From positions 1,302,001 through 1,366,000 of the forward strand of contig NZ_CP033878.1 in the NCBI RefSeq assembly GCF_009690625.1: a DNA stretch of 64,000 nt. Direction: 5' to 3'. The translations under genes and the position numbers were made by a program. The notes beneath the pieces were generated by a model that worked only from the letters and a program-made list of their open reading frames with translations, had not been told where the DNA came from and ran no database searches. This DNA is from Halorhabdus sp. CBA1104. Lineage in GTDB: Archaea > Halobacteriota > Halobacteria > Halobacteriales > Haloarculaceae. Below are positions 1 to 64,000 of the stretch, in pieces; the first letter of the stretch is position 1; every line of letters begins with the position of its first letter.

Positions 1-282
1 TGTGACCGTCGCTTCGTCGGCCAGTTCCCGATCGACGCCCTCGACAGTCGGATCGAATCCCCAGACGTCGACGTCGAAGGCGTCCGTGACCGCCGCGAGG
101 TTGCCCACGTGATCGGGGTGGGTGTGAGTCAACACTACGGCGTCCAAATCGTCAGTGTGTGCGCTGATGGCATCGACAACGTCGAAGCCGTTGCCGGCGT
201 CGATCAAGACGGTACGGTCGCCCTGAACCAGGAACGTGTTACTCGTGAATCCCTCGACACCAGTTGCGAGATTGTCGATCAT
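1..282 (-). CDS. MBL-fold metallo-hydrolase, N-terminal part (cut by window edge)
   Basis: The minus strand reads from an ATG at 282 leftward off the window, giving 94 residues without a stop. The protein begins MIDNLATGV and carries the metallo-beta-lactamase zinc motif HTHPDH at about residues 53-58, preceded by the typical beta-strand segment with VLIDAGNG. This fold hydrolyses thioesters, phosphodiesters, lactams and other substrates, and the visible part does not tell which. It runs divergently from the HalX response regulator at 454. The rest, including the second metal-binding half, lies outside the window. Confidence 0.85.
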   Translation of the reverse strand, partial: MIDNLATGVEGFTSNTFLVQGDRTVLIDAGNGFDVVDAISAHTDDLDAVVLTHTHPDHVGNLAAVTDAFDVDVWGFDPTVEGVDRELADEATVT

Positions 283-453
283 GGTCGGACAGTAGGTGGC
301 GACCACCTTTTGTAGTGTCGGGTTCGCTCGCGGTCCCGTGCCGACCTGAACAGCAAGGCGGCCCCTGGTTTGGCCGGCTCCCCGCGGGCGTCGAAGTCGA
401 CCAGACCCACAGTGATATGTAGCAGGAGGTAGTTGTCTCACGGTAGATGGCCG

Positions 454-1038
454 ATGTCTGATTCCGAACCGCCAGCCGTCCTCATCGTCGAAGATGAACC
501 GGACGTGGCCGAAACGTACAATCTCTGGTTACAGGACCAATACGAGGTGCGTATGGCCGGCGACGGGAGCGAAGCACTGGAACTGTTAGACGACGACGTT
601 GCGGTCGTCTTGCTCGACCGGATGATGCCGGGACTCTCCGGTGACGAGGTCTTAGAGCGCATCAGAGACAGTGACAGTGACTGTCGCGTCGCGATGGTGA
701 CGGCGGTCGAACCCGATTTCGATATTCTGGAGATGGGATTCGACTCGTATCTGACCAAGCCGATCCGGAGTGACGAACTCCACGAGACGGTCTCGAACCT
801 GCTCGAACGCTCCGAATACGACGATCTCCTCCAGGAATACTACTCTCTCGTCGAGAAGCAGGCAACCCTAGAAGCGACCAAGAGCAGCGCCGAACTCGCC
901 GAAAGTGAACAATACGCGACGCTGACCGAGCGCGTCGAAGATCTGCGGGGAGACCTCTCACAGACGCTCGGTGGCGTCGAGAACGACGAAGACTTCATCG
1001 CGACATTGCGGGAGTTGAGCAATGGCGACGAACACTGA
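454..1038 (+). CDS. Response regulator with HalX domain
   Basis: 194 residues. The N-terminal CheY-like receiver (about 8-120) has the acidic pair in IVEDEPD, phospho-acceptor Asp55 in VVLLDRMMPG and the conserved Lys102 in YLTKPI. The C-terminal 75 residues form a charged, helical HalX region (EYDDLLQEYYSLVEKQA) found in halophilic archaea. No DNA-binding domain is visible, so output is probably by protein contact. An in-frame TTG lies at 433, but the AGGAGGT at 424-430 is too close to it; the ATG at 454, beginning MSDSEPP, fits better. The stop overlaps the start of the next gene by 17 bp, indicating one transcript and a shared pathway. Confidence 0.88.
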   Translation: MSDSEPPAVLIVEDEPDVAETYNLWLQDQYEVRMAGDGSEALELLDDDVAVVLLDRMMPGLSGDEVLERIRDSDSDCRVAMVTAVEPDFDILEMGFDSYLTKPIRSDELHETVSNLLERSEYDDLLQEYYSLVEKQATLEATKSSAELAESEQYATLTERVEDLRGDLSQTLGGVENDEDFIATLRELSNGDEH

Positions 1039-1708
1039 CAGCCCAGAGACCATGTACGACCTCTCATCAGTACTGGACGTGGAGGCACTCGAAGCTGTCC
1101 GTCCAGGGACCAGTATCCTCGTCTCGGGGCCGGCGATGACCGGAAAGGAGGCGTTGGCCTACGATATTCTCGCGGACGGTGCCGCTTCCGGCCAGGGCGC
1201 GGTGATCGTCTCGACGGGAGACCGAGCCGAAACAGTCATCGAGACGTTCGACGAGCGTGTCAGTGGCGAAGCATACAACCTGGGAATCGTCGACTGTGCT
1301 GGCGATCAAAGTAGTGCCGAGTCACGACCCCAAGACGGTATCTTCGTCCACCACGTCGCCTCACCGGGCGATCTGACCGGGATCGGGATCGGCTTCACCG
1401 AAGCCTTGGAGGCACTCCACGATCAGGGGGTCGATAGTGGACGGCTCGCTCTGTCCTCGCTGTCGACGATGCTGACCTACACTGACCGGAAGACAGTCTT
1501 CAAGTTCTGTCACGTCCTCTCGTCGCGGCTCGATGCTACCGAGTACCTCGGTCTGTTCACGATCGATGCCAGCGCCCACGACGAGCAAACCCTGCAGGTC
1601 ATCAAACAGGCTTTCGATGGACTGATCGACATCCGGGAACGCGACGGGACCCGGGAGGCACAGGTTCGGGGGCTCACAGCCGACCCCAGCGATTGGACCA
1701 GTCTGTAA
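1022..1708 (+). CDS. RecA/KaiC-like signalling ATPase-fold protein with altered Walker A
   Basis: 228 residues with a RecA/KaiC-like core. After a short leader there is a P-loop-like GPAMTGKE at about residues 36-43, then strands such as GAVIVSTGD, LALSSLSTML and YLGLFTID, and a C-terminal REAQVRGL segment typical of haloarchaeal KaiC-related proteins encoded beside response regulators. The P-loop ends GKE instead of GKS/T, which removes the Mg-coordinating hydroxyl, so ATP hydrolysis is doubtful. Overlap with the HalX regulator suggests translational coupling. I infer a signalling or scaffold role; the partner histidine kinase is not in the adjacent genes. Confidence 0.7.
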   Translation: MATNTDSPETMYDLSSVLDVEALEAVRPGTSILVSGPAMTGKEALAYDILADGAASGQGAVIVSTGDRAETVIETFDERVSGEAYNLGIVDCAGDQSSAESRPQDGIFVHHVASPGDLTGIGIGFTEALEALHDQGVDSGRLALSSLSTMLTYTDRKTVFKFCHVLSSRLDATEYLGLFTIDASAHDEQTLQVIKQAFDGLIDIRERDGTREAQVRGLTADPSDWTSL

Positions 1709-1731
1709 GGGGACACGGCCCCTCGAACGCG

Positions 1732-2559
1732 TCAGTGGCTGCCGGATGGGTCGTCGCCTGGATCGTACCGTTCGGCTTGCTCCCAGTGTTTCCGGAACTG
1801 TGATTCGAGCTCCAGAGCAAACGAGGGATCTTTGACGTTGAGCAGTCCGACGACAGCGTCTGGCTCCATCGGGTTGGTCACCTCGAAACACAGCTCGACG
1901 TGATCGATGAGGAAGAACCCGCCGTGGAGCCGGTCAGTGAAGCGAACGCGAAAGGCATCGTCGTCGAACGGCGGGTGTTCGATCCGTTCGAGGAGGCCAC
2001 CGGGGACCTCCGCGACGAGATCGCGGGGTACTAACAACGAGATGTCCACGCCACGTTCGATGGCAGCACCGACGTGATCGAGGACGTTCGGTCCCATCTC
2101 TGCCACGTCGAACTCCGAGGTGAACACGTCCGCGACCATCACTACTTCTTCGTCGGCCATCTCGATCCGTTCGAGCAGTAACTCGGTCGCGTCTGCGGTC
2201 CCGATCGCCGTCGTCAGGAACCGCTCGTCGACGGTCGTTTCAGCCGACAATTCCTCGACGAGCTGGTCGCCAAGAACTTCGTACCGATCGATTTCCGCAC
2301 GCAATTCGCGGCTGCGAGTCTCGACCAGTCGGTCGATGGCGACCGCCGGTTCGACAGCGAGATACTGTTTCGGTCGGCTGTGAGTCTGAGCACGCACGAG
2401 GCCACGCGTTTCCAGACTATCGAGGACATCGTAAATCCGCCCCTCCGGGACGCCGCTGGCCTCGGCCAGTTCCATCGCCGAAACCGGGCCGAGCCCAAGC
2501 ATACTCCGATAGGCGCGGTCTTCGTAACTGGACAGACCGAGATCACGCAAATCTGTCAT
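1732..2559 (-). CDS. TrmB-family transcriptional regulator
   Basis: 275 residues from ATG at 2559 (MTDLRDLGLSSYEDRAY). The N-terminal winged helix (about 1-75) has the TrmB-type layout: a helix-turn-helix around SAMELAEASGVPEGRIYDVL and a wing around RGLVRAQTHSRPKQY. A coiled dimerisation stretch follows (VETRSRELRAEIDRYE), then an effector-like domain ending in the family's FRKHWEQAE pattern. The frame is open further upstream, but that extension has atypical composition and runs into the promoter region. It is divergent from the large surface-protein gene at 2747 and is a plausible local regulator of it, as TrmB proteins often control adjacent divergent genes. Confidence 0.85.
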   Translation of the reverse strand: MTDLRDLGLSSYEDRAYRSMLGLGPVSAMELAEASGVPEGRIYDVLDSLETRGLVRAQTHSRPKQYLAVEPAVAIDRLVETRSRELRAEIDRYEVLGDQLVEELSAETTVDERFLTTAIGTADATELLLERIEMADEEVVMVADVFTSEFDVAEMGPNVLDHVGAAIERGVDISLLVPRDLVAEVPGGLLERIEHPPFDDDAFRVRFTDRLHGGFFLIDHVELCFEVTNPMEPDAVVGLLNVKDPSFALELESQFRKHWEQAERYDPGDDPSGSH

Positions 2560-2669
2560 GATCGTCGTTGGGGATGAGAATAGAAATACACTTCGGTGAG
2601 TTTGTTTATCCCGATCGCCAGTCGATATTTCTCCCCCCATGCGCCGTATTTTTCCGTATATGCAGACAC

Positions 2670-2681
2670 AATAATATAAAG
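2670..2681 (+). promoter_or_regulatory. TATA-box region for the surface repeat protein
   Basis: An AT-rich AATAATATAAAG-type element lies about 70 bp before the ATG at 2747 in the divergent intergenic region with the TrmB gene. Its spacing predicts a transcript start near 2700 and a leader of roughly 45 nt. Inferred by pattern only. Confidence 0.45.
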
Positions 2682-2746
2682 AAACAGGTATGTAGTTGTT
2701 CCAAGTTTGCCAACCGTTATCCGGGCAAGCGGGCCTACGTAAGAAT

Positions 2747-5700
2747 ATGGACCGTTCTGACCGGGCCGGACCGAGACGGAAACTAGGGGCAGTCAGTATC
2801 GCCACGCTAGTCGTCCTCAGTAGCCTCACTGGCGTCCTCCCAGGCGGAATCGGCGTCGTCAGTGCGGCCAATTCGTCGACGATCGAAGGGACACCGCAGT
2901 TGAACGCCTCAGCACCCGACGCGCGGCTCAATCCCGGCCAGAACGGGGCCGTCGGGATCACGATCACGAACGATGCGACCTACGACGACAACAACGCGAC
3001 CCACCCGTCGGAAGCGCGCTCACGCGCGGGTGAAGCGCGGTCGGTGAGCCTGGACATCTCCGATACGAGAGGGGCACCGTTGTCGGTCGAGACTGGCTCA
3101 CAGTCGATCGGCACCGTCCAGGACGGCGAGTCCAGTGGCCCCCATTCGTTCAACGTCGTCGTCGACGAGGACGCCGCGGCCGGGACCTACGAGATGGAGG
3201 TGACGACCGAATATCGCCACGCCGAACAAGTCACCTACGAAGAAGTTGCGGACGGCGAGTACGCGTACAACGAGACGGTCGTGACCCGAACGGAAACAGA
3301 TACGATCACAGTGGTGATCGAACCAGAAGCCCGCTTCGAGGTGGACAACGTCGATCACGACGTGCCCTTGGGCGGTGAAGGGACGGTCATCCTGGACATC
3401 ACGAACACCGGTGACGAAGACGTGACCGAGACGGCAGTCTCAGTGACTTCGAGCGATTCGAACTTCTACTTTGGCTCGGGGACGGCAACGTCCGAGGCAA
3501 ACGTCGGCGATTGGGATGCCGGCGAGACCAAACAGCTCGAGTTCCGTGCTGGGACCGTCGAGAGTGCCGTCAAGCGTGAGTATCCGGTCGACGTATCTGT
3601 CAGATATACGGATAGTGATGGAACCCAACAGTCGAGCAGCGAACCGATCGGAGTCACCCCTCAGAATCGGACGCGATTCAACGTTGTTTCGGTAACACAC
3701 GACGTGCCTCGGAGCGGGGAAGGGACGCTCTCAGTCACGGTCAACCAGACAGCAGGGAAAACAATCGAAGACGTTGCAGTGACGGCCTCAACGACTGCCA
3801 CGGAAGTCTATCTCGGGAGCGAATCCTCACGGTCATCGAGGACGTTCCTCGACAACTGGGAGGGTGGGGAAGAGACGACCTTCACGTTCCGTGTCGGTAC
3901 GACTGAAAACGCTATCAACCGTTCCTATCCGATCGAACTCCAGTTCGAGTACACTGACGCCGACGACAACGACAATGCTCGAAGTTCTTTCCTTGAGTTC
4001 ACGCCGGAAAAGAGCGATCCGTTCAACGTCTCGATTGCTGATCACGACGTGCCCCAAAATGGAGAGGGGATCGTAACCTTCTCCATTAGGAATACCAGAA
4101 AAGAAAATTTTTCCGATGTTACAATAACGACGGCAAGCAGTGATTCTACAGTCACTGTCGGTGGGAGTTCCTCGCAGTCAGCGACCACAGTGATCGAGCA
4201 GTGGGAATCGGGTGAACGCCGGACCGTGACTGCCCGTGTAGGAACAGCTGAGAGCGCCGTCGAGAGGGCATACCCACTCGACGCAACCATCGAGTACACC
4301 GACGCGGCGAACAACGACAATTCTCAGACAGACACCCTCGAATTTGTCCCGGATAAACGTGACTTCTTTGCCGTCGATGGCATCTCGCATACGGTGCCGG
4401 AAAACGGCGAAGGGACCCTTTCAATCAACGTCACACAGGTCGCCAACAAGTCTTTCGAGGACGTGATGGTGACTGCCTCGACGACGGCCCCGGACGTGTA
4501 TCTTGGGGCCCAGTCCTCGCGGTCTTCGACGACAACTGTCGACACGTGGAACCGTAACGGAACACAGACGCTGACGTTCCGCGTCGGAACGACCGAAAGT
4601 GCCGTCGATCGACCCTATCCAATCGATCTCGAATTCGATTTTACCGATGCCAACGACAATGACAACACCCGGACGAAACAGCTCGAATTTACGCCTGGTG
4701 ACCGTGAGCAGTTCGAGATTGGACGAATTAACCACGATATCCCAGTAAACGGAGAAGGGACGATCGATATCCTTGCACGACAGATCACGAATAAGACCAT
4801 CGAGGACGTGACGGTGACTGCCTCGACGACGGCCCCGGACGTGTATCTTGGGGCCCAGTCCTCGCGGTCTTCGACGACAACTATCGACACATGGAGTGAC
4901 AAGGCAGCTCACGAATTTACCTTCCGTGTCGGAACGACTGATGCGGCAGTCGAGCAGGCGTATCCCATTCAACTGCAATTTGAGTACACCGATGGAGAAG
5001 ATAACGACAACTCTCGGACGAAAATTGTCGACTTCACGCCCGAAAGTCGTGACCGGTTCGAAACGGAGATTGTCAATCATGATGTCCCGCGGGGCGGCGA
5101 GGGAACGGTCACTATCGAGCTAGATCGGATCGCAGCGAGTGACGTATCAGACGTCTCAGTGACGGCAAGGACAACGGACTCCACAACCTACCTCGGTACT
5201 GAATCATCTGCGTCTGCGACGACGACGATCGGTACACTCAAAGAAAACGAGAACGAGGAGATCCAGTTCCGTGTCGGAACAAGTGATTCCGCTGTTGAGC
5301 GCCCATACACATTAGACCTCACGATCGACTATACAGGTTCAGAAAACTCCGACAATCAGCGGACCAAAAGTGTTGAGTTTATTCCACAGGATGCAGATCA
5401 CCTCTCGGTCGAAGAGGTCAATCACAACGTGCCACGGGATGGCGAAGGGACAGCGACGTTCATCATTGTCAACACCGCAAGCAAGACCCTGGAGGATGTC
5501 TCGTTAACCGCATCCTCTACAGACTCAGAGATGTACCTCGGGGCAGAAGCGTCTCAGTCCGGGACTACTGTCATCAACGAGTGGAATCCAAGCGAAACAA
5601 AACGCGTCACGTTCCGCGTCGGCACGACCGAAAACGCTGTTGACAGAACCTATCCGATCGATCTGCAATTCGAGTACACCGACGAGACGGACAACCAAAA

Positions 5701-7306
5701 CTCCCGGAACAAGCAAGTCGAGATCCGCCCGCAAGCGAAAGAGCATCTCTCGATCCACGCTGTCGAACACAACGTCCCCATCGACGGCGTCGGCCAGGTC
5801 ACGGTCCTGGCGAACAACACCGCAGACCGGAATTTCTCGGATCTCTCGGTGACAGCGTCGACGCCGGACTCAGAGGTGTACATCGGCTCTGAATCCTCAC
5901 GGTCGGGCACCGCAACGGTGAGTGAGTGGGCGGCCGGCCAGGCTCGTTCGATCACCTTCCAGGTCGGGACCAGCGCCAACGCAGTGAATCGGTCCTACCC
6001 GCTCGATCTGGAGTTCGAATACAGCGACGCGGCCGATAACAACAACCAGTACACCGACGACATCGAGTTTCGGCCCCGGTCCGAACCGCAGTTTACCGTC
6101 CAGTCGATCGATCACGAGGTGCCGATCGGGAGCACGGGCCAGGTCACGCTAACCGTACGAAACGAGGGACCGGTCAATGCCAGTGAGACGACGCTGACGA
6201 TCGGTTCCAACACGGACGCGGTGTACTTCGGCGCGGGTGGGACTCCCGAGCCGATCGAGGCCCAGGGGGTCGTCCTCGAACCACCCCGAACTGGAACGCC
6301 GACGGCCCAGAGCCACGTCGGCAACTGGTCGGTCGGCGAGACCAAAACCGTCTCCTTCCGGGTCGGCTTCGACGAGAACGCGATCACCCGGCGCTACGCC
6401 GCCGAGCTTTCGGTCAGTTACGAGAACGAAAACGGCGACGACATGCCCGACCGCACGAAGATGGTCGGGATCGAGCCGCTGGCCGAGCAGCTGTTCGACT
6501 TTGCAGCTGTAGAAAGTGACCTCCACGTCGGCGAAGAGGGTAATCTGGTCGGCGAGATCGAGAACGTCGGGAACCGGTCAGTCGAGGGCGTGGTCGTCAC
6601 CGCCGAGACACAGCGCGAGACTGTCAACTTCTACAACGCTCGCTACGCCGTTGGAGAGCTCGAACCCGGCGAATCCGAGCGTTTCCGACACCGGGTCGGC
6701 ATCACGAACGAAGCCGAGCACGGACCGCGGTTGTTCGAAGTCTCGGCCCGCTATCGGGACTCTCAGGGCGACATCCAGACGACGGACTCGCGTGACCTCA
6801 CCGTCGCGTTCGGTCGGGACCGGGACGCGTTCGGACTCGACACCGACGCGACCTTCGAGCCAGGTGCCAGTGGAACGTTGGACGTGACCGTAACGAACCG
6901 CCGGAACGAAACGCTCTCGAACGTACAAGCGAAGCTATTCACCGACGATCCGCTCGACAGTGAAGACGACTCGGCGTTCGTTCCGGAACTCGCGCCGGGC
7001 GAATCGACGACGGTCACTCTCGACCTCTCGGTCGGCGGCGGGGCCAGTGCGAAAACCTACTCGGCGTCGATGGATTTCCGCTACGACAACGCACGCGGCG
7101 AGAGTACGCTCTCGGATACCTACCGCGTACCCGTCGTCGTCGCACAGCCCGAGTCAGGCATGGGACTGCCCGTCCTCATCGGTGGCCTCGGCGTTGTGAT
7201 CGTGGTCGGCATCGCCGGCTGGCGGTTCGGAGCGGTCGACCGCCTCCGAGATCGGATCGGCGAGTGGCGGACGGACAGCGCCGGGCCCGCCGACGTCCAA
7301 GAGTAA
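2747..7306 (+). CDS. Giant secreted, membrane-anchored repeat protein (COG1361/CARDB-like Ig-type repeats)
   Basis: 1,519 residues. ATG 2747 is chosen because it starts MDRSDRAGPRRKLG followed by a hydrophobic signal segment and a likely cleavage site near VVSAANS. After an N-terminal domain of about 160 residues come nine tandem units of about 115 residues, each opening with a V-x-H-D/N-VP-x-x-GEGT pattern and containing VYLGSESSRS, FRVGTTENAV and YPIDLQFEYTD motifs. Two divergent units follow. Near the C-terminus is one membrane helix (LPVLIGGLGVVIVVGIAGW) and a short basic/acidic tail, so most of the protein lies outside the cell on a TM anchor. No catalytic motif is seen. I infer a stalk, adhesin or envelope scaffold. 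The RND-family gene starts 34 bp downstream, so the two are probably co-transcribed. Confidence 0.85.
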   Translation: MDRSDRAGPRRKLGAVSIATLVVLSSLTGVLPGGIGVVSAANSSTIEGTPQLNASAPDARLNPGQNGAVGITITNDATYDDNNATHPSEARSRAGEARSVSLDISDTRGAPLSVETGSQSIGTVQDGESSGPHSFNVVVDEDAAAGTYEMEVTTEYRHAEQVTYEEVADGEYAYNETVVTRTETDTITVVIEPEARFEVDNVDHDVPLGGEGTVILDITNTGDEDVTETAVSVTSSDSNFYFGSGTATSEANVGDWDAGETKQLEFRAGTVESAVKREYPVDVSVRYTDSDGTQQSSSEPIGVTPQNRTRFNVVSVTHDVPRSGEGTLSVTVNQTAGKTIEDVAVTASTTATEVYLGSESSRSSRTFLDNWEGGEETTFTFRVGTTENAINRSYPIELQFEYTDADDNDNARSSFLEFTPEKSDPFNVSIADHDVPQNGEGIVTFSIRNTRKENFSDVTITTASSDSTVTVGGSSSQSATTVIEQWESGERRTVTARVGTAESAVERAYPLDATIEYTDAANNDNSQTDTLEFVPDKRDFFAVDGISHTVPENGEGTLSINVTQVANKSFEDVMVTASTTAPDVYLGAQSSRSSTTTVDTWNRNGTQTLTFRVGTTESAVDRPYPIDLEFDFTDANDNDNTRTKQLEFTPGDREQFEIGRINHDIPVNGEGTIDILARQITNKTIEDVTVTASTTAPDVYLGAQSSRSSTTTIDTWSDKAAHEFTFRVGTTDAAVEQAYPIQLQFEYTDGEDNDNSRTKIVDFTPESRDRFETEIVNHDVPRGGEGTVTIELDRIAASDVSDVSVTARTTDSTTYLGTESSASATTTIGTLKENENEEIQFRVGTSDSAVERPYTLDLTIDYTGSENSDNQRTKSVEFIPQDADHLSVEEVNHNVPRDGEGTATFIIVNTASKTLEDVSLTASSTDSEMYLGAEASQSGTTVINEWNPSETKRVTFRVGTTENAVDRTYPIDLQFEYTDETDNQNSRNKQVEIRPQAKEHLSIHAVEHNVPIDGVGQVTVLANNTADRNFSDLSVTASTPDSEVYIGSESSRSGTATVSEWAAGQARSITFQVGTSANAVNRSYPLDLEFEYSDAADNNNQYTDDIEFRPRSEPQFTVQSIDHEVPIGSTGQVTLTVRNEGPVNASETTLTIGSNTDAVYFGAGGTPEPIEAQGVVLEPPRTGTPTAQSHVGNWSVGETKTVSFRVGFDENAITRRYAAELSVSYENENGDDMPDRTKMVGIEPLAEQLFDFAAVESDLHVGEEGNLVGEIENVGNRSVEGVVVTAETQRETVNFYNARYAVGELEPGESERFRHRVGITNEAEHGPRLFEVSARYRDSQGDIQTTDSRDLTVAFGRDRDAFGLDTDATFEPGASGTLDVTVTNRRNETLSNVQAKLFTDDPLDSEDDSAFVPELAPGESTTVTLDLSVGGGASAKTYSASMDFRYDNARGESTLSDTYRVPVVVAQPESGMGLPVLIGGLGVVIVVGIAGWRFGAVDRLRDRIGEWRTDSAGPADVQE
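3350..6508 (+). repeat. Nine-unit in-frame tandem repeat, 345-bp period
   Basis: The homologous codon of the VDHDVP motif starts at 3350, 3692, 4037, 4382, 4727, 5072, 5417, 5762 and 6107. The first step is 342 bp and the next seven are exactly 345 bp (115 codons). The ninth unit is longer (to about 6508) through an inserted linker. Units 4 and 5 share 70 identical bases (4468-4537 versus 4813-4882) while flanking codons differ, suggesting recent local gene conversion. Confidence 0.95.
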
Positions 7307-7340
7307 CAGCACACTGAGAGACCCTGCCAGACCTCTAGAA

Positions 7341-9779
7341 ATGACTCCGCTCCCTTCGATCGACCACGAAGATATCGTCCGAGCGGTCGACAGAGAGATC
7401 GTCGACCACTCCGTCCGAGTCATCATCGTCTTCCTGCTGTTGAGTGGTATCTTCGCCGGCGGCATGGCGGGCGTGAGTATCGACGCCGGCACCCAGCGGT
7501 TCTTCGAGAGTGTCCCCGAGCATCACACCCAACAGTTCATCGACGACCAGTTCGGCGCGACGTTCGACGCGGGCGAGGACTCGACACAAGTCGTCGTCAG
7601 CGACGAGAACGTCTTCTCGAAGCGGGCCTTGCTCCGGATGCTCGAACTGCAAGAAGACCTCGAAGCCGATCCGTCGCTCCGGGTGGGCGACGTAACCGGA
7701 CTCGCCTCTGGGGTCGCCAGAGTCCTAGACCCGTTGGCGACGACGACAACAGCACAGCGGCAGGCGATCGAGACGGCAACGCCAACGGAGATTCGAGCGG
7801 CCAGCCACACGCTGCTCGATCGGCGGCCCCAGGTCGCCCAGCTACTGAGTGAAGACCAGAATCTGGCTGAGCCCCACGCCTCAGCGACGATCGTGCTCGT
7901 GTCACACGCGATTCCGGAGGGGGACGATTCGACCTTAGAGACCGTCCAAGAGCGGGTCAAGCAGGTCGCGGAGACGGGCCACGGCGACGTTCGTGTCTTC
8001 GGGACGGCGATCCAGGATGCTGGCTTCGATCGGGCGATCTTCGAGTCACTGTCGTTGATCGTCCCAATGGTGACCGTCCTGATTCTCGTGTTCCTGATCG
8101 TCGCCTATCGGGACCCGATCGATCTGGTGCTGGCGCTCGTGAGTCTATTGTTGGCTATCGTCTGGACGTTCGGCTTCATGGGCTATGCCGGAATCAGTTT
8201 CAACCTCATGATGGTCGCGGTCCCGGTCCTGTTGCTGGGCGTCGGGATCGACTTCGGGATCCACGCCGTCAACCGATATCGCGAGGAGCGAGTCGCCGGG
8301 AAGTCAGTCGAGGACAGTATGTCGATCGCCAACCGGCAGTTGCTGGTGGCTTTTTTCATCGTCTCGGTGACGAACGTCATCGGGTTCTCGGCGAACGTGA
8401 CGAGTGCCCTCGAACCCGTCCGGGAATTCGGGCTCGTCGTCGCGGTCGGGATGGTGTTTACGCTTGCCGTCTTCGGTGTCTTTCTGCCCGCGCTGAAGGT
8501 CGTCGTCGATCGCTGGCGGCACTCGAGGGGCATCAGACAGTTTTCGATCACGCCACTCGGTGGCGAGGAATCGCGGCTTGGCGACATCCTCCGATCGAGT
8601 GCAATCGTCGCCAAACGTCACCCGCTGATTCTGCTTGCGATCATCCTCCTGGTAACTGGAGCCGCCGCCCAGTCCGCGACGAACGTCGAATCGAAGTTCG
8701 AGACCGAGGACTTCCTGCCGTACGCCGATCACCCGCCACAGCTCGATGCGATTCCCGACCAGATTGCCCCCTCCGAGTTCGAAATCACGGCCACGTCGAA
8801 TTATATCACCGACACGTTCGAGACGACCAACACCGAACAGGTGACGTTGTACGTCGAGGGACCGCTACGGCGGGATCACGCCCTCGAAGCCGTCTCCCGC
8901 GTCGGCTCGGACCCACCGGACTCGTTCGTCCGCAAAGACGGCCACGCCGTTTCACAGAGCATCGTGGACGTCATGGAGAGGGCTGCCCGACAGGACAGGG
9001 AATTTGCGGACCTACTCGACCGCAACGACCTCTCGGAGAACGGCGTCCCCGATCGGAACCTCGATGCGATCTATCAGGCGTTGCTGTCCTCTGAGTACGG
9101 GGACCAGGCCCGCCAGTACCTGACCGCGGATCGCCGAGCGACGAAAGTCGTCTACCAGGTCCAAGCCAGCGCCAGCCAGAAGGAAGTCACCGAGGACGCG
9201 CGCACGCTCGCCGCCGACGCCCGGTTCGACGCCGTTGTGACGGGCGACATCATCGTCTTCCGGGCACTGACTGAGGCGCTGATGAGCTCTGCGATCATCA
9301 GTTTCGCCGTCGCGTTCTTGCTGACAGCGGCGTTCCTGGTCGTGATCTTCGGCCTGCTCGAAGGGCGGTGGTCGCTTGGGCTGGCGACGATGGCGCCGGT
9401 CACGGTCGCGATCGTGTTGCTAGTCGGGTCGATGCCCATCCTCGGCATCACGTTCAACGCGCTGACGGCGACGATCCTCGCGATCACGATCGGTCTCGGA
9501 GTGGCCTACGCCGTCCACGTCAGCCACCGGTTCATCGACGAATACGACGACAACGGGGACGTCCACGAATCGCTGCTCGTGACGCTCAGCGGGACTGGGG
9601 GCGGGATCACCGCGAGCATGCTGACGACCTCGGGAAGTGTCGTCTGTATGACCGTCGCCGTCAACCCGATTTTGGGGCAGTTCGGCCTGCTAACCGGTGT
9701 CAGTACGTTCCTCTCGTATCTGACGGCGGTGACGGTGTTGCCGCTGACGCTCCGTGGCTGGGCGCGCGTGTTCGGCTAG
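7341..9779 (+). CDS. RND/MMPL-superfamily membrane protein with sterol-sensing-like domain
   Basis: 812 residues in two homologous halves. Each half has one N-terminal membrane helix (about 26-48 and about 430-447), a large extracytoplasmic loop, then a cluster of five helices (about 235-390 and about 640-810). The helix clusters contain the RND/MMPL pattern, for example LLLGVGIDFGIHAVNRYREE and LGVAYAVHVSHRFIDEYDD. This superfamily uses the ion gradient to move lipids, drugs or other hydrophobic molecules; the substrate cannot be read here. It lies 34 bp behind the giant repeat protein, so the pair probably forms one surface-assembly or export operon. Confidence 0.85.
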   Translation: MTPLPSIDHEDIVRAVDREIVDHSVRVIIVFLLLSGIFAGGMAGVSIDAGTQRFFESVPEHHTQQFIDDQFGATFDAGEDSTQVVVSDENVFSKRALLRMLELQEDLEADPSLRVGDVTGLASGVARVLDPLATTTTAQRQAIETATPTEIRAASHTLLDRRPQVAQLLSEDQNLAEPHASATIVLVSHAIPEGDDSTLETVQERVKQVAETGHGDVRVFGTAIQDAGFDRAIFESLSLIVPMVTVLILVFLIVAYRDPIDLVLALVSLLLAIVWTFGFMGYAGISFNLMMVAVPVLLLGVGIDFGIHAVNRYREERVAGKSVEDSMSIANRQLLVAFFIVSVTNVIGFSANVTSALEPVREFGLVVAVGMVFTLAVFGVFLPALKVVVDRWRHSRGIRQFSITPLGGEESRLGDILRSSAIVAKRHPLILLAIILLVTGAAAQSATNVESKFETEDFLPYADHPPQLDAIPDQIAPSEFEITATSNYITDTFETTNTEQVTLYVEGPLRRDHALEAVSRVGSDPPDSFVRKDGHAVSQSIVDVMERAARQDREFADLLDRNDLSENGVPDRNLDAIYQALLSSEYGDQARQYLTADRRATKVVYQVQASASQKEVTEDARTLAADARFDAVVTGDIIVFRALTEALMSSAIISFAVAFLLTAAFLVVIFGLLEGRWSLGLATMAPVTVAIVLLVGSMPILGITFNALTATILAITIGLGVAYAVHVSHRFIDEYDDNGDVHESLLVTLSGTGGGITASMLTTSGSVVCMTVAVNPILGQFGLLTGVSTFLSYLTAVTVLPLTLRGWARVFG

Positions 9780-9800
9780 AACGTGACGGGAGAGCCGTCC

Positions 9801-10235
9801 TCACTCCAAAATAGTGTCGAGGAACGACACCCACCGCCGATTGCTCTGGACGTCTTGTTTGCGGGCACGCTCGGCGAGATCCGGTTCGTGGAGATTCTGT
9901 AGGGCTGCGAGGGCGCGATCGATCCCGACGATCGAATCGGCCAGTGCCTCGGCTTCGGATTCGGTCAATGTGGCCGATTCGAGCCGCTCCTTTCGTGCCG
10001 CGCGCTCGGCGGTGAGTTTACGCCGAACCTCGCGGACGCGGTCGCGCAACTCCGGAGGAACCGTGCCCTGGCGTTTGGTCTCCCAGACGAATTCCTTGAG
10101 GTTCATCTCCGTGCCCTGGATCTGGACCGCCGTCGGGATCTGTTGGCCAACAGTCGCCGACTTGCGCGTCACACGCTCGAGTAACTCCTCGCGTCGTCGA
10201 TCGTCGAGTTGGCTCTCGTCTCCCGTCTTCCCCAT
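9801..10235 (-). CDS. DUF5788-like cytoplasmic helical protein
   Basis: 144 residues, highly charged and predicted helical, with no membrane segment or signal. Recognisable stretches are TAVQIQGTEMNLKEFVWETKRQG and a long Arg/Glu/Ala helix. I believe it belongs to the haloarchaeal DUF5788 family, but the name is from memory. Function is unknown. It follows the DICT gene on the same strand, 88 bp away, so co-transcription is possible. Confidence 0.6.
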   Translation of the reverse strand: MGKTGDESQLDDRRREELLERVTRKSATVGQQIPTAVQIQGTEMNLKEFVWETKRQGTVPPELRDRVREVRRKLTAERAARKERLESATLTESEAEALADSIVGIDRALAALQNLHEPDLAERARKQDVQSNRRWVSFLDTILE

Positions 10236-10323
10236 GTAACTGCCTCACAGCCCAACCGCCGGGAGTCTTTCGGTTCGGCACTGCCCCGTGGCGAGACAGA
10301 ACGACACAGTCGCCACGAATGCA

Positions 10324-11097
10324 TCAGGTACCAGGCTCGTTCGACTGTGGGCCTGACGTGGAGATATCACTATCGCACACGTACTCGGTTTCGAGATGGG
10401 CCCGGACGCGATCGACGAGCATCGCATCGTAGGTCCAGGCACCGTAGAACTGCTCTGGACCGCGCTGTTCGGCCAGCAGGGCGGTCTCTTGGGCCGTCTC
10501 GTCCCCGCCATCGAAGATGACGAACCACGTGGTGGCAATCTCGTCGGTCTCGACTGCATGAACCTGGGCACCACCCAGATCAGGGGCCGGATCGTCGGGC
10601 ACGCCGAAGGCGTGGACGGTTACCCCGCGGCGGGCGATATCGGCGTAGATAGACGATTGATCTGCCATGAGCGAAAAGCGCTGGAAGCCGGCATACAAAG
10701 TGCCAGAGCCGACACGCCGGGCCCGGTCTTCGATCTCTCTGGACGCGTGATGCAACTGGGATCGGTCGGTGGACGTGAACGTGGTCTCTTTGAGGTGTTT
10801 GAGGATGGCCTCGTATTCTGTATCTGCGAAGCCGACGCCGTTGGCACCCACGTTCGTTTCCGTCACCAGTTGCCGGAGGAGTGATCCATCGAGAACCGCC
10901 AACACACCATCGACAGCACTGAGGACCGCAACCTCGGCCGGGCGTCCGGAGGCCGTCCGGGCCGTCGAAATCCGGACGTTCTGGGTCTCGAAGAAATCAG
11001 CCAGGTGCTCGCCTAGACGGTCCTCGTTGCCCACGTTGAACAGGACCAGCTCTTTCTCGTGGTTGTTGATCGCCTCGATGCAGCCATGGATATCCAT
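10324..11097 (-). CDS. DICT sensory-domain protein
   Basis: 257 residues. The middle and C-terminal part match the DICT domain layout: a SREIEDRARRVG helix, FQRFSLMADQSSIYADIARRG, the HAFGVPD motif and WFVIFDGG near residue 200. DICT domains occur in light- and stress-linked signalling proteins of cyanobacteria and haloarchaea and are thought to be ligand sensors. No effector domain is fused here, so it must act through partners. The gene begins 24 bp after the stop of mutS on the same strand. Confidence 0.8.
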   Translation of the reverse strand: MDIHGCIEAINNHEKELVLFNVGNEDRLGEHLADFFETQNVRISTARTASGRPAEVAVLSAVDGVLAVLDGSLLRQLVTETNVGANGVGFADTEYEAILKHLKETTFTSTDRSQLHHASREIEDRARRVGSGTLYAGFQRFSLMADQSSIYADIARRGVTVHAFGVPDDPAPDLGGAQVHAVETDEIATTWFVIFDGGDETAQETALLAEQRGPEQFYGAWTYDAMLVDRVRAHLETEYVCDSDISTSGPQSNEPGT

Positions 11098-11121
11098 CGA
11101 CTGTGGCTACGGACGGTGCTA

Positions 11122-13719
11122 TTATAAATCTCCGTCCGCGCCCTCGCCAGCCAGCCGTTGCAAGTCCGCGAGCGTGTTGAGTGCTTCGAGCGGCGTCAAT
11201 TCGGCGACGGTGAGCGATTGCAACTCGGCGGACAACGTCTCGGCTGCAGTCTCTCGTTCCGGGGGGTCGCTAGTGGTCGCCTCACGGGGCACTGGTTCGT
11301 CGAGACGGTCCGTCGTAGCGAGCAGCTCCCGAGACCGGTCGACGACTGGCCCAGGCACGCCCGCGACCGCGGCGACCTCCACGCCGTAGGACGCCTCTGC
11401 GGGGCCGGGAGCGATCTCGTACGGGAACGCGACATCGTCGCTGTCGCGGTCGGTCCGGAAGTGCAGATTCGTCGCCTGCGGGAGGCTCGTAGCGACGTCG
11501 GTCAGCTCGTGATGATGGGTAGCAAACAGCGTGGTCGCACCGATCTCGTCGTGGATGTGTTCGGTCACGGCCCGAGCGATCGCCAGGCCGTCCGAGGTGC
11601 TGGTTCCGCGGCCAACCTCGTCGAGCAAGACCAGCGAGTCCGGGCTAGCCTGCGCCAGGATCGTCGCGAGTTCACTCATCTCGACCATGAACGTCGAGCG
11701 GCCGCCAGCGATATCGTCGCTGGCCCCGACCCGGGTGAAGACCCGATCGACGATCCGCAAGCTGGCGGACGCTGCCGGCACGAAGCTCCCGGCCTGGGCG
11801 AGGACGGTGAGCAGCCCAACCTGGCGCATGTACGTCGACTTCCCGCTCATGTTCGGCCCGGTAATTACCGCGAGGAACGAATCGTCGTCGAGGTGGACGT
11901 CGTTGGGCACGAACTGCTCCTCGGCGCGTTCGACGACCGGGTGGCGACCGCCCTCGACGTGGATAGCGTCGCCGTCGAAGGTTGGCCGACAGTAATCGCG
12001 TTCGGCCGCGACGGTCCCAAACGAGACGAGCACGTCCAGAGTCGCCACGGCGTCGGCCACCGCCTGGACGCGCTCTGAGTGGGCGGCGACCTGCTCGCGA
12101 ACCGCGACGAACAGGTCGTATTCGAGGTCCTCAGCCTGGCTCGCTGCCCGCAGAATCTCGTCTTCGCGTTCCTTGAGTTCGGGCGTGTAGTACCGCTCGG
12201 CGTTTTTCAGCGTCTGGCGTCGCTGGTAGTCCTCGGGAACGCGATCGAGATTCGCGTCGGTCACTTCGATGTAGTAGCCGTGGACAGCGTTGTGGCCGAC
12301 TTTCAGCGAGTCGATGCCGGTCCGTTCGCGCTCGCTTGCCTCTAGGTCGGTAATCCAGTCTTTGCCCGCTCGCTCGGTCGCGCGCAATTCGTCGAGTCGG
12401 TCGTGATACCCGTCACTGATGATCCCGCCCTCGGTGATCTCGGTCGGCGGGTCGACAGCGATCGCGTCGTCGATCAGCCCACGGAGGTCGTCTAACTCGT
12501 CGAGTCGATCCTGAAGGTCCGCGAGCAGGGGAGCCTCAGCATCGGCTAAAGTCGCCCGGAGCTCCGGAATCACGTCGAGCGTGTCTTTCAGCGAGCGGAG
12601 ATCGCGAGCGTCGGCCCGTGATCGGGAAACCCGGGAGATGAGTCGCTCGATGTCGTAGACGTCGGCGAGCAGTGCTTGCAGTCGTTCCCGGGTTTGCAGG
12701 GCCGAGACGAGTTCCTCGACAGCCCCATGGCGGGCCTCGATCCGGTCACGGTCGAGCAACGGCCGGCGGAGCCACTCGGTCAGTCGGCGACGGCCCAGCG
12801 CACAGGCTGTCTCGTCCATCACGTCGACGAGTGTCAGATCGGTGCGACCCGTGACTGTCCGGCGTTCGAAGATCTCCAGACTGTCCAGGGCCACCGCGTC
12901 GAGTACCATGTACTCCCGCGGGTCGTATCGCGTAAGGTGGTTGAGATAGTCCAGACGGCCGTCCTGGCCGCCACGGGCGTACTCGGCGTAGGCAAGCAGC
13001 GCGCCACAGGCACGGATCTCGGCGTCGGTCGCCAGCAGTCGATCCGGCGGGCCAAAGTAGTCGGTGACGTGTTCGCGGGCGTGCTCGTCGGCGAAGTACT
13101 CCGCCACGACGGGGGTGACGGCACACGCGCCGTCGAAGAGGTCCGGTGCGTCAGGGCCGACAATGCCCTCTGCCGGACCGAAGCGGGTGAGTTCGTCACG
13201 GACGGTCTCGCGGTCGTCAGTACTCGTCGCGTAGAAGTCTCCGGTCGAGACGTCGAGGACGGCCACACCGACGCGCCCATCGGCCGCCGCGAGCGCGGCG
13301 ACGTAGTTGTTCTCGGCCCCGCCCAGCAGTTCGTCCTCGGTGAGCGTCCCCGGCGTGATGATCCGCGTGACAGCACGGTCGACGACGCCACTGACTGCGT
13401 CCGGGTCCTCGACTTGCTCGGCGATCGCGACGCGATAACCTGCATCCAGTAGCGTTTCGACGTAGGATTCGGCGTTGTCGATCGGGACGCCGGTCATGGC
13501 GTAGGTGCCAGTCGAATCCTCCCGCTCGGTCAGCGTGACCTCACAGACTCGCGCGAGTACGTCGGCAGCGTCACAGAACGCCTTATAAAAGTCCCCCGAC
13601 TGGAACAGGACCAGCGCGTCGTCGTACCGATCGGTCAACTCGACGTACTGACTCAACATCGGCGTCAGTTCCTCGCGCCGCTCGGCCATCTTGGCCGGCG
13701 GTCCCAGTGCCCCATCCAT
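11122..13719 (-). CDS. mutS: DNA mismatch repair protein MutS
   Basis: 865 residues, full length for MutS1. ATG 13719 ([15 protein letters not shown]) is preferred over an in-frame start 15 codons upstream because the extension is Pro/Gly-rich and unlike MutS. Domains in order: mismatch-binding domain I (about 20-130), connector II, lever/clamp III-IV (about 270-550) and the ABC ATPase V with Walker [10 protein letters not shown] and Walker [14 protein letters not shown]. The mismatch-wedge motif is GDFYKAF (Phe44-Tyr45-Lys46) where the classical motif is Phe-x-Glu. This Lys replaces the Glu that contacts the mispaired base in characterised MutS. No mutL lies within the window on either side. 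It precedes the DICT gene by 24 bp. Confidence 0.97.
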
Positions 13720-13818
13720 GCCCGAGTGAGTACGCCCCGGCGGACAAATACCCGTTGGTCCCAACGCGCTATTGCCGTGCGTCTATTAGAATTGTTCCAC
13801 TCGGACAATATCGACTAG

Positions 13819-13830
13819 TATTTAAATTTT
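13819..13830 (+). promoter_or_regulatory. TATA box for the thioredoxin-like gene
   Basis: TATTTAAATTTT is centred about 25 bp before the ATG at 13849. That spacing puts the transcript start at or next to the ATG, so the mRNA is probably leaderless. This supports ATG 13849 over the GTG at 13840. Confidence 0.7.
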
Positions 13831-13848
13831 GGGCACCGAGTGAAAGTA

Positions 13849-14205
13849 ATGACGGCACCCACACGCGACGATCAAGCGGCGTCACCCGAGCGGCCGGTCG
13901 CCCTCGAAGACGAAGCCGATCTCGACGCGCTCGTCGAGACCGACGAGACCGTTCTCGTCGAGTTCTACACGGACGGCTGTGGGATCTGTGCGTCGATGGA
14001 ACCCGTTCTGGGGATCGTCGCCCAGGAGAGCGACGCCGTGATCGGGACGATCAACCCGCGAGACGATCCGCCGCTGGTCGATCGCTTCGACGTCCAAAGC
14101 GTCCCGCTACTGGTCGTGTTCCGAGACGGTGAACCCGTCGAACGCGTCGCCGACGGCTTCCAGCCAGCCGAAGAGGTACTGGAACTGATTGAAACCGAAG
14201 CCTGA
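13849..14205 (+). CDS. Thioredoxin-fold protein
   Basis: 118 residues with the thioredoxin beta-alpha-beta layout: TVLVEFYTDGCGICASM, a cis-Pro segment SVPLLVVFRDGEPV and a C-terminal helix. The redox pair is Cys44/Cys47 in CGIC; the classical WCGPC has a Trp before and Gly-Pro between, so redox potential or partner choice probably differs. It is cytoplasmic, with no signal or TM. It stands alone on the plus strand, divergent from mutS. A role in thiol-disulfide exchange is established for the fold; the substrate is unknown. Confidence 0.85.
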   Translation: MTAPTRDDQAASPERPVALEDEADLDALVETDETVLVEFYTDGCGICASMEPVLGIVAQESDAVIGTINPRDDPPLVDRFDVQSVPLLVVFRDGEPVERVADGFQPAEEVLELIETEA

Positions 14206-14434
14206 CTACAAGACGGTAGCCATCCGGTCGGTCAGTCCCTGGCCGTCGGCAACAGCGAGCGCCAGCCCTTCTATTGAGAAGTCGTCGACGGGCGCGGCGT
14301 GCCGTTGCGACGGCTTCCTCGACATAGCCCTCCACCTCACTGACCGTACCCTGGCTCGTGCGTGCAGTCACGATCCCGTCTCTATCGGGCCAGCCGTCGG
14401 CCGATTCACTAGAAAGGAAAGACTCACACTCCAC
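14206..14434 (-). pseudogene. Small frameshifted gene (two halves in different frames)
   Basis: On the minus strand, a GTG at 14434 directly after the stop of the membrane-protein gene opens a frame reading MECESFLSSESADGWPD and continuing to EVEGYVEEAVATARRA. Near 14291-14300 the plausible reading jumps by +1 to APVDDFSIEGLALAVADGQG and then LTDRMATVL. That second frame stops with TAG at 14208, immediately beside the thioredoxin stop. Both halves have normal haloarchaeal codon use, while each frame alone is poor outside its half. A one-base insertion (or two-base loss) would create this, either as true decay or as a sequencing error. A repaired product would be about 75 residues and soluble; I do not recognise its family. 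Confidence 0.45.
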
Positions 14435-15160
14435 TCAGGATCGTCGGAGGACGAGAATCGAACTGCCCGAGACGAGTGTCACAGCGACGACGTGGCCGAG
14501 AAGCGCCACAGCGAGGAGGATGTGATCGGTGACAAACGGAACTAGTGCCAGTTGCGTCCAGGCGAAAGCGATCGTGATTGCGTCGATGCGAACGAACGCT
14601 TCAGCAGTCGTGGCGTCGATGGTTTCCCCCAGAGCCACGCTCCGCCAGAGGCCGACGAGACTCGCCCACCACCCGGTTCCGATCCGGTAACAGACGTCCC
14701 ACAGGACGAGCAACGTAAAGAACACGGCCGGGACGGGCAGTGGGTCGCCAAGCAAGTCGGCGAGTAGCGTCGTCCCGCCTGCCCGCGGATCGATCACGAA
14801 CAGGTACGTGAGCAACGCGATGAACGACCCCAGGCCCAGGACGATCTCGATACCGGAGCCGAACAAGACCTCGGTGTACCGAGTCGAGACGTCGAGGCGG
14901 CGAATGCGCCGCCCGATCGTCAACAGGAAGACGCTGCCCGCAGAGGCGATCACGACCGCCGTGGTTCCAGCGAGCAGCCCCTCCCAGCGGTTGTAGCCGA
15001 CCGCGAGAACGATCACACCCGTCTCGAAGAGAAGCAACTGGACGAGCAACGCGACCGTCCGCGTCAACTCGACACCCGGGATCGACCCGGCGATGCTCTC
15101 ATAGACCCAGCGCTCGGGGTTTCGATCCGGCGACTCTTCGTCAGGAGCGATACCGGTCAT
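14435..15160 (-). CDS. Six-helix integral membrane protein of unknown function
   Basis: 241 residues. A charged cytoplasmic N-terminus (about 35 residues) is followed by six hydrophobic segments, for example VALLVQLLLFETGVIVLAVGY, GLLAGTTAVVIASAGSVFLL and VALLGHVVAVTLVSGSSILV. A conserved-looking WDVCYRIGTGWW loop lies between helices 4 and 5. No transporter or enzyme signature is recognised. Its ATG overlaps the upstream stop (ATGA), so it is translated together with the NmrA-like gene. Confidence 0.7.
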   Translation of the reverse strand: MTGIAPDEESPDRNPERWVYESIAGSIPGVELTRTVALLVQLLLFETGVIVLAVGYNRWEGLLAGTTAVVIASAGSVFLLTIGRRIRRLDVSTRYTEVLFGSGIEIVLGLGSFIALLTYLFVIDPRAGGTTLLADLLGDPLPVPAVFFTLLVLWDVCYRIGTGWWASLVGLWRSVALGETIDATTAEAFVRIDAITIAFAWTQLALVPFVTDHILLAVALLGHVVAVTLVSGSSILVLRRS

Positions 15161-16047
15161 GGTTCGGCGTCGCCTCCAAACGCACGTGCGACGGCCTCGT
15201 CGAAGGGCGTCTTCTCGACGGTGATGACGTCTTCGACGCTATCGTCCGTGACGACGACAGGGTTTTTCAGCCCGAGGATCAGCGGCCGCGAGACGGCCGC
15301 CGGCACGTCGGTCACGAACTCGACCCAGTAGGCGGACAGGCGAGGGGTGAGCACTGGGACCGGGACGATATAGCGCCGCTTGCCCAGAATGTCGGCGGTT
15401 CGGGTCAACATCTCGTGGTAGGTCAAAATTTCGGGGCCACCGATCTGGTATGTCTCGCCGGCAGTCGCTGGATGATCGAGGACGCCGACCAGATACGTGA
15501 TCACGTCAGAAATGGCGATCGGCTGGCACTCGGTGTAGAGCCACCGTGGCGCGATCATGACCGGCAGCCGCTCGACGAGTTGACGAACCATCCGGAAACT
15601 GGCACTGCCCTCGCCGACGATGATCGCCGCTCTGAGCGTCGTCAGATCGGAGTCCCCCTCAGCGAGGATCGATTCGACTTCCTGACGCGAGCGGAGATGC
15701 TCAGAGAGGTCGTCGCCGGCCTCACCCAGCCCGCCGAGATAGACCACGCGATCGATGCCGGCACTGTCAGCGACAGCCCGGAAGTTTTCGGCAGCGATCC
15801 GGTCGCGTTCGGCGAAGGTCTCGCCGGTCCCCAGCGAATGGACGAGGTAGTACGCCGCATCGAAGTCTTCGGAGAGGGAAAGCGTGGCCGGATCGAGCAA
15901 GTCGCCCTCGGTGACTGCGACCCCGCTGGGCGGATCGTAGGCACTTGCGTCCCGCGTCATCGCGACGACGTCGTGGCCCGCCGCTTGTAGGGCAGGGACG
16001 AGCGAACTACCGACGAATCCAGTCGCCCCAGTGACCAGAACCTTCAT
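15157..16047 (-). CDS. NmrA/complex-I-39-kDa-like NAD(P)-binding protein
   Basis: 296 residues. The N-terminal Rossmann motif VTGATGFVGSSLVPAL (GxxGxxG) is the atypical short-chain dehydrogenase pattern. The YLVHSLG, YLGGLGEAGDDLS and LRAAIIVGEGSASF segments are typical of the NmrA / NDUFA9-like branch rather than classical epimerases, and no Tyr-x3-Lys catalytic pair stands out. ATG 16047 starts MKVLVTGATG; an extension upstream lacks any domain. It overlaps the membrane protein gene by ATGA, suggesting a complex. A role in quinone, lipid or redox modification is inference. Confidence 0.8.
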   Translation of the reverse strand: MKVLVTGATGFVGSSLVPALQAAGHDVVAMTRDASAYDPPSGVAVTEGDLLDPATLSLSEDFDAAYYLVHSLGTGETFAERDRIAAENFRAVADSAGIDRVVYLGGLGEAGDDLSEHLRSRQEVESILAEGDSDLTTLRAAIIVGEGSASFRMVRQLVERLPVMIAPRWLYTECQPIAISDVITYLVGVLDHPATAGETYQIGGPEILTYHEMLTRTADILGKRRYIVPVPVLTPRLSAYWVEFVTDVPAAVSRPLILGLKNPVVVTDDSVEDVITVEKTPFDEAVARAFGGDAEP

Positions 16048-16367
16048 ACTGGTACTCCGGGCCGCGTTGGGAAAAACACCGGGCGTCACTCCGGGGATAG
16101 TGCTGATGTGTTCGTCCCGCTCGATAGCATAGTCGTCCGAGGAGGGAGAATCGTTCAAATCGGCTCAGTTGGGCACTCACCGTGAGCGTCTGTGGCGGTG
16201 CGGACCTCCCAGCCCGTAGCCAGTACATACAGAGTCCCGTCGTTGTGTCGACACACTACACGAACAGTGGGACAGAAGGGACCTCAACGCGACTATCCAG
16301 CCGAGACGATGCCGACCGACCTCCGAATGTTTATCCCTGTCTGTTAGTTAAGCGATGGTACAGAACC
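16048..16367 (+). other. Divergent intergenic region before lactate dehydrogenase
   Basis: 320 bp with no convincing gene. It holds a perfect 12-bp palindrome TGTGTCGACACA at 16244-16255 and a TATA-like TGTTTATCC at about 16327-16335, followed by the ldh ATG at 16368. The palindrome could be an operator for either divergent gene; this is not proven. Confidence 0.5.
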
Positions 16368-17324
16368 ATGCCAGAGCGACCAGTCAAAGGGAAAGTAGCG
16401 ATCATCGGAGCTGGAGACGTTGGCGCGACAACTGCATACGCGCTGATGCAAAGCGGCTCGGTCTCGGAGATGGCCCTGATAGACATCGATCACGAGAAGG
16501 CCGAAGGTGAGGCGATGGATCTGCGCCACGGCGCAGCGTTCGTCAAACCAGTAAACATCTACGCCGGCGACTACGAAGACGCCTGGGATGCCGACGTCGT
16601 CGTCATCACCGCCGGGGCGAGCCAGAAACCGGGCGAGACGCGCCTGGAATTGTTAGAACGGAACGTCGAGATCTTCGAGGATATGGTCCCCCGAATTACG
16701 GAGGGGCTGAACGACGATTCGGTGGTCCTCGTGGTTGCAAACCCTGTCGACATTCTCTCGTATGTCACCTGGCAGATCTCGGATCTGCCCTGGGAACGTG
16801 TCATCGGGACTGGGACTGTTCTCGATACCTCGCGGTTCCGAAACGTCCTCAGTAAGAACTGTAACGTCGACGCACGGAACATTCACGCCTACGTCATCGG
16901 CGAACACGGCGACAGCGAAGTCCTCGTCTGGAGTGCGACTCACATGGCCGGCGTCCCCTTCGACGACTACTGTCCGGTCTGTGAGATGGACTGTGGGTTA
17001 CAGCAGCGCGAACAAGTCGCCGAAGAGGTCCGTGGAGCGGCCTACGAGATCATCGACCGGAAGGGCGCGACGTACTACGCTATCGCGTTGGCTGCGACCG
17101 ACATCATCGAAAGTATCGTCCGGGACGAAAACTCGATCCACACCGTTTCGACACTGATGGACGGCCACCAGGGTCTCGAAGACGTCTATCTGAGCATGCC
17201 CGCAGTGCTCAACCGTGGTGGTGTCCGTCATGTAGTCGACCTCGATCTGGACGATCACGAACGCGAGCAGTTCGTCGAATCGGGCGAGATGCTGCGCTCC
17301 GAGTTGGACAAATTGGACATCTAG
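16368..17324 (+). CDS. ldh: L-lactate dehydrogenase (LDH/MDH superfamily)
   Basis: 318 residues. The Rossmann motif IIGAGDVGATTAY binds the cofactor, and Asp39 at the end of strand 2 (ALIDID) points to NAD over NADP. The substrate loop reads ASQKPGETR: Gln86 occupies the specificity position that is Gln in lactate dehydrogenases and Arg in malate dehydrogenases. Arg92 on the loop, the IGEHGDSEV segment with the catalytic His, and a substrate-binding Arg context are present. The likely reaction is pyruvate + NADH to L-lactate, used to reoxidise NADH in fermentation. It is monocistronic, followed by a 685-bp noncoding region. ATG 16368 is preferred; an upstream in-frame extension lacks the fold. 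Confidence 0.85.
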   Translation: MPERPVKGKVAIIGAGDVGATTAYALMQSGSVSEMALIDIDHEKAEGEAMDLRHGAAFVKPVNIYAGDYEDAWDADVVVITAGASQKPGETRLELLERNVEIFEDMVPRITEGLNDDSVVLVVANPVDILSYVTWQISDLPWERVIGTGTVLDTSRFRNVLSKNCNVDARNIHAYVIGEHGDSEVLVWSATHMAGVPFDDYCPVCEMDCGLQQREQVAEEVRGAAYEIIDRKGATYYAIALAATDIIESIVRDENSIHTVSTLMDGHQGLEDVYLSMPAVLNRGGVRHVVDLDLDDHEREQFVESGEMLRSELDKLDI

Positions 17325-18009
17325 CACAACTGTTGGGGCATGGATGGGTGCGGACAGGCGGAACCGCACGATCGAACAGACTGCCACCGTTTCTGGGACT
17401 CGAAAACGAGGCGAACTACCGATAGTTGCCGACTGGTATCGTATTCTATCATATGTTGAAATTCGACATGTAAACAGAGCAATAGCGAAGCATAGAGGGC
17501 TATCGGATGAGGACGACCTACAGCGTCCGCACGCACCGACAGTGACTATCGCATATGATCAAACGAACAAGAGGCAACCGGCTCGAACGACGGATCGATA
17601 CTGTTGGGTACCAACGACTGCCTAAATTGTCTATAGAAGGCACAGAAGGCGAGATCCTGTACGCAACACAAGCGGCGATGCATGCATCGCCGTAGACACG
17701 ACAGCAACACGAAGGCGATCACTCGAGCAGCCGGATCGGTCTTTCCTCCGCCACACCCACCCGCGACGCCTCCAAGCAAATCGGAAATGGGCAGTTGAGT
17801 GCAGGAGTCCCGGAAAGATAAGCAACAGACTAGTTAGGTGACGGGTGAATTCTAATGTGCTCGTCAATTTCTTCACAGCCGAGGAGAGAGCGGATCGAAA
17901 GCCGGTACACCCGACTCCTCGGCACAGGGAGAATAATTCACGAGTCGATGGATTGCCGTGTCAAGGCTCGATCTACTGGGGGTGGAAAGTGCAGACCCGC
18001 AACACGGCC
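17325..18009 (+). other. Convergent intergenic region, 685 bp
   Basis: No convincing gene on either strand; open frames here have mixed composition and no domain. It separates ldh from the second TrmB-like gene. The one clear structure is the 20-bp palindrome at 17673-17692. Confidence 0.6.
17673..17692. repeat. Perfect 20-bp palindrome
   Basis: CGGCGATGCATGCATCGCCG reads the same on both strands, with no spacer. It lies between two convergently transcribed genes (ldh and the TrmB-like regulator). It could be a protein-binding site or part of a transcript end; a loop-less palindrome is a poor RNA hairpin. Confidence 0.85.
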
Positions 18010-19068
18010 CTAGAGGCGAGTGATCCGAATCGAGCGAGCCCGGTAATCTTCGAGGTAAGCATTGGTTCCACCCACGGTGACAGTTTCCCCGCCGTTGTCG
18101 ATATACAGACACGACTGGTGGGGGATCGTCGCCGTGATCGGTTCGATCAACCGCTGGCCGACCTCTACGACCTCGCCGCTGATCGTGACCGCTGCTTCCG
18201 GCTCGTCGACTGGCCGAGCATCTATCTCTGCAGCGATGTCGACACCGTCTTTCAGCTGCAGGGTCGCATCGATAACGGCTTTTCGGATGTTCGAATAGGT
18301 GGTCGGAAGACTCTGTGGCGCTGTGACGTAGTATTCTTGTCCGATTTGCCACTGGTATTCCATAAGCGTCGTGAAGACGACACTGACGAGGTGCGGTTGC
18401 GAAGAGTACAACGCATTTCGATGGCTCGATGAGTCAGACGTGATCTTTGTCGGAGCGACCAACCCGAAGTCACGGTCCACTGCAAGCAGAATAAGCCCCG
18501 GATCCGCAGAATACCGGATGACGTCGGCCGTTTCTTCCATCGGTGGGTCGGATTCCAACTCGGTCTCTTCGTCGTAATCCGTAAGCAACAGCATGGTCGC
18601 GACGTCGTTGTCGATAGCATCGACGAGTGTCTCCTGCACTGTCGAAAACAACTGTGCTGGGATCGAAATCCCAACACGGCGTTGGGCCGAGGAGATCATC
18701 TCCTTCATCGTCGCGATGACCGTCGACCTGGACTTCAGGATCTTGACGGTCTCCGTACTGTAGTGATCTCGGTGGTATCGTTCCTCCAGTCGGTTGTACA
18801 GCTGGTCGACCATCGTTTGAAGCTGCTCGCGAACTTCGTCGGGAGGGGCTGGTTCGACCGTGGTCGGGGTGATATAGTCGTTGACGACAACGAAGTTGAA
18901 CGCTTCTAGCTTGTCGATCGCGTTGTAGGCGTGTCGACGTGAGATATTGGACGCGTCGACGACCTCTTGGACGGTCATCGGCCCGTCGTGTAGTATCGTG
19001 ATGAACGCCTCGGTCTCCTTGGCAGTAAATCCAAACGACCGGATCAACTCCGAGAGTTGCTCGGCCAT
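18010..19068 (-). CDS. TrmB-like sugar-responsive transcriptional regulator
   Basis: 352 residues from ATG 19068 (MAEQLSELIRSFGFTAKE); a GTG three codons upstream is possible. Domains: N-terminal winged helix with the HTH around TVQEVVDASNISRRHAYNAID (about 30-55), a coiled linker (MVDQLYNRLEERYH), and a long C-terminal effector region of about 230 residues that ends with the strand-rich segment typical of the TrmB sugar-binding C-terminus (LYIDNGGETVTVGGTNAYLEDY). A TATA-like ACTATTTATCG lies about 30 bp upstream on the minus strand. It is the nearest regulator to the ABC importer at 20730, so control of the sugar cluster is a reasonable inference. Confidence 0.85.
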   Translation of the reverse strand: MAEQLSELIRSFGFTAKETEAFITILHDGPMTVQEVVDASNISRRHAYNAIDKLEAFNFVVVNDYITPTTVEPAPPDEVREQLQTMVDQLYNRLEERYHRDHYSTETVKILKSRSTVIATMKEMISSAQRRVGISIPAQLFSTVQETLVDAIDNDVATMLLLTDYDEETELESDPPMEETADVIRYSADPGLILLAVDRDFGLVAPTKITSDSSSHRNALYSSQPHLVSVVFTTLMEYQWQIGQEYYVTAPQSLPTTYSNIRKAVIDATLQLKDGVDIAAEIDARPVDEPEAAVTISGEVVEVGQRLIEPITATIPHQSCLYIDNGGETVTVGGTNAYLEDYRARSIRITRL

Positions 19069-20729
19069 CGTATACACGAAGGACGCGCGGTGCGATAAAT
19101 AGTATGGGAAGCCATGCGGAAACGCAGTCGCGTGCCCAAACGATGGTGTTCACAGACGGCCACCATTCGCGCGTCTTCGTTGGGGGACGATCAGTGGATA
19201 CTGGCCGCTAGTGTCAATAGACGATGGGCTCTATGTCTCGAAATAGTACTAGATAAAATTCATAACTCGAAAAGTGACAAAATAACAAATTATATCGGCA
19301 TCCGCCGAAATCGTGGACGGGAGACAAGATAGGCGACTCGATGACCCGGCCAGCACGCCCGAATTCCCGAGGCTAATCCGTCGTTCGGCTGGGTCCCTCT
19401 CCGTGGCGTAGCGTGAGTGAGGTGAGTGGGGCTCACTGGCGATCGATGGAAACCAGCAGTGATGGGAGAAAAGAGTGAACAGCGAGCCGAAAAAGCCGAC
19501 AGTCGGTCCAAAATGGACGCGACTCCATTGGGCCAAATACCAGGGACAGCGGGCGAGAGGGAGACGCCATATCGTTCTGTAGCCGCTGTCGGTGTCACTC
19601 CTCACGCAGGGGACGAAAAAGAAGGTTCTCTGGCAGGCTCACGGCGTGAGTGGCCGGCACAGAACTATCGGCTGCCGAATTGTATACGAAGACGAACAAC
19701 CATATTTTGTATTATACTCCAGATTTGGTAAAACAGTTCAAAGTGACTCCGGGTGCGCTGGCCCAGGCCCAAGCGTTCAGAGCAAGCACCGAGTAAAGAT
19801 GGATACACAACGGCGCGGTCAGTCTTCGTTACTGGTGCCGTCAGATTGCGACGCCGATGAGCGAAGTCCAAGCGATGACACGACAGACAGGCGGTGTACG
19901 GATCGACGAGCGTCTCACCAGCTTACGGGCCGATCCAGACGGACACGCCCCGCAGGTGAAGGGTGGGGCGCGGACAGTCTGTTCGTCGATGGGCTACCAA
20001 TTGTCAAGTGGCGATGAGAGAGTCCGTTCCAGTCGTCAGGCGAAAAATAACGGGTGTACTATTGTTATTCTCGTTCGGCACAGTCCGTGTGACACTCTCT
20101 GACAGTCCATCGAGTGACGAGTGACAGGATAGATCCCACAGCGGCTGTCGATCCACAGATAGAGAAAATCTGTTACATCTAATTTCACAGACGATAAGAC
20201 AGTTTTGCGATTATTACCGAGAATATATTTGGATAATATCTCTATAGATGGATATATTCAAAATACTCGCCAACAGTGCTGTGAGATCGGGGTTGTGAGA
20301 GTCGTTACCGCACAACCGGCACGATGTAATTGGATTTTACAAATCCGATTCAGCATTGAAGACCATGATATAAATTACAACGTCGGACGCACAAGATCGC
20401 GAGAGAGTCTAGTCCGTTGCCGGTGGAACGTATCGATACGAGTCGAGAAACAAACCACGGCGGGTAATCGGTCGAGAACAGCTGCGTCAATCTGAGCGAG
20501 AATCGACGCGCTGTAGCCAGTGACGGCGGAGATCGTCCGTATCGGAGGCCTACAGAGACAGTACACGCTGACAATCCCTTCAGTGAGACATACGCCGCAA
20601 CTGCACCGAGAAGCCCAGATCGCGGTGGAGAAACGACGAAACACCCCGGACCCCATGCCAAGATATATAAGCTATGATGTGGGCTACCGGTACTAATATA
20701 TACGTAGGGATCAATCATTCCGATTGTCC
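19069..20729 (+). other. Unusually long noncoding region upstream of the sugar ABC operon
   Basis: 1,661 bp with no gene I can support. Open frames here (for example around 19426-19731 and 20350-20718) lack domains, ribosome sites and acidic composition. Several stretches are strongly AT-rich (about 19240-19300, 20160-20270, 20365-20395). It may hold promoters, regulatory RNA or a decayed gene; I see nothing decisive. Confidence 0.6.
20661..20671 (+). promoter_or_regulatory. TATA box for the sugar ABC operon
   Basis: AGATATATAAG lies about 65 bp before the ATG of the solute-binding protein and predicts a transcript start near 20690. A second AT-rich TACTAATATATACGTA sits at 20691-20706 and may be a regulator site or an alternative TATA. 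Confidence 0.5.
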
Positions 20730-22112
20730 ATGTCAGACAAACCTGTGAGGAGTGGACGGAGACGTAAGTTCATCAAGGGAGCGGGAGCTGCGATGGTAAC
20801 AGCGCTCGCTGGCTGTGGTGGCGGCGACACGACGACGGAAGGAGAGGGAAGCGGTTCGACGCCGACGGAGAACAACGAAGGGACGACGACCGGGACGGCG
20901 TCCCAGAACGTCACGACCCTCTCGTTGCGGATGTTCGCCAACAGCGCCAAAGAGAAGTTTATCAACGACCACAACCCCAAGATGCGGGAGGAGATCGGTG
21001 TCGAGGTTGACTACGAGACGATGGGCTGGAGCAACGCGAAAAAAGTCCAGAACAACAGCATTACGAGTGGGTCCGGTCCCGACGTCGAGGAGATTGCCTC
21101 GACGTGGATGCCCAAGCAGATCAACTCGAACGGGTGGATGGATATGGGAGAAGCCGGTGTCGATCTGCCCGAAGACAAGATCTACGACTCGCCGATGGAG
21201 ATCGGTAAGTTCGATGGTGTGACCGCTGGCTTCCCGTGGTTCTGGGGTCCGCGCGCGCACCTGTACTACGATGGAATGATGGAAAGTGCCGGTATCGACG
21301 GCGCGCCAAGCACCTGGGACGAGATGATCGAAGACGCGAAAACGTTCAACGGGTGGGCCGAGAAGCAAGCAAGCAGTGGCTTCCAGCAAAAGTCCCTCTT
21401 TGGCATCCCCGGCGCGAACAACTGGGCGGTCACCCAGTACTACATGATGCTCCTCTGGCAGAACGGCGGCCAGATGCTCGACGACAACAACAAGGCCGTC
21501 TTCAACAGCGACAAAGCCGTCCAAGCGATGAACTTCTATAAGGACCTGGCTGGCGCGAACAATATTTCGCCCCGGTCGTCTATCGAGTGGAACGGCACCG
21601 CGCGGAACAACGCCTTCATCTCGAAACAGATCGCCAGTACCTGGGCCGGTATCACGATGAAGAGCAACATCAGCAACCCCCAGAAGAATCTGACCGCAGG
21701 GGCGCCACCGGCCGGGCCAAACGGTGATCCGTCGACGTTCTTCGGCGTGAACCTGATCGGCATTCACCCGTGGACGGACAAACAGCGGGCCGCCGCGAAA
21801 TTCGTCGAGTACCTCACGCGAGCGGACGTGAACGCGGATCTCGCCAAGCGCCGGGGCTTTCTCCCGTCGGTCAAAGAGAGCTTCCAGGCACCCGCAATCC
21901 AGAACAACTCGTTGTTCCAGGAGTTCAACACGCTGCTCGAGGATACCAACGCCAAAACCGCGCCACAGGTCGTCGGCTGGGGTGGGGTTGCCAACTCGCT
22001 GAAGGGTGCTATCGTCGATATCCTGACCAAAGAATCGACTGGCAACTGGTCGCAAGGAGACACGAAAAAGCGTCTCGACGCAGCGGTCACGCAGGCCAAC
22101 GACGCCCTCTGA
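20730..22112 (+). CDS. ABC sugar transporter, Tat-exported solute-binding lipoprotein
   Basis: 460 residues. The N-terminus has a twin-arginine motif (GRRRKFIKGAG), a short hydrophobic stretch and a lipobox LAGC, so it is exported folded by Tat and lipid-anchored. A Thr/Ser/Glu-rich linker follows, then a family-1 (MalE/UgpB-like) binding fold with features such as GPDVEEIASTWMPKQ, GFPWFWGPRAHLYYDG and FFGVNLIGIHPWTDKQRAAAKF. It binds an oligosaccharide or related sugar outside the cell and delivers it to the two permeases downstream. The first of these starts 182 bp later with its own GGAGGTGA site. Confidence 0.92.
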   Translation: MSDKPVRSGRRRKFIKGAGAAMVTALAGCGGGDTTTEGEGSGSTPTENNEGTTTGTASQNVTTLSLRMFANSAKEKFINDHNPKMREEIGVEVDYETMGWSNAKKVQNNSITSGSGPDVEEIASTWMPKQINSNGWMDMGEAGVDLPEDKIYDSPMEIGKFDGVTAGFPWFWGPRAHLYYDGMMESAGIDGAPSTWDEMIEDAKTFNGWAEKQASSGFQQKSLFGIPGANNWAVTQYYMMLLWQNGGQMLDDNNKAVFNSDKAVQAMNFYKDLAGANNISPRSSIEWNGTARNNAFISKQIASTWAGITMKSNISNPQKNLTAGAPPAGPNGDPSTFFGVNLIGIHPWTDKQRAAAKFVEYLTRADVNADLAKRRGFLPSVKESFQAPAIQNNSLFQEFNTLLEDTNAKTAPQVVGWGGVANSLKGAIVDILTKESTGNWSQGDTKKRLDAAVTQANDAL

Positions 22113-22294
22113 AGACTCGCGCCCCAACCAAGGGTTCGTCCACCAGACGCGCCGCCGCCACGATTCGACATCCCGTCTTGGCCGTCGATTGCGTCGGTCA
22201 GTAGCCGATCGTGTAACTTGTTTTGATTTTTTTGACTGGTCGAGGGAGCAAAGAACACAAACAAATATTAGTGTGGAGGTGAACACTTCGATCT

Positions 22295-23272
22295 ATGTCC
22301 CAGACCGTAGAGGAACGTACCGACGGCCATTCGTCCGAGGGCAGATGGGCCTCGTTGACGAAAGATCAAAAATTCGGATTGAAGCTCATCCTACCGGCGT
22401 TTACGCTCATGGCGATCGTCCACGGCTTCCCGATCGTCATGGGTTTCGTGATGAGCTTCTATAAGTTTCCGTCCCTGGACATCGCTGAATGGTTCAGACC
22501 GGAGACGTTCGTCGCGTTGACACACTACATCGATATTTTCGAGCCGGAGACGTTCATCGGATCACAGATCGTCGGCTCGATGAAGGCGACGCTCATCTAC
22601 ACCGTGGGATGTGTGACCGGCGTGTTCACGCTCGGGATGATCGCGGCGCTCGCGCTCAATCACGATTTCAGAGGGAAGCTCGCAGCCAGGACCGCGATTC
22701 TGGTTCCGTGGGTCGTCCCCATCGTGCCGATGCTGTTGACCTGGCGGATGATGCTGGCTTTCGACGGTTCGATCAACGGCCTGTTGTTGATGACGCCGTT
22801 GTTCGATTCAGTCCAGTCGCTCCCACAGTGGCTCCTGGGGCCCAATTCACTCTTGACGATCATCATCACGAACATCTGGCGACAGTTCCCGTGGGCGGCG
22901 ATCATGTTGTACGCCGGGCTCCAGTCGATCCCCCAGCAGCTCTACGAGGCGGCTGATATCGATGGAGCCAGTCGGTGGGGTAAGTTCCGGCACGTGACGC
23001 TTCCACAATTGATGCCCGTCTCGACGGTCATCCTCCTGTTGATGATCCTCTGGACGCTCGTCAACTTCACCATCCCGTACGTCCTTCTGGGATCACAGCC
23101 CAGTGAGTCCGCGAACGTACTGATAGTACTCGCCTACAATGCCGGCTTCAGCCAATCCCAGTACGGGGCTGGAGCGGCAATCAGCTTCCTGCTGTTCATC
23201 ATCGCGATGATCTTCGCGTACGTGTACTACAAGCGCACTGTGCAGAGCGAATACCAAGGAGGTGCCATCTAA
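22295..23272 (+). CDS. ABC sugar transporter permease (MalF-like)
   Basis: 325 residues with six hydrophobic segments after a short cytoplasmic N-terminus. The EAA loop that docks to the ATPase is visible near residue 220 (YEAADIDGASRWGKFRHVTLP). GGAGGTGA at 22275-22282 is well placed for ATG 22295. It pairs with the MalG-like permease, which starts 3 bp after its stop, to form the transmembrane channel of a carbohydrate importer (CUT1 type). Confidence 0.92.
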   Translation: MSQTVEERTDGHSSEGRWASLTKDQKFGLKLILPAFTLMAIVHGFPIVMGFVMSFYKFPSLDIAEWFRPETFVALTHYIDIFEPETFIGSQIVGSMKATLIYTVGCVTGVFTLGMIAALALNHDFRGKLAARTAILVPWVVPIVPMLLTWRMMLAFDGSINGLLLMTPLFDSVQSLPQWLLGPNSLLTIIITNIWRQFPWAAIMLYAGLQSIPQQLYEAADIDGASRWGKFRHVTLPQLMPVSTVILLLMILWTLVNFTIPYVLLGSQPSESANVLIVLAYNAGFSQSQYGAGAAISFLLFIIAMIFAYVYYKRTVQSEYQGGAI

Positions 23273-23275
23273 CCG

Positions 23276-24184
23276 ATGTTCGAACGATTCAGAACCGACC
23301 AAGACAGTGGATTGTTCGCCGACGAGCTTCGTCTGGAGTCGTCGGCCAGAGAGACGTTGTTCAGCCTGTTGGTGCGCGTGACGTTGGTGTTGCTGTTGAT
23401 CTTCGCACTGTTTCCGTTCTGGATGATGCTCCAGACGTCGTTGAAACCACGATCAGAGATCGCACTCGCGGGCTTTCACCCGATCCCCCAGGCGTGGACG
23501 ATCGAGCACTACCTGCAGATGTGGGATGTGATTCCGCTGGTTAACTACTACTTCAACAGCCTGCTCATCGCGAGCGTGACGACCGTGCTCAGCCTCACCA
23601 TCGCCGGCCTGGCGGCCTACGCGTTCTCCCGCTACGAATTCCCGGGCAAGTCGACGTTCGAAGTCAGTGCGCTGGCGACGCAGATGATTCCGGGCATCCT
23701 CATCCTGATTCCGATGTTCCTGTTGTTCACGTTTCTCGGGCAAAGCGGCATCCCGATGAAAGACACGTACTGGGGTATGATCTTCCTCTACACCACCTTT
23801 ACCGTCCCCTTCGCCATCTGGATGTTGCGCGGGTACATCGATACGATTCCGGCGGCACTCGAAGAAGCCGCTCGGATCGACGGGTGTAGCCGACTCGAAG
23901 CCCTCTACCGGATCGTCTTCCCGCTGGCACTGCCGGGCTTCGCTGCGACCGGGATGTTCGTCTTCCTGCTTGCGTTCAACGAAGTCCTGTTCGCCTCGGT
24001 GATGGCCCCCAACAAAGTCACGCCATTTGCCATCGGTATCTACGACTTCATGGAGGCCTACTCGACGCAACTGGGCCCACTGATGGCTGCATCGACGACG
24101 GCCTCGCTCCCAATACTGATTATCTTCGTCGCGTTCAACCGGCAGATCGTCTCCGGCCTCACCGCCGGGAGCGTCAAGCAGTAA
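23276..24184 (+). CDS. ABC sugar transporter permease (MalG-like)
   Basis: 302 residues, six membrane segments, first helix around LLIFALFPFWMMLQTSLK. The EAA loop EEAARIDGCSRLEALYRIVFPL lies near residue 200. It is the second permease of the CUT1 importer and the last gene of the plus-strand operon. The kinase gene beyond it runs convergently, with 193 bp between. Confidence 0.92.
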   Translation: MFERFRTDQDSGLFADELRLESSARETLFSLLVRVTLVLLLIFALFPFWMMLQTSLKPRSEIALAGFHPIPQAWTIEHYLQMWDVIPLVNYYFNSLLIASVTTVLSLTIAGLAAYAFSRYEFPGKSTFEVSALATQMIPGILILIPMFLLFTFLGQSGIPMKDTYWGMIFLYTTFTVPFAIWMLRGYIDTIPAALEEAARIDGCSRLEALYRIVFPLALPGFAATGMFVFLLAFNEVLFASVMAPNKVTPFAIGIYDFMEAYSTQLGPLMAASTTASLPILIIFVAFNRQIVSGLTAGSVKQ

Positions 24185-24377
24185 GGCGCTCGCGACGGCA
24201 TTTTGCGATCGAGAGAACGGCTCTCGCCACTCCTTTTCCGGCCAGAAGTCAGTGACTCACGAGTCAGAGCAACACGTCCCGGCACAGTCGGGCGCGAAGG
24301 CGTCGAGGACAATTTTCGGGTCCACAGTCCAGCTCGGTCACGACGAGAGCGAAGCGGGCAGATCCAATCGGGGAAAA

Positions 24378-25382
24378 TCAGTCTCGTGACGGCTGCAGTT
24401 GTGGCTCGGTCGCGTCGATGCCTGCGCGCTCGATCCGAGCGTCGAGTGCTTGCAGTTGGTCGACGTCGATCGAGAACGCGTGATTGTCGGCGGCAAGAGC
24501 CACGCCGCCGACGACCGGGTGTTGGATCGGCTCCAGCACGTCGGGCGCCTGGAACTGTTCGGTGACGGCCGAGACGAACTGCTCGCGAACGAGCGTCGAC
24601 TCTAAGAGGCCACCGACGCCGCCGACCGACACCGGGTCGGCCAAGTCGAGTTCGTCGTCGACCGCTTTGGCGGCAAGGGCGAGTTCCTCGCCGGCTTCGC
24701 GTAGCAGGTCGAGTGCAACCGCATCGCCCGCCTGTGCCGCTGCGGTGACTTCCTCGGCGAACGACGCGATGTTACCCGGCGGCTCGGCGTGTTCGTAGAC
24801 GGGTTTGATGATTTCGAGAAACGAGTCGACATCAAAGTGCTGGGTTGCACGATCGGTGAGTTCCGTTTCGGGACCACGGCCGTCGAAGCCACGAGCAGCC
24901 GTTTGCAGCCCGCGCCGGGCGAGAGAGAAGCCGCTTCCTTCGTCTCCCAGAAGCCAGCCCCACCCGCTCGTTCGGACGTCGGCCCCACTCTCGTCACGAC
25001 CGTACGCCGTCGCGCCAGTGCCTGCGACGACGGCAATACCCGGATCACCGGCCGTCAGCGCGTAATGAGACAGCGCGACGTCAGAGACAATCTCGAACGA
25101 TTCGAGGACGTCGATGTCGGCGAGGAACTCGCGGACGACAGCCTCTTGCTCAGCGAGTTGCATCCCTGCGAACCCGAACCCACCGACGACGGGTTCCTCA
25201 ATCGGGTCGGTCGGCGAAAGTGCACGTTCGATCGTTGCCGCGACGTTATCCCTGGCGGTCTCTGCCCCCACAGCGAGATAGTTGCCGGGGCCACCCTGCG
25301 CAACACCGAGTAAGTCCAGTGTCGAATCGACGGCGATGCAATCGGTAGTCGAGCCACCGGCGTCGACGCTTACAATGATCAT
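24378..25382 (-). CDS. BadF/BadG-type kinase, N-acetylglucosamine-kinase-like
   Basis: 334 residues of the ASKHA (actin/hexokinase) fold. ATP-binding motifs are visible: phosphate-1 DAGGSTTDCIAVD at the N-terminus, GTGATAYGRD and GWGWLLGDEGSGFSLARRGL in the middle, and an adenosine segment VGGVGGLLEST. The GDEGS motif is characteristic of GlcNAc kinases in this family. It probably phosphorylates an imported amino sugar, though some members activate other substrates. A TATA-like element (CGAAAAATACAAAC, minus strand, about 25408-25421) lies about 30 bp upstream. It is followed on the same strand side by the SIS gene, with 219 bp between. Confidence 0.82.
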   Translation of the reverse strand: MIIVSVDAGGSTTDCIAVDSTLDLLGVAQGGPGNYLAVGAETARDNVAATIERALSPTDPIEEPVVGGFGFAGMQLAEQEAVVREFLADIDVLESFEIVSDVALSHYALTAGDPGIAVVAGTGATAYGRDESGADVRTSGWGWLLGDEGSGFSLARRGLQTAARGFDGRGPETELTDRATQHFDVDSFLEIIKPVYEHAEPPGNIASFAEEVTAAAQAGDAVALDLLREAGEELALAAKAVDDELDLADPVSVGGVGGLLESTLVREQFVSAVTEQFQAPDVLEPIQHPVVGGVALAADNHAFSIDVDQLQALDARIERAGIDATEPQLQPSRD

Positions 25383-25601
25383 CGGTATGGTATTCGTCGA
25401 ATTTTGGTTTGTATTTTTCGGGTAGCGATCAGTCGGTCTGGCGTGACCCGCCCAGTGGAAGGGCCGATCCAGCGGTCACGAGACCGTCGGGCAGTGCCGA
25501 ACGGAAACGACTGCGTACAGCCGATGCTGTTTCTCCTCGGAAGCGTTCGTCCGTGTCTCCGCTTCGGGTAACTGCGCGGTCGAACCACAGCGACCATGCC
25601 G

Positions 25602-26612
25602 TCAGATCCCCTCTATTTCGACGTGTTTCGACAGCTGTGGCGGGCTGTCCGGATCGTATCCCAGTTCCATCGCACCCGCGTAGGCGACCCGTTGGGTAAG
25701 TTTCAGCGCGGGGAGCAGCGTCTCGACCGATGCGGGCAATTCGATCGTCGCCGTCGCGTCGTAGCTCGTCCCGTGGGGATGAACGACGACGGTTCGTGCA
25801 CCGGCGTCGCGCAACCCGTCGAGAACGTGATCCGAGACGGGTGCCCCGGCGTTGTCGAGGGCGTACCAGATCACCACGTCGCCAGCGACGTTCGCGATCG
25901 GCCCGTGATTGATTTCCAGCGTCGGCAGTGCCGTCGTATGCAACAGCATCGCTTCGCCAAGCTTGGTCGCTGCTTCACCAGCCAAGCCGTAGGCGCCTCC
26001 AGTTCCGAGGGTGTAGGCGCACTCGGCGTCCGTCAAGACGGAGACGACCTCGGAGACGTCCGACTCGATGACGGCCTCGACCCGATCGGTAGCGCCAGCC
26101 AGTGCCGTCTGCCACCCGGACCCACCGATGCGGTCGGCCAACAGGTACAACGTCGTGACGACCGCGTCGACGGATTTCGTCGCCATGACGGCCCGTTCAT
26201 CGCCGGCCGGAGTCACAATCGTGTGATGGGCCATCTCGGCCAGAGTCGACCCGTCAGTGTTCGTGATCGCGACCGTCGTGGCACCGTTGTCAGCGGCAGT
26301 CTCGAGCGCTCGGATCGTCTCGGTCGTCTCACCGGATTGGGACAGTCCCACGGCGACGTCAGTCTCGCCGATCGGCGGTGACTCATAGAGGAATTCCGGA
26401 GCGTACTCCACGTGCGCGTCGACACCTGCGTTCCGGAGCAGTGCGCGGCCAACGACGCCGGACCAGTACGAGGACCCACACCCGAGAAACGTCACCCGGT
26501 CGGCACTGAGAAGTGGTTCCGCGACCCGTTCGATCGGGTCTGTGTTCGATACAACCGTTTCGATCACGTCACAACCGTCTCTAATCTCTCGATGCGCGTG
26601 CTCTCCAACCAT
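25602..26612 (-). CDS. SIS-domain sugar isomerase/deaminase (GlmS isomerase-domain type)
   Basis: 336 residues from ATG 26612 (MVGEHAHREIRDGCD). It contains two SIS domains: the first has FLGCGSSYWSG and LSQSGETTETIRAL, the phosphosugar-binding Ser/Thr loop of the GlmS family; the second has TLGTGGAYGLAGEAATKLGEAM. The C-terminus PPQLSKHVEIEGI resembles the end of GlmS isomerase domains. No glutaminase domain is present, so it should act on preformed amino-sugar phosphates, as isomerase or deaminase. Location beside a GlcNAc-kinase-like gene supports glucosamine-6-phosphate conversion. A TATA-like CAAACTTATAG is about 28 bp upstream. Confidence 0.85.
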   Translation of the reverse strand: MVGEHAHREIRDGCDVIETVVSNTDPIERVAEPLLSADRVTFLGCGSSYWSGVVGRALLRNAGVDAHVEYAPEFLYESPPIGETDVAVGLSQSGETTETIRALETAADNGATTVAITNTDGSTLAEMAHHTIVTPAGDERAVMATKSVDAVVTTLYLLADRIGGSGWQTALAGATDRVEAVIESDVSEVVSVLTDAECAYTLGTGGAYGLAGEAATKLGEAMLLHTTALPTLEINHGPIANVAGDVVIWYALDNAGAPVSDHVLDGLRDAGARTVVVHPHGTSYDATATIELPASVETLLPALKLTQRVAYAGAMELGYDPDSPPQLSKHVEIEGI

Positions 26613-26834
26613 CACGTTTGGAGTGGTATCTTCTAGGCTATAAGTTTGGGGGGTCCCGGCGGGTGAACGAACCGGCTGCGTGGTGCCAAGAGAGACGGGT
26701 TCCCCGGGACGACGCACGGCAACGCCGGCAAAAATAGTTATATTTTCTACACTTTACCGGCAGTTTGGGGCCAGATCGATGCCTGTGCGGGGAACGAGAC
26801 AAAATTGAGTCATAAATTCTTTGTATTACGACGA

Positions 26835-26850
26835 GTATAGTCGGCTATAC
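26835..26850. promoter_or_regulatory. Inverted repeat just before the ABC ATPase start
   Basis: GTATAG and CTATAC are separated by 4 bp and end 2 bp before the ATG at 26853. The element lies in the divergent region between the SIS gene and the ATPase gene, where a regulator binding across the predicted transcript start would repress. TATA-like stretches are at 26811-26818 and 26820-26828, and another AT-rich AGTTATATTTT at 26737-26747. Confidence 0.5.
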
Positions 26851-26852
26851 GC

Positions 26853-27980
26853 ATGGCCGAGTTAGAGATAGATTCACTCACGAAAGTGTTCTCAGACGAC
26901 AGTGGCGACATCACCGCGGTGGACGACCTGTCCATCACATTGCGCGATGAAGAATTTCTGGTCCTCGTCGGCCCCTCGGGGTGTGGCAAGTCGACCACGC
27001 TCCGGATGGTCTCCGGACTGGAGATTCCGACCAGCGGTGACGTCCGTATCGAGGGCCAGTCAGTCGTCGATCAGGAGCCACGTGATCGTGATATCGCGAT
27101 GGTCTTCCAGAATTACGCGCTGTACCCCCACATGACGGCCCGAGAGAACATGTCCTTCGGGCTGAAGATGAGTACGGACCTCGACGAAGACGAGATCGAC
27201 GAGCGCGTCAACGACGCCGCCCAGATGATGGGGATTACCGACTTGCTCGAAGACGAACCTGCAGAGTTGTCCGGCGGGCAACAACAGCGGGTGGCACTCG
27301 GACGGGCGATCGTCCGGGATCCAGCGGCGTTCCTGATGGACGAGCCGCTCTCGAATCTCGACGCAAAGCTTCGCTCCCAGATGCGAACCGAGTTGAAGTC
27401 CCTCCAAGAGGACCTCGGAGTCACGACGATCTACGTGACGCACAACCAGATCGAGGCAATGACGATGGGCGATCGGATCGCCATCCTCAACGACGGGGAA
27501 CTCCAGCAGATCGGGACGCCACTCGAGTGTTATCACCGTCCCAACAACCAGTTCGTCGCAGGGTTCATCGGCGAGCCCTCGATGAACTTTCTCGAAGTGG
27601 CCGTCGAAGACGGGACCCTGGTCCACGATGCCTTCGAGTACGAGCTCAGCGCCGAGACGGCGAGAAAAGTCACGTCCAAGGACCGTCTCATCCTCGGCGT
27701 TCGGCCCGAAGACATCACGGTCAAACGTGGCGAGGATAACGGCGTCCCGGCCACCGTCGACGTGGTCGAACCACTCGGGGACCTCTCTCACGTCACAGTC
27801 GAACTGGCCGGTGACCAGTACACGGCGACGATCGACGGCAGCCGACAGTTCGGCCGTGGTGACGACCTGTCCTTGCAGTTCCCGGAAGATCGGTTGAACC
27901 TCTTTGACGCCAAGACCGGCGAGGCACTGCGCAACAGCAAGGCAACCATCGAAGAAGAAGACGCCGCGATACCCGCCTGA
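26853..27980 (+). CDS. ABC sugar transporter ATP-binding protein (MsmX/UgpC/MalK type)
   Basis: 375 residues. Walker A GPSGCGKSTTLRM (about 42-54), Q-loop VFQNYALYPHMT, signature LSGGQQQRVALGRA, Walker B AFLMDEPLSNLDAKLR and switch His in YVTHNQIEAM are all intact. The C-terminal 130 residues form the TOBE/regulatory domain of CUT1 ATPases (LGVRPEDITVKRGED). It energises the importer encoded at 20730-24184 although it stands in its own transcription unit; one such ATPase may serve several importers. Confidence 0.93.
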   Translation: MAELEIDSLTKVFSDDSGDITAVDDLSITLRDEEFLVLVGPSGCGKSTTLRMVSGLEIPTSGDVRIEGQSVVDQEPRDRDIAMVFQNYALYPHMTARENMSFGLKMSTDLDEDEIDERVNDAAQMMGITDLLEDEPAELSGGQQQRVALGRAIVRDPAAFLMDEPLSNLDAKLRSQMRTELKSLQEDLGVTTIYVTHNQIEAMTMGDRIAILNDGELQQIGTPLECYHRPNNQFVAGFIGEPSMNFLEVAVEDGTLVHDAFEYELSAETARKVTSKDRLILGVRPEDITVKRGEDNGVPATVDVVEPLGDLSHVTVELAGDQYTATIDGSRQFGRGDDLSLQFPEDRLNLFDAKTGEALRNSKATIEEEDAAIPA

Positions 27981-28076
27981 GAAAGCCTGAGACCGTCTCC
28001 AGACAGTTCGACACAGGCCCCATCCATCGCAGGCGGCCCGTGACACAGCTGCTCGGTCCCGTCACACGATCGTCGA

Positions 28077-29648
28077 TTAGTCGTCGGGCATCGTGACCGG
28101 GAGCGTCCCCTTCGGAGTGCTGTCCCCGACGAGGACACTGGCGGCAGCGTCGACGGCTCCCGGTGAGTAGCCGTAGGATGTCAGGAACGGCACGTCGTCC
28201 GGACACACAGTGAGATCGTACGGGGTTCGCACTGCCAGTACGGCGATGTCGTCGGACTGGGAACAGAGCCGACGAAGTGCCGTCGCCTGTCCGGGGTTCG
28301 ACCGCGCGTCGTAGGTCACAACCAGGATCTGTGCCGTCCCGTCAGTGGGGTAGTCGAACGATGCTGGATCGGACACCGTTTCTCGGCGAACGTCGACGCC
28401 ACGCTCCTCGAGGGCGTCGAAGACGACAGCTGGCTCGTATCGATCGTCTTCCGCGTTCGAGCCGCGGTCGCCGGTGAAGCCGATCGCGTGTAGGGGGCGG
28501 TCGACATCGAACGGGATCACGCCGCGCTCGTCCCGAACGAGGGTGAGGCCACACTCGGCGACCGAGCGGGCGATCGACGTGGATGTTGTCGCAGACTCCT
28601 CCCACGATTGTGCCGGCGGCTCTGCGACGTTCCGTTCCTGTTTGAGCCGCTGGATTCGCCGCACCGATTCGTCGATGCTGGCTTCGGACAGACGACCGGA
28701 TTCGACGGCCTCGACGACAGCCTCGATGGCGTTTCGCTGTCGGTCTGGCGTATGCGAGACCATGGCGATATCACAGCCGGCTTCGATGGCTTCGACCGCC
28801 CCATCGGTCGTTCCGACACCGTCGGCGATCGCGTGCATCTCGAGGCAGTCTGTGACGACCAGTCCATCGAAATCGAGTCGCTCCCGGAGGATTCCAGTCT
28901 GGACGGCCGGTGAGATCGTCGCGGGGCGGTCCTCGTCGTCGGTGATCGACGGGAACGACACGTGGGTCGTCATGATGGCGTCGATTCCGGCCGCGATCGC
29001 TCGTTTGAACGGGAAGAACTCCACGCGGTCGAGGCGATCGATGTCGTGATCGACGACGGGGAGGCCGACGTGGGAATCGGTCGCCGTATCACCGTGACCC
29101 GGGAAGTGTTTGCCACACGCCAAGACGTCGGCCGACTGCATCCCGGTCGCCATCTCGACGCCGAGGTCCGCGACCAGTTCTGGGGACTCCCCGAACGACC
29201 TGACGCCGATGACCGGGTTGTCGGGGTTGTTGTTGACGTCGAGGACAGGGGCGAGATTCATCGTGATACCGAGCGAACGGAGTTCGCGACCGACTGCCTG
29301 GCCCGCCTTGCGTGTGACGTGTGGATCACCACACGCACCGAACAGCATGTGACTCGGCAGCTGCGAGCCCCAGTCGAGCCGGGAGACGACTCCGCCCTCT
29401 TGGTCGGTCGCGATCAGGAGGGGTGAGCCCGCGCCGGTCGATTGGGCCAGCTCCTGCAGTGTCCGGGAGAGTGACGCGACTTGTGACGGCGACTCGATGT
29501 TTCGCGAAAAGTAGATGACGCCGCCGAGGTTGTACTCCTCGATGAGTGTGCAGACGTCATCGGTTGGTTCGGTGCCGTCGAAACCGACCATGAACAGTTG
29601 GCCGACTTTCTCCCTAAGAGACAGTTCTCCGACGTTTTGGGCGGACAT
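28077..29648 (-). CDS. Glycoside hydrolase family 3, beta-N-acetylhexosaminidase-like (NagZ type)
   Basis: 523 residues. The N-terminal barrel carries the NagZ signature KHFPGHGDTATDSH (180-193), in which the Asp191-His193 pair serves as general acid/base in N-acetylglucosaminidases, and the nucleophile Asp267 in VVTDCLEMHAI. A C-terminal alpha/beta sandwich of about 170 residues follows, as in two-domain members. There is no signal peptide, so it acts in the cytoplasm on imported sugar. It probably removes terminal beta-GlcNAc (hydrolytically or by phosphorolysis, as some members do). It is convergent with the ABC ATPase. A TATA-like TTTTATTTGA (minus, 29671-29680) is about 27 bp before the ATG. 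Confidence 0.9.
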   Translation of the reverse strand: MSAQNVGELSLREKVGQLFMVGFDGTEPTDDVCTLIEEYNLGGVIYFSRNIESPSQVASLSRTLQELAQSTGAGSPLLIATDQEGGVVSRLDWGSQLPSHMLFGACGDPHVTRKAGQAVGRELRSLGITMNLAPVLDVNNNPDNPVIGVRSFGESPELVADLGVEMATGMQSADVLACGKHFPGHGDTATDSHVGLPVVDHDIDRLDRVEFFPFKRAIAAGIDAIMTTHVSFPSITDDEDRPATISPAVQTGILRERLDFDGLVVTDCLEMHAIADGVGTTDGAVEAIEAGCDIAMVSHTPDRQRNAIEAVVEAVESGRLSEASIDESVRRIQRLKQERNVAEPPAQSWEESATTSTSIARSVAECGLTLVRDERGVIPFDVDRPLHAIGFTGDRGSNAEDDRYEPAVVFDALEERGVDVRRETVSDPASFDYPTDGTAQILVVTYDARSNPGQATALRRLCSQSDDIAVLAVRTPYDLTVCPDDVPFLTSYGYSPGAVDAAASVLVGDSTPKGTLPVTMPDD

Positions 29649-30525
29649 ACAAGCCGCGAATGCTTTCCACTCAAATAAAACTACGGGCTCGCCGGGACGC
29701 TAAGACCCCATCAATGGCAACACAGTCGCGCGACTCGGCGAGTGCCCAGTCGCCAAGGCCACCATCGGCCCCAGCCCCTGAATGTCTGCTCTCCCGGCTG
29801 ACCAGTGCCAATAAGGGCCAATAGTCCCGCCATCGTGCCGCCGCTACCGGTGAGTTTCGAGTCACCAGATGAGTGCAACGACGGAGCGACCGGACGGATC
29901 GACGGGGGTCCGCGGCCGCTCATGGGAAGTTATGACAAATATTATTTTATATATAAGTAGTTATGTAATGTGTATTTATATCCGCAAATTGACGACGAAA
30001 GACCGATAATCGGGTCGCCGCTGCCCGAATCCGGATCCGCAGTACGGTAAAATTCGCGGATGGAACTGCATACAAGCACTTGACCCGCTCAAAGCACCTT
30101 CGCAAGCGCACGGAACGGTCGCCCAGTAGCCCGTCGTAGAATACAGAAAACAATATAAGATCCTGAAAAGACAAATTTATTCAAATTTTTCGCAGAAAAT
30201 AGCAAATATATTCTAAAGATAACGGTTTAAATAGTGGTATACAGAGATAGTAACGGCAGTGTCGCCCCAGTATAGATTTTTGATACGTCTATAGAATAGT
30301 CTGATATATTACTATTGTAGATTTCTCCGCAGTGCACTAACGGCCAGTGGCATAGTACAGACGGTTGTCTCAACACTCTAAGGACTCCGGTCTCAGTCGT
30401 CGCTGTCGACCGTCAGGAGTCACGCCCAGCTGCGTCCGAGAGCGATACCAAACGGCGAATTGCACACCTGCATTAGGAAAGACGAAAATCACAACAACTA
30501 TTTAGGACTGCTGTGAGTACCGATC
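29649..30525 (+). other. Long divergent noncoding region between the two glycosidase genes
   Basis: 877 bp without a supportable gene. The centre is very AT-rich (about 29935-29985 and 30150-30330), unlike the GC-rich surroundings. It carries the promoters of both glycosidases at its ends and could include further control sites; no repeat or RNA structure is clear. Confidence 0.6.
30497..30505 (+). promoter_or_regulatory. TATA box for the GH2 gene
   Basis: ACTATTTAG is centred about 26 bp before the ATG at 30526, placing the transcript start close to the ATG (leaderless). GAGTA occurs between it and the start codon. Confidence 0.55.
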
Positions 30526-32961
30526 ATGAAGACGCACAGCCTAAACGGTTCCTGGCAGTGCCGTCAACGGCCTCACGGCGACTGGTTCGAGGGCACAGTA
30601 CCAGGTGGCGTCTACACGGATTTGGTTGCCGCGGGTGAGATTCCGGACCCCTACGACGAAGACAACGAACTCGACCTCCAGTGGGTCGGCAAGACCGACT
30701 GGGAGTACCGACGCGAGTTCGAGATCGACGAAACACTGGTAGAGCAGGACCGAGTGACGCTTCGCTGTGAGGGCGTCGACACAGTAGCGACAATCTGCAT
30801 CAACGAGACGGACATCGGCGAGACGTCGAACATGCACCGGATTTACGAGTTCGACGTCACTGACGCCCTCGAGATCGGGACGAACGAGATCAGTGTGGTG
30901 TTCGATTCACCCGTCGAGTACGCCATCGAACAGCGCGACGCCTACTCACACGAGGTGCCAGTGACGCAGTATCCCGTCGAACAGCCGGCACGGAACTTCA
31001 TCCGGAAAGCCCAGTGTCACTACGGCTGGGACTGGGGCCCGTGCCTCCCGACGGTCGGTATCTATCGCGACATCGAACTGATCGGTCACGCAGAGCCGCG
31101 AATTACCTACGTCAAACCACAGCAGGACCACGACGGCAACGGCGTCGAACTCACGGCCGTCGTCGGCGTCGACTCACCGACCAACGGTGAGTACGCTGTA
31201 ACGGTCTCGATCGCCGGGAGTGAGACGACCGAGCGGCGAGAGATCGCGGCCGGCGAGTCTGAACTCGCCGTCAGCGTGACCGTCGACGATCCGGAGCGGT
31301 GGTGGCCGCGAGGATACGGCGACCAGCCGCTGTACGACTGTACCGTCGCGATCGACGGGGCAGACAGCGCAACGACACGGGTCGGCTTCCGCGATATTTC
31401 GGTCGTCCGCGAGGTCGATGGCGAGAACGCTGAGAGCTTCTCCTTCGAGGTCAATGGCGTGGCCGTCTTCGCCAAGGGCGCAAACTGGATCCCGATAGAC
31501 GCGATGTACGGCGGCGTCAGCACGGATCGCTACGACCAGTTGCTCGAAAGCGCCGCCGAGGCCAACATGAACACGATCCGGATCTGGGGCGGCGGGTACT
31601 ACGAGAACGACTACTTTTACGAGCGGTGTGACGAACTGGGCTTGCTCGTCTGGCAGGACTTCATGTTCGCCTGCTCGTTGTACCCGGCCGACGACACCTT
31701 CGTCGAGAACGTGACCGGGGAGGTTCGCGATCAGGTCCGTCGGCTGGCCAGCCACCCCTCGATCGCGCTGTGGTGTGGCAACAACGAGAACGAATGGGGG
31801 CTCGAACACGGCTGGTACGGCGACAGGACAGACAGTGAGGTCCTTTTCGATGAGTACGACCGCCTCTTCGAGTCGGCACTCGCGGATGTTGTCGCCGAGG
31901 AAGATCCCACCCGACGCTACTGGCCGTCCTCGCCGTCCAGCGGTATCGAGGCAACCGATCCTCAGAATCCCGCGAAAGGCGACATCCACTACTGGGACGT
32001 CTGGCACGGTGGGAAGCCGTTCGCCGACTACCTGACGGTCGAACCGCGATTCGTCTCGGAGTTCGGCTACCAGTCGTTCCCCTCGATCGAGTTGCTGGAG
32101 ACGGTGGTTCCCGAGGAATCGCTCAACCCGACCGACCCGCTGATGGAGCACCACCAGCGCCACCCGGATGGCAACGGCCTCATCCTCGCCCGGATGGCTG
32201 ATCACTTCCGGATCCCGTTCGACTTCGCGGACTTCGTGTATCTGAGTCAGCTCCAACAGGGGTTTGCGATCAAGACCGCCGTCGAGCACTGGCGGCGCCT
32301 GAAGCCGTACTCGATGGGCGCGATCTTCTGGCAACTCAACGACCTCTGGCCGGTCGCGTCGTGGTCATCGATCGAATACGGCGGTGGCTGGAAGGCACTT
32401 CAGTACATGGCCAAGCGGTTCTTCGAGGACGTACTGGTGTCGTTCCACGACGACCCGGACGAGGAGAGTCTCGAACTGTGGGTGACTAGCGACGTGACCG
32501 ACTCGATCGAGGGGACGGTCGAACTCGACGCGATCGCGTTCGACGGCGGCGTACTGGCGAGTCGGAGTATCGACGTCACTCTCGACGAACTCGAAAGCAA
32601 GCGGGTCGCGACCGTGAGCCCGGCGTTCGCAGATGTCCCCACGGAATCGTACCTGCTCCGAGCGACGCTATCGGCCGACGACTACACCGGCCGGAATACC
32701 GCATTCTTCGAGCCGTTCAAGCACTTGGACCTACCTGGGGCGGACGTCGACGTCACCGTCGAGGGCGACACCGTTACCCTCGAGAGCGACGACGCGGCGC
32801 TGTTCGTGGCGCTATCGGCCCCCGCACTGGCCGGGCACTTCTCGGACAATTACGTCCATCTCACGCCGGGCGAAACCCGGACGGTTTCGTTCACTGGAGA
32901 GGCAGACGGCGACGAACTCGCGTCGACACTCGGGGTGACTCACCTCGAAGACACGTACTGA
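30526..32961 (+). CDS. Glycoside hydrolase family 2, beta-mannosidase-like
   Basis: 811 residues, usual size for GH2 beta-mannosidases. Domains: N-terminal jelly-roll sugar-binding domain (1-180, with the mannosidase-type QCHYGWDWGPCLP), Ig-like domain (190-290), catalytic barrel (about 290-600) and C-terminal beta domains. Acid/base Glu421 is in WCGNNENEWG and nucleophile Glu512 in FVSEFGYQS. It cleaves terminal beta-mannose from oligosaccharides. There is no signal peptide, so the substrate must be imported. The aldo/keto reductase gene follows on the same strand after 118 bp. Confidence 0.9.
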   Translation: MKTHSLNGSWQCRQRPHGDWFEGTVPGGVYTDLVAAGEIPDPYDEDNELDLQWVGKTDWEYRREFEIDETLVEQDRVTLRCEGVDTVATICINETDIGETSNMHRIYEFDVTDALEIGTNEISVVFDSPVEYAIEQRDAYSHEVPVTQYPVEQPARNFIRKAQCHYGWDWGPCLPTVGIYRDIELIGHAEPRITYVKPQQDHDGNGVELTAVVGVDSPTNGEYAVTVSIAGSETTERREIAAGESELAVSVTVDDPERWWPRGYGDQPLYDCTVAIDGADSATTRVGFRDISVVREVDGENAESFSFEVNGVAVFAKGANWIPIDAMYGGVSTDRYDQLLESAAEANMNTIRIWGGGYYENDYFYERCDELGLLVWQDFMFACSLYPADDTFVENVTGEVRDQVRRLASHPSIALWCGNNENEWGLEHGWYGDRTDSEVLFDEYDRLFESALADVVAEEDPTRRYWPSSPSSGIEATDPQNPAKGDIHYWDVWHGGKPFADYLTVEPRFVSEFGYQSFPSIELLETVVPEESLNPTDPLMEHHQRHPDGNGLILARMADHFRIPFDFADFVYLSQLQQGFAIKTAVEHWRRLKPYSMGAIFWQLNDLWPVASWSSIEYGGGWKALQYMAKRFFEDVLVSFHDDPDEESLELWVTSDVTDSIEGTVELDAIAFDGGVLASRSIDVTLDELESKRVATVSPAFADVPTESYLLRATLSADDYTGRNTAFFEPFKHLDLPGADVDVTVEGDTVTLESDDAALFVALSAPALAGHFSDNYVHLTPGETRTVSFTGEADGDELASTLGVTHLEDTY

Positions 32962-33046
32962 TCGCCCGCCGATCTTCTGGGAGTACCGACGGGCAGCTCT
33001 CACTCGAAAGACGGGAGAGGCACGAGTGTGATCTCGGGACGAAATA

Positions 33047-33056
33047 CGTTTTTTAC
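33047..33056 (+). promoter_or_regulatory. TATA-like element before the aldo/keto reductase
   Basis: CGTTTTTTAC is about 28 bp before ATG 33080, consistent with a leaderless start. The T-run could also end the transcript of the upstream GH2 gene. Confidence 0.45.
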
Positions 33057-33079
33057 ACTCGCCAATCCACAGAGACTCC

Positions 33080-34057
33080 ATGGAGTATACGACGCTTGGC
33101 GAGACTGGCATGGAGGTCAGTCGGATCTGCCTGGGCTGTATGAGCTTCGGGACGAGTGACTGGCGTGAGTGGGTACTCGAAGAACCCGAATCCCGGGAGA
33201 TTATCGAACGCGCGATCGACCTCGGGATCAACTTCTTCGACACCGCAAACATGTATTCCCTCGGGGAGTCCGAACGCGTCCTCGGGAACGTCCTCACCGA
33301 GTACGACCGCGAGGAGCAAGTCGTCGCCACGAAGGGCTTTTTCGAGATGGACGAGGACAATCCCAACTCGGGCGGGCTCTCCCGGAAGGCGATCGAACAA
33401 GAACTCCAGGCCAGCCTCGACCGCCTCGGCATGGAGACGGTCGACCTCTATCAGACCCATCGCTGGGATGACGACACACCGATCGAAGAGACGCTCCGAG
33501 CACTGGACGATGCCGTTCGGCGTGGGCAGACACGATACGTCGGCACCTCGTCGATGTGGGCCTACCAGTTCGCCGACGCACTCGCGACCAGCGAGCGACT
33601 GAACCTGGAACGGTTCCAGACGATGCAAAACCACTACAACCTGCTGTATCGCGAGGAAGAACGCGAGATGCTGCCACTCTGTGAACGCGAGGGGATCGGC
33701 GTCATCCCGTGGAGTCCGCTGGCTCGTGGCTATCTGACTCGACCACACGAAGAATTCGACGCGACGACCCGTGGCGAGACTGACGGCCACGCTCGCAAAC
33801 ACCCCTACTTCGAGGGGGGTGGCCGGGAAATCAACGACCGCGTCGCGGAACTGGCCGACCAGAAGGGCGTAACGATGGCCCAGATTGCCCTGGCATGGCT
33901 CCTCCACCAGGACGCCGTCGACGCACCGATCGTCGGCACCACCAGCGTCGAGCACTTGGAAGATGCCGTCGAGGCCCTCGAAATCGATCTCAGCGAGTCC
34001 GACCAGCGGTACCTTAAAGAGCCGTACGAACCCGTACCAGTGTCCGGTCACGAGTGA
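33080..34057 (+). CDS. Aldo/keto reductase
   Basis: 325 residues, single TIM-barrel. The catalytic tetrad is present: Asp54 and Tyr59 in FFDTANMYSLGESE, Lys85 in VATKGF and His127 in YQTHRWD. The C-terminal PIVGTTSVEHLEDAVEAL segment binds NADP(H). It resembles bacterial YdgE/YhdN-like reductases. It reduces or oxidises a sugar-derived or other carbonyl; position after the mannosidase suggests a role in sugar metabolism, which is inference. Confidence 0.9.
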   Translation: MEYTTLGETGMEVSRICLGCMSFGTSDWREWVLEEPESREIIERAIDLGINFFDTANMYSLGESERVLGNVLTEYDREEQVVATKGFFEMDEDNPNSGGLSRKAIEQELQASLDRLGMETVDLYQTHRWDDDTPIEETLRALDDAVRRGQTRYVGTSSMWAYQFADALATSERLNLERFQTMQNHYNLLYREEEREMLPLCEREGIGVIPWSPLARGYLTRPHEEFDATTRGETDGHARKHPYFEGGGREINDRVAELADQKGVTMAQIALAWLLHQDAVDAPIVGTTSVEHLEDAVEALEIDLSESDQRYLKEPYEPVPVSGHE

Positions 34058-34116
34058 GACGGCGGCCGTGTTCGCCGGTCGAAACGCTTCTTGCAGTCGC
34101 GTTCGACGCCGGGTAT

Positions 34117-34269
34117 ATGGTCCTCCAGATCGTCCTGCCGGCCGTGTTGCTGTTCGCGTTCATCATGATCTCGGCCGACGCCGGGGCGCTCAGAGCACTC
34201 GAGGTGTACTTCGACCCCGAAGCCGACAGTATCTTTCTCTCCGACGATCGCGGGCCGCCACAACGGTGA
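34117..34269 (+). CDS. Small single-span membrane protein
   Basis: 50 residues from ATG 34117: one hydrophobic helix (VLQIVLPAVLLFAFIMISAD) followed by an acidic cytoplasmic tail ending DDRGPPQR. The frame is open 63 bp upstream with a start overlapping the reductase stop, but that part is Arg/Pro-rich and less likely. It sits 65 bp before the 582-residue membrane protein and may be its partner. Family not recognised. Confidence 0.5.
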   Translation: MVLQIVLPAVLLFAFIMISADAGALRALEVYFDPEADSIFLSDDRGPPQR

Positions 34270-34334
34270 CGGGATCGAGCAGCGAGTCACAGCCAAACCC
34301 GTAGTATATAGGCCGACGGACCGACAGCCAACCC

Positions 34335-36083
34335 ATGGCAGAGATCGATATCTCCGGGGACGACGATGACCCGGACGTAAACGTGTCTGCATCGGGATCA
34401 CGGCTGCCCTCCTTCCTGGGGACGCGGTTAGTGATCCTCGCAATCGTGGTCGGTGTGCTGTATCTCGTGCGGCCGCTGATCCACGGGATCGTCTATGCAA
34501 CACTGTACACGCCATCCGGACTGGTACTGTTCGGTGGTACCGCCGTCACGGCACTCGTCCTGTGGTTCCTCCCGCCCTGGCGGCTCGAACGTGACGAGAA
34601 GCGACGCAGTATGGTGTCAGTGCTGTTCGAAGACGACGAGTCACCAGCCGGAGACGTCCTCGCAAGTAGCGGGTCAGCGATGCGGAAACTTCGCATCTTC
34701 GGCGGGATCGTGACTGTGCTGTTCGTCCTCTCGGTTCTCGTCGGAATCCCAGCGGGGGCACTCGAACAGCGGACACTTGCCCAGCAGACGATGGCCGATG
34801 CGACTGAATTGGATGAGTTCCCGCAGGCGAACGCGAACAACCCGCGCGTGGTGCCACGCGAAGTCTCTGACGTGACGACCCGCGGGTCGGTCTCCTATCG
34901 GACACACCGTCTCGGGGCGAGCGACATCGCCAGACAGGAAGACGGCTCGCTGGCGTGGTCGTATCCGATCGAACCCGACGGGGCCAGAAACAAGCTGCTT
35001 GAAAATCAGCGGGGCGTCCTCGTCGCCAACATGACCTCGATGGACGAACAACAAATCACCGTCTACGAGGCCGATTTCACACACGGTGAAGGCATGTGGC
35101 TCCACCGCTCGGCCCGGTGGAACGTCAAGCTCGGCGGGTATCTCTCGAAGTACAACGACGAAGCCGTCGAGTTCAGCCACGACGGACAGCCCTACCTCTA
35201 TTACCCGAAGACGGGCCACGAGTGGCACCTGCTCCCGTTGCCACACACGACACCGAAGTGGAACGGTGGGGCCTTGGTCCACCCAGACGGGACGATCGAG
35301 CACCTCACGCCAGAGCAAGCACAGGAAAACGAAATTCTCGACGGCCAGCGGCTCTATCCGATGACGTTGACCCGATCCGAGATGGGGTCGCTCGGGTACC
35401 GTGAGGGGATCATCAACCAGTTGCCCGTCGTCGGCGCTCACGAGGGGCAAATCGAAGTCGCAGCCCTCCCGGAGGGAGCCAACAACGAACAGCCGTTCGT
35501 AATCGACCTCGAAGGCGAGCGGATGTCCTACGTCACGGCGATGGAACCGTACGGCGAAGATACGCGTGGGCTGGACGAAGTGTGGCTCGCCGACGCAGAG
35601 ACGGGCGAATACACCTTCTTCGGGACTGACGAGGAGACGCTGACTGGTCCCGAACGGGCGATGGGGATCGCTCGAAACGAAGACTCCCAGACTGGCTGGG
35701 GCGACAACTTCGTCGTCACCGAGCCAGTCCCGGTGACAGTCGACGGTGACCTCTGGTGGCACATCAAGGTCGCACCGACCGACTACACCGACGTGACGCG
35801 GAACGTCTTCGTCAACGCTGATGCGAACAACGCGATCGAACTCAGCGACGACACCGCAATCCGGGAGTTCATCCGGGGTGACATCGACGAAGACGAACTC
35901 ACCGCCGGCGAGAACGGCACGGATGTCCAGCCGGCACCGGACGGCGAGGACGTACTCTACTACGTCCTGATCACGAATGACAACGGTGAAGTCGTCGATC
36001 GGATCCCCGTCAAAGCGGGCCAGGATACCCAGATCGTCGCGCCAGGGGACGAACGCGCGACCGACAACGAGACGGCAAACTGA
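34335..36083 (+). CDS. Membrane protein with large soluble domain, function unknown
   Basis: 582 residues. Three hydrophobic segments (about 30-50, 55-78 and 118-142) are followed by about 430 residues without membrane spans. That domain is rich in Trp, Tyr, Gly and His (AWSYPIEPDG, YLYYPKTGHEWHLLPLPHT, WGDNFVVTEPVPVTVDGDLWWHIKV), with alternating beta-strand pattern, and ends in an acidic Asn/Thr-rich tail. No catalytic signature is recognised and I cannot name the family. By topology the large domain is probably outside. A signal-like small TM protein precedes it. Confidence 0.75.
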   Translation: MAEIDISGDDDDPDVNVSASGSRLPSFLGTRLVILAIVVGVLYLVRPLIHGIVYATLYTPSGLVLFGGTAVTALVLWFLPPWRLERDEKRRSMVSVLFEDDESPAGDVLASSGSAMRKLRIFGGIVTVLFVLSVLVGIPAGALEQRTLAQQTMADATELDEFPQANANNPRVVPREVSDVTTRGSVSYRTHRLGASDIARQEDGSLAWSYPIEPDGARNKLLENQRGVLVANMTSMDEQQITVYEADFTHGEGMWLHRSARWNVKLGGYLSKYNDEAVEFSHDGQPYLYYPKTGHEWHLLPLPHTTPKWNGGALVHPDGTIEHLTPEQAQENEILDGQRLYPMTLTRSEMGSLGYREGIINQLPVVGAHEGQIEVAALPEGANNEQPFVIDLEGERMSYVTAMEPYGEDTRGLDEVWLADAETGEYTFFGTDEETLTGPERAMGIARNEDSQTGWGDNFVVTEPVPVTVDGDLWWHIKVAPTDYTDVTRNVFVNADANNAIELSDDTAIREFIRGDIDEDELTAGENGTDVQPAPDGEDVLYYVLITNDNGEVVDRIPVKAGQDTQIVAPGDERATDNETAN

Positions 36084-36131
36084 CGGGGCAGTCGGGACAC
36101 CGATCGTTCGAAAATAGTCCAGCCGCGTTCC

Positions 36132-36689
36132 CTACTCGGCGTCTGCAGGCACGTCGAAGTCGTGGAAGTGTTCGCCGTTCTCCTTGCTCAGGATGTGTAG
36201 CGCGGCTGCCGCGCCGTCGCCCGCCGAAATGATGGCCTGCCACTCTTCGGCCCGGACCATCGCGCCCGTCGCGTAGGCATCCGCGACGCTGGTCTCCATC
36301 TGGACGGAGACGTCGACGACACCCTCGTCGGTGGTCGCACAGCCCAACTCCTCGGCCAGCGAGCGGTCAGCACCGGTCGCCAGAACGACGTACTCGGCTG
36401 TGTACTCGCTGTCCTCGGTTTCGACAGTGAATCCCTCGTCTGTCTCTGTGACGGCCGTGACTGGTTCGTCTTGGGAGCGGTTGACGCCGAACGCCTCGAC
36501 TTGCTCCCGAGAGACGTCCATGAACTCGCTGCCGTCCATCGACTCGATGCCGAGGTAGTTGAACAGGTGAGCTTTGTGCATCCAGGTCTCGTCGGTGTCA
36601 AAAACCGTCGTCTCCAGGCCGTTTTTTGCAGTGAACAGTGCCGCACTCAGGCCGGCGGGACCGCCGCCGACGACGATGACATCTGCCAT
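36132..36689 (-). CDS. Short FAD/NAD(P)-dependent oxidoreductase (thioredoxin-reductase-like fold)
   Basis: 185 residues, much shorter than thioredoxin reductases (about 320). It has the FAD-binding VIVVGGGPAGLSAALFTAK motif, the EYVVLATGAD motif and the C-terminal AYATGAMVRAEEWQAIISAGDGAAAAL segment that closes over FAD. The inserted NADPH domain and the redox-active CxxC of true TrxR are absent, so it cannot reduce thioredoxin in the usual way. It probably oxidises another partner or is reduced by one. It is divergent from the bPH2 gene pair. Confidence 0.8.
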   Translation of the reverse strand: MADVIVVGGGPAGLSAALFTAKNGLETTVFDTDETWMHKAHLFNYLGIESMDGSEFMDVSREQVEAFGVNRSQDEPVTAVTETDEGFTVETEDSEYTAEYVVLATGADRSLAEELGCATTDEGVVDVSVQMETSVADAYATGAMVRAEEWQAIISAGDGAAAALHILSKENGEHFHDFDVPADAE

Positions 36690-36942
36690 ACGAGAAGAAC
36701 AGTATCGCCGCCCAGATAAGCGTTGGTTCGACGACGATCCAAACCGCTCGATGCACGACCAAAGCGGGACCGAACGACGCCACCTTCCGGGGAGACTGGC
36801 AGCGTCGACCGATACCGTGGGCGAGTCCGCGTTTACGCACGCTAAACGCCGGGTACCCGACGCGAGCGGGCCACATATCGCGGCTTGCAGAGCCAGCAGT
36901 GTCCCACCACCGTTAAGCGATGGCCGAACGGAGGGGCGGGTG

Positions 36943-37560
36943 ATGACAGACACCGACCCGACGACTGGATCAGCCAACGAGGCCGAGGGTCCCGAGTCTG
37001 GGCGGAGCGGGGCCAAACACCAAGAGCGCTCACGGCCGGACGCCACCGAGAAGAGCGACACCGCCGCGACGGTCGATCGGGCACCGCTCCAGACCGATAC
37101 CCGGACGGTCGAAGCACGGGTGCGCTGGAAGTGGCTGTTGAGTGCTGTCTTGGCCGCCGCCGTCGTCGGCATCGTGATCGGGGCGCTCAGTGTCTTTGGC
37201 TTCGAGTGGGGGCCGCTGCCCGGTGTCGGTGCCTTCGTCCTCGTTGCCGTCCTCGGTGGCCTCTACGTCGTCGTCTTGTATCGCTCCTGGGAGTATCAAG
37301 TGCGGGAGGACGCGCTGTATCTCGAACGCGGCGTGGTCACGCACGTCACGAGCGTGATCCCGTTCGTGCGGATCCAACACATCGATACGAGCCGCGGGCC
37401 GGTCGAACGTGCCCTCTCGCTGTCCTCGCTGGTGGTCTATACAGCCGGGTCACGCGGAGCCGACGTGACGATTCCGGGACTGACACCGGCCGAGGCCGAG
37501 GAGCTACAAGATCGGCTGAAAGTGCTCGCAAAGGACACCGCAGACGAGGACGCCGTCTGA
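36943..37560 (+). CDS. bPH2 (PH-like) domain membrane protein, YdbS type
   Basis: 205 residues. An acidic/polar tail of about 60 residues precedes two membrane helices (WKWLLSAVLAAAVVGIVIGAL and GVGAFVLVAVLGGLYVVVLY) and one bacterial-PH-like domain (YQVREDALYLERGVVTHVTSVIPFVRIQHIDTS). ATG 36943 is preceded by GGAGGGGCGG. It is followed after 2 bp by the three-bPH2 protein, the usual YdbS-YdbT arrangement. The pair is membrane-bound; its exact role is unknown in the family. Confidence 0.85.
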   Translation: MTDTDPTTGSANEAEGPESGRSGAKHQERSRPDATEKSDTAATVDRAPLQTDTRTVEARVRWKWLLSAVLAAAVVGIVIGALSVFGFEWGPLPGVGAFVLVAVLGGLYVVVLYRSWEYQVREDALYLERGVVTHVTSVIPFVRIQHIDTSRGPVERALSLSSLVVYTAGSRGADVTIPGLTPAEAEELQDRLKVLAKDTADEDAV

Positions 37561-37562
37561 CT

Positions 37563-39062
37563 ATGCGACTCGATCCCCTCTCGATCCCCTACCGAATCGC
37601 CGAGAACAGTGTTCGAATTGGCGGCGCGATCGTCCTCGCCGGCGTGGCGGGGTCCGGTGGGTCCGGTGGGAGCTTCCTGCAAGGTGCGGTGATCTTTGTC
37701 GGCCTCGCTGCCATCGGCGTCGCGCTGGTCGCGGGCTGGGAGGTTGCCTACCACCGACGCTTTCGCTACGAACTCACGGGCGATACCTTCGACATTCACT
37801 CGGGCGTGCTCTCGAAACGCGACCGGGAGATCCCCTATCACCGCATCCAGAACGTCGACCTCCGTCAAAACGTGATCCAGCGCCTGCTCGGGATCGCCGA
37901 AGTCCGCCTGGAAACAGCCGGTGGCGGCCAGACGGAGGCCCAGTTGCAGTACGTCAACCGGGAAGAAGCGAGCCGACTCCAGGAGGAAGTCCCACGCCGT
38001 CGAGGCAGCGACGACAGCGAGGATGTCGACGGCCAACAGCAGCCAGCGGCCGCTTCCGGGCGAACACTGTTCGCGATCACGCCCCGAGAACTGGGGATCC
38101 TGGGCATCGTCTCGATGGACCTGCGGCTCGTCCCGCTGTTGCTCGGGGCACTCTCGATTTTCGGGCCGACGATGATCGCCGAGATCGTTCCCGACACCGA
38201 GCAGTTGTTCCTCGTCGGCCCGATCGTCGGGGTCGGGGCGATCGTCGCCACGGCAGTATTGAGCGGCATCATCTCGGTGTTGCGCTATTACGACTTCCAG
38301 TTATATCGGCGCGGAGAGGAATACCGCTACGAGCGGGGTCTCCTCCAGCGATTCAGTGGGTCGATCCCCGTCGAGAAGGTCCAAACGTTGTCGATCCGTG
38401 AGAACGTCCTCGCACGGTGGCTGGGGTACGCCAGCCTGACGATCGAGACGGCTGGGTATTCGCCCGAACAGGGCAGCGGTGCACGGTCACAGGCGGCGAT
38501 CCCGATTGCCGAACGCGACCGGGTGCTAGAACTGGCTCGCTCGATCGAGCCGATCGAGGAGTTCACGTTCGAACGGCCGCCCAAACGGGCGCGACAGCGA
38601 TATGCGGCCCGGTACCTGCTCGTCGTCGGTGTGCTGGTCGCGGGGGCCTACGCGATAACGCTCCATCCCGACGTAGCCGGTCCGTGGTACCTGACCGCCC
38701 TGCTCGCCGTCGGAGTCCCCATCGCCGCCCATCTCAAGTGGCGCCATCGTGGGTACTACCTCGGCGAGGAGTACGTCATCACGCGCAATGGTTTCTGGAG
38801 CCAGCGGATCACGATCGTTCCCGCCTATCGCGTCCAGACGGTCGTCAGTTCCCGGTCGATCTTCCAGCGGCGTCGTCGACTGGCGTCGGTGGTTATCGAC
38901 ACGGCAGGGTCGAGTAGTCTGCGCGGTGACGATGCCGTCGCCGCAGACATCGACGATGCCGTCGCGACAGAACTTCGAGAGGCTGTCGGCGATCGACTGC
39001 AAACAGCACTGACCACGCGTCGATCCGAAACCAGCGAGCAGTCCGAGCCAGCGTCTGCTTGA
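37563..39062 (+). CDS. Membrane protein with three bPH2 domains, YdbT type
   Basis: 499 residues. Three PH-like repeats, each next to paired membrane helices: about 60-145 (RYELTGDTFDIHSGVLSKRD), 240-320 (YRYERGLLQRFSGSIPVEKV) and 395-475 (EYVITRNGFWSQRITIVPAY). All share the pattern of a strand, then I/V-P-hydrophobic-x-R/K-V/I-Q, then a helix-breaking R. ATG 37563 directly follows the upstream stop. The paired gene order argues for a complex in the membrane; no substrate is known. Confidence 0.85.
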   Translation: MRLDPLSIPYRIAENSVRIGGAIVLAGVAGSGGSGGSFLQGAVIFVGLAAIGVALVAGWEVAYHRRFRYELTGDTFDIHSGVLSKRDREIPYHRIQNVDLRQNVIQRLLGIAEVRLETAGGGQTEAQLQYVNREEASRLQEEVPRRRGSDDSEDVDGQQQPAAASGRTLFAITPRELGILGIVSMDLRLVPLLLGALSIFGPTMIAEIVPDTEQLFLVGPIVGVGAIVATAVLSGIISVLRYYDFQLYRRGEEYRYERGLLQRFSGSIPVEKVQTLSIRENVLARWLGYASLTIETAGYSPEQGSGARSQAAIPIAERDRVLELARSIEPIEEFTFERPPKRARQRYAARYLLVVGVLVAGAYAITLHPDVAGPWYLTALLAVGVPIAAHLKWRHRGYYLGEEYVITRNGFWSQRITIVPAYRVQTVVSSRSIFQRRRRLASVVIDTAGSSSLRGDDAVAADIDDAVATELREAVGDRLQTALTTRRSETSEQSEPASA

Positions 39063-39149
39063 GGACACCTGAGAGTCGGCGAGTCGTCCCGGATCGAGAC
39101 GTCACCAGCCGGCCAAACAGCTAAGGGAATCGCCCGACCCACCGGAAGT

Positions 39150-39227
39150 ATGCAAGACTCGGTGCTGAGTCGGTTGCGAAGCGTGGCGGCCCCGAAACAG
39201 TTGGGATGGACCTGGGTGGTGAGCTGA
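39150..39227 (+). CDS. Possible 25-residue leader peptide before the ABC gene
   Basis: A short frame from ATG 39150 reads MQDSVLSRLRSVAAPKQLGW and ends WTWVVS, with TGA at 39225-39227. GTG 39230, a good start for the ABC ATPase, follows 2 bp later. This layout fits translational coupling but may be chance; a 25-residue frame is weak evidence. Confidence 0.3.
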   Translation: MQDSVLSRLRSVAAPKQLGWTWVVS

Positions 39228-39229
39228 TC

Positions 39230-40015
39230 GTGCCGGCGATCGAAACCGACGGCCTCACCAAACGCTACGGTGACCTGCGGGCGCTGTCTTCGCTCTCGCT
39301 GTCCGTCGAGCAGGGGTCGTTGTTCGGGCTGCTCGGCCCGAACGGATCGGGCAAGACCACGACGATCGGCCTGTTGACAGGCCAGCACCAACCGGACGCA
39401 GGCAGCGCACGCGTCCTGGGAATCGATCCCGTCGCGAGTCCGCTCGACGTCCGGGAAGCGGTGGGCATTCTTCCCGAGCGGGAGGATCCACCGAGTTTCC
39501 TGACGCCGCGGGAGTACCTCCGGTTTGTCGGTGATGTTCGGGACCGAGACGACATCGACGATCGGATCGGAGAGTGGGCACAGCGCCTGGAGTTCACGGC
39601 GGCCCTCGACACCACCGCGGCGGCCCTCTCGGAAGGCCAGCGCCAGCGCGTGATGCTCGCCCAGGCGTTCGTCCACGACCCCGACCTCGTGTTCATCGAC
39701 GAGCCGCTGGTCAATCTCGACCCGATCCTCCAAGAACGGGTCAAAGAAGAATTGCGCGCCTATCGTGAGGCCGGGAACACGGTCTTTCTGTCGACGCACT
39801 TCGTCGATGTCGCCGCCGACCTCTGTGATCGCGTCGGGATCCTCGACGGCGGACACCTCCAATCGACGAGGGACACGACGGCCCTCGACACCGACGACCT
39901 TCGTGAGTACTTCGTCGAAACTGTCGAGAAGAGTGCGGGATCGACGGCACGTGGGTCGCGTGGATCGGCCACCGGAGCCGACGATAGCAGCCAAGCGGGG
40001 GCCACAGACACGTGA
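39230..40015 (+). CDS. ABC transporter ATP-binding protein (ABC-2/exporter type)
   Basis: 261 residues from GTG 39230 (starting VPAIETDGLTKRYGD); ATG 39206 is an alternative that adds 8 residues. Walker A LLGPNGSGKTTT, Q-loop GILPEREDPPS, signature LSEGQRQRVMLAQ, Walker B LVFIDEPLVNLDP and the switch His in FLSTHFVDVA are intact. The signature is LSEGQ rather than LSGGQ, common in this exporter class. The C-terminal 40 residues are low-complexity Ser/Gly/Thr. It overlaps the permease start by 4 bp. Confidence 0.88.
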   Translation: MPAIETDGLTKRYGDLRALSSLSLSVEQGSLFGLLGPNGSGKTTTIGLLTGQHQPDAGSARVLGIDPVASPLDVREAVGILPEREDPPSFLTPREYLRFVGDVRDRDDIDDRIGEWAQRLEFTAALDTTAAALSEGQRQRVMLAQAFVHDPDLVFIDEPLVNLDPILQERVKEELRAYREAGNTVFLSTHFVDVAADLCDRVGILDGGHLQSTRDTTALDTDDLREYFVETVEKSAGSTARGSRGSATGADDSSQAGATDT

Positions 40016-41391
40016 GTCTCCTCGGTGAAATGATTCGCGAGGAGTGGCGACTGCATACACAACTGTTTGGTGGTCGCCGGTTTGGCGCGTTCCCGCTTGC
40101 GGTGTTCGCTCTCGCTGCCGTCGGGCTCTCACTCCTCTCCGATCTCGGCGTGGGTCGTGGGACCGTCGTCGGTGGCCTGCACGTCCTCGTGGCGTTTCTG
40201 GGGCTGCAAGTTGGAACGATCGGCCTGATCGGACGGGACGCGATGGAAGCCGTGTTTGGCGAACTGACGTTGCTCGTCAGCAGTTACCGGACGCTCCCGA
40301 TATCCTGGCGCCGACTCCTGGCGACGTTCGTCCTCAAAGACCTGCTGTACTACTCGGGACTCGTCGTCGGGCCACTGGCGATCGCTGACGCCGTTCGAGC
40401 GATCGTCGCGGGGACGTCCCTGGGAGAGGTCCTCTTGTTGTGGGTGACGCTGGCCGGAGCGTTCGCGCTTGGGGTCACGGTGAGTCTCGCAGCGGTCGCC
40501 ATCGGCACACGGAGTCGGCTCGCGCTGGTGGCCGTGATCGGCCTGTTCGCTGTGGCGATCTTCGGCACTGACATCGAGTTCCTTGCGTTTACGCCGGCTG
40601 CCTTTTACGGAGACCCCACGCTCGCGACTGGCCTTCGCGGGGCGACGCCACTGGTCGTGAGTGGTCTCGTCGCAGTTGTGTTGTTCGAACCGGTCGAGTC
40701 CGGACAGCGACCCGCAAGCTGGGTCCCGGCCTTGCCGGTGGGCTATGGTGTCGCCGGCCGAACGCTCAGGGAGGTCGCCCGCTCGGGTGGGTCTGTCTGG
40801 AAAGTCCTGTTCTCACTGTCGGTCTTCGGGGCGGTGACGGGCTGGTTGCTGGTCGTCGTTGCCGACGCCGCAGGGCTTGAAATTGCTCCCGGTATCGCCT
40901 TCGGGACGCTACTGGGGCTGGGAACGTTCACGACCTATGCCTGGGTGATGCAGTTCGACACACCCGGAGAATACCGTCGCTACCCACTCCCAGCGAGGCG
41001 ACTGTTGGGTGGCAAATTGCTCGCGTTTCTCGCCCTGGCAGTCCCGAGTGGGCTGGTCGTGCTCGGGGCGGCCAGCCTGTGGTTTCGGCCCCAGGACTTG
41101 CTGGTGGGCGTGTTCGTCTTCCCGGCGGTTGCAGTGTACGTCTTTGGCGTCTCGGTACTGCTCGCCGGGCTGTCACCGACGGCCCTGCTGTTCGACGTGG
41201 CCCGGTTTTCTCTCTTTGGCGTGGGGATAGCGATGGTTGCAGTCCCACTCGTTGTCCTGGCGCTCGTCGCGGGACGGTACCCGACGATTGCACCGCCCCT
41301 GGCGGTCGGGATCGCCCTGCTGGCAGGCGTCGTGGGGATCGCAGTTGCGGATCGGGCCGGGCCACGCTGGCGAGATCGGACACGAGGCTAG
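40012..41391 (+). CDS. ABC-2-type multi-span permease
   Basis: 459 residues starting with GTG 40012, inside the stop region of the ATPase gene. It has about 12 hydrophobic segments with short loops and two similar halves (LRDSC-free, Leu/Val/Gly-rich). No solute-binding protein gene is near, so the pair is an exporter rather than importer. The substrate is unknown; polysaccharide, lipid or antimicrobial export are possibilities that the sequence does not separate. Confidence 0.8.
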   Translation: MSLLGEMIREEWRLHTQLFGGRRFGAFPLAVFALAAVGLSLLSDLGVGRGTVVGGLHVLVAFLGLQVGTIGLIGRDAMEAVFGELTLLVSSYRTLPISWRRLLATFVLKDLLYYSGLVVGPLAIADAVRAIVAGTSLGEVLLLWVTLAGAFALGVTVSLAAVAIGTRSRLALVAVIGLFAVAIFGTDIEFLAFTPAAFYGDPTLATGLRGATPLVVSGLVAVVLFEPVESGQRPASWVPALPVGYGVAGRTLREVARSGGSVWKVLFSLSVFGAVTGWLLVVVADAAGLEIAPGIAFGTLLGLGTFTTYAWVMQFDTPGEYRRYPLPARRLLGGKLLAFLALAVPSGLVVLGAASLWFRPQDLLVGVFVFPAVAVYVFGVSVLLAGLSPTALLFDVARFSLFGVGIAMVAVPLVVLALVAGRYPTIAPPLAVGIALLAGVVGIAVADRAGPRWRDRTRG

Positions 41392-41507
41392 GCCGACCCG
41401 AATCGATCACACAGTAAACAGAACCATTTTCTGCTGGGCATCGAAATACGCATACGACTCGGTGGGTACCCGGAATCCGGGGCGAGACCGAACAGGAGCT
41501 GACAACG

Positions 41508-42896
41508 ATGGCTAACACGATACCGATTCGAACACTCGTCGTCGACGATAGCGAGTTCTTCGCGGAGATGACCGCCGAAACGTTGCGGACCGATCACGAT
41601 ATCGATACGGTCGCGGAGACATCCGTCGAGGACGCGTTAGCATTGCTCGATGACGAGCCGATCGACTGCATCGTCAGTGACTACGAGATGCCTGATCGCG
41701 ACGGCCTGGATTTTCTAGAATCCGTCCGCGAGCAGTTCGGGGATATCCCGTTTATTCTCCTGACCGGCCGCGGTGACGAGACGATCGCCAGCGAGGCCAT
41801 CGCGAGAGGGGTCGCGGACTACCTGCTCAAGCTCGAAGTCGTCGAGGACCAGCAGTACGGTCGACTGGCAAATCGAATCAGCAAGGTAGTCTCCCAACAG
41901 CGCGCCCAGCGGAAACACGAGTTACTCGTCGAGAACTCGCCTGACGCCATCGCTCAGGTCGCTGCCGACGGGGAGTTACTGACGGTCAATCCCGCCCTGG
42001 CGGCCATCGTCGATGCCGACCCAGCTAGCCTTGCGGGACAGCGCCTCCAGTCGGTACTGGGCGAGGTGGGCCGATCCAGGCTCGAAACGGGTCGCCAAGC
42101 CCTCGAAAACGACGCGACAGAGGGGTGCGAAGACGTCTACGGAGAGCGTCGCTATCACAACCTGTTCGTCCCGGTCGACGTGCGTGAGGATCGCCGATCG
42201 TTCCAGATGATCTCCCGAGATGTCACCGAGCGAGTCGAACACGAGCGCGAGGTCCGCCACCAGAGCGAGCGACTCGAAACGTTTGCCAGCGTCGTCAGCC
42301 ACGATCTTCGCAATCCCCTGACCGTCGCGTTGAGTTCCCTCGAACTGATCGAACGCGACTGTGACGTCGACCCGGCGATCGCCGATCGGGTGGACCGATC
42401 GCTGACGAAAATGGAGCACATCATCGACGACGTGCTGGCGCTTGCACGACAGGGCCGGGCCGATCACGACCCGGAGCCGGTATCCCTCTCGACGGTTACC
42501 GATCGCGCCTGGGAGAACGTCGCCAGCGACGGGGCGACCGTCTCAGTCGAGACCGGACTAACGCTTGCGGCCGATCCCGGCCGTCTCCAGGAGTTACTCG
42601 AACACCTGTTCGAGAACGCAAGCAACCATGGTGGTTCGACTGTCGCCGTCGAAGTGGGAGCGCTCGAGGACGGGTTCTACGTAGCCGACGACGGCGAGGG
42701 CATCCCGGCGGACGATCGTGAGCACGTGTTCGACCTCGGGTTCTCGACCAGTCAGAAAGGGACGGGGATGGGGCTGTCGATCGTCGAACAGATCGCCGCC
42801 AGTCACGACTGGTCGATCGGCGTCACGGCAGCGGACAGCGGCGGCGCACGGTTCGAGATCACGGGCGTCGATGTCCGCGAGACAGACAGCGCGTGA
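41508..42896 (+). CDS. Hybrid sensor histidine kinase (receiver-PAS-HisKA-HATPase)
   Basis: 462 residues. The N-terminal receiver is intact: acidic pair Asp13-Asp14, phospho-acceptor Asp58 in IVSDYEMPDRDG, Lys108 in YLLKLEV. A PAS domain follows (about 137-245), then the HisKA helix with phospho-His265 in SHDLRNPL, and the HATPase with N-box ENASNH, G1 DDGEGIP and G2 GTGMGLSI. There is no TM helix, so it is cytoplasmic, with the receiver placed as input. The cognate regulator is not adjacent. Start ATG 41508 is preceded by a purine-rich GGAGCTGACAACG. Confidence 0.92.
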   Translation: MANTIPIRTLVVDDSEFFAEMTAETLRTDHDIDTVAETSVEDALALLDDEPIDCIVSDYEMPDRDGLDFLESVREQFGDIPFILLTGRGDETIASEAIARGVADYLLKLEVVEDQQYGRLANRISKVVSQQRAQRKHELLVENSPDAIAQVAADGELLTVNPALAAIVDADPASLAGQRLQSVLGEVGRSRLETGRQALENDATEGCEDVYGERRYHNLFVPVDVREDRRSFQMISRDVTERVEHEREVRHQSERLETFASVVSHDLRNPLTVALSSLELIERDCDVDPAIADRVDRSLTKMEHIIDDVLALARQGRADHDPEPVSLSTVTDRAWENVASDGATVSVETGLTLAADPGRLQELLEHLFENASNHGGSTVAVEVGALEDGFYVADDGEGIPADDREHVFDLGFSTSQKGTGMGLSIVEQIAASHDWSIGVTAADSGGARFEITGVDVRETDSA

Positions 42897-42944
42897 TCTC
42901 GCCGAACCGTCGCGGTTTTGCCTGCCACTACCCTAGTCGTCACG

Positions 42945-43730
42945 ATGACACTCGCCGGTGCAGTAGTCGACCTCGACGGCACAGTCTACCGGGATGGCGA
43001 GGCGATCGACGGCGCAAGCGACGGGATCGATCGCCTGCGCGCGGCGGGCAGAGATGTCCTCTTCGTCTCGAACAGTCCCGTCCACAGCCCCGAATCCTAC
43101 GTCGATCGACTCGCAACCATCGGCGTCGAGACCAGCCCGGAGCAAGTTCTCTCTTCCGGGGTCGTCACGGCCGAGTTTCTCGTCGACGAACACCCCGACG
43201 ACACCGTCTTTCTGATCGGTGACGACGGACTCGGCGAGCAGTTGCGCGCGGCCGGCATCACCTGCAGTGAGGACCCGGCCGAGGCCGACGTCCTCGTGGC
43301 CTCCTACACGACAGCCTTCGACTACGACGACATGGTGGATGCTCTTCGCATCCTCGAACGGCCGGTCCCGTTCTACGGGACTGATCCGGACCGCACGTTC
43401 CCCGGCGCTGACGGCAAGCCCCTGCCAGGATCGGGGTCGATCGTCCGCGCGATCGCTGGGACGGTCGGGCGCGATCCGGACCGAATCTTCGGCAAGCCAT
43501 CGGCACTGATGGTCGACGCCGTGGGGCAGCGATTGGCGGGACCGACCGAATCGTCTCTCGTGATCGGTGATCGCCTCGGAACTGATATCGCACTCGGTGA
43601 GCGAGCCGGAATGACGACCGTCCTCGTCCGGACTGGGATCGACGACGGGCCGGACCCCGACGGCGATATCTCGCCGGATTACGTGATCGACTCGCTGGGC
43701 GACATCGAGACGGTTCTGGCGGATCTGTAG
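42945..43730 (+). CDS. HAD-superfamily subfamily IIA phosphatase (NagD-like)
   Basis: 261 residues from ATG 42945 (MTLAGAVVDLDGTVYRDG). Motif I DLDGT contains the nucleophile and acid Asp; motif II FVSNSP; a cap domain in the middle; motif III Lys in FGKPS and motif IV GDRLGTDIALG with the metal Asp residues. The fold dephosphorylates small phosphomonoesters such as nucleotides or sugar phosphates; the substrate is not evident. The start lies 48 bp after the histidine kinase gene. Confidence 0.9.
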   Translation: MTLAGAVVDLDGTVYRDGEAIDGASDGIDRLRAAGRDVLFVSNSPVHSPESYVDRLATIGVETSPEQVLSSGVVTAEFLVDEHPDDTVFLIGDDGLGEQLRAAGITCSEDPAEADVLVASYTTAFDYDDMVDALRILERPVPFYGTDPDRTFPGADGKPLPGSGSIVRAIAGTVGRDPDRIFGKPSALMVDAVGQRLAGPTESSLVIGDRLGTDIALGERAGMTTVLVRTGIDDGPDPDGDISPDYVIDSLGDIETVLADL

Positions 43731-43771
43731 GGACCGCGCCCAAGCGACCGTCGAGCGCGACCGCCGGCAAA

Positions 43772-43781
43772 AGCTTATATC
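43772..43781 (+). promoter_or_regulatory. TATA box for the DJ-1/PfpI gene
   Basis: AGCTTATATC is about 50 bp before ATG 43827, predicting a transcript start near 43800. Inferred by pattern. Confidence 0.45.
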
Positions 43782-43826
43782 ACTATCGACCAGTATGATA
43801 GCTGCGCAACACGCGCAGTGATTCAC

Positions 43827-44420
43827 ATGGATGGGAAACGACTGTTGATGATTGTCGGAGACTTCGGCGAAGACTACGAGATCATGGTACCGTTCCAGGC
43901 CTTACAGATGGCCGGCCACGAGGTCGATGCTGTCTGTCCGGAAAGGGAGGCCGGAGAGACGATCAAGACGGCGATCCACGACTTCCGTGGCGACCAGACG
44001 TATCTCGAAACGCGTGGCCACAACTTCGAACTGACGGCGACGATGAGCGAGATCGATCCGACCGAGTACGACGGCCTGGTCGTTCCGGGCGGGCGAGCAC
44101 CCGAGTACCTCCGTGGCTACGACGAGGTGATCGAGGCAGTCCAGCATTTCTTCGAGGCCGACAAGCCCGTCGCGGCGATCTGTCACGGTCCGCAGATCCT
44201 CGCGGCCGCGGACGTTCTCGACGGCTACGAGATGACAGCCTATCCCGCCGTCCAAGCGGAAGTCGAGGCCGCTGGCTGCTCGTGGGTCGAGGGCGTCGCC
44301 CGCGACCGAAACCTGGTGACGGGCCAGGCCTGGCCGGACCACCCCGAGTGGCTCGCGGCGTTTCTCGATCTGCTCGGGACCGACATCGAACACGGTGCGG
44401 TCGCGGCAGCCGACGACTAG
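43827..44420 (+). CDS. DJ-1/PfpI-family protein
   Basis: 197 residues. The nucleophile-elbow AAICHGPQ holds Cys119-His120, and the glutamate at about position 15 (GEDYE) completes the DJ-1/PfpI catalytic set. Family members act as proteases, deglycases or glyoxalase III on methylglyoxal; which applies is open. ATG 43827 begins [12 protein letters not shown]; a GTG three codons earlier is possible. It is convergent with the sugar dehydrogenase, with only 11 bp between the stops. Confidence 0.88.
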
Positions 44421-44431
44421 ATCGATCCAGC

Positions 44432-45814
44432 TCAGGCAGGGGTGAGCCGGTAGACGGCACCGGTCGAACCCGTCACCTGGCCCCGCTCGCTCGTACAGAC
44501 GTACACCGCTCCGGTAGCGTCGCGTCCAAAGCCAAGCACCTGGGACCCGACGGCCTCTGATTCGATCGGAACCGCAGCGGTCTGCCAGGGACCGTCCTCG
44601 GTCGGTGTCGCGACGAACAACTGACCGTCAGCCTGCCAATCGGCGAAGACGTATCGTCCGGACAGGCCGGGCATCGCCTCGCCAGCGTAGACGTATCCGC
44701 CGACGACCGCGACGCCACTGACCGGCTGGCCGCTGTGGGGGTATTCGACGACCGGATCGATCAGTGGCTCGCCGTCGGGGGTGTCCGCGGGACAGGAGTC
44801 GGGTGACGAGCCCGGAGAGTCGGTGCCGAAGCAGTGGCGGCCTTCCCGGACGTTCCACCCGTAGTTGCCGCCAGCCCGGACGTGGTTGATCTCCTCGAAT
44901 CGATTCTGCCCGACGTCGGCGGCGTATAGTTCGCCGTCGTGAAAGGACATCCCCCACGGGTTCCGCAAGCCCCAGGCGAAGTGCTCGTCTAGGCCCTCAC
45001 GGCCGAGAAGTGGATTGGCCTCGGGAACGCTGTACGGGTCCTCTCCCGTGTCGGTCACGTCGATCCGGAGGATGCTGCCCAGCAGGTTCGCCGTCACGTC
45101 CTGTCCGTTCCCGCCCGCATTGGCGTCGTACCAGTCGGCGACGTGGCCGGTGCCGACGTCGTTACCGCCACCGCCGTCACCGACGCCGACGTAGAGATAC
45201 CCGTCGGGGCCAAAGGCGATCGCTCCGGCGTTGTGGTTGCCCTGGGGTTCGGGAATCTCTAAGATCGCCCGCTCGCTGTCGGGATCGGCGACGAGTGTCT
45301 CTGCGTCTAGTCTGAACGACGCGAGCACGAACGTGTGTGAGTGGCTGTCCGGCGTTGCCTCGCGTGGTGGGGCACTGTATCGCACGAACAGCCGCGGATC
45401 GGCCGGATAGTCCGGGTGGACGGCGATCCCGAGCAGCCCCCGTTCTTCGTAGCCCGACAGCGAGACCATCCGATCGCGGATATCGAGGACTGGTCGTTGG
45501 CGGGTTTGGGCGTCCGCGATGGCCTGGACTGTCCCGGCTTGATCGGCGACAAGTGCCGTCCCGTCGGGCAAAAACTCGACGCCGATCGGGGCGGTGAATC
45601 CGTCGGCCAAGCGCTCGACACCCACGGCCGAGGGCAGTTCTCCAGTGGCCGTCTCTGTGGACGGTGTGTGGGACGTGGCGTCTGGTTGTGTCGCTGCGGA
45701 CGGCGAGTTGGGCGTCCCATCGTCGGTCGGCTCCCCCACACAGCCGGCCAGTCCGCCCACGATCGCGGCCACGCCCGACGCGAGGAGTGTCCGTCGAGTG
45801 GGACGTAAAGACAT
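44432..45814 (-). CDS. PQQ-type sugar dehydrogenase, Tat-exported lipoprotein
   Basis: 460 residues. The twin-arginine signal RRTLLASGVAAIVGGLAGC ends in a lipobox, so it is lipid-anchored outside. A Thr/Pro-rich linker is followed by a six-bladed propeller of the glucose/sorbosone dehydrogenase family: GVEFLPDGTALVADQAG, ERGLLGIAVHPDY, GNHNAGAIAFGPDGYLYVGVGDGG, HFAWGLRNPWGMSF, GGNYGWNVREG. It would oxidise aldoses to lactones, with PQQ or another acceptor. No PQQ-synthesis gene is near. Confidence 0.88.
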   Translation of the reverse strand: MSLRPTRRTLLASGVAAIVGGLAGCVGEPTDDGTPNSPSAATQPDATSHTPSTETATGELPSAVGVERLADGFTAPIGVEFLPDGTALVADQAGTVQAIADAQTRQRPVLDIRDRMVSLSGYEERGLLGIAVHPDYPADPRLFVRYSAPPREATPDSHSHTFVLASFRLDAETLVADPDSERAILEIPEPQGNHNAGAIAFGPDGYLYVGVGDGGGGNDVGTGHVADWYDANAGGNGQDVTANLLGSILRIDVTDTGEDPYSVPEANPLLGREGLDEHFAWGLRNPWGMSFHDGELYAADVGQNRFEEINHVRAGGNYGWNVREGRHCFGTDSPGSSPDSCPADTPDGEPLIDPVVEYPHSGQPVSGVAVVGGYVYAGEAMPGLSGRYVFADWQADGQLFVATPTEDGPWQTAAVPIESEAVGSQVLGFGRDATGAVYVCTSERGQVTGSTGAVYRLTPA

Positions 45815-45926
45815 ACCATTTTTGTCGGGCCACGCGGAGTTAACCGTTCGGTCCGGCCAGACCGGTGCCGAAACCGACTGTCAGGAGAGCCAAACACGTA
45901 TAGATGCGGGCCACACAGTGACGGCC

Positions 45927-46517
45927 ATGCGTGGACTCGACGACACTGATCGAGAGATCCTTCACCTGTTGCTCGAAGACGCCCGGCGACCCTACAGCGA
46001 CATTGCCGAGCAAGTCGACCTCTCGGCCCCAGCCGTCTCCGATCGGGTCGATCGCCTCCGAGAGATGGGACTCATCGAGCGGTTTACCCTCGACGTCGAT
46101 CGATCGATGCTTCGAGAGGGCACCCCGGTACTGATCGAATTGACGCCCCAACCCGAGGCGACCGGCATCTCGGGGAACCTAGCTGGGGCCGCGGCCGTCG
46201 AACACGTCTTCCGGACGGCCGACGGGACAGTGTTGGTCGTCGCCCACGTCGACCGTCGCAACGTCCGGGGGTTCCTGGGCGAGCAACTCGATCTGACGGC
46301 GATCGACGCCATCGACGTCCGGATGCTCGCCGACAGCCAGTGGACGCCCCAGCTTGGTGCGGGCGAACTCGCGCCGGCCTGTGCCGAATGTGGGAATACG
46401 GTCACCAGCGAGGGAGAAACTGCGACACTTGACGGCGACGTCTATCACTTTTGCTGTCCCTCCTGTCAGAGCAAGTTCGTCGATCGCTACGAGGAACTGG
46501 CCGCCAGGGCGGAGTAA
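45927..46517 (+). CDS. AsnC/Lrp-type regulator with TRASH metal-binding domain (CopR-like)
   Basis: 196 residues. The N-terminal Lrp-type HTH (LDDTDREILHLLLEDARRPYSDIAEQ and SAPAVSDRVDRLREMGLI) is followed by a short RAM-like effector part and a C-terminal TRASH domain with Cys residues spaced C-x2-C (CAECGNT) and HFCCPSCQSKF. The TRASH motif binds copper or related soft metals. Related haloarchaeal proteins control a copper-exporting ATPase, and a CopA-type pump lies 1 kb downstream in the same direction. ATG 45927 begins MRGLDDTDREI. Confidence 0.88.
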   Translation: MRGLDDTDREILHLLLEDARRPYSDIAEQVDLSAPAVSDRVDRLREMGLIERFTLDVDRSMLREGTPVLIELTPQPEATGISGNLAGAAAVEHVFRTADGTVLVVAHVDRRNVRGFLGEQLDLTAIDAIDVRMLADSQWTPQLGAGELAPACAECGNTVTSEGETATLDGDVYHFCCPSCQSKFVDRYEELAARAE

Positions 46518-46569
46518 CGCGGCCGGACAGCGGCACCGTTAACGGGCCCCTCTTCGAAACCCCGGTACG

Positions 46570-46857
46570 ATGAGTTCGATCAAGCGACTCGTGCTGGACT
46601 TGCTGAAGCCAAACGACGTCGAAAACGTCACCTTCGCCCGCAAACTCGCCGGATTGGAGGGTGTCGACGGCGTAAACGTCTCGCTGCTGGAATCCGACAA
46701 GGAAGTCCAGAATCTCAAGATCACGATCGAGGGCCAGGATATCGACGAGACCACCGTCGCGGAGACGGTCGAACAGTTGAGTGGCACGATCCACTCTACC
46801 GACGAGGTGGCCTGCGGGAGCCGCCTCGTCGAGGAAAGCGAAACCCATCAGGACTAA
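46570..46857 (+). CDS. DUF211 protein
   Basis: 95 residues starting MSSIKRLVLDLLKPND. The sequence (VTFARKLAGLEGVDGVNVSLLESDKEVQNLKITIEGQ) has the ferredoxin-like beta-alpha-beta pattern of DUF211, a family of small archaeal proteins seen beside metal or redox genes. It precedes the VIT1-like gene by 2 bp. Function unknown; I infer a metal-related accessory role from the copper context. Confidence 0.8.
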   Translation: MSSIKRLVLDLLKPNDVENVTFARKLAGLEGVDGVNVSLLESDKEVQNLKITIEGQDIDETTVAETVEQLSGTIHSTDEVACGSRLVEESETHQD

Positions 46858-46859
46858 CC

Positions 46860-47438
46860 GTGTCTTCCAGACTCGCCACGCTCCGGGAACTGCTCGAAGA
46901 CGAGGACGTCCGGTCGATCTCCCGGCGGTACTTCATCTCCAACGGGTTCGACGGAACCTTGACCAGCATCGGCATCATCGTCGGCTCGTTCCTGGGCGGC
47001 AGCACCAATATGGAAGTCATCCGGATCGTCGCCGGCGGGACGGTCGGCCTGGCGGCCTCGGGCGTCTGGAGCGTCTGGGAGATCGAACGCGCCGAGAAAC
47101 TGGCCGAGCTCAAGCGCGTCGAGGCACAGATGCTCACCGACCTCGAAGAGACACGCCTGCACGATCACAAGGCCGACGCCCGGAAGGTCAACGCGGCCAT
47201 GAGCGGACTCGGCCCGACGATCGGGATGTTGTTGCCGATCGTGCCGTACTTCTTCGTCGGCGTCGCCCTCTCGATGCTGTGGGCGACGGTGATCGGTGTC
47301 CTCGTCGGCGTCGGGCTCCTGTTCGTCTTCGGGGCGTACATGGGCAATCTCTCGGAGCAAAACTGGGTAATCGCCGGCCTGCGGACGGGACTCGTTGGCC
47401 TCGTCGTCGGTGCGATCAATATCGGCCTCCCGGGATAG
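46860..47438 (+). CDS. VIT1/CCC1-like metal transporter
   Basis: 192 residues starting GTG 46860. It has an N-terminal soluble helix (RLATLRELLEDEDVRSIS) and four to five hydrophobic helices; the RRYFISNGFDGTLTSIGIIVGSFLGG segment is the pattern shared by VIT1/CCC1 vacuolar iron/manganese carriers. It lies between the TRASH regulator and the copper pump, 2 bp after DUF211. Transport of iron or manganese is the family's known role; a link with copper here is inference. Confidence 0.82.
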   Translation: MSSRLATLRELLEDEDVRSISRRYFISNGFDGTLTSIGIIVGSFLGGSTNMEVIRIVAGGTVGLAASGVWSVWEIERAEKLAELKRVEAQMLTDLEETRLHDHKADARKVNAAMSGLGPTIGMLLPIVPYFFVGVALSMLWATVIGVLVGVGLLFVFGAYMGNLSEQNWVIAGLRTGLVGLVVGAINIGLPG

Positions 47439-47544
47439 CCCGATTCTCACAGCTTTGGCGGTGTCCCCACTTTACATTCGAAATTCCATCCCCAGATAGT
47501 GGCGAGAATATGAGGGGAAAGCCGAATGAACGAGGAGACCCTAA

Positions 47545-50130
47545 ATGGAGACAATGACAGCCCGACGAACGACCAGACTGGAACTTTCGGGGTTGAGTTG
47601 TGCCAATTGCGCCGGCACCGTCGAGGAGCGGGTCGGCGAACTCGGGGGCGTCGAGTCAGTCGATGCGAACTTCGCCACCGAGGAGGGAACAGTGACCTAC
47701 GACGCCGAGGAGACGTCGTTGGCCGAGATTTACGACACCATCGACGAGGCGGGCTACGGGGCGGCCACAGAGACAGTGACAGTTGGTATCACGGACATGT
47801 CGTGTGCGAACTGTGCCGAGGCAAACGAGACGTCACTCGAAGACACGCCCGGTGTGATCGGGGCCGACGTCAACTACGCGACCGACGAGGCCCAGGTGCG
47901 CTACAACCCCGCCGACGCCTCGCTGGCCGACCTCTACGACGCCATCGAGGCTGCCGGGTACACGCCTATCGAGGAAGATGACGACGAGGACGTCTCCGAT
48001 CAGGAACGGCAGGACCTCGCCCGGACCGCCGAAATACGGCGACTCCGCCGGCTGACGCTGCTGGGTGGGGCGCTGTCGGTCCCGCTGCTGGTCATGCTCG
48101 TCGATCACGTCTTCGGGCTCGGGGTGCTTCCCGAATCGGTCGGGCCGGTCGGGACGCCCTGGATCGCGTTCGCGCTGGCGACGCCCGTCCAGGTGCTGTT
48201 GGGCAAGGAGTTCTACGAGAATTCCTACAACGCCCTGGTCAACAACCGGACGGCGAACATGGACGTCTTGATCGCGCTTGGCTCTTCGACGGCGTACCTC
48301 TACAGCGTCGCCCGTCTGCTCGGGTTCCCCGGCAGCGGCTACTACTTCGACACCGCGGCGCTGATCCTCGTGTTCATCACGCTGGGCAACTACCTCGAAG
48401 CGCGCTCGAAAGGCCAGGCGAGTGACGCGATCAGGGAGTTGCTCCAACTGGAGGCCGACACCGCGACGGTGATCCGCGAGGACGGAACGGAAGCAGAGAT
48501 TCCGCTCGAAGACGTCGCCGTCGGCGACCGGTTGAAGGTTCGACCCGGCGAGAAGATTCCGACCGACGGCGTGGTGGTGGATGGAACAAGTGCGGTCGAC
48601 GAGTCGATGGTCACCGGCGAGTCCGTGCCCGTCGAGAAAAGCGAGGGCGAGGAAGTGATCGGTTCGACGGTCAACGAGAACGGCGTCCTCGAAATCGAGG
48701 CCACCAGGGTCGGCGAGGAGACGGCGATCCAGCAGATCGTCACGCGCGTCAAGGAAGCCCAGTCCCGCCAGCCCGAGATCCAGAACGTCGCCGACCGGAT
48801 CAGCGCCGTCTTCGTCCCCGCCGTCATCGGCAACGCCGTGCTCTGGGGACTCCTGTGGTTCCTGTTCCCCGACGCGCTGGCCGGGTTCGTCGACGCGCTG
48901 CCGTTGTGGGGCCTGGCCGCTGGCGGGCCGACGGCAGTCGGGATCGGCGAGTTCGCCGTCGTCGTCTTCGCCTCGGCCGTGCTGATCGCCTGTCCCTGTG
49001 CGCTGGGGCTGGCGACGCCCGCAGCGACGATGGTCGGCACGACCATCGGTGCCCAAAACGGCGTCCTGTTCAAGGGCGGGGACGTCCTCGAACGCGTCCG
49101 TGACGTGGATACGGTGGTCTTCGACAAGACCGGGACGCTGACCGAAGGCGAGATGGAACTCACCGACGTGATCGCCCTCCCAGAGGCAGACCGAACCGCG
49201 GCGGACGGCGGGACGCTGGAAGCCGAGCAGAGCGTGACCGAATCGTTCGTCTTGGAAGCCGCTGCCAGCGCCGAGCGGGGGAGTGAACACCCACTCGCCC
49301 ACGCGATCGTCGCTGGCGCTCGCGAGCGCGGGCTCGAACCAGCCGAGCCCGACGAGTTCGAGAACGTGCCCGGCCACGGGGTGCGTGCCGAGACCGACCA
49401 CGGCGAGGTGCTGGTCGGCAACCGAAAGCTGATGGCCGACAACGGGATCGATCCCGAACCGGCCGCCAAAGCCATGGAACGGCTCGAATCGGCGGGCAAG
49501 ACGGCCATGCTGGTCGCCGTCGACGGGCGGCTGGTCGGGGTCGTCGCCGACGCGGATACAGTCAAAGACTCGGCGGCCGAGGCAGTGAGTGCGATTACGG
49601 ATCGTGGCACCGACGTCTGGATGATCACCGGCGACAACGAACGCACCGCACGCGCCGTCGCCGATCAGGTGGGGATCGACCCGGAGAACGTCAAGGCAGC
49701 GGTCCTGCCAGACGAGAAGGCCGACGCGATCGAGGAGATCCAGGCCGACGGCCGGCGCGCGATGATGGTCGGGGACGGCGTCAACGACGCCCCGGCACTG
49801 GCGGCGTCGTTCGTCGGGACGGCCATCGGCTCTGGCACCGACGTGGCCATCGAGGCCGCCGACGTGACGCTGATGCGTTCGGACCCGCTGGACGTTCTCA
49901 AAGCGATCAGAATTTCCGCGGGGACGCTCTCGAAGATCAAGCAGAACCTCTTCTGGGCACTGGGGTACAACACGGCGATGATCCCGCTTGCCTCTATCGG
50001 ACTGCTCCAGCCGGTGCTCGCGGCCGCGGCGATGGCGATCTCCAGCGTCTCGGTGCTGACGAACAGCCTACTCTTCCGCCGGTACGATCCCGAAGCTGAG
50101 TACAAGCTCCTGGGACTGTTCGGACGCTGA
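47545..50130 (+). CDS. copA: Copper-exporting P1B-type ATPase
   Basis: 861 residues. Two N-terminal heavy-metal domains each carry CANC: Cys19/Cys22 and Cys87/Cys90. Core motifs are the actuator [11 protein letters not shown], the TM metal-site CPC in [13 protein letters not shown], the phosphorylation [18 protein letters not shown] and the hinge [12 protein letters not shown]7/TM8 residues YN and MxISS near the C-terminus match the Cu(I)-type group. It pumps Cu(I) out of the cell. A purine-rich CGAGGAGAC lies about 6 bp before ATG 47545. It is downstream of the TRASH regulator, DUF211 and VIT1-like genes on one strand. Confidence 0.95.
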
Positions 50131-50384
50131 ATCCCGGGCTGCCGGCCTCGTTCACCACCAGTATTTTCACTTCGTACAAGTCTGCGCTATCGTTTGCGGG
50201 ACGACTTTTGTTGTGCTTACTTGTAAAGACCCCAAATTACAGGGACACTAGTTGATCCTATATACTGGCAAAAGAGACGAGTTGACGACTGTAGCAACGT
50301 GAGAGTTTCGGGAAATATTGTGGAGAGTTTGCAATACTTTGAAAACCCTTTTGTGGGCGCGGCTGATACCCACAATCGATACAC

Positions 50385-51578
50385 ATGGCCGACGTTGACT
50401 TCCCAGAACCGGACGTGCTGCCCGAGACGATCGAGCCTGCGACGTTGAAGACCCGGATCGACGACGGGGATGCCGTCACGATCCTCGACGTCCGAATGAG
50501 CGGTGAATACGACGAGTGGCACATCGATGGCGAGTCCGTCGAGACGACCAATGTGCCGTACTACGAGTTTCTGGACGAGGACATCGGCGAGGATGTCTTC
50601 GAATCGCTCCCCGAAGACGAGCAGATTACTGTGGTCTGTGCAAAGGGGAAAGCAAGCGAGTATATCGCCGGTGTATTAGCGAAAGAAGGCTACGACGCCG
50701 TCAACGTCGCCGACGGCATGAACGGCTGGGCGTCGATTTACGAGGCTGTCGAACTCGAGGGCTACGACGGAGCAGGGACCGTCTTCCAGTACCAGCGCCC
50801 CTCCAGTGGCTGTCTGGGCTATCTCGTCGTCGACGGCGACGAGGCGGCGGTGATCGATCCGTTGCGGGCGTTCACCGACCGTTATCTCGACGATGCCCAG
50901 GCTCACGACGCCGAGCTCGTCTACGCACTGGACACCCACGTCCACGCCGATCACGTCTCTGGGATTCGTGCCCTCGCCGAGGCAGGCGTCGAGGCTGTCC
51001 TGCCCGCCGCAGCGATCGACCGCGGCGTCGAAGACGCCGAGAAACTGACCGCCGGATCGGACGGCGACGTGTTCACCGTCGGCGACGTCGAGATCGAAGC
51101 GATCCACACCCCCGGCCACACGACCGGGATGACCTCCTACCTGGTGGGCGAGCGTCTGCTCGCGACCGGCGACGGCCTGTTCGTCGAGAGCGTCGCCCGC
51201 CCTGACCTGGAAGCCGGTGATGAAGGGGCCGAAGACGCCGCCAAGCAGCTCTACGAGACCCTTCAAGAGCGGATCTTGCCGCTTGCCGACGACGTGTTGA
51301 TCGCCGGTGGGCACACGAGCGAGGCCGCCGACACCGCCCCCGACGGCACCTACACGGCACCGCTTGGCGAGTTGCGCGAGGAAATGGACGCCCTCTCGAT
51401 GTCCGAGAGTGAGTTCGTCCAGGCGGTACTTGCTGATATGCCGCCCCGGCCGGCCAACTACGAGGCGATCATCGCAACCAACCTCGGCCAGAACGCAATC
51501 GACGACGCGGAAGCGTTCACACTCGAACTGGGGCCGAACAACTGTGCGGCCAGCCAGGACTCACTCGCCGGAGACTGA
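50385..51578 (+). CDS. Rhodanese-MBL fusion (persulfide-dioxygenase-like)
   Basis: 397 residues. N-terminal rhodanese domain (1-125) with DVRMSGEYDEWHIDG and the active-site Cys85 in VVCAKGKASEY. C-terminal metallo-beta-lactamase domain (about 135-330) with DTHVHADHVSG, HTPGHTTGMTSYLV, LATGDGLFVESV and a late His in GGHTSE, as in ETHE1-like persulfide dioxygenases. Fused order is rhodanese first, the reverse of many bacterial fusions. It should move sulfane sulfur and oxidise persulfide to sulfite. It heads a compact operon with YeeE/YedE and PiT genes (9-25 bp gaps). Confidence 0.88.
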   Translation: MADVDFPEPDVLPETIEPATLKTRIDDGDAVTILDVRMSGEYDEWHIDGESVETTNVPYYEFLDEDIGEDVFESLPEDEQITVVCAKGKASEYIAGVLAKEGYDAVNVADGMNGWASIYEAVELEGYDGAGTVFQYQRPSSGCLGYLVVDGDEAAVIDPLRAFTDRYLDDAQAHDAELVYALDTHVHADHVSGIRALAEAGVEAVLPAAAIDRGVEDAEKLTAGSDGDVFTVGDVEIEAIHTPGHTTGMTSYLVGERLLATGDGLFVESVARPDLEAGDEGAEDAAKQLYETLQERILPLADDVLIAGGHTSEAADTAPDGTYTAPLGELREEMDALSMSESEFVQAVLADMPPRPANYEAIIATNLGQNAIDDAEAFTLELGPNNCAASQDSLAGD

Positions 51579-51587
51579 TCGATCGAT

Positions 51588-52079
51588 ATGCTCCCAGACC
51601 CGATCGTGCTGTCGGTATTCGAGACGCTGTTTCCGGAAGGCATTGCCCGCTATGCTATCGGTGGCCTGTTCGTCGGGCTCGGTACCGCCGTCATCTACGC
51701 CGCGACGGCTATCGCTCCCGGCGCGAGTTCGTTCCTCGAATCGACGCTCACCTACGTCTCCGATCGATCGCGCTTCCAGCAGTATCGCGCCTCCCGTGAC
51801 TGGCGGATCGTCTTCACGCTGGGCATCGTTCTCGGGGCAGCCGTCTACGCCGCGATCTGGCAAGGAGAAGTCTGGACCACTGACGTCCAGTGGTGGCGAC
51901 TGCTGGCCGGCGGGATCCTCGTCGGCATCGGAACGCGGATCGGGAAGGGCTGTACGTCCGGGCACGGCGTCTGTGGTATCGGGTCGCGCTCGAAGACGTC
52001 TCTCGTCGGCGTCGTGAGCTTCCTGGCCGTCGCCATCGCGACAGCACAGATCGTCACGGCACTGGGGGTGAGCCCGTAA
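51588..52079 (+). CDS. YeeE/YedE half-protein 1 (sulfur-compound transport)
   Basis: 163 residues, four membrane spans. The motif GKGCTSGHGVCG has two Cys, the hallmark of the YeeE/YedE (TsuA-like) family that carries thiosulfate or other sulfur compounds. This half corresponds to the N-terminal part of full YeeE. Its stop overlaps the start of the second half by 1 bp (TAATG). Confidence 0.85.
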   Translation: MLPDPIVLSVFETLFPEGIARYAIGGLFVGLGTAVIYAATAIAPGASSFLESTLTYVSDRSRFQQYRASRDWRIVFTLGIVLGAAVYAAIWQGEVWTTDVQWWRLLAGGILVGIGTRIGKGCTSGHGVCGIGSRSKTSLVGVVSFLAVAIATAQIVTALGVSP

Positions 52080-52528
52080 TGGCTGGCTCGTCAGCGCCAG
52101 ACGGCGGCCGTCAGCCGCTGTTCATGCCGGTGATCCTGCTTGGCGGGTTGCTGTTCGGGTTCGGCCTCGCTGCCAGTCACATGGCCCGTCCAGAAGTCGT
52201 CTTGGACTTCCTCCAACTGGTCGATCTGGGCTTGCTATTCGTGATGTTCGGTGCGGCAGTCGTCTCGGGGCTGGCCTTCGCGATCATCCCACAGCTTCGT
52301 CAGCGTGCGCCGCTGACCGGTGACATCTACGAGCGCCGGCTGAAATCCTTCGATCGAAACGTGCTGATCGGCGGGGCCATCTTCGGCGTCGGCTGGGGCA
52401 TCTCCGGAGTCTGTCCCGGATCGGGGTATGCGAGCCTGGGGATCGGCAACTGGCCGATCTTGCTCGCAATCGGCGGAATGTTCCTCGGCGCGTACCTGCA
52501 GGGCATCTGGCGATCGTGGCCGAACTGA
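52079..52528 (+). CDS. YeeE/YedE half-protein 2
   Basis: 149 residues, four membrane spans, with the second Cys motif GVCPGSGYASLG of the family. ATG 52079 overlaps the preceding stop, so the two halves are translated together and should assemble as one channel. The family moves reduced sulfur; the neighbouring rhodanese-MBL protein would act on it. Confidence 0.85.
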   Translation: MAGSSAPDGGRQPLFMPVILLGGLLFGFGLAASHMARPEVVLDFLQLVDLGLLFVMFGAAVVSGLAFAIIPQLRQRAPLTGDIYERRLKSFDRNVLIGGAIFGVGWGISGVCPGSGYASLGIGNWPILLAIGGMFLGAYLQGIWRSWPN

Positions 52529-52553
52529 CCGCAGTCCCCCGTTCTCTCATTGT

Positions 52554-53726
52554 ATGGATCTAGCGACGATCGGCCTGTTCGCAATCGCAAGCGTGGCGAG
52601 TCTGTTCATGGCGTGGGTCATCGGGGCCGGTTCCAGCGGCGCAACGCCGTTTGCCCCAGCGGTCGGTGCCAACGCCATCTCGACGCTCCGGGCGGCACTG
52701 GTCGTCGGCGTGCTGGGCTTTCTGGGCGCGGTAACCCAGGGCGGGAACGTCTCCGAAGCCGTCGGGAGCGGGCTCGTCGAGGGCGTCTCGCTCCCGCCGA
52801 CGGGCGTCATCGCCGTCCTCTTGATCGGCGCGGGACTGATGGCGGTCGGCATCAAGACGGGCTACCCGATCGCGACGGCGTTCACCGTAACGGGGGCAGT
52901 GATCGGCGTCGGATTGGCCCTGGGTGGCGATCCAGCCTGGGGGAAGTACCGAGAGGTCGGGGCCGTGTGGTTGCTCACGCCGATCGGCGGCGGTGCAGTC
53001 GCGTTTGCCATCGCACGCACGCTTCCACGTCCCGACGTGCCCGAAGACGTGAGCGTCCCTACCCTCGCCGCCCTCGTCGGGGCTGTGGTGGTCACCCTGG
53101 AGTTTGCCCTTCTCGAAGGAATGGGCGGGACGGTCGCTGGGGTCGGCGGGCGCTTGCTACCGGTGAGTGACGGGCTGTCCGTCCCGCTGGTGACCGTGCT
53201 GGCGGGCGTCGGCAGTGCGGCCCTCGTCCGCTGGGATATCAGCCGGGACCTGACTGGCGGCCTCCGGCGCTTTCTCCTCGCGCTCGGATCGCTCGTGGCG
53301 TTCTCGGCGGGCGCGAGTCAGGTCGGCCTCGCGGTCGGTCCCCTGCTGCCGCTCTTTGCGGAGCAATCGACCGTCCCGACGGTCACATTGCTGCTTGGCG
53401 GCGGGTTCGGGATGCTGGTCGGCTCCTGGACCGGCGCACCGCGGATGATCACAGCCCTCTCCCAGGAGTACGCCTCACTGGGGCCACGGCGCTCGATTGC
53501 CACGCTCGTCCCCTCGTTCCTGATCGCTCAGATTGCAGTCTTGCTCGGCGTGCCAGTCTCGTTCAACGAGATTATCGTCAGCGGGATCGTCGGCAGTGGC
53601 CTGGCCGTCGGTGGGGCCGACGTCAGTCGACGGAAACTCCTCGTGACGGTGCTCGCGTGGATCGGGTCCCTCGGGTTGGCCCTTGGGCTTGGCTATGGCG
53701 TTGCAACGATTGGACCAGTTGGGTGA
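52554..53726 (+). CDS. PiT-family permease (phosphate or sulfate type)
   Basis: 390 residues with about ten membrane helices. The family motif around GAGSSGATPFAPAVGANAIST is near the N-terminus, and FSAGASQVGLAVGPLL plus TGAPRMITALSQEY in the second half. PiT members carry inorganic phosphate, and one branch (CysP) carries sulfate. Position directly after the rhodanese and YeeE/YedE genes favours a sulfur oxyanion, but the sequence alone does not decide it. Confidence 0.8.
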   Translation: MDLATIGLFAIASVASLFMAWVIGAGSSGATPFAPAVGANAISTLRAALVVGVLGFLGAVTQGGNVSEAVGSGLVEGVSLPPTGVIAVLLIGAGLMAVGIKTGYPIATAFTVTGAVIGVGLALGGDPAWGKYREVGAVWLLTPIGGGAVAFAIARTLPRPDVPEDVSVPTLAALVGAVVVTLEFALLEGMGGTVAGVGGRLLPVSDGLSVPLVTVLAGVGSAALVRWDISRDLTGGLRRFLLALGSLVAFSAGASQVGLAVGPLLPLFAEQSTVPTVTLLLGGGFGMLVGSWTGAPRMITALSQEYASLGPRRSIATLVPSFLIAQIAVLLGVPVSFNEIIVSGIVGSGLAVGGADVSRRKLLVTVLAWIGSLGLALGLGYGVATIGPVG

Positions 53727-53734
53727 CCCCGCCC

Positions 53735-55735
53735 TCACCCGCCGGTCATGATCTCGAACCGCGCGCCACCATCGTCGCTCTCGGTGACGCTGATCGTCCA
53801 GTCGTGGGCCTGGACGATCTCCCGGACGATTGCGAGGCCAAAGCCCGTCCCGTCCTCGGCAGTCGTGTAGCCACTCTCGAAGACCGTCTGCCGTTCGTCG
53901 ACCGGAATTCCCGGCCCGTCATCGGCAACGAAAAACCCGTTCTCGAGGGCGCCGACGGTGACCGTGACAGCCTGTCCGGTGTGCTCGACTGCGTTCCGAA
54001 ACAGGTTCTCGAACAGCTGTTGGAGACGGCTTCGATCGGCCTGGATCGTCACGGTACTGTCGACGTGCAACGACGCGTGTTCTGTCGCGACGGTCTCCCA
54101 AGATGCCTCGGCGATGGTCGAGAGATCCACGGCCGTCGTGTCGGTGACCGACTGGCCACCCTGTGCGAGAGTTAACACGTCGTCGATCAGGGCGTCCATC
54201 CGATCGAGGGCATCCGCAACGTCCTCGAGATGGTCACTGTCGGTCTCGGACTGGAGGACGTCGACACGCCCGACGGCGACGTTCAAGGGATTTCGCAGAT
54301 CGTGGGCGAGAACACTCGCGAACTCGTCGAGACGCTCGTTCTGGCGTTCGAGTTCAGTCGTAACAAGTCCCTGTTCGAGTTCGTAGCTCACCCACTTGCT
54401 CATCAACCGGACGATCGTCTGCTCGGCGTCCGAAAAAGCCTCGTCGCGTGGCTCGGTCGAAGCAAAGCAGAGCGTCCCGTACAGCTCGCCGTTGGCGACG
54501 ACTTTTCCGCCGACGTAACTCCCCAGATCGAACACCTCGTAGGCAGGGTCGTCATCCCAGCCGGCCGCGACCGCATCAGCGATCACCAGCAGATCGTCGG
54601 CCTGGATCGTCTTGCGGCAATAGGCTTCCGAGAGTGGACACGTCTCCCCCGGCTGGAGGAGTTCGTGATCGCCGTGTGCGTGAACGATTCGCTGAGTGCC
54701 GGTCGAAAGATCGCCGTCTGGCCCCGTTTCGATCCGAGAGAGAAACCCGTAGGGCAACTCGAAGTGCTCACAGCCCAGTTCGAGCAAGCGCTCGATTTTG
54801 TCCTCGAACGAGTCGTCGGGATCGGCCGTCACGGCGTACAGCCGCTGGAGGGTATCGAGTGTGTCCTGTCGCTTTCGCTGCTGTCGTTTGCGTGTAGAGA
54901 TATCCCGGATGATCCCAGTGAATCGGTGCTCACCGTCGATCGTGGTCTCGCCAAAAGAGATCCCCAGCGGAATCTCCGTCCCGTCACGGTGGCGACCCGG
55001 CAGTTCGATCCAGTCCCAGTCGAGTTGTCGCTGGCCAGCCTCGAGGTAGCGAGCGACGGCTGCCATGTGGTCGTCGTGGAAGCGCTCGGGCATGATCGTA
55101 TACAACGGCTCGCCGATCAGTTCCGCCGGTTCGTAGCCGAACAGACCAGTGACCGCATCGTTCGCGTACTGGATAACGCTGTCCTCGTCGATCGTCAGCA
55201 CACCGAGTGTCGTCTGCTGGGTCAACGCCTCGAAACGCGCCTCGACGCGCTCGAGTTCCCGCAGGCGCGTCGCCAGTTGGGCCGAGGATTGGGACATCGC
55301 TTCGGGGGCTGGCGAGGACTGCTTGCCGGACCTGCTATCGCGGCGGTCTCGATCCCCCGAGACGATATCGACAATACGCTTTGCAAGCCTGCTGAATGGA
55401 GCTGGCCGTGCCTCGCGAAAGAGGAGCTCAGTCACGCCCGCCGAGACGGCATCGCTGGCGACGACTGGCGACTCCATTGCCGTGAATAGCACGAACGGCA
55501 GTTCCAGATGGCGCTCCCGGACGGTTTCGAGCAGCTCGATCCCGGTCGCGTCGGGTAGATCGAACGCCGAAACGACACACTCGAACCCACTATCGTCGAG
55601 AGACGTGAGGGCCGCGCTCGCGCCGACGACGCTCTCGACGGCGAGACGGTCGTCCTCGCATTCCAGGGTAGTCGCGACAGACGCGGCCGCGTCCGATTCG
55701 CTTCCGACGTAGAGGACGCGGATCGTCTCTTCCAT
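53735..55735 (-). CDS. Histidine kinase with degenerate receiver, PAS and GAF domains
   Basis: 666 residues from ATG 55735 (MEETIRVLYVG). A receiver-like domain (1-120) lacks key residues: the acidic pair is replaced by GSES, the phospho-acceptor position is Ala57 (VVSAFDLPD where VVSDYDMP is usual) and the conserved Lys region reads LLFREAR. A PAS domain (about 180-285), a GAF domain (about 300-450, GETCPLSEAYCRKT), then HisKA with LAHDLRNPL and an HATPase with GLAIVREIV follow. All kinase motifs look intact. There is no TM. It overlaps nothing, but faces the PiT gene with 8 bp between stops. Confidence 0.88.
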   Translation of the reverse strand: MEETIRVLYVGSESDAAASVATTLECEDDRLAVESVVGASAALTSLDDSGFECVVSAFDLPDATGIELLETVRERHLELPFVLFTAMESPVVASDAVSAGVTELLFREARPAPFSRLAKRIVDIVSGDRDRRDSRSGKQSSPAPEAMSQSSAQLATRLRELERVEARFEALTQQTTLGVLTIDEDSVIQYANDAVTGLFGYEPAELIGEPLYTIMPERFHDDHMAAVARYLEAGQRQLDWDWIELPGRHRDGTEIPLGISFGETTIDGEHRFTGIIRDISTRKRQQRKRQDTLDTLQRLYAVTADPDDSFEDKIERLLELGCEHFELPYGFLSRIETGPDGDLSTGTQRIVHAHGDHELLQPGETCPLSEAYCRKTIQADDLLVIADAVAAGWDDDPAYEVFDLGSYVGGKVVANGELYGTLCFASTEPRDEAFSDAEQTIVRLMSKWVSYELEQGLVTTELERQNERLDEFASVLAHDLRNPLNVAVGRVDVLQSETDSDHLEDVADALDRMDALIDDVLTLAQGGQSVTDTTAVDLSTIAEASWETVATEHASLHVDSTVTIQADRSRLQQLFENLFRNAVEHTGQAVTVTVGALENGFFVADDGPGIPVDERQTVFESGYTTAEDGTGFGLAIVREIVQAHDWTISVTESDDGGARFEIMTGG

Positions 55736-55809
55736 GACGGATTCTCCCACCGGTCGCACTTAATCGGTTCGGCGCTGTCTCGAAGACGGAGCTGTGGCCA
55801 GTCGGCCAA

Positions 55810-56649
55810 TCAAGCCACGCGCTTTGGCGGGACGAGCAGCACGTTACCGTCGGCTTTGGCGACAATATCCTCGGAGACGCTGCCCAGCAGTAGTCGCCGC
55901 AGCCGACTGTGCCCCCGGGACCCGACGAGCGTCGTCGCCGGGTCGTGCTCGTCCTCGACGGCGAGAATCTCCTCGACGGGATCACCCTGCCGGACGTCGA
56001 GGTGGGTCTCGATATCCCAGGCCTCGAGTTGGGCTGTGAGTTCAGCGAGTTGGTCCCGGGGTTCCTCGTCGATGTCCGGATCCGCTGGCGTCTCGACGTG
56101 GACCAGCGTCGCCTCCTCGGTCGCGTGCCGGAGATACGAGAACGCCTCGAAAGCGTCCTGGGCGTTCTCGGAGAAATCAGTCGCATAGAGAATGCGCTGA
56201 AACAGATGTTCGGCGAGCACGTCCGGGTCGTCGGTTGCCCGCTGGATCCGGTTGACCAACAGTGGTGTCACCGACGTTCGTGCGAGGTTCCGGGCCGTCG
56301 AACCGATGAATCGGTTCTCCAGTGGACTCGACCCGCGCGAACCGACGATCGAAAGGCTCGCGCCGACCGACTCGGCGATCCCGTTGATGCGGCGATGGGG
56401 GGTCCCGCGGACGACGTGGGTTTCGACTCCGAATCCGGCGTTTTCGAAAGTGTCACGGTAGCGGTTCAGCGCTTGTCGGCGACGCTCCTCGAAGTCCATC
56501 CCCGGCATCCCGGAGTGGACGTTCGACGGGACGACCGTCACGAGGTGAAACTCCTCGATGCCGATCCGATCGAGACACTCCAGGCACGTCTCGTTGGCGA
56601 TCGTAGCCTCGCTCGCCGCAGAGAGATCTGTCGCGTAGACGGCCCTCAT
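55810..56649 (-). CDS. Tandem universal stress protein (UspA)
   Basis: 279 residues with two Usp domains. The first (1-140) ends with VGSRGSSPLENRFIGSTAR; the second (about 155-279) with VGSRGHSRLRRLLLGSVSE, the ATP-binding loop pattern G-x2-G-x9-G-S. An AT-rich minus-strand TATA-like region (56670-56677) sits about 25 bp before the ATG. Usp proteins bind ATP and support stress survival; the exact partner is unknown. It is divergent from the small membrane protein and TauE genes. Confidence 0.9.
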   Translation of the reverse strand: MRAVYATDLSAASEATIANETCLECLDRIGIEEFHLVTVVPSNVHSGMPGMDFEERRRQALNRYRDTFENAGFGVETHVVRGTPHRRINGIAESVGASLSIVGSRGSSPLENRFIGSTARNLARTSVTPLLVNRIQRATDDPDVLAEHLFQRILYATDFSENAQDAFEAFSYLRHATEEATLVHVETPADPDIDEEPRDQLAELTAQLEAWDIETHLDVRQGDPVEEILAVEDEHDPATTLVGSRGHSRLRRLLLGSVSEDIVAKADGNVLLVPPKRVA

Positions 56650-57030
56650 ACCGATCTGTAGCAGCCGGCGTTATAATATTGCTTCGATTGTCCAATACAA
56701 TAGTGAGCGGATCGAACAATCACGAAACGAACTCGTGTCACGAGTCAGGCAACCACCGGCGTACCGGTCTGACGCGCCCCACGTCAAAACGCACCTATAT
56801 TCGCCGTAAGTGCGGTATAATCCAGGTTTTTGGGTCTAAGTTTTGTTGACGAGAGGAAGGTTCGAACGCATATATAGATAACCTATGCAAATATCTACGT
56901 CAGTTACGTGGCAGATACACGTCTGTAATATTGTGTAGGCCGTTCAAAACGTTTTACCCACCCGTGGAATAAGGGGTATTGAAGAGGAAACCATGATCCG
57001 CACACGACTATCGACGACGGGGGGAGACAC
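56650..57030 (+). other. Divergent intergenic region between Usp and TauE genes
   Basis: 381 bp with no gene. It includes the Usp TATA-like element near 56670-56677 (minus), a 15-bp palindrome at 56731-56745, and an AT-rich CATATATAGATAA near 56868-56880 that could serve the rightward genes. No further structure is clear. Confidence 0.6.
56731..56745. promoter_or_regulatory. 15-bp odd palindrome in the Usp/TauE divergent region
   Basis: ACTCGTG and CACGAGT flank a single T, a perfect inverted repeat. It lies about 82 bp upstream of the Usp start and is a candidate operator for either direction. Confidence 0.55.
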
Positions 57031-57180
57031 ATGATCGGGCTCGGATCGGGCGCCCAGATGGGAGAGGCGGCTACGCTCGTCGGTGCGGTGTTGCTCGAAG
57101 CGATCGTGCTCTATCTGGGATACGGCGCCCTGTCGAACGTCCTCGGAGAACCACTCGTCGAACGCATTCGCACGCTCTGA
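57031..57180 (+). CDS. Tiny single-span membrane protein (DUF7512-like)
   Basis: 49 residues: MIGLGSGAQMGEAATLVGAV, a hydrophobic helix (LEAIVLYLGYGALSNVL) and ERIRTL. A strong GGGGAG ribosome site precedes ATG 57031 and the stop is 3 bp before the TauE start, so it is translated with that transporter. Similar tiny proteins occur before TauE/SafE genes in haloarchaea; I recall the family as DUF7512, without checking. It may help assemble or gate the transporter. Confidence 0.7.
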   Translation: MIGLGSGAQMGEAATLVGAVLLEAIVLYLGYGALSNVLGEPLVERIRTL

Positions 57181-57183
57181 CCA

Positions 57184-58221
57184 ATGGAACTGTTCGGACT
57201 CGCCGCGAGCATGATCGGCCTGTTCGTCGGCTTTGGCTTCATGGTCGGCGTCCTGTTTGGCTTCTTCGGGATGGGCGGGTCGTTCCTCGTGACCCCCGCG
57301 TTGATGATCATGGGCTTCGAGACGACCACGGCCGTCGGGAGTGGGATGGCCTTCGTCTTCGGGACAGCCGTCATCGCGACGCTCAAACACCGGGACCTCG
57401 GCCAGGTGGACTACAAACTCGGCGGGTTGATGATCGTCGGTACCACTGCCGGCATCGAGGTCGGTCGGATCGGGCTGTACTTCCTGCAAGACCAGGGACT
57501 GGCCGAGCTTGTCGTCGGCGTGACGTACGTCGTCCTCCTGGGAGGCGTGGGACTCTTTGTCACGCGCAATGCGCTCAAAAACGACGGGGACGATGGCGGT
57601 GGCGATCACCACGACCCAGACGCGGAGATCGACCCCGACGCGATTCCGGATATTGCAAAGCAAATCCAATCCTACACCGTCCCGCCGATGCTGTCGATCA
57701 GTGGCGGGATCAGGGTCTCGCTGTGGATGATCCTCGGCGTCGCCTTCGCGACCGGCTTGCTCTCTGGGTTCCTCGGCGTCGGCGGTGGTTTCATCCGGAT
57801 GCCGGCAATGTTCTACCTGATCGGCGTGCCCGTCCCGATCGCCGTCGGGACCGACCTCTTCGAGATCGTCTTCTCGGGCGGCCTCGGATCCTTCCTCTAC
57901 GGGCTGGAAGGCGGCGTCGATCTCTCGATCGTCGCGCCGCTTTTGGCCGGGAGCGCACTCGGTGCCCGGATCGGTTCGACCGCGACCAGCCTCGTCGAGG
58001 AGAGCGAGATCAAGATCTACTTCGGGCTCATGTTGCTCGGCGGTGCGGTGGCCGTCGCGCTCCGCCAGCTCGGCAACGCCGTCGAAGTCGAGATCTTTCA
58101 GGTGATCAGTTTCGGGCTGATCATGCTCGCCGCCCTGGCTGTCGGGAGCGCCGTCATCTACAGTGCCGTGCGAGCGATCCGAGACGACACGAGAACGACT
58201 GAGGTCTCTCCGGCGGATTGA
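57184..58221 (+). CDS. TauE/SafE-family sulfite/organosulfonate exporter
   Basis: 345 residues in two similar halves of four helices each. Each half begins with a conserved glycine-rich stretch: FGFMVGVLFGFFGMGGSF (about 17-34) and FATGLLSGFLGVGGGFIRMP (second half). A hydrophilic Asp-rich loop (about 140-160, DDGGGDHHDPDAEID) separates them. The family exports sulfite, sulfolactate or taurine-derived anions. It follows the tiny membrane protein by 3 bp. Combined with the rhodanese-MBL operon 4 kb away, a sulfite-detoxification role is plausible. Confidence 0.88.
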   Translation: MELFGLAASMIGLFVGFGFMVGVLFGFFGMGGSFLVTPALMIMGFETTTAVGSGMAFVFGTAVIATLKHRDLGQVDYKLGGLMIVGTTAGIEVGRIGLYFLQDQGLAELVVGVTYVVLLGGVGLFVTRNALKNDGDDGGGDHHDPDAEIDPDAIPDIAKQIQSYTVPPMLSISGGIRVSLWMILGVAFATGLLSGFLGVGGGFIRMPAMFYLIGVPVPIAVGTDLFEIVFSGGLGSFLYGLEGGVDLSIVAPLLAGSALGARIGSTATSLVEESEIKIYFGLMLLGGAVAVALRQLGNAVEVEIFQVISFGLIMLAALAVGSAVIYSAVRAIRDDTRTTEVSPAD

Positions 58222-58232
58222 TAGCCCGCTGC

Positions 58233-59762
58233 TCAAAGGTTGCCGTGGTGGGCTGCCTGCCGGATGGTCGCCGCTCGCTGACCGATGGCCTCGCGCTCGG
58301 CCTCGTCTTTGTCGTCCCAGTGACTGTAGACCAGTCCCATCCGGTGATTCGACCGGAGGCGATCTTCGTTTCGGCCCAAAAAGTCCCAGTAGAGGGCGTT
58401 GAACGGGCAGGCGTTCTCGCCGACCGTCTTGGTCTTGTAATAGGGACAACTGCCACAGTAGTCGCTCATGCGGTCGACGTAATTGCTGGATGCCACGTAG
58501 GGTTTCGTCGAGAGTACGTCGGTTGCGAACGTGCCCATCCCGACGACGTTGGGCGTCGTCACCCAGTGGTGGGCGTCGACGAAGGTGGCGTGAAACCAGC
58601 GGTTGAGCGCGTGTGGATCGACGCCGAACGTCGTCGCGAAGTTCGAAAGCACCATCAGGCGCTCGATGTGGTGGGCGTATCCCCGACGACGGACGCCCGC
58701 GATGACGTCGGCGAGACAAGCCATCTCCGTCTCACCCGTCCAGAAGAATTCGGGCAGTGGCTCGGTCGCCGCAAGTTGGTTCGCCTCGGCGAGTGCCTCA
58801 CGCTCGCGACGGTAGACGTGACGCAGAAACTCCCGCCAGCCCAGCACTTGCCGGACGAACCCCTCGACGCTGTTGAGCGGTGCGTCGCCGGCTCGATAGG
58901 CTTCGATCGCTCGCTCGATGACTTCCGCTGGGTGGAGCAGACCCAGGTTCAGACTGCTCGATAGCAACGAGTGACTCATCGCCCAGGAGTCCCGGACCAT
59001 CGCGTCTTGATACGTCCCGAACGTTTCGAGGCGGTTCGTACAGAAGTCTTCGAGAGCGCCCAAGGCCTGCTCGCGCGTGACTGGCCACCGGAACGGTTCC
59101 GGGTCGGCCCACGCGCCGCCGTACGGTGGCTCGTCGTAGCCGCCATCGAACTGGGCGTCGACCCACGCGAGGACATCGTGGGTCGTCTCGTCGGGTTCGA
59201 ACGCTGGCGGTGCGGGCGCCTCCCAGTCGTCGGGCGGGGTCTCGCGGTTGTCCTCGTCGTAGTTCCACTCACCACCGACGGGATCTCCCTCGTCCAGCAG
59301 ATAGCCAGTCTCGCGGCGCATGAACCGATAGAAGTCCTCGTGGCGGTAGCTGTCACTACTCCGTCCATCCGCCCAGTCATCGAACTGCTCGCGCGAACAG
59401 CAAAACAGATCGTTCGCGACGATTTCAAGACGGCCTCCGCAATCGTCCACCAGCGAGCGAAGTCGGTCCACACCCCCGGCGGGCCGCATGAGCGTCAATT
59501 CGTCGTCCGGGTGGGCGTCGAAATGTGCCTCAAGGCCCTCACGGAAGGTCTCGACCCGGTGATAGTAGACTTGCCGGCCGGCCCGTCGACAGCGATCCCG
59601 GAAGTGACGCATCGCACTGAACACCACGGCGAGCTTGTGGGGATGGTACGGCAACCGTTCGGCAAACGACCGGGATTCGATCAACAAAATTGGCTCGTCC
59701 GATCGCTCGGCGACTGGTCCATCGTCTGTCGTGAGTTGATCGCCCAGGACCCAGACGGTCAT
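58233..59762 (-). CDS. FeS-type cryptochrome/photolyase (FeS-BCP/PhrB-like)
   Basis: 509 residues from ATG 59762 (MTVWVLGDQLTTDDG); an in-frame ATG 10 codons upstream (59792) is possible, but MTVWVLGDQL is the usual family start and AGAGGG lies just before it. The N-terminal Rossmann-like domain is followed by the all-helical FAD domain with TFGTYQDAMVRDSWAMSHSL, HHIERLMVLSNFATT and MGTFATDV. The C-terminal SDYCGSCPYYKTKTVGENACPF has three Cys of the four that bind a 4Fe-4S cluster in this group. It repairs (6-4) photoproducts or senses light. A strong inverted repeat lies just upstream. Confidence 0.9.
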   Translation of the reverse strand: MTVWVLGDQLTTDDGPVAERSDEPILLIESRSFAERLPYHPHKLAVVFSAMRHFRDRCRRAGRQVYYHRVETFREGLEAHFDAHPDDELTLMRPAGGVDRLRSLVDDCGGRLEIVANDLFCCSREQFDDWADGRSSDSYRHEDFYRFMRRETGYLLDEGDPVGGEWNYDEDNRETPPDDWEAPAPPAFEPDETTHDVLAWVDAQFDGGYDEPPYGGAWADPEPFRWPVTREQALGALEDFCTNRLETFGTYQDAMVRDSWAMSHSLLSSSLNLGLLHPAEVIERAIEAYRAGDAPLNSVEGFVRQVLGWREFLRHVYRREREALAEANQLAATEPLPEFFWTGETEMACLADVIAGVRRRGYAHHIERLMVLSNFATTFGVDPHALNRWFHATFVDAHHWVTTPNVVGMGTFATDVLSTKPYVASSNYVDRMSDYCGSCPYYKTKTVGENACPFNALYWDFLGRNEDRLRSNHRMGLVYSHWDDKDEAEREAIGQRAATIRQAAHHGNL

Positions 59763-59814
59763 TGGGCGGCCCTCTGCATTCGCATGTGACATTCTACGCG
59801 AGAGGAGACGGTAA

Positions 59815-59844
59815 AACCAGCCCCGATTCAATTGGGGGCTGGTT
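59815..59844. repeat. 10-bp inverted repeat with 10-bp spacer upstream of the photolyase gene
   Basis: AACCAGCCCC and GGGGCTGGTT flank 10 bp (59825-59834). Arm centres are 20 bp apart, about two helical turns. The left arm overlaps a TATA-like GGTTTTACC on the minus strand, so it is well placed as an operator for the photolyase gene, or as a 5' hairpin. Confidence 0.7.
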
Positions 59845-60073
59845 CGCACGTGAGGGTGAGCGAAGGGGCGCCAATATCGACAGGAACTGTCTGTCGAAGC
59901 TGAATGGGTACAGAACGTTCACAACGGTCGCCACAGCCGTCGTGTAAATCTATTCGCCGACAGCCACAACGGAACGGCCAGTTGCAGGGGCCAGAGAAGA
60001 GAGACGCCTTCGTTGCCCCTGCGATGTCAGCTGACACCACGCTTTTGACCTGGCGCCACGATATCACAACCCA

Positions 60074-60196
60074 GTGTCTGGACCTGAACTAAGCCAGTGC
60101 CCGACGTGTGGATGGACGGGAAAACAGTCTGAACTCGAGAAGGGGCCGTCCGGACCGACCTGTCCTGCGTGTGGCGATGCGATCATGCTCGAGTAG
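60074..60196 (+). CDS. CPxCG zinc-ribbon microprotein
   Basis: 40 residues from GTG 60074, reading MSGPELSQCPTCGWTGKQSE and ending CPACGDAIMLE. Two CPxCG knuckles, CPTCG and CPACG, are spaced to bind one zinc ion, as in the small zinc-finger proteins common in haloarchaea. Codon use is typical of the genome. Immediately after the stop a short AGCCCC/GGGGCT inverted repeat (60195-60208) occurs. The start is GTG without a clear SD. Function is probably nucleic-acid or protein binding, but not shown. Confidence 0.65.
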   Translation: MSGPELSQCPTCGWTGKQSELEKGPSGPTCPACGDAIMLE

Positions 60197-60350
60197 CCCC
60201 CAGGGGCTTGCGCTGCGTCCGTGGGTTCGATAGTGTGGTATCAGTACGACGACGCCTCATGTAGGGATATGACGCCGAACGACCCCACAATACGGGTACA
60301 AATTGCGTACGTGTGCGCCACACAGAAGTCACGTTGACGAGTCCGATACC

Positions 60351-61940
60351 ATGCGCTTTTTCAGCCCGTGGCAGCGACGGCCGGCCATGACTCAGACGGA
60401 ACTCGGAGCAGAGATAGAAGATGTCCTGGAGATCTCTCAAAGCGAGTTTCAGGCCCGAGTCGAACAGGATGCAGCAGTCATCAAAGCCGAAGTCGAAAAG
60501 GGAACGTTCGATAATCCGCAGGGACTGGTTGGATTAGAGTGTGAGTTCTACGCGACAACCGACGAGGCCACAACCAACGGGAACAGAGAGCAAAGCGATT
60601 CCGAACTGAGAACGCTCCGGCGAATTCCTCGCCGGACGCTTTCGTTTACCGGCTTCGAGAAGGAACTGGGATTGCATAACGCGGAGATGAGTACGACGCC
60701 ACAGCCGCTCAACGAGCACGGGATCGAGGCCCAACAGGCCGAGATCAAGGCTCGATTGGCTGCGGCGCGGGAGCCGATTCACGCCAATAACATGCGTCTG
60801 GCCAGCGACGGCCTGTGGACGATTCCACCGAGTGGCGAAACGGCACACGAGTATCTCACCGACTTCATCGACGACGATGGGCTGACGATTGCGACCAACA
60901 TGAGCGACTCGATCCGCTATCACGCGATGGGAAACACCGAGACACCCACGGGCGGGCGTCTCGACGCCCCACACGTCTCGATGGAGACAGAGACCATCAT
61001 GCCCGAGAGCCTCATCACGTCGATCCAGCCCCATTATCAGGTCCCCAACGCCGAAGCGCTCCCGTCGTATTTCAGCTACGCGATTCGGCTTGCAGGACCA
61101 CTCCTCGCGCTTGGCGTCAACTCCCCGTTTTTCCCACCGAGTCTCTACGACGACGGTGTGGCCCCAGAGACAGTCATCGAGGACGCGTGGATGGGCAACC
61201 GGATCAAGGTGTTCGAAACCTCGCTCAATACCGAGCAGGTCCGGAAGGTCAGGTTCCCCGAAGAGTTCGAGACGGTCGAGGAGGCGATCGACAACATCGC
61301 CGCCGATGAGACGATCGTGCCGATGCCTGTCGAGCGCGGCGATCGATTCGACGACGAGTTCGCACACTTCAGACGGAAACACGGCACCTACTGGCGGTGG
61401 ATTCGGCCAGTGTTCGGTGGTGCAAAGCGGTCGAGTGCGAACGCCCGGATCGAGTTTCGACCGTTAGCTGGCCAACCGACACTACGCGACACGATCGCGT
61501 TTCAGGCGGTGTTCGCTGGCGCGCTCGAACACTTCCACTCCGCACAGCATCCGGTCCGCCGGTTGAAATGGGAGACCGCCAGAGACAACTTCTATGCCGC
61601 AATGCGTGACGGCCTGGATGCGGACCTCACCTGGATGACCGCCAACGGACGACTCACGACGGATCTAGAAGCCATTTACGAGGAACTGTTCAGTGCGGCG
61701 GAAGGGGGATTGCAAGCCCAGGGGCTCGGCGACGAACAGGTTCGACAGTACATCTCACCGCTTCGAGATCGTATTCGAACTCGGCGGACACCGGCCCAGT
61801 GGAAACAGCAGATGGCGTCTACCCGTGTCTCCGACGGGGCAGATCTGAGACAGGCAATCGTCGATACCCAACGGGCATATCTAGAACGACAGGCAGAGAC
61901 GTTCTTATCAGGACAACTTACTGACTGGTCTCTCTCGTGA
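60351..61940 (+). CDS. GCS2-type glutamate-cysteine-ligase-like protein
   Basis: 529 residues from ATG 60351; ATG 60387 (MTQTELGAEIED) is an alternative start. The protein has the GCS2-type ligase core: LVGLECEFYATTDE near the N-terminus, NNMRLASDG, a glycine-light nucleotide site and ARIEFRPLAGQPTLRDTIAFQ near residue 380. Carboxylate-amine ligases of this type join amino acids with ATP; some make gamma-glutamylcysteine, the main small thiol of haloarchaea. The protein is longer than the usual haloarchaeal GshA (about 360 residues), so its acceptor may differ. It is monocistronic. Confidence 0.65.
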   Translation: MRFFSPWQRRPAMTQTELGAEIEDVLEISQSEFQARVEQDAAVIKAEVEKGTFDNPQGLVGLECEFYATTDEATTNGNREQSDSELRTLRRIPRRTLSFTGFEKELGLHNAEMSTTPQPLNEHGIEAQQAEIKARLAAAREPIHANNMRLASDGLWTIPPSGETAHEYLTDFIDDDGLTIATNMSDSIRYHAMGNTETPTGGRLDAPHVSMETETIMPESLITSIQPHYQVPNAEALPSYFSYAIRLAGPLLALGVNSPFFPPSLYDDGVAPETVIEDAWMGNRIKVFETSLNTEQVRKVRFPEEFETVEEAIDNIAADETIVPMPVERGDRFDDEFAHFRRKHGTYWRWIRPVFGGAKRSSANARIEFRPLAGQPTLRDTIAFQAVFAGALEHFHSAQHPVRRLKWETARDNFYAAMRDGLDADLTWMTANGRLTTDLEAIYEELFSAAEGGLQAQGLGDEQVRQYISPLRDRIRTRRTPAQWKQQMASTRVSDGADLRQAIVDTQRAYLERQAETFLSGQLTDWSLS

Positions 61941-61993
61941 GTATCGATACCAGGATCCAATTGCCCGGGTCGGTTCACTCTCTCCGGTCGCTG

Positions 61994-62244
61994 CACGGAC
62001 GCGGCGGGAGTTCGCCGAGCGAAGCGAGTCTATCGGGAGTGAGCGATCACGAAGTGATCGCGATCTACGCCGCGGCCGCTGAGTGAGGAACACAGTGAGG
62101 AACGAAGCGGACGCGGCGGGATTCGAACCGAGTGGAGACGGTCGACCTCGCTCCGCTCGGTCGCTACGACTCCCCGGGTTCGAATCCCTTGGTCCTCCAC
62201 TCCTCACTGCGTTCGTCGTTACGGACGCGGCGGGATTCGAACCC
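61994..62244 (+). repeat. Repeated tRNA 3'-end fragments beside tRNA-Arg
   Basis: CGGACGCGGCGGGA occurs three times: within 61994-62010, within 62107-62129 (extended to GGATTCGAACC) and as the 3' end of the true tRNA gene at 62222-62244. A second tRNA-like 3' segment (CCGGGTTCGAATCCC then TTGGTCCTCCA) lies at 62173-62199 on the plus strand. Between them are short haloarchaeal GAGCGAAGCGAG-type repeats and a GCGATCAC/GTGATCGC hairpin at 62043-62061. The fragments lack 5' halves and cannot fold as tRNAs. Confidence 0.75.
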
Positions 62245-62294
62245 GCGATCGAGGGGTTAGGAACCCCTCGCCCTATCCGCTAGGCCACGCGTCC
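62223..62294 (-). tRNA. tRNA-Arg (anticodon CCU)
   Basis: 72 nt on the minus strand. The acceptor stem GGACGCG pairs with CGCGTCC; D-arm TGGCCTAGCGGATAGGGC; anticodon stem-loop AGGGG-TTCCTAA-CCCCT with anticodon CCT at positions 34-36; T-arm CGGGTTCGAATCCCG. The anticodon reads AGG. No intron is visible and CCA is not encoded. Confidence 0.95.
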
Positions 62295-62355
62295 CGACCA
62301 GTGGTTGGCGTGGCGAGAGAAAAAACGATTGCGTTCGACCGCCGCCTGAGAACCC

Positions 62356-62637
62356 TTAGTTCGATTGGGTTTCGGTGTCGGTGTCGGAGTCGCTCGAAGA
62401 CTGAGTCGTCGAGTCGGCACTCGCCGACTCCGGCGATTCGGCCCCGTCTTTCATCTCTTCGAGTTCCTCTTCGACTTGCTGGCGGCCTTTCTGGAATTCA
62501 CCCATCGCCTGCCCGGTCGAGCGAGCGAGCTTGGGGATCTTGTTTGCGCCGAACAGCAACACTGCCAACAGCACGATCAACAGTAGTTCGGGTCCGCCCG
62601 GGATGCCACCGAGTTGTAGGATCAATCCATCGATCAT
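62356..62637 (-). CDS. tatA: Sec-independent protein translocase TatA
   Basis: 93 residues. A short N-terminal helix (GGPELLLIVLLAVLLFGANK) is followed by the amphipathic helix beginning PKLARSTGQAMGEF, with the FG...PKL hinge that marks TatA/E. A Ser/Asp/Thr-rich acidic tail completes it. It forms the pore of the twin-arginine pathway, which two lipoproteins in this window use (at 20730 and 44432). tatC is not in the window. Confidence 0.93.
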   Translation of the reverse strand: MIDGLILQLGGIPGGPELLLIVLLAVLLFGANKIPKLARSTGQAMGEFQKGRQQVEEELEEMKDGAESPESASADSTTQSSSDSDTDTETQSN

Positions 62638-62767
62638 CGCTACGTGATTCTTGCTAACTGTGTAATATAGGCTTTTTGCTAGCCAGGTGTACATCATCCC
62701 AGCGGTGCGGACCGGCAATTGTCGTGAACGGCACATCTTTTGGGCCACCATTCCTACTCGGGGTGCA

Positions 62768-63244
62768 ATGGTTGCTGAAGGCGACAGCGCCCCCGACTTT
62801 ACTGCACCGCTCGCAAACGGCGACATCGACTCGTTTACCCTCTCTGAACGTCTCGACGAGGCCCCGATCGTCTTGGCGTTTTTCCCCGGCGCGTTCACCA
62901 GCGTCTGCAGCCACGAGATGACCGAGTTCCGCGACCGCAGCGACGATATCGAAGATGTGGGCGGGACGCTGTATGGGATCAGCGTCGATTCACCGTTCGC
63001 ACTCAACGAGTTCCGCGACAAACTCGAACTCCCCTTTGGCCTGCTCAGTGACGCCGAAAAGGAGGTCGTCGACACCTACGATCTCACCATGGACTTCGAC
63101 GAACTGGGCGTCTACGACGTCGCCAAGCGCTCGGTATTCGTCGTCGACAGCGACGGCGAGGTCTCTTATGCGTGGGTCAGTGACGATCCAGGCGTCGAAC
63201 CCGACTACGACGAAGTTATCGACGCAGTGACCGACGCCGCCTGA
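62768..63244 (+). CDS. Peroxiredoxin, 1-Cys type (AhpE/BCP-like)
   Basis: 158 residues. The peroxidatic Cys47 lies in FFPGAFTSVCSHE, with Pro40, Thr44 and an Arg further on as the catalytic set. No other Cys is in the sequence, so it is a 1-Cys enzyme that needs an external thiol, possibly gamma-glutamylcysteine or a thioredoxin. It reduces hydrogen peroxide and organic peroxides. It is divergent from tatA, with 130 bp between starts. Confidence 0.92.
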   Translation: MVAEGDSAPDFTAPLANGDIDSFTLSERLDEAPIVLAFFPGAFTSVCSHEMTEFRDRSDDIEDVGGTLYGISVDSPFALNEFRDKLELPFGLLSDAEKEVVDTYDLTMDFDELGVYDVAKRSVFVVDSDGEVSYAWVSDDPGVEPDYDEVIDAVTDAA

Positions 63245-63332
63245 GGCGACGGCCCCCACACTGTGGACGGCCAACGAGAGCGAGAGGAAATACACGCGCG
63301 GCCTTTTTCTCGTGGTAGCTCTTGTATCGAGT

Positions 63333-64000
63333 ATGAGCGAGTCGACGGACACGACAGAGACAGGTGACGGCGATGGGCGGATCTACGAACCGGGGGCTGA
63401 ACACGCGTTTCCGGACGCGCGACTCAACGAGGTCCTGGCATACGTGGCCGACGACGAGGAGATTCAAGCGTATCTCACTGCCCAGAACGTCAACCCGGTG
63501 GCGCGAAAGCAGTACAACGACCACGGCCAGAAACACATCGAGATCGTCCGCCACCGGGCGCTCTGTCTCTATGACCTACTGAAGCGTGGCGGCGTCGTGT
63601 TCAACGGTGCGCGCGAACAGGGTCTCGGCGAGGCAGACGAGCCAGTCATCATCGCGCTGGCGGCGACGTTACACGACATCGGCCACGTCGTCCACCGAGA
63701 CGACCATCCGTATTATTCGATCCCGTTGGCTGGGAGTCTCCTCGACCGGATCCTCGAAGACCTGCCGTTTTACGACGTCGCCGAGGCGGTCCGTGTCAAA
63801 AGCGAGGTCCTGCACGCGATCCTTTGTCACGACACCGACGAACAGCCACTGACCCTGGAGGCAGGGGTCGTCAGGGTTGCCGACGCCCTCGACATGGAGA
63901 GTGGTCGCTCGCGATTCCCGTACGAACAGGGCGGGCGCGGGATCAACACGGTCTCCAGTCAGGCCATCGAGGCAGTGAATCTCCGGCCGGGCGAGGGCAC
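63333..64000 (+). CDS. HD-domain phosphohydrolase (cut by right edge)
   Basis: The visible 222 residues start MSESTDTTETGD. An acidic N-terminus is followed by an HD domain: H in NDHGQKHIEIVRHR, the HD pair in LAATLHDIGHVVHRDDH, H in LHAILCHDTDE and the final Asp in VRVADALDMESG. Such enzymes hydrolyse phosphate esters (nucleotides or cyclic nucleotides). The C-terminal part is outside the window. A T-rich stretch (63304-63309) lies 24 bp before the ATG and could be TATA-like or a terminator for the peroxiredoxin gene. Confidence 0.88.
   Translation, partial: MSESTDTTETGDGDGRIYEPGAEHAFPDARLNEVLAYVADDEEIQAYLTAQNVNPVARKQYNDHGQKHIEIVRHRALCLYDLLKRGGVVFNGAREQGLGEADEPVIIALAATLHDIGHVVHRDDHPYYSIPLAGSLLDRILEDLPFYDVAEAVRVKSEVLHAILCHDTDEQPLTLEAGVVRVADALDMESGRSRFPYEQGGRGINTVSSQAIEAVNLRPGEG

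Follow-up and report, generated by a model that had tools for sequence, protein, structure and literature searches.

How did a gene of Halorhabdus sp. CBA1104 come to carry a long series of repeats with an exact 345-bp period, and what might its product do? The gene, here called S, lies at 2747..7306 on the plus strand of the 64,000-nucleotide stretch of DNA that we analysed (the window, positions 1302001-1366000 of a 2.63-Mb contig), and its open reading frame, domain scan, and orthologues mark it as an RND-T-associated gene of the "COG1361 S-layer family". An initial annotation attributed the period to nine 115-residue units of a surface stalk, with recent unit conversion or duplication and a length that can vary.

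Architecture and predicted fold of the S protein

The S protein is 1519 amino acids long (ATG at 2747, stop ending at 7306) and consists of a signal peptide, an N-terminal domain, eleven Ig-like units, and a C-terminal transmembrane segment, all encoded on the plus strand. Its hydrophobic, signal-like N-terminus, read by eye, is a probable Sec-type signal peptide (residues 1-40, ...LVVLSSLTGVLPGG...VVSA; 2747..2866). The N-terminal domain (2867..3325) matches a profile built from the units very weakly (14 bits in hmmsearch), and in addition to it the profile finds 11 domains over residues 194-1467. Unit 1 (3326..3667) has 114 amino acids. Units 2 to 8, delimited by domain scan and unit comparison, have 115 each and occupy 3668..4012, 4013..4357, 4358..4702, 4703..5047, 5048..5392, 5393..5737, and 5738..6082, with profile scores of 147-161 bits. 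Unit 9 (6083..6484) has 134 amino acids, including a loop insertion of ~19 residues (~6236-6292) that is modelled as disordered. Units 10 (6485..6823; 104 bits) and 11 (6824..7147; 89 bits) are divergent Ig-like domains, and a C-terminal transmembrane helix (7190..7264) is followed by a short charged tail.

A Pfam and NCBIfam scan of S returned no domain above threshold. In the region of unit 11, NPCBM_assoc/NEW3 (23.7, with a gathering cut-off of 24.4) and CARDB (17.1, with a cut-off of 22.7) both fall short. The protein has no cysteine, a net negative charge, and 20 N-X-S/T sequons. S is present in a single copy in the genome. Misassembly was considered and judged unlikely, given that the genome is a single 2.63-Mb contig and the units are distinct. 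Our literature searches on COG1361 with RND, on MMPL with S-layer, and on Halorhabdus surface proteins did not find this locus.

A two-unit model of units 4 and 5, built on an alignment of 55 unit pairs, reached a pLDDT of 95.5, and each unit in it is an all-beta domain of eight strands. Foldseek matches the model to tandem domains of Ig/E-set-like type, among them transglutaminase beta-barrels, RbmA, and integrin legs, and a sequence search of solved structures with the units gave no significant match. In a second model, of units 7-11 and the C-terminus (pLDDT 84), the unit 9 loop is disordered and the C-terminal helix (residues 600-624 of the modelled segment) has low confidence. The signal peptide, the C-terminal helix, and the Ig-like models support the earlier view of S as a surface-exposed stalk. 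Short linkers, and the fibre model published for the Haloferax protein HVO_A0466, suggest that S may form an extended fibre.

An exact period with old units

Codons of the V-x-H-x-VP motif recur at 3350, 3692, 4037, 4382, 4727, 5072, 5417, 5762, and 6107, separated by one step of 342 bp and seven of 345 bp, exactly as first described. Nine 115-residue units is a less accurate description, since seven units have this length, unit 1 and unit 9 depart from it, and the array is longer: divergent units 10 and 11 continue to 7147, and the N-terminal domain precedes unit 1.

The period by itself does not indicate recent duplication. Units 2-8 share 38-60% of amino acids and 50-69% of nucleotides in pairwise comparison, and a Tandem Repeats Finder scan gave no array with a 345-bp period at S; by these measures the repetition in S is one of protein domains and not a tandem repeat at the DNA level. 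Identity at fourfold sites between units is mostly 0.20-0.45, close to the 0.25-0.37 expected by chance, and we therefore rejected recent unit duplication. The units are old, with synonymous sites near saturation, so the period is held by selection on a 115-residue domain. An exact DNA repeat period can thus coexist with near-saturation at synonymous sites.

A conversion tract in units 4 and 5

The identity of 70 bp reported between units 4 and 5 (4468-4537 and 4813-4882) holds base for base, and nowhere else in the gene do two stretches agree over at least 18 bp. In 100 synonymous-codon shuffles of the S protein, the longest run had a median length of 16 bp and never exceeded 22 bp. With three mismatches allowed, the tract reaches 95 bp (4457..4551 in unit 4 and 4802..4896 in unit 5, both on the plus strand), and outside it fourfold identity between the two units is 10/20. 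Because divergence resumes at both sides, we interpret the tract as a product of conversion, so that of the two processes originally offered, conversion is retained and unit duplication is not. The tract is younger than the split from Halorhabdus salina, since its mismatch of 3% compares with ~11-15% divergence in the flanks, and it is the only young event in the array. A search of the family for a donor found none closer than the gene's own two copies, the next best being the outgroup genome G005 at 75%.

Similar tracts occur elsewhere. In the S gene of Halapricum hydrolyticum (G059/Hap59, L158:2642-6223), neighbouring units are strongly homogenised along two tracts, one of 106 bp and one of 74 bp, and tracts above the shuffle maximum are also present in another Halapricum (Hap61/G061; 45 bp) and at loci L041 (51 bp), L109 (49 bp), L076 (35 bp), and L047 (34 bp). 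Homogenised tracts have arisen independently in Halapricum and in other genera.

Domain number across relatives

Among 96 S proteins compared, the one studied here is the longest, with 11 units plus the N-terminal domain; the next has 8, and most have 3-4. With one genome per species, the unit count is 7 in H. salina, 6 in G005, 7 in G011, and 7-8 in Halapricum. The typical family size of ~4 domains is not defining, in that relatives span 2-8 unit domains and S has twelve domains when the N-terminal one is included. The tree of the adjoining permease, M, calls for a minimum of 26 changes in domain number, some of which reflect profile thresholds or contig ends. The proposal of a variable array length therefore holds for unit number among related species, but not in the form of an expanding DNA repeat.

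These data bear on a model in which S is an actively expanding and contracting stalk, shaped by recent unit duplication and varying between strains as periscope-type proteins do. Sister species do differ in unit number, and one homogenised tract is recent. However, synonymous sites have diverged nearly to saturation between units, the run in units 4 and 5 is the sole long exact repeat, and in five Halobacterium plasmid records a four-domain relative is constant in length, apart from one alternative annotated start. Periscope Proteins are moreover defined by highly similar repeats (at least 80% identical in that screen; PMC8201768), a level that units 2-8 do not reach in amino acids or nucleotides. 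We regard this model as very unlikely.

Exchange of the middle block

Comparison with H. salina (G002) divides the gene into parts with different histories. The permeases of the two species are 92% identical and the flanks of S about 85-89%, and units 1 and 8-11 are position-orthologous, with 81-93% amino acid identity (81% for unit 1, which the tree also supports across species, and 87% and 93% for units 8 and 9 against units 4 and 5 of H. salina). By contrast, units 2-7 cannot be paired one to one with the two middle units of H. salina. Along the gene, identity is ~0.80-0.93 to codon 283, ~0.53-0.76 to codon 975, and mostly 0.76-0.96 thereafter. The left orthology breakpoint falls within codons 274-284 (best 283; 3566..3598; log-likelihood gain 24.3), and the right one, in unit 7, within codons 968-976 (best 975; 5648..5675; gain 41.7). 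Within their units the two breakpoints have roughly equivalent offsets (about 81-94) that fall inside or next to the best conserved part of the unit, so the exchange involved complete units, six in this species corresponding to two in H. salina. Homologous recombination would be a plausible mechanism.

The S gene taken alone, with H. salina left aside, gives similar boundaries. A change-point fit to fourfold GC places them at codons 277 and 953 (gain 22.5, against a permutation maximum of 10.2), with fourfold GC of about 0.61-0.62 inside the block and ~0.82 outside. No such dip is found in the H. salina S gene. Unit 2 is collinear with unit 2 of G005 by comparison and tree, whereas H. salina is not, yet the low-GC signature sits on the Halorhabdus sp. 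CBA1104 side, so that the two signals conflict over the direction of the exchange. Unit 3 clusters with unit 3 of G011 (tree support 97/93). We found no lineage that could have donated the central block; units 2-7 all have their best relatives in Halorhabdus and Halapricum.

Simple deletion in H. salina and simple duplication here were both considered and do not fit the middle units, which after a deletion or a duplication should still be orthologous or resemble one another. It is also conceivable that the middle units are orthologous and have evolved faster, under relaxed or diversifying selection that lowered GC3 as well, with no recombination. Surface domains are frequently quick to evolve, and the lower fourfold GC of the middle (0.62 versus about 0.8) could be read in this way. 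However, fourfold identity to H. salina is 0.27-0.50 in the middle units and 0.62-0.80 in the flanking ones, and such near-saturation is not expected from selection on the protein. The sharp breakpoints, the difference of exactly four units, and the undiminished profile scores of units 2-8 also argue against accelerated evolution, which we consider improbable. Collinearity is largely retained among the three Halapricum S genes that we compared, except that their middle shows a local dip and jumps from one unit to another, and thus a complete block exchange is documented so far for only one species pair.

The adjoining permease

M (7341..9779, plus strand) encodes an RND/MMPL permease of 812 amino acids that is HAE3-like (Pfam MMPL, 1.2e-37), and its best solved relatives are RND/HpnN/MmpL4 proteins. 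S, ending 34 bp before M begins, is directly upstream of it and on the same strand, an arrangement found at 96 of the 105 loci with M. Database records name the two "COG1361 S-layer family protein" and "MMPL family transporter". A divergently oriented gene for a TrmB-family regulator (1732..2559, minus strand), identified by Pfam scan and locus comparison, is kept beside the pair in the nearest relatives.

By sequence, S and M appear to be a haloarchaeal RND-T-associated pair, a kind already known. In Haloferax volcanii, the RND-T-associated protein HVO_A0466 pairs with the RND permease HVO_A0467, and AlphaFold predicts for it a fibre in which four Ig folds are combined with a transmembrane helix at the C-terminus; it is reported to be glycosylated and is probably secreted (PMC11349517). 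The permease is induced 44-fold by iron starvation and has been proposed, but not proven, to be a siderophore exporter; its deletion has little phenotype (PMC11349517). The S genes of Haloferax denitrificans, H. sulfurifontis, and H. massiliensis match our unit profile, and the all-beta units, the C-terminal helix, and the Ig/E-set-like PDB matches of S agree with the tandem Ig folds and transmembrane helix of the family. Adjacency, together with published paired phylogenies of RND-T-associated proteins and permeases (PMC11349517), suggests that S works in partnership with M.

S might instead be an S-layer protein or adhesin whose function is unrelated to the permease, adjacency reflecting co-regulation only. 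The "S-layer family" annotation of other records points that way, and archaeal S-layers are also built from Ig-like domains (PMC8640222). Against this stand the conservation of S-M adjacency across many families, the position of the genome's single S copy beside a permease, and the fact that this type of pairing is published (PMC11349517), and we consider an unrelated function rather unlikely.

Residue 722 of M (9504-9506), at the Asp position of the second-half GxDY motif, is Ala in this species, H. salina, Halapricum, and G046, and in 28 of 91 homologues overall, whereas every homologue retains the Asp of the first half (GIDFGIH). We take the GxDY Asp to be the expected proton-relay position in MmpL/HAE3 transporters. 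The locus seems dispensable, in that another member of the genus (G003) is missing the stretch matching 1901-9003, comprising the 5' part of the regulator gene, all of S, and the first two thirds of M; remnants of regulator and permease, with ~32 bp between collinear flanks, are still present (L063 ~9158-9190).

Three Halorussus genomes (L075, L076, and L081) have the permease without an adjacent S, and carry an S-like gene of 6-7 domains ~4 kb downstream on the opposite strand. An S-M pair is also present in a Methanohalarchaeum metagenome-assembled genome (L068:7296-12412), with M 59% identical and S having a GC3 of 0.22. In the haloarchaeal permease tree this pair falls beside the Halorhabdus/Halapricum clade, which suggests inter-lineage transfer, although the branch is long and its placement uncertain. 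Elsewhere in the window, a long open reading frame (20736-22292) has a GC3 of 0.53, unusually low for the window.

A proposed role and origin for S

We propose that S, an unusually long member of the haloarchaeal RND-T-associated family, forms a membrane-anchored fibre outside the cell, with about twelve Ig-like domains, and works with the RND permease encoded downstream. Its conserved working ends would be the base (units 8-11) and the tip (N-terminal domain and unit 1), and the central units may be a spacer that sets the reach of the fibre. Three processes would have shaped its array: old duplications of units, with the fold keeping their length at 115 residues; homologous recombination within the conserved FRVGTTxxAVxRxYPIDLxFEYTD motif, by which several complete units were swapped together; and conversion over short tracts from one unit to another. 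We consider this account, taken as a whole, reasonably probable.

Conserved ends and an exchanged middle point to functional parts of S. Whether the fibre crosses or protrudes beyond the S-layer is uncertain, because Haloferax S-layer pores are only about 13 Å (PMC8640222). The natural series of lengths, from ~3 to 12 domains, makes reach, S-layer crossing, and docking of this recently described RND partner directly testable. More tentatively, haloarchaeal exporters may possess a reach-adjustable Ig fibre with a central recombination cassette, in which blocks of whole units are swapped between lineages at a conserved within-unit motif while the ends stay fixed. This would be a case of archaeal variable-stalk diversification beyond Thermococcales, with viruses or symbionts as possible drivers.

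Comparison with known systems

S most resembles HVO_A0466, whose gene is likewise directly 5' of an RND permease gene and whose product shares the tandem Ig folds, C-terminal helix, and probable secretion, but which has four Ig domains where S has twelve (PMC11349517). The part of that account available to us makes no mention of length variation, block exchange, or conversion (PMC11349517). The Haloferax S-layer glycoprotein csg also displays tandem Ig-like domains on a haloarchaeal surface, but its six domains form a lattice (PMC8640222), and S is known here from sequence and models.

Like the Periscope Proteins SasG, Rib, and Sgo_0707, S has a variable number of tandem domains between a conserved tip and base (PMC8201768). 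Their repeats, however, are highly similar and vary between strains, whereas the variation in S is between species only and involves units of much lower identity. The VARTIG modules of Thermococcales are, as we propose for S, archaeal surface Ig proteins diversified through recombination between lineages, and have variable C-terminal Ig domains in polymorphic-toxin-like loci with variable downstream genes (PMC8416519). Unlike these, S varies in the middle while both ends are conserved, its C-terminal units being 87-93% identical to those of H. salina in amino acids, and the adjoining permease gene is constant.

Follow-up and report, generated by a model that had tools for sequence, protein, structure and literature searches.

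We describe here an operon that may serve the oxidation of sulfane sulfur (persulfide) in haloarchaea and that seems to have recruited a carrier of the PiT family for a sulfur oxyanion, a reading to which we give an even chance of being correct. It lies in a window of 64,000 nt of Halorhabdus sp. CBA1104 (NZ_CP033878.1 of assembly GCF_009690625.1, positions 1,302,001 to 1,366,000, forward strand). The PiT protein probably moves a sulfur anion instead of phosphate, since its signature is altered and its promoter element is common to sulfur enzymes; of the two lines of evidence, the regulatory one is the better. Its substrate and the direction of transport are both inferred.

Results

Organization of the locus

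A first-pass annotation had claimed a run of four genes with gaps of 25 bp or less. All four open reading frames were confirmed on a single strand with their families correctly assigned (Table 1), and the gaps amount to 9, −1, and 25 nt. The ATG of YeeE-b lies within the stop codon of YeeE-a (1-nt overlap), and PiT starts with the ATG at 52554, position 52428 being merely the first start codon following a stop. A PADLOC scan revealed no defense family.

Table 1. Features of the operon and its surroundings, in window coordinates
Feature	Position (nt)	Strand	Length or evidence
Promoter element, conserved near-palindrome TATTGTGGAGAGTTTGCAATACTT	50316..50339	+	Weight matrix, 26.2 bits
TATA-like conserved block AAAACCCTTTTGTG, after promoter element	50342..50355	+	Matrix columns 26-39
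Rhodanese-MBL fusion (RHOD-MBL), predicted sulfurtransferase/persulfide dioxygenase	50385..51578	+	397 aa; Pfam Rhodanese + Lactamase_B
YeeE-a, PmpA/YedE1-like half	51588..52079	+	163 aa; Sulf_transp
YeeE-b, PmpB/YedE2-like half	52079..52528	+	149 aa; DUF6691
PiT-family carrier, signature altered in each half; predicted to transport a sulfur oxyanion	52554..53726	+	390 aa; PHO4
Double universal stress protein (Usp), regulon candidate	55810..56649	-	Usp x2; element 24 nt upstream
Promoter element, second copy, upstream of Usp	56674..56697	-	17.0 bits
TauE/SafE family protein, candidate sulfite exporter for same pathway	57184..58221	+	139.3 bits

The first three genes

The fusion protein matches the Pfam families Rhodanese and Lactamase_B with 42.4 and 50.4 bits. 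It had been called a persulfide-oxidizing fusion and does resemble persulfide dioxygenases in its PDB sequence matches, among which are MBL-rhodanese proteins, ETHE1, and BpPRF; 4 of the 15 matches are named hydroxyacylglutathione hydrolase or glyoxalase II, and MBL-rhodanese proteins are among those ranking above them. Cys85, His185, His187, Asp189, His190, His245, Asp263, and Arg272 are invariant in 74 of 74 relatives. The HxHxDH motif, the distal His, and the Asp, which we take to be the metal ligands of the MBL domain, are likewise found in 74/74, but this pattern does not separate a dioxygenase from glyoxalase II, which has the same one. The top NCBIfam model is the hydroxyacylglutathione hydrolase GloB (55 bits; cut-off 200.8), and the Blh equivalog model NF040641 reaches 43.8 bits, below its cut-off of 625. 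On the strength of the PDB matches and the invariant residues, we regard the protein as a predicted persulfide dioxygenase.

The annotated split of YeeE/YedE was borne out by profile ranges and cysteines. YeeE-a matches Sulf_transp (44.3 bits) over profile positions 174 to 306, which correspond to the C-terminal half of YeeE; it shows weak similarity to the same half of TsuA in 6leo/8j4c (E of 0.02 to 0.03) and keeps Cys122 and Cys129 in 73/73 relatives. YeeE-b, for which a sequence search of the PDB gave no relevant match, scores 67.2 bits with DUF6691 and 21.8 bits, under the cut-off, with Sulf_transp at profile positions 55 to 111, the N-terminal half of YeeE; its Cys112 is kept in 73/73 relatives. 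Thus, apart from an N-half match under the cut-off, the pair consists of short C- and N-half proteins with an essential cysteine each, and the accessible text of PMC11582611 describes the same halves and cysteines for PmpA/PmpB. According to PMC10812762, the bacterial YedE1E2 proteins bring zero-valent sulfur into the cell for use by PDO, and they depend on both cysteines. The first three genes resemble, in archaeal form, the module of persulfide dioxygenase and YedE1E2 (PmpAB) known from bacteria.

The PiT carrier

The fourth protein belongs to PHO4 (PF01384; 150.5 bits, cut-off 33.7) and matches TmPiT (6l85) by sequence and, in a predicted model, by fold (TM 0.74; Foldseek E of 2.4e-11). The AlphaFold model is of modest confidence (pLDDT 71; 44 to 53 for the other four models), and because pLDDT is below 50 at residues 25 to 54, where the first signature is located, no binding site was read from it. 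The aspartates of GANDVANA, which serve phosphate and sodium, are gone from both halves, which have GAGSSGATPF and GASQVGLA instead, and the STTH motifs are replaced by GYPIATAF and GVPVSFNE. Excerpts of PMC5840216 describe the signature aspartates as essential for phosphate transport, PiT members as H+ or Na+ symporters, and CysP as a PiT protein in which other residues take the place of the aspartates in each signature. The aspartates of both halves are absent from the 81 aligned sequences (one gapped in the first half). In a separate alignment, in which Escherichia coli PitA is visibly misaligned at the third motif, they are missing from all 5 PiT proteins of the host genome and from 25 paralogues of 6 other genomes (three further places were left out). 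The nearest host paralogue (57% identity) has a near-identical signature and is located outside this operon. Hence, signature loss is ruled out as proof of a sulfur substrate, being common to every aligned haloarchaeal PiT.

A phylogeny of PiT against CysP had been proposed as a check, and the protein groups with neither CysP nor the phosphate carriers. It falls into a haloarchaeal clade (support 99/99) apart from E. coli PitA, Thermotoga PiT, and Bacillus subtilis CysP, the last of which, entered by hand for alignment and tree, joins the paralogues p36/p38 (97/89); branches are long in both places. The CysP model NF053884 gives 61.3 bits (cut-off 400), compared with 67, 52, 136, and 138 bits for the four host paralogues, three of which exceed the operon protein. 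Model score and tree rule out a CysP orthologue, and because the host PiT proteins all lack the aspartates and there is no grouping with CysP, the substrate cannot be named from sequence alone. We know of no PiT-family member that has thiosulfate or sulfite as its substrate. PhoU and Pst-like genes occur elsewhere in the host genome, as does a PAPS-reductase-like gene (66.9 bits) that leaves room for sulfate uptake. Nine neighborhoods of the nearest paralogue, p37, labeled (apart from DUF5828) only by similarity to a few window and sulfur proteins, revealed no conserved phosphate or sulfur context; in one of them, L092, a gene resembling RHOD-MBL at 37% identity lies two genes off.

Conservation of the operon

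Among the named haloarchaeal loci, which are the best 80 of 549 confirmed, chosen by PiT similarity, the order RHOD-MBL, YeeE-a, YeeE-b, PiT is intact in 71, and in 68 of the 73 that have at least 3 kb upstream. The position of PiT is fixed and its gaps are short, with a median of 23.5 nt (range 7 to 156; 72 loci). Taking places from among the matches listed for 145 genomes, 57 of 60 operon-type PiT genes are within 300 bp of YeeE-b. Operon-type PiT occurs in 64/145 genomes by a threshold of E < 1e-130 chosen after the lists had been inspected (G078 and G124 are borderline inside, G068 just outside), and YeeE-b occurs in 133 of the same 145; none of the 12 genomes without YeeE-b has operon-type PiT. 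As related genomes were counted, Fisher values overstate significance. Roughly half of the YeeE-b genomes do without operon-type PiT, which is therefore dispensable. PiT adjoins RHOD-MBL with no intervening YeeE in L113, L140, and L149 (where the contig ends within RHOD-MBL), and in L165 it adjoins TusA-DsrE2, both YeeE and RHOD-MBL being missing. Plasmid records matching PiT number 68, 48 of them at 60 to 80% identity; plasmids of Halobacterium salinarum and Haloarcula carry it, and annotated plasmid copies are named "inorganic phosphate transporter" and "MBL fold metallo-hydrolase." The operon, which probably serves sulfide detoxification, is widespread among haloarchaeal relatives.

A common promoter element

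Comparison of upstream regions revealed an element that starts 69 nt before the ATG of the fusion gene; the repeat finder reported two short direct repeats and no inverted repeat upstream of the operon, and a scan for bacterial-type promoters found none. In the 75 upstream regions from which the weight matrix was built, 1 of which does not fit at all, the element starts at −69 in 60. Many of the columns of the TATA-like block are almost invariant, and AAAACCCTTTTGTG may be a TATA box; the element itself is predicted to act as an operator. The strict form ATTGTG-N7..11-CAATACT has a single occurrence in the whole host genome. The matrix found 184 sites in 1.77 Mb and 0 in reversed sequences. 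The element also precedes PiT genes that stand without the rest of the operon (L146, 30.7 bits; L165, 25.0 bits; L142, 15.4 bits), none of which was used in training, and no site of at least 16 bits was found in 324 kb scanned around 24 paralogous PiT genes.

Copies in the host genome lie before the operon, Usp, an SQR-TusA-DsrE operon, and an SLAC1 carrier; these four sites are not a random sample, L191 and L219 having been picked for sulfur or regulator reasons before they were scanned. The Usp copy is outside the training set and recurs at the same place in L040 (17.6 bits), L041 (17.0), L109 (14.1), and L042 (12.5). In the loci scanned, an element is found no more than 200 nt from 8/39 Usp2-labeled genes and from 5/62 TauE, 4/56 HTH, and 0/26 SQR starts; SQR mostly does not head its operon. 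An initial strict pattern, TATTG-N9..14-AATAC, occurred upstream of RHOD-MBL in 28 of 71 and of TusA in 57 of 64 regions, and in none upstream of TauE (47), HTH (46), PiT (78), or SQR (24). What the first-pass annotation said of PiT in a sulfur setting is thus backed by gene order, co-occurrence, and the common element; the substrate it named, sulfate or thiosulfate, stays a suggestion.

TauE and other neighbors

It had also been proposed that the sulfite exporter could complete a route from persulfide to exported sulfite. The gene is real and co-occurs with PiT, but common control is weakly backed by the 5 of 62 TauE starts with an element. TauE begins 3,457 nt past PiT, with PAS/kinase-like and universal-stress-protein genes on the opposite strand in between, and is therefore outside the PiT transcript; the second copy of the element is 486 nt before it. 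Of the 64 genomes that carry operon-type PiT, 54 have a close TauE (E of 1e-119 or better, set after the lists had been inspected), versus 21 of the 81 that lack this PiT, so that PiT as a substitute for TauE is not favored. A TauE match is within 5 kb of 41 of the 60 listed PiT places, any listed match, weaker ones included, being taken for distances; 28 of 68 loci have none within 6 kb. No ArsR-type BigR repressor was found among ten window proteins scanned (PAS/kinase-like and photolyase-like genes were left out), and an AsnC/TRASH protein barely touches HTH_5.

Discussion

In our model, the two YeeE halves, a pair of the PmpA/PmpB type, would take zero-valent sulfur into the cell, and SQR, whose operon lies elsewhere and is preceded by a further copy of the element, would make it from sulfide. 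The rhodanese domain may pass sulfane sulfur to a small thiol, a step in which TusA and DsrE2 would assist in other genera, and the MBL domain would oxidize the resulting persulfide to sulfite, to be released by TauE and perhaps an SLAC1-type carrier. PiT would import thiosulfate, or else sulfite or sulfate. Thiosulfate is the natural sulfur donor of rhodanese and is preferred for this reason. A more specific version, which we put forward only tentatively, makes PiT a thiosulfate (or sulfite) carrier in a sulfane-sulfur regulon with a 24-nt operator gTATTGt-N9-gGAAaTACTA and a TrmB/Sta1-like repressor, whose invariant CEGLLEC cysteine pair would be the persulfide sensor.

PiT might instead import sulfate for assimilation or sulfation, as CysP does, with sulfur supply and detoxification linked. 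The replaced aspartates of CysP and the PAPS-reductase-like gene would suit this, but we think it rather unlikely: the CysP model stays far under its cut-off, CysP sits elsewhere in the tree (on long branches), an element found before both the SQR operon and the gene of the predicted dioxygenase suits detoxification better than starvation, and halophile habitats are usually sulfate-rich. It is also imaginable that PiT is an exporter of the product, be it sulfite, thiosulfate, or sulfate, beside TauE or in its place; its position next to RHOD-MBL even without YeeE and the 28 of 68 loci with no TauE within 6 kb would suit this. However, the two carriers co-occur and do not alternate, and PiT members are described as H+ or Na+ symporters; we doubt that export is its role. 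Family membership, fold, and the names of the listed plasmid copies would agree with a carrier that has remained specific for phosphate (or arsenate), with an unusual binding site, and has been captured by a sulfur operon, sulfide stress perhaps altering phosphate demand. Against this, the aspartates described as essential for phosphate transport are absent from both halves in the 81 aligned sequences, PiT is retained beside RHOD-MBL, TusA/DsrE2, or the element without the remaining genes, and PhoU and Pst-like genes are found elsewhere in the host genome, which makes phosphate transport unlikely.

Two further explanations appear very unlikely to us. PiT, being optional and common on plasmids, could have hitch-hiked without shared function in an ancestral cluster spread by plasmids, but its fixed position, the short gaps, and the element retained before it where other genes are absent argue otherwise. 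Similarly, the top GloB model and the four hydrolase-named PDB matches would fit a glyoxalase II-type thioester hydrolase, the operon then serving aldehyde/thiol chemistry and no persulfide oxidation; this is countered by the fused rhodanese with its cysteine retained in 74/74, by the neighbors (YeeE pair, TusA, DsrE2, TauE, and SQR), and by the higher rank of MBL-rhodanese proteins.

Should persulfide oxidation with PiT as a sulfur-oxyanion carrier be correct, one element would unite a predicted dioxygenase, a sulfur importer, and sulfur carriers, and in the host genome also the SQR operon and an anion carrier, and the annotation of a carrier found in 64 of 145 sampled genomes would be corrected. 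The substrate question is directly testable, since H. salinarum and Haloarcula plasmids carry PiT. Titles and the beginnings of abstracts in the open-access collection searched yielded no description of this operon or element, and none of haloarchaeal sulfide detoxification was found there. Papers on haloarchaeal sulfur respiration mention rhodanese with polysulfide reductase (PMC6176080, PMC5437934), and the portions available do not mention YeeE, a sulfite exporter, a phosphate transporter, persulfide, or TusA.

Several known systems resemble parts of the operon. CysP, the sulfate permease of B. subtilis, is like the operon PiT a family member without the two aspartates (PMC5840216, in excerpt), but has other replacement residues and no close relation in sequence or tree. 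The bigR operon of Xylella and Agrobacterium encodes, with Blh, a sulfurtransferase-dioxygenase fusion of the same domain order and a sulfite exporter of the TauE kind, and, unlike the haloarchaeal operon, no PiT is mentioned with it in the accessible part of PMC5823870. Blh has DUF442, whereas the haloarchaeal fusion has a Pfam rhodanese domain and misses the Blh model. CstB of the staphylococcal cst operon also joins MBL to rhodanese domains, and 3r2u, presumably CstB, and 3tp9 are among our best PDB matches; in CstB, rhodanese follows MBL, whereas here a single rhodanese precedes it. The yeeE-yedE-pdo2 genes of Acinetobacter and Serratia and CpYedE1E2 with PDO have, as here, YeeE divided into two short proteins, each with its essential cysteine, that lie beside or work with a persulfide dioxygenase (in the haloarchaeal operon a predicted one), and in Acinetobacter sulfide also induces TauE, SQR, and cytochrome bd (parts of PMC7315123 and PMC10812762). 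In contrast to these, the present operon is archaeal, fuses MBL to an N-terminal rhodanese, has PiT as its fourth gene, and is preceded by a promoter element for which a TrmB/Sta1-like cysteine protein, not BigR or FisR, is the candidate regulator.

Results

The compact sulfur cluster proposed in the first-pass annotation was confirmed, as all four genes lie on the forward strand and encode the expected Pfam families: a rhodanese-MBL fusion (RHOD-MBL), two PmpA/PmpB-like halves of a split YeeE/YedE (YeeE-a and YeeE-b) and a PiT permease. The host genome is a single contig of 2.63 Mb, with the window at positions 1302001-1366000, and our searches group it with the haloarchaea; the nearest named relative among the best 80 of 549 PiT matches is Halorhabdus amylolytica (89% PiT identity). 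The adjoining upstream stretch (window 45918-50130) has genes for an Lrp/AsnC-type regulator with a TRASH domain, a DUF211 protein, a VIT-like protein and a copper-type P-ATPase, a block partly kept in the fetched locus L040.

Features of the sulfur operon and its surroundings in the window
Feature	Position	Strand	Description
Element, window copy	50316-50339		Conserved near-palindrome with TATA-like block, also in the upstream regions of loci L109-L188
RHOD-MBL	50385-51578	+	Pfam Rhodanese and Lactamase_B
YeeE-a	51588-52079	+	Pfam Sulf_transp
YeeE-b	52079-52528	+	Pfam DUF6691; Sulf_transp sub-threshold
PiT	52554-53726	+	Pfam PHO4
TauE	57184-58221		Beyond PiT, two opposite-strand genes in between

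All 16 neighbourhoods retrieved for high-scoring PiT matches showed the identical four-gene order. Among the best 80 of 549 PiT matches, the full set was present at 71 loci; of the 73 loci whose upstream flank spans 3 kb or more, 68 had it. Nine loci deviate: four sit at the end of a contig (L122, L149, L167 and L187; in L149, RHOD-MBL still directly precedes PiT), and five are not cut by contig ends (L113, L140, L142, L146 and L165). The 68 of these best 80 loci that extend 6 kb to either side have as neighbours DsrE2 (62), TusA (59), TauE (40), a cysteine-bearing HTH protein (31), a double Usp (28) and SQR (21); neither TusA nor DsrE2 was found beside the operon in the window, L040-L042 or L109.

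YeeE-b occurs in 133 of 145 genomes of the class, whereas operon-type PiT (E < 1e-130, our threshold) occurs in 64 of them and in none of the 12 lacking YeeE-b (Fisher p = 0.0012, genome relatedness ignored). When 20 further YeeE-b loci were fetched in the expectation that they lack an operon-type PiT, only L211 had one; at the other 19 the fourth place was empty or filled by other genes, and in 17 of these RHOD-MBL directly preceded the YeeE pair. Hence, PiT is a frequent yet optional addition to the operon. A close TauE (E of 1e-119 or better, also our threshold) was present in 54 of the 64 genomes with operon-type PiT versus 21 of the 81 without, and a TauE match lay within 5 kb of PiT at 41 of 60 PiT places; by this co-occurrence, TauE belongs to the same sulfur set. 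In Halobellus rufus (L142, 11045-12075), TauE is called as two overlapping ORFs.

A comparison of RHOD-MBL upstream regions revealed an element of the form gTATTGt-N9-gGAAaTACTA with a TATA-like block, CAAACcCTTttGTG, behind it. In 60 of the 75 sequences, the distance from the element's start to the ATG is 69 nt; one of the 75 does not fit. Across the 1.77 Mb of 98 loci, the 24-nt weight matrix built from these upstream regions found 184 sites of at least 16 bits, compared to zero in the same sequences read in reverse. Of the 184, 116 lie at RHOD-MBL or TusA, with many of these coming from the training set; the remainder precede thioredoxin-like (10), Usp (9), TauE (5), HTH (4) and CopA-like (1) genes or genes without a label (24), or lie elsewhere (15). 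The unlabelled genes include, by protein likeness, a CoA-disulfide-reductase-like flavoprotein and a class-V aminotransferase-like protein. Since the element stands within 200 nt of 82/89 RHOD-MBL genes, compared to 10/51 thioredoxin-like, 8/39 Usp, 5/62 TauE, 4/56 HTH and 0/26 SQR genes, the RHOD-MBL/TusA promoter is its regular seat and other seats are occasional. At its fixed distance from RHOD-MBL, the element marks a candidate sulfane-sulfur regulon.

About 149 kb of the organism's own genome (165 kb as scanned, with overlaps) contained four sites of at least 16 bits, two of them in stretches fetched for related reasons; a permuted-column matrix gave a mean of 0.05 sites and a maximum of 1. 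The operon site scores 26.2 bits. A Usp site (17.0 bits) lies 486 nt before TauE and has counterparts in L040 (17.6), L041 (17.0), L109 (14.1) and L042 (12.5). The third (16.9 bits) lies about 37 nt before the first gene of an SQR-TusA-DsrE operon, and the fourth (17.6 bits) belongs to a SLAC1/TDT carrier gene. The former operon (L191, 5138-6925) combines SQR-like flavoprotein, TusA and DsrE-like genes; the latter gene (L219, 2052-3152) is directly preceded by the element and adjoined by a TrmB-like gene, and its product is possibly a second sulfite exporter.

The HTH protein is TrmB/Sta1-like, with a Cys-x5-Cys pair (CEGLLEC) invariant in 56 of 56 sequences. The own-genome copy (L218, G000:C1:1288620-1288979, outside the window; 73% identical over 120 residues) adjoins a thioredoxin gene, and no element was found at its start. 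The protein is a candidate regulator and candidate persulfide sensor; its binding to the element is conjectured from their proximity.

Discussion

Our data suggest that PiT belongs to the sulfur set independently of its operon partners rather than as a passenger. Three PiT genes without RHOD-MBL and the YeeE pair, all outside the training set, are preceded by the element: in L146 (30.7 bits) it lies some 200 nt ahead of PiT, in L165 (25.0 bits) between TusA and PiT, and in L142 (15.4 bits) some 210 nt ahead of PiT. In contrast, 24 neighbourhoods of paralogous PiTs (324 kb) contained no site of at least 16 bits and one at 14.1.

The first-pass annotation had suggested sulfate or thiosulfate as cargo, to be judged by grouping with CysP or with phosphate carriers. 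The tree gave no such grouping: the operon PiTs are far from CysP, E. coli PitA and Thermotoga PiT, and deep joins are unsafe because of long branches. They form their own clade (99/99) adjoining that of p37, their nearest paralogues (97/97), on a joint branch of only 88/50. Where Thermotoga PiT has GANDVANSM, GYPVSTTH, GANDVANA and GLPISTTH, the operon PiT aligns GAGSSGATPF, GYPIATAF, GASQVGLA and GVPVSFNE, near-fixed across 81 operon PiTs. According to a 2018 comparison, the GANDVANA aspartates are considered essential for phosphate transport and are replaced in CysP (PMC5840216). However, this loss is a weaker point than it looks, since the GAND aspartate was kept in neither half of the five own-genome PiTs or of 25 aligned paralogues from six other haloarchaea.

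Among 294 genomes of the phylum, strong matches to the operon-PiT clade profile were confined to the class save for one MAG (G417, E = 6.3e-141); the next match outside the class was at 5.2e-48 and the remainder at 2e-20 or weaker. The PiT of this MAG (L189) is 50% identical, and its surroundings combine neighbours known from p37 loci with those of the operon: TusA, DsrE2, a Usp and a DUF5828 protein. Over the 16 kb, neither RHOD-MBL nor YeeE was called. Coming from a single genome, this is no more than an indication that PiT's connection to sulfur may predate the duplication.

In our model, the operon most likely takes up sulfane sulfur, which would be transferred to a small thiol; the persulfide would then be oxidized to sulfite, and the sulfite would leave via TauE. 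PiT would import another sulfur oxyanion, with thiosulfate, which naturally serves rhodanese domains as donor, as the first candidate. That PiT merely replaces the exporter is argued against by the co-occurrence of TauE and PiT. Phosphate is unlikely as its main cargo, since the genome has two PBP/permease sets, one of them adjoining a PhoU gene, and both presumably carry phosphate.

In the PDB, RHOD-MBL matches the MBL-rhodanese proteins 3tp9 and 3r2u, ETHE1 (4chl) and BpPRF, but 4 of its 15 matches are named hydroxyacylglutathione hydrolase or glyoxalase II; the top NCBIfam model, GloB, scores far under its own cut-off. All 74 aligned sequences share the rhodanese Cys85 and the MBL residues His185, His187, Asp189, His190, His245, Asp263 and Arg272. 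Dioxygenase and glyoxalase II-type activities share their metal ligands, and therefore, the dioxygenase reading leans more on the neighbouring genes and the fusion to a rhodanese than on these ligands. Other settings of such fusions were seen: on pNRC100 of Halobacterium salinarum (L058) the operon has as neighbours genes for cytochrome bd and for another rhodanese-MBL fusion, the latter accompanied by an MFS carrier. Among nine p37 loci, only L092 has, two genes away from its p37-type PiT, a rhodanese-MBL-like gene (8598-9716; 37% identity).

The literature searched (titles and abstract starts) yielded neither the archaeal operon nor its PiT or promoter element, and the accessible portions of two haloarchaeal sulfur papers do not mention them. 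The dioxygenase-PmpAB core is already known from bacteria. A YeeE-type pair of Cupriavidus imports zero-valent sulfur for a dioxygenase and requires both cysteines (PMC10812762), and a yeeE-yedE-pdo2 operon is present in Acinetobacter (PMC7315123). Cysteines 122 and 129 of YeeE-a and 112 of YeeE-b are invariant in 73 of 73 aligned sequences; given this and the likeness to both bacterial modules, RHOD-MBL, YeeE-a and YeeE-b look like the archaeal form of the known dioxygenase/importer module.
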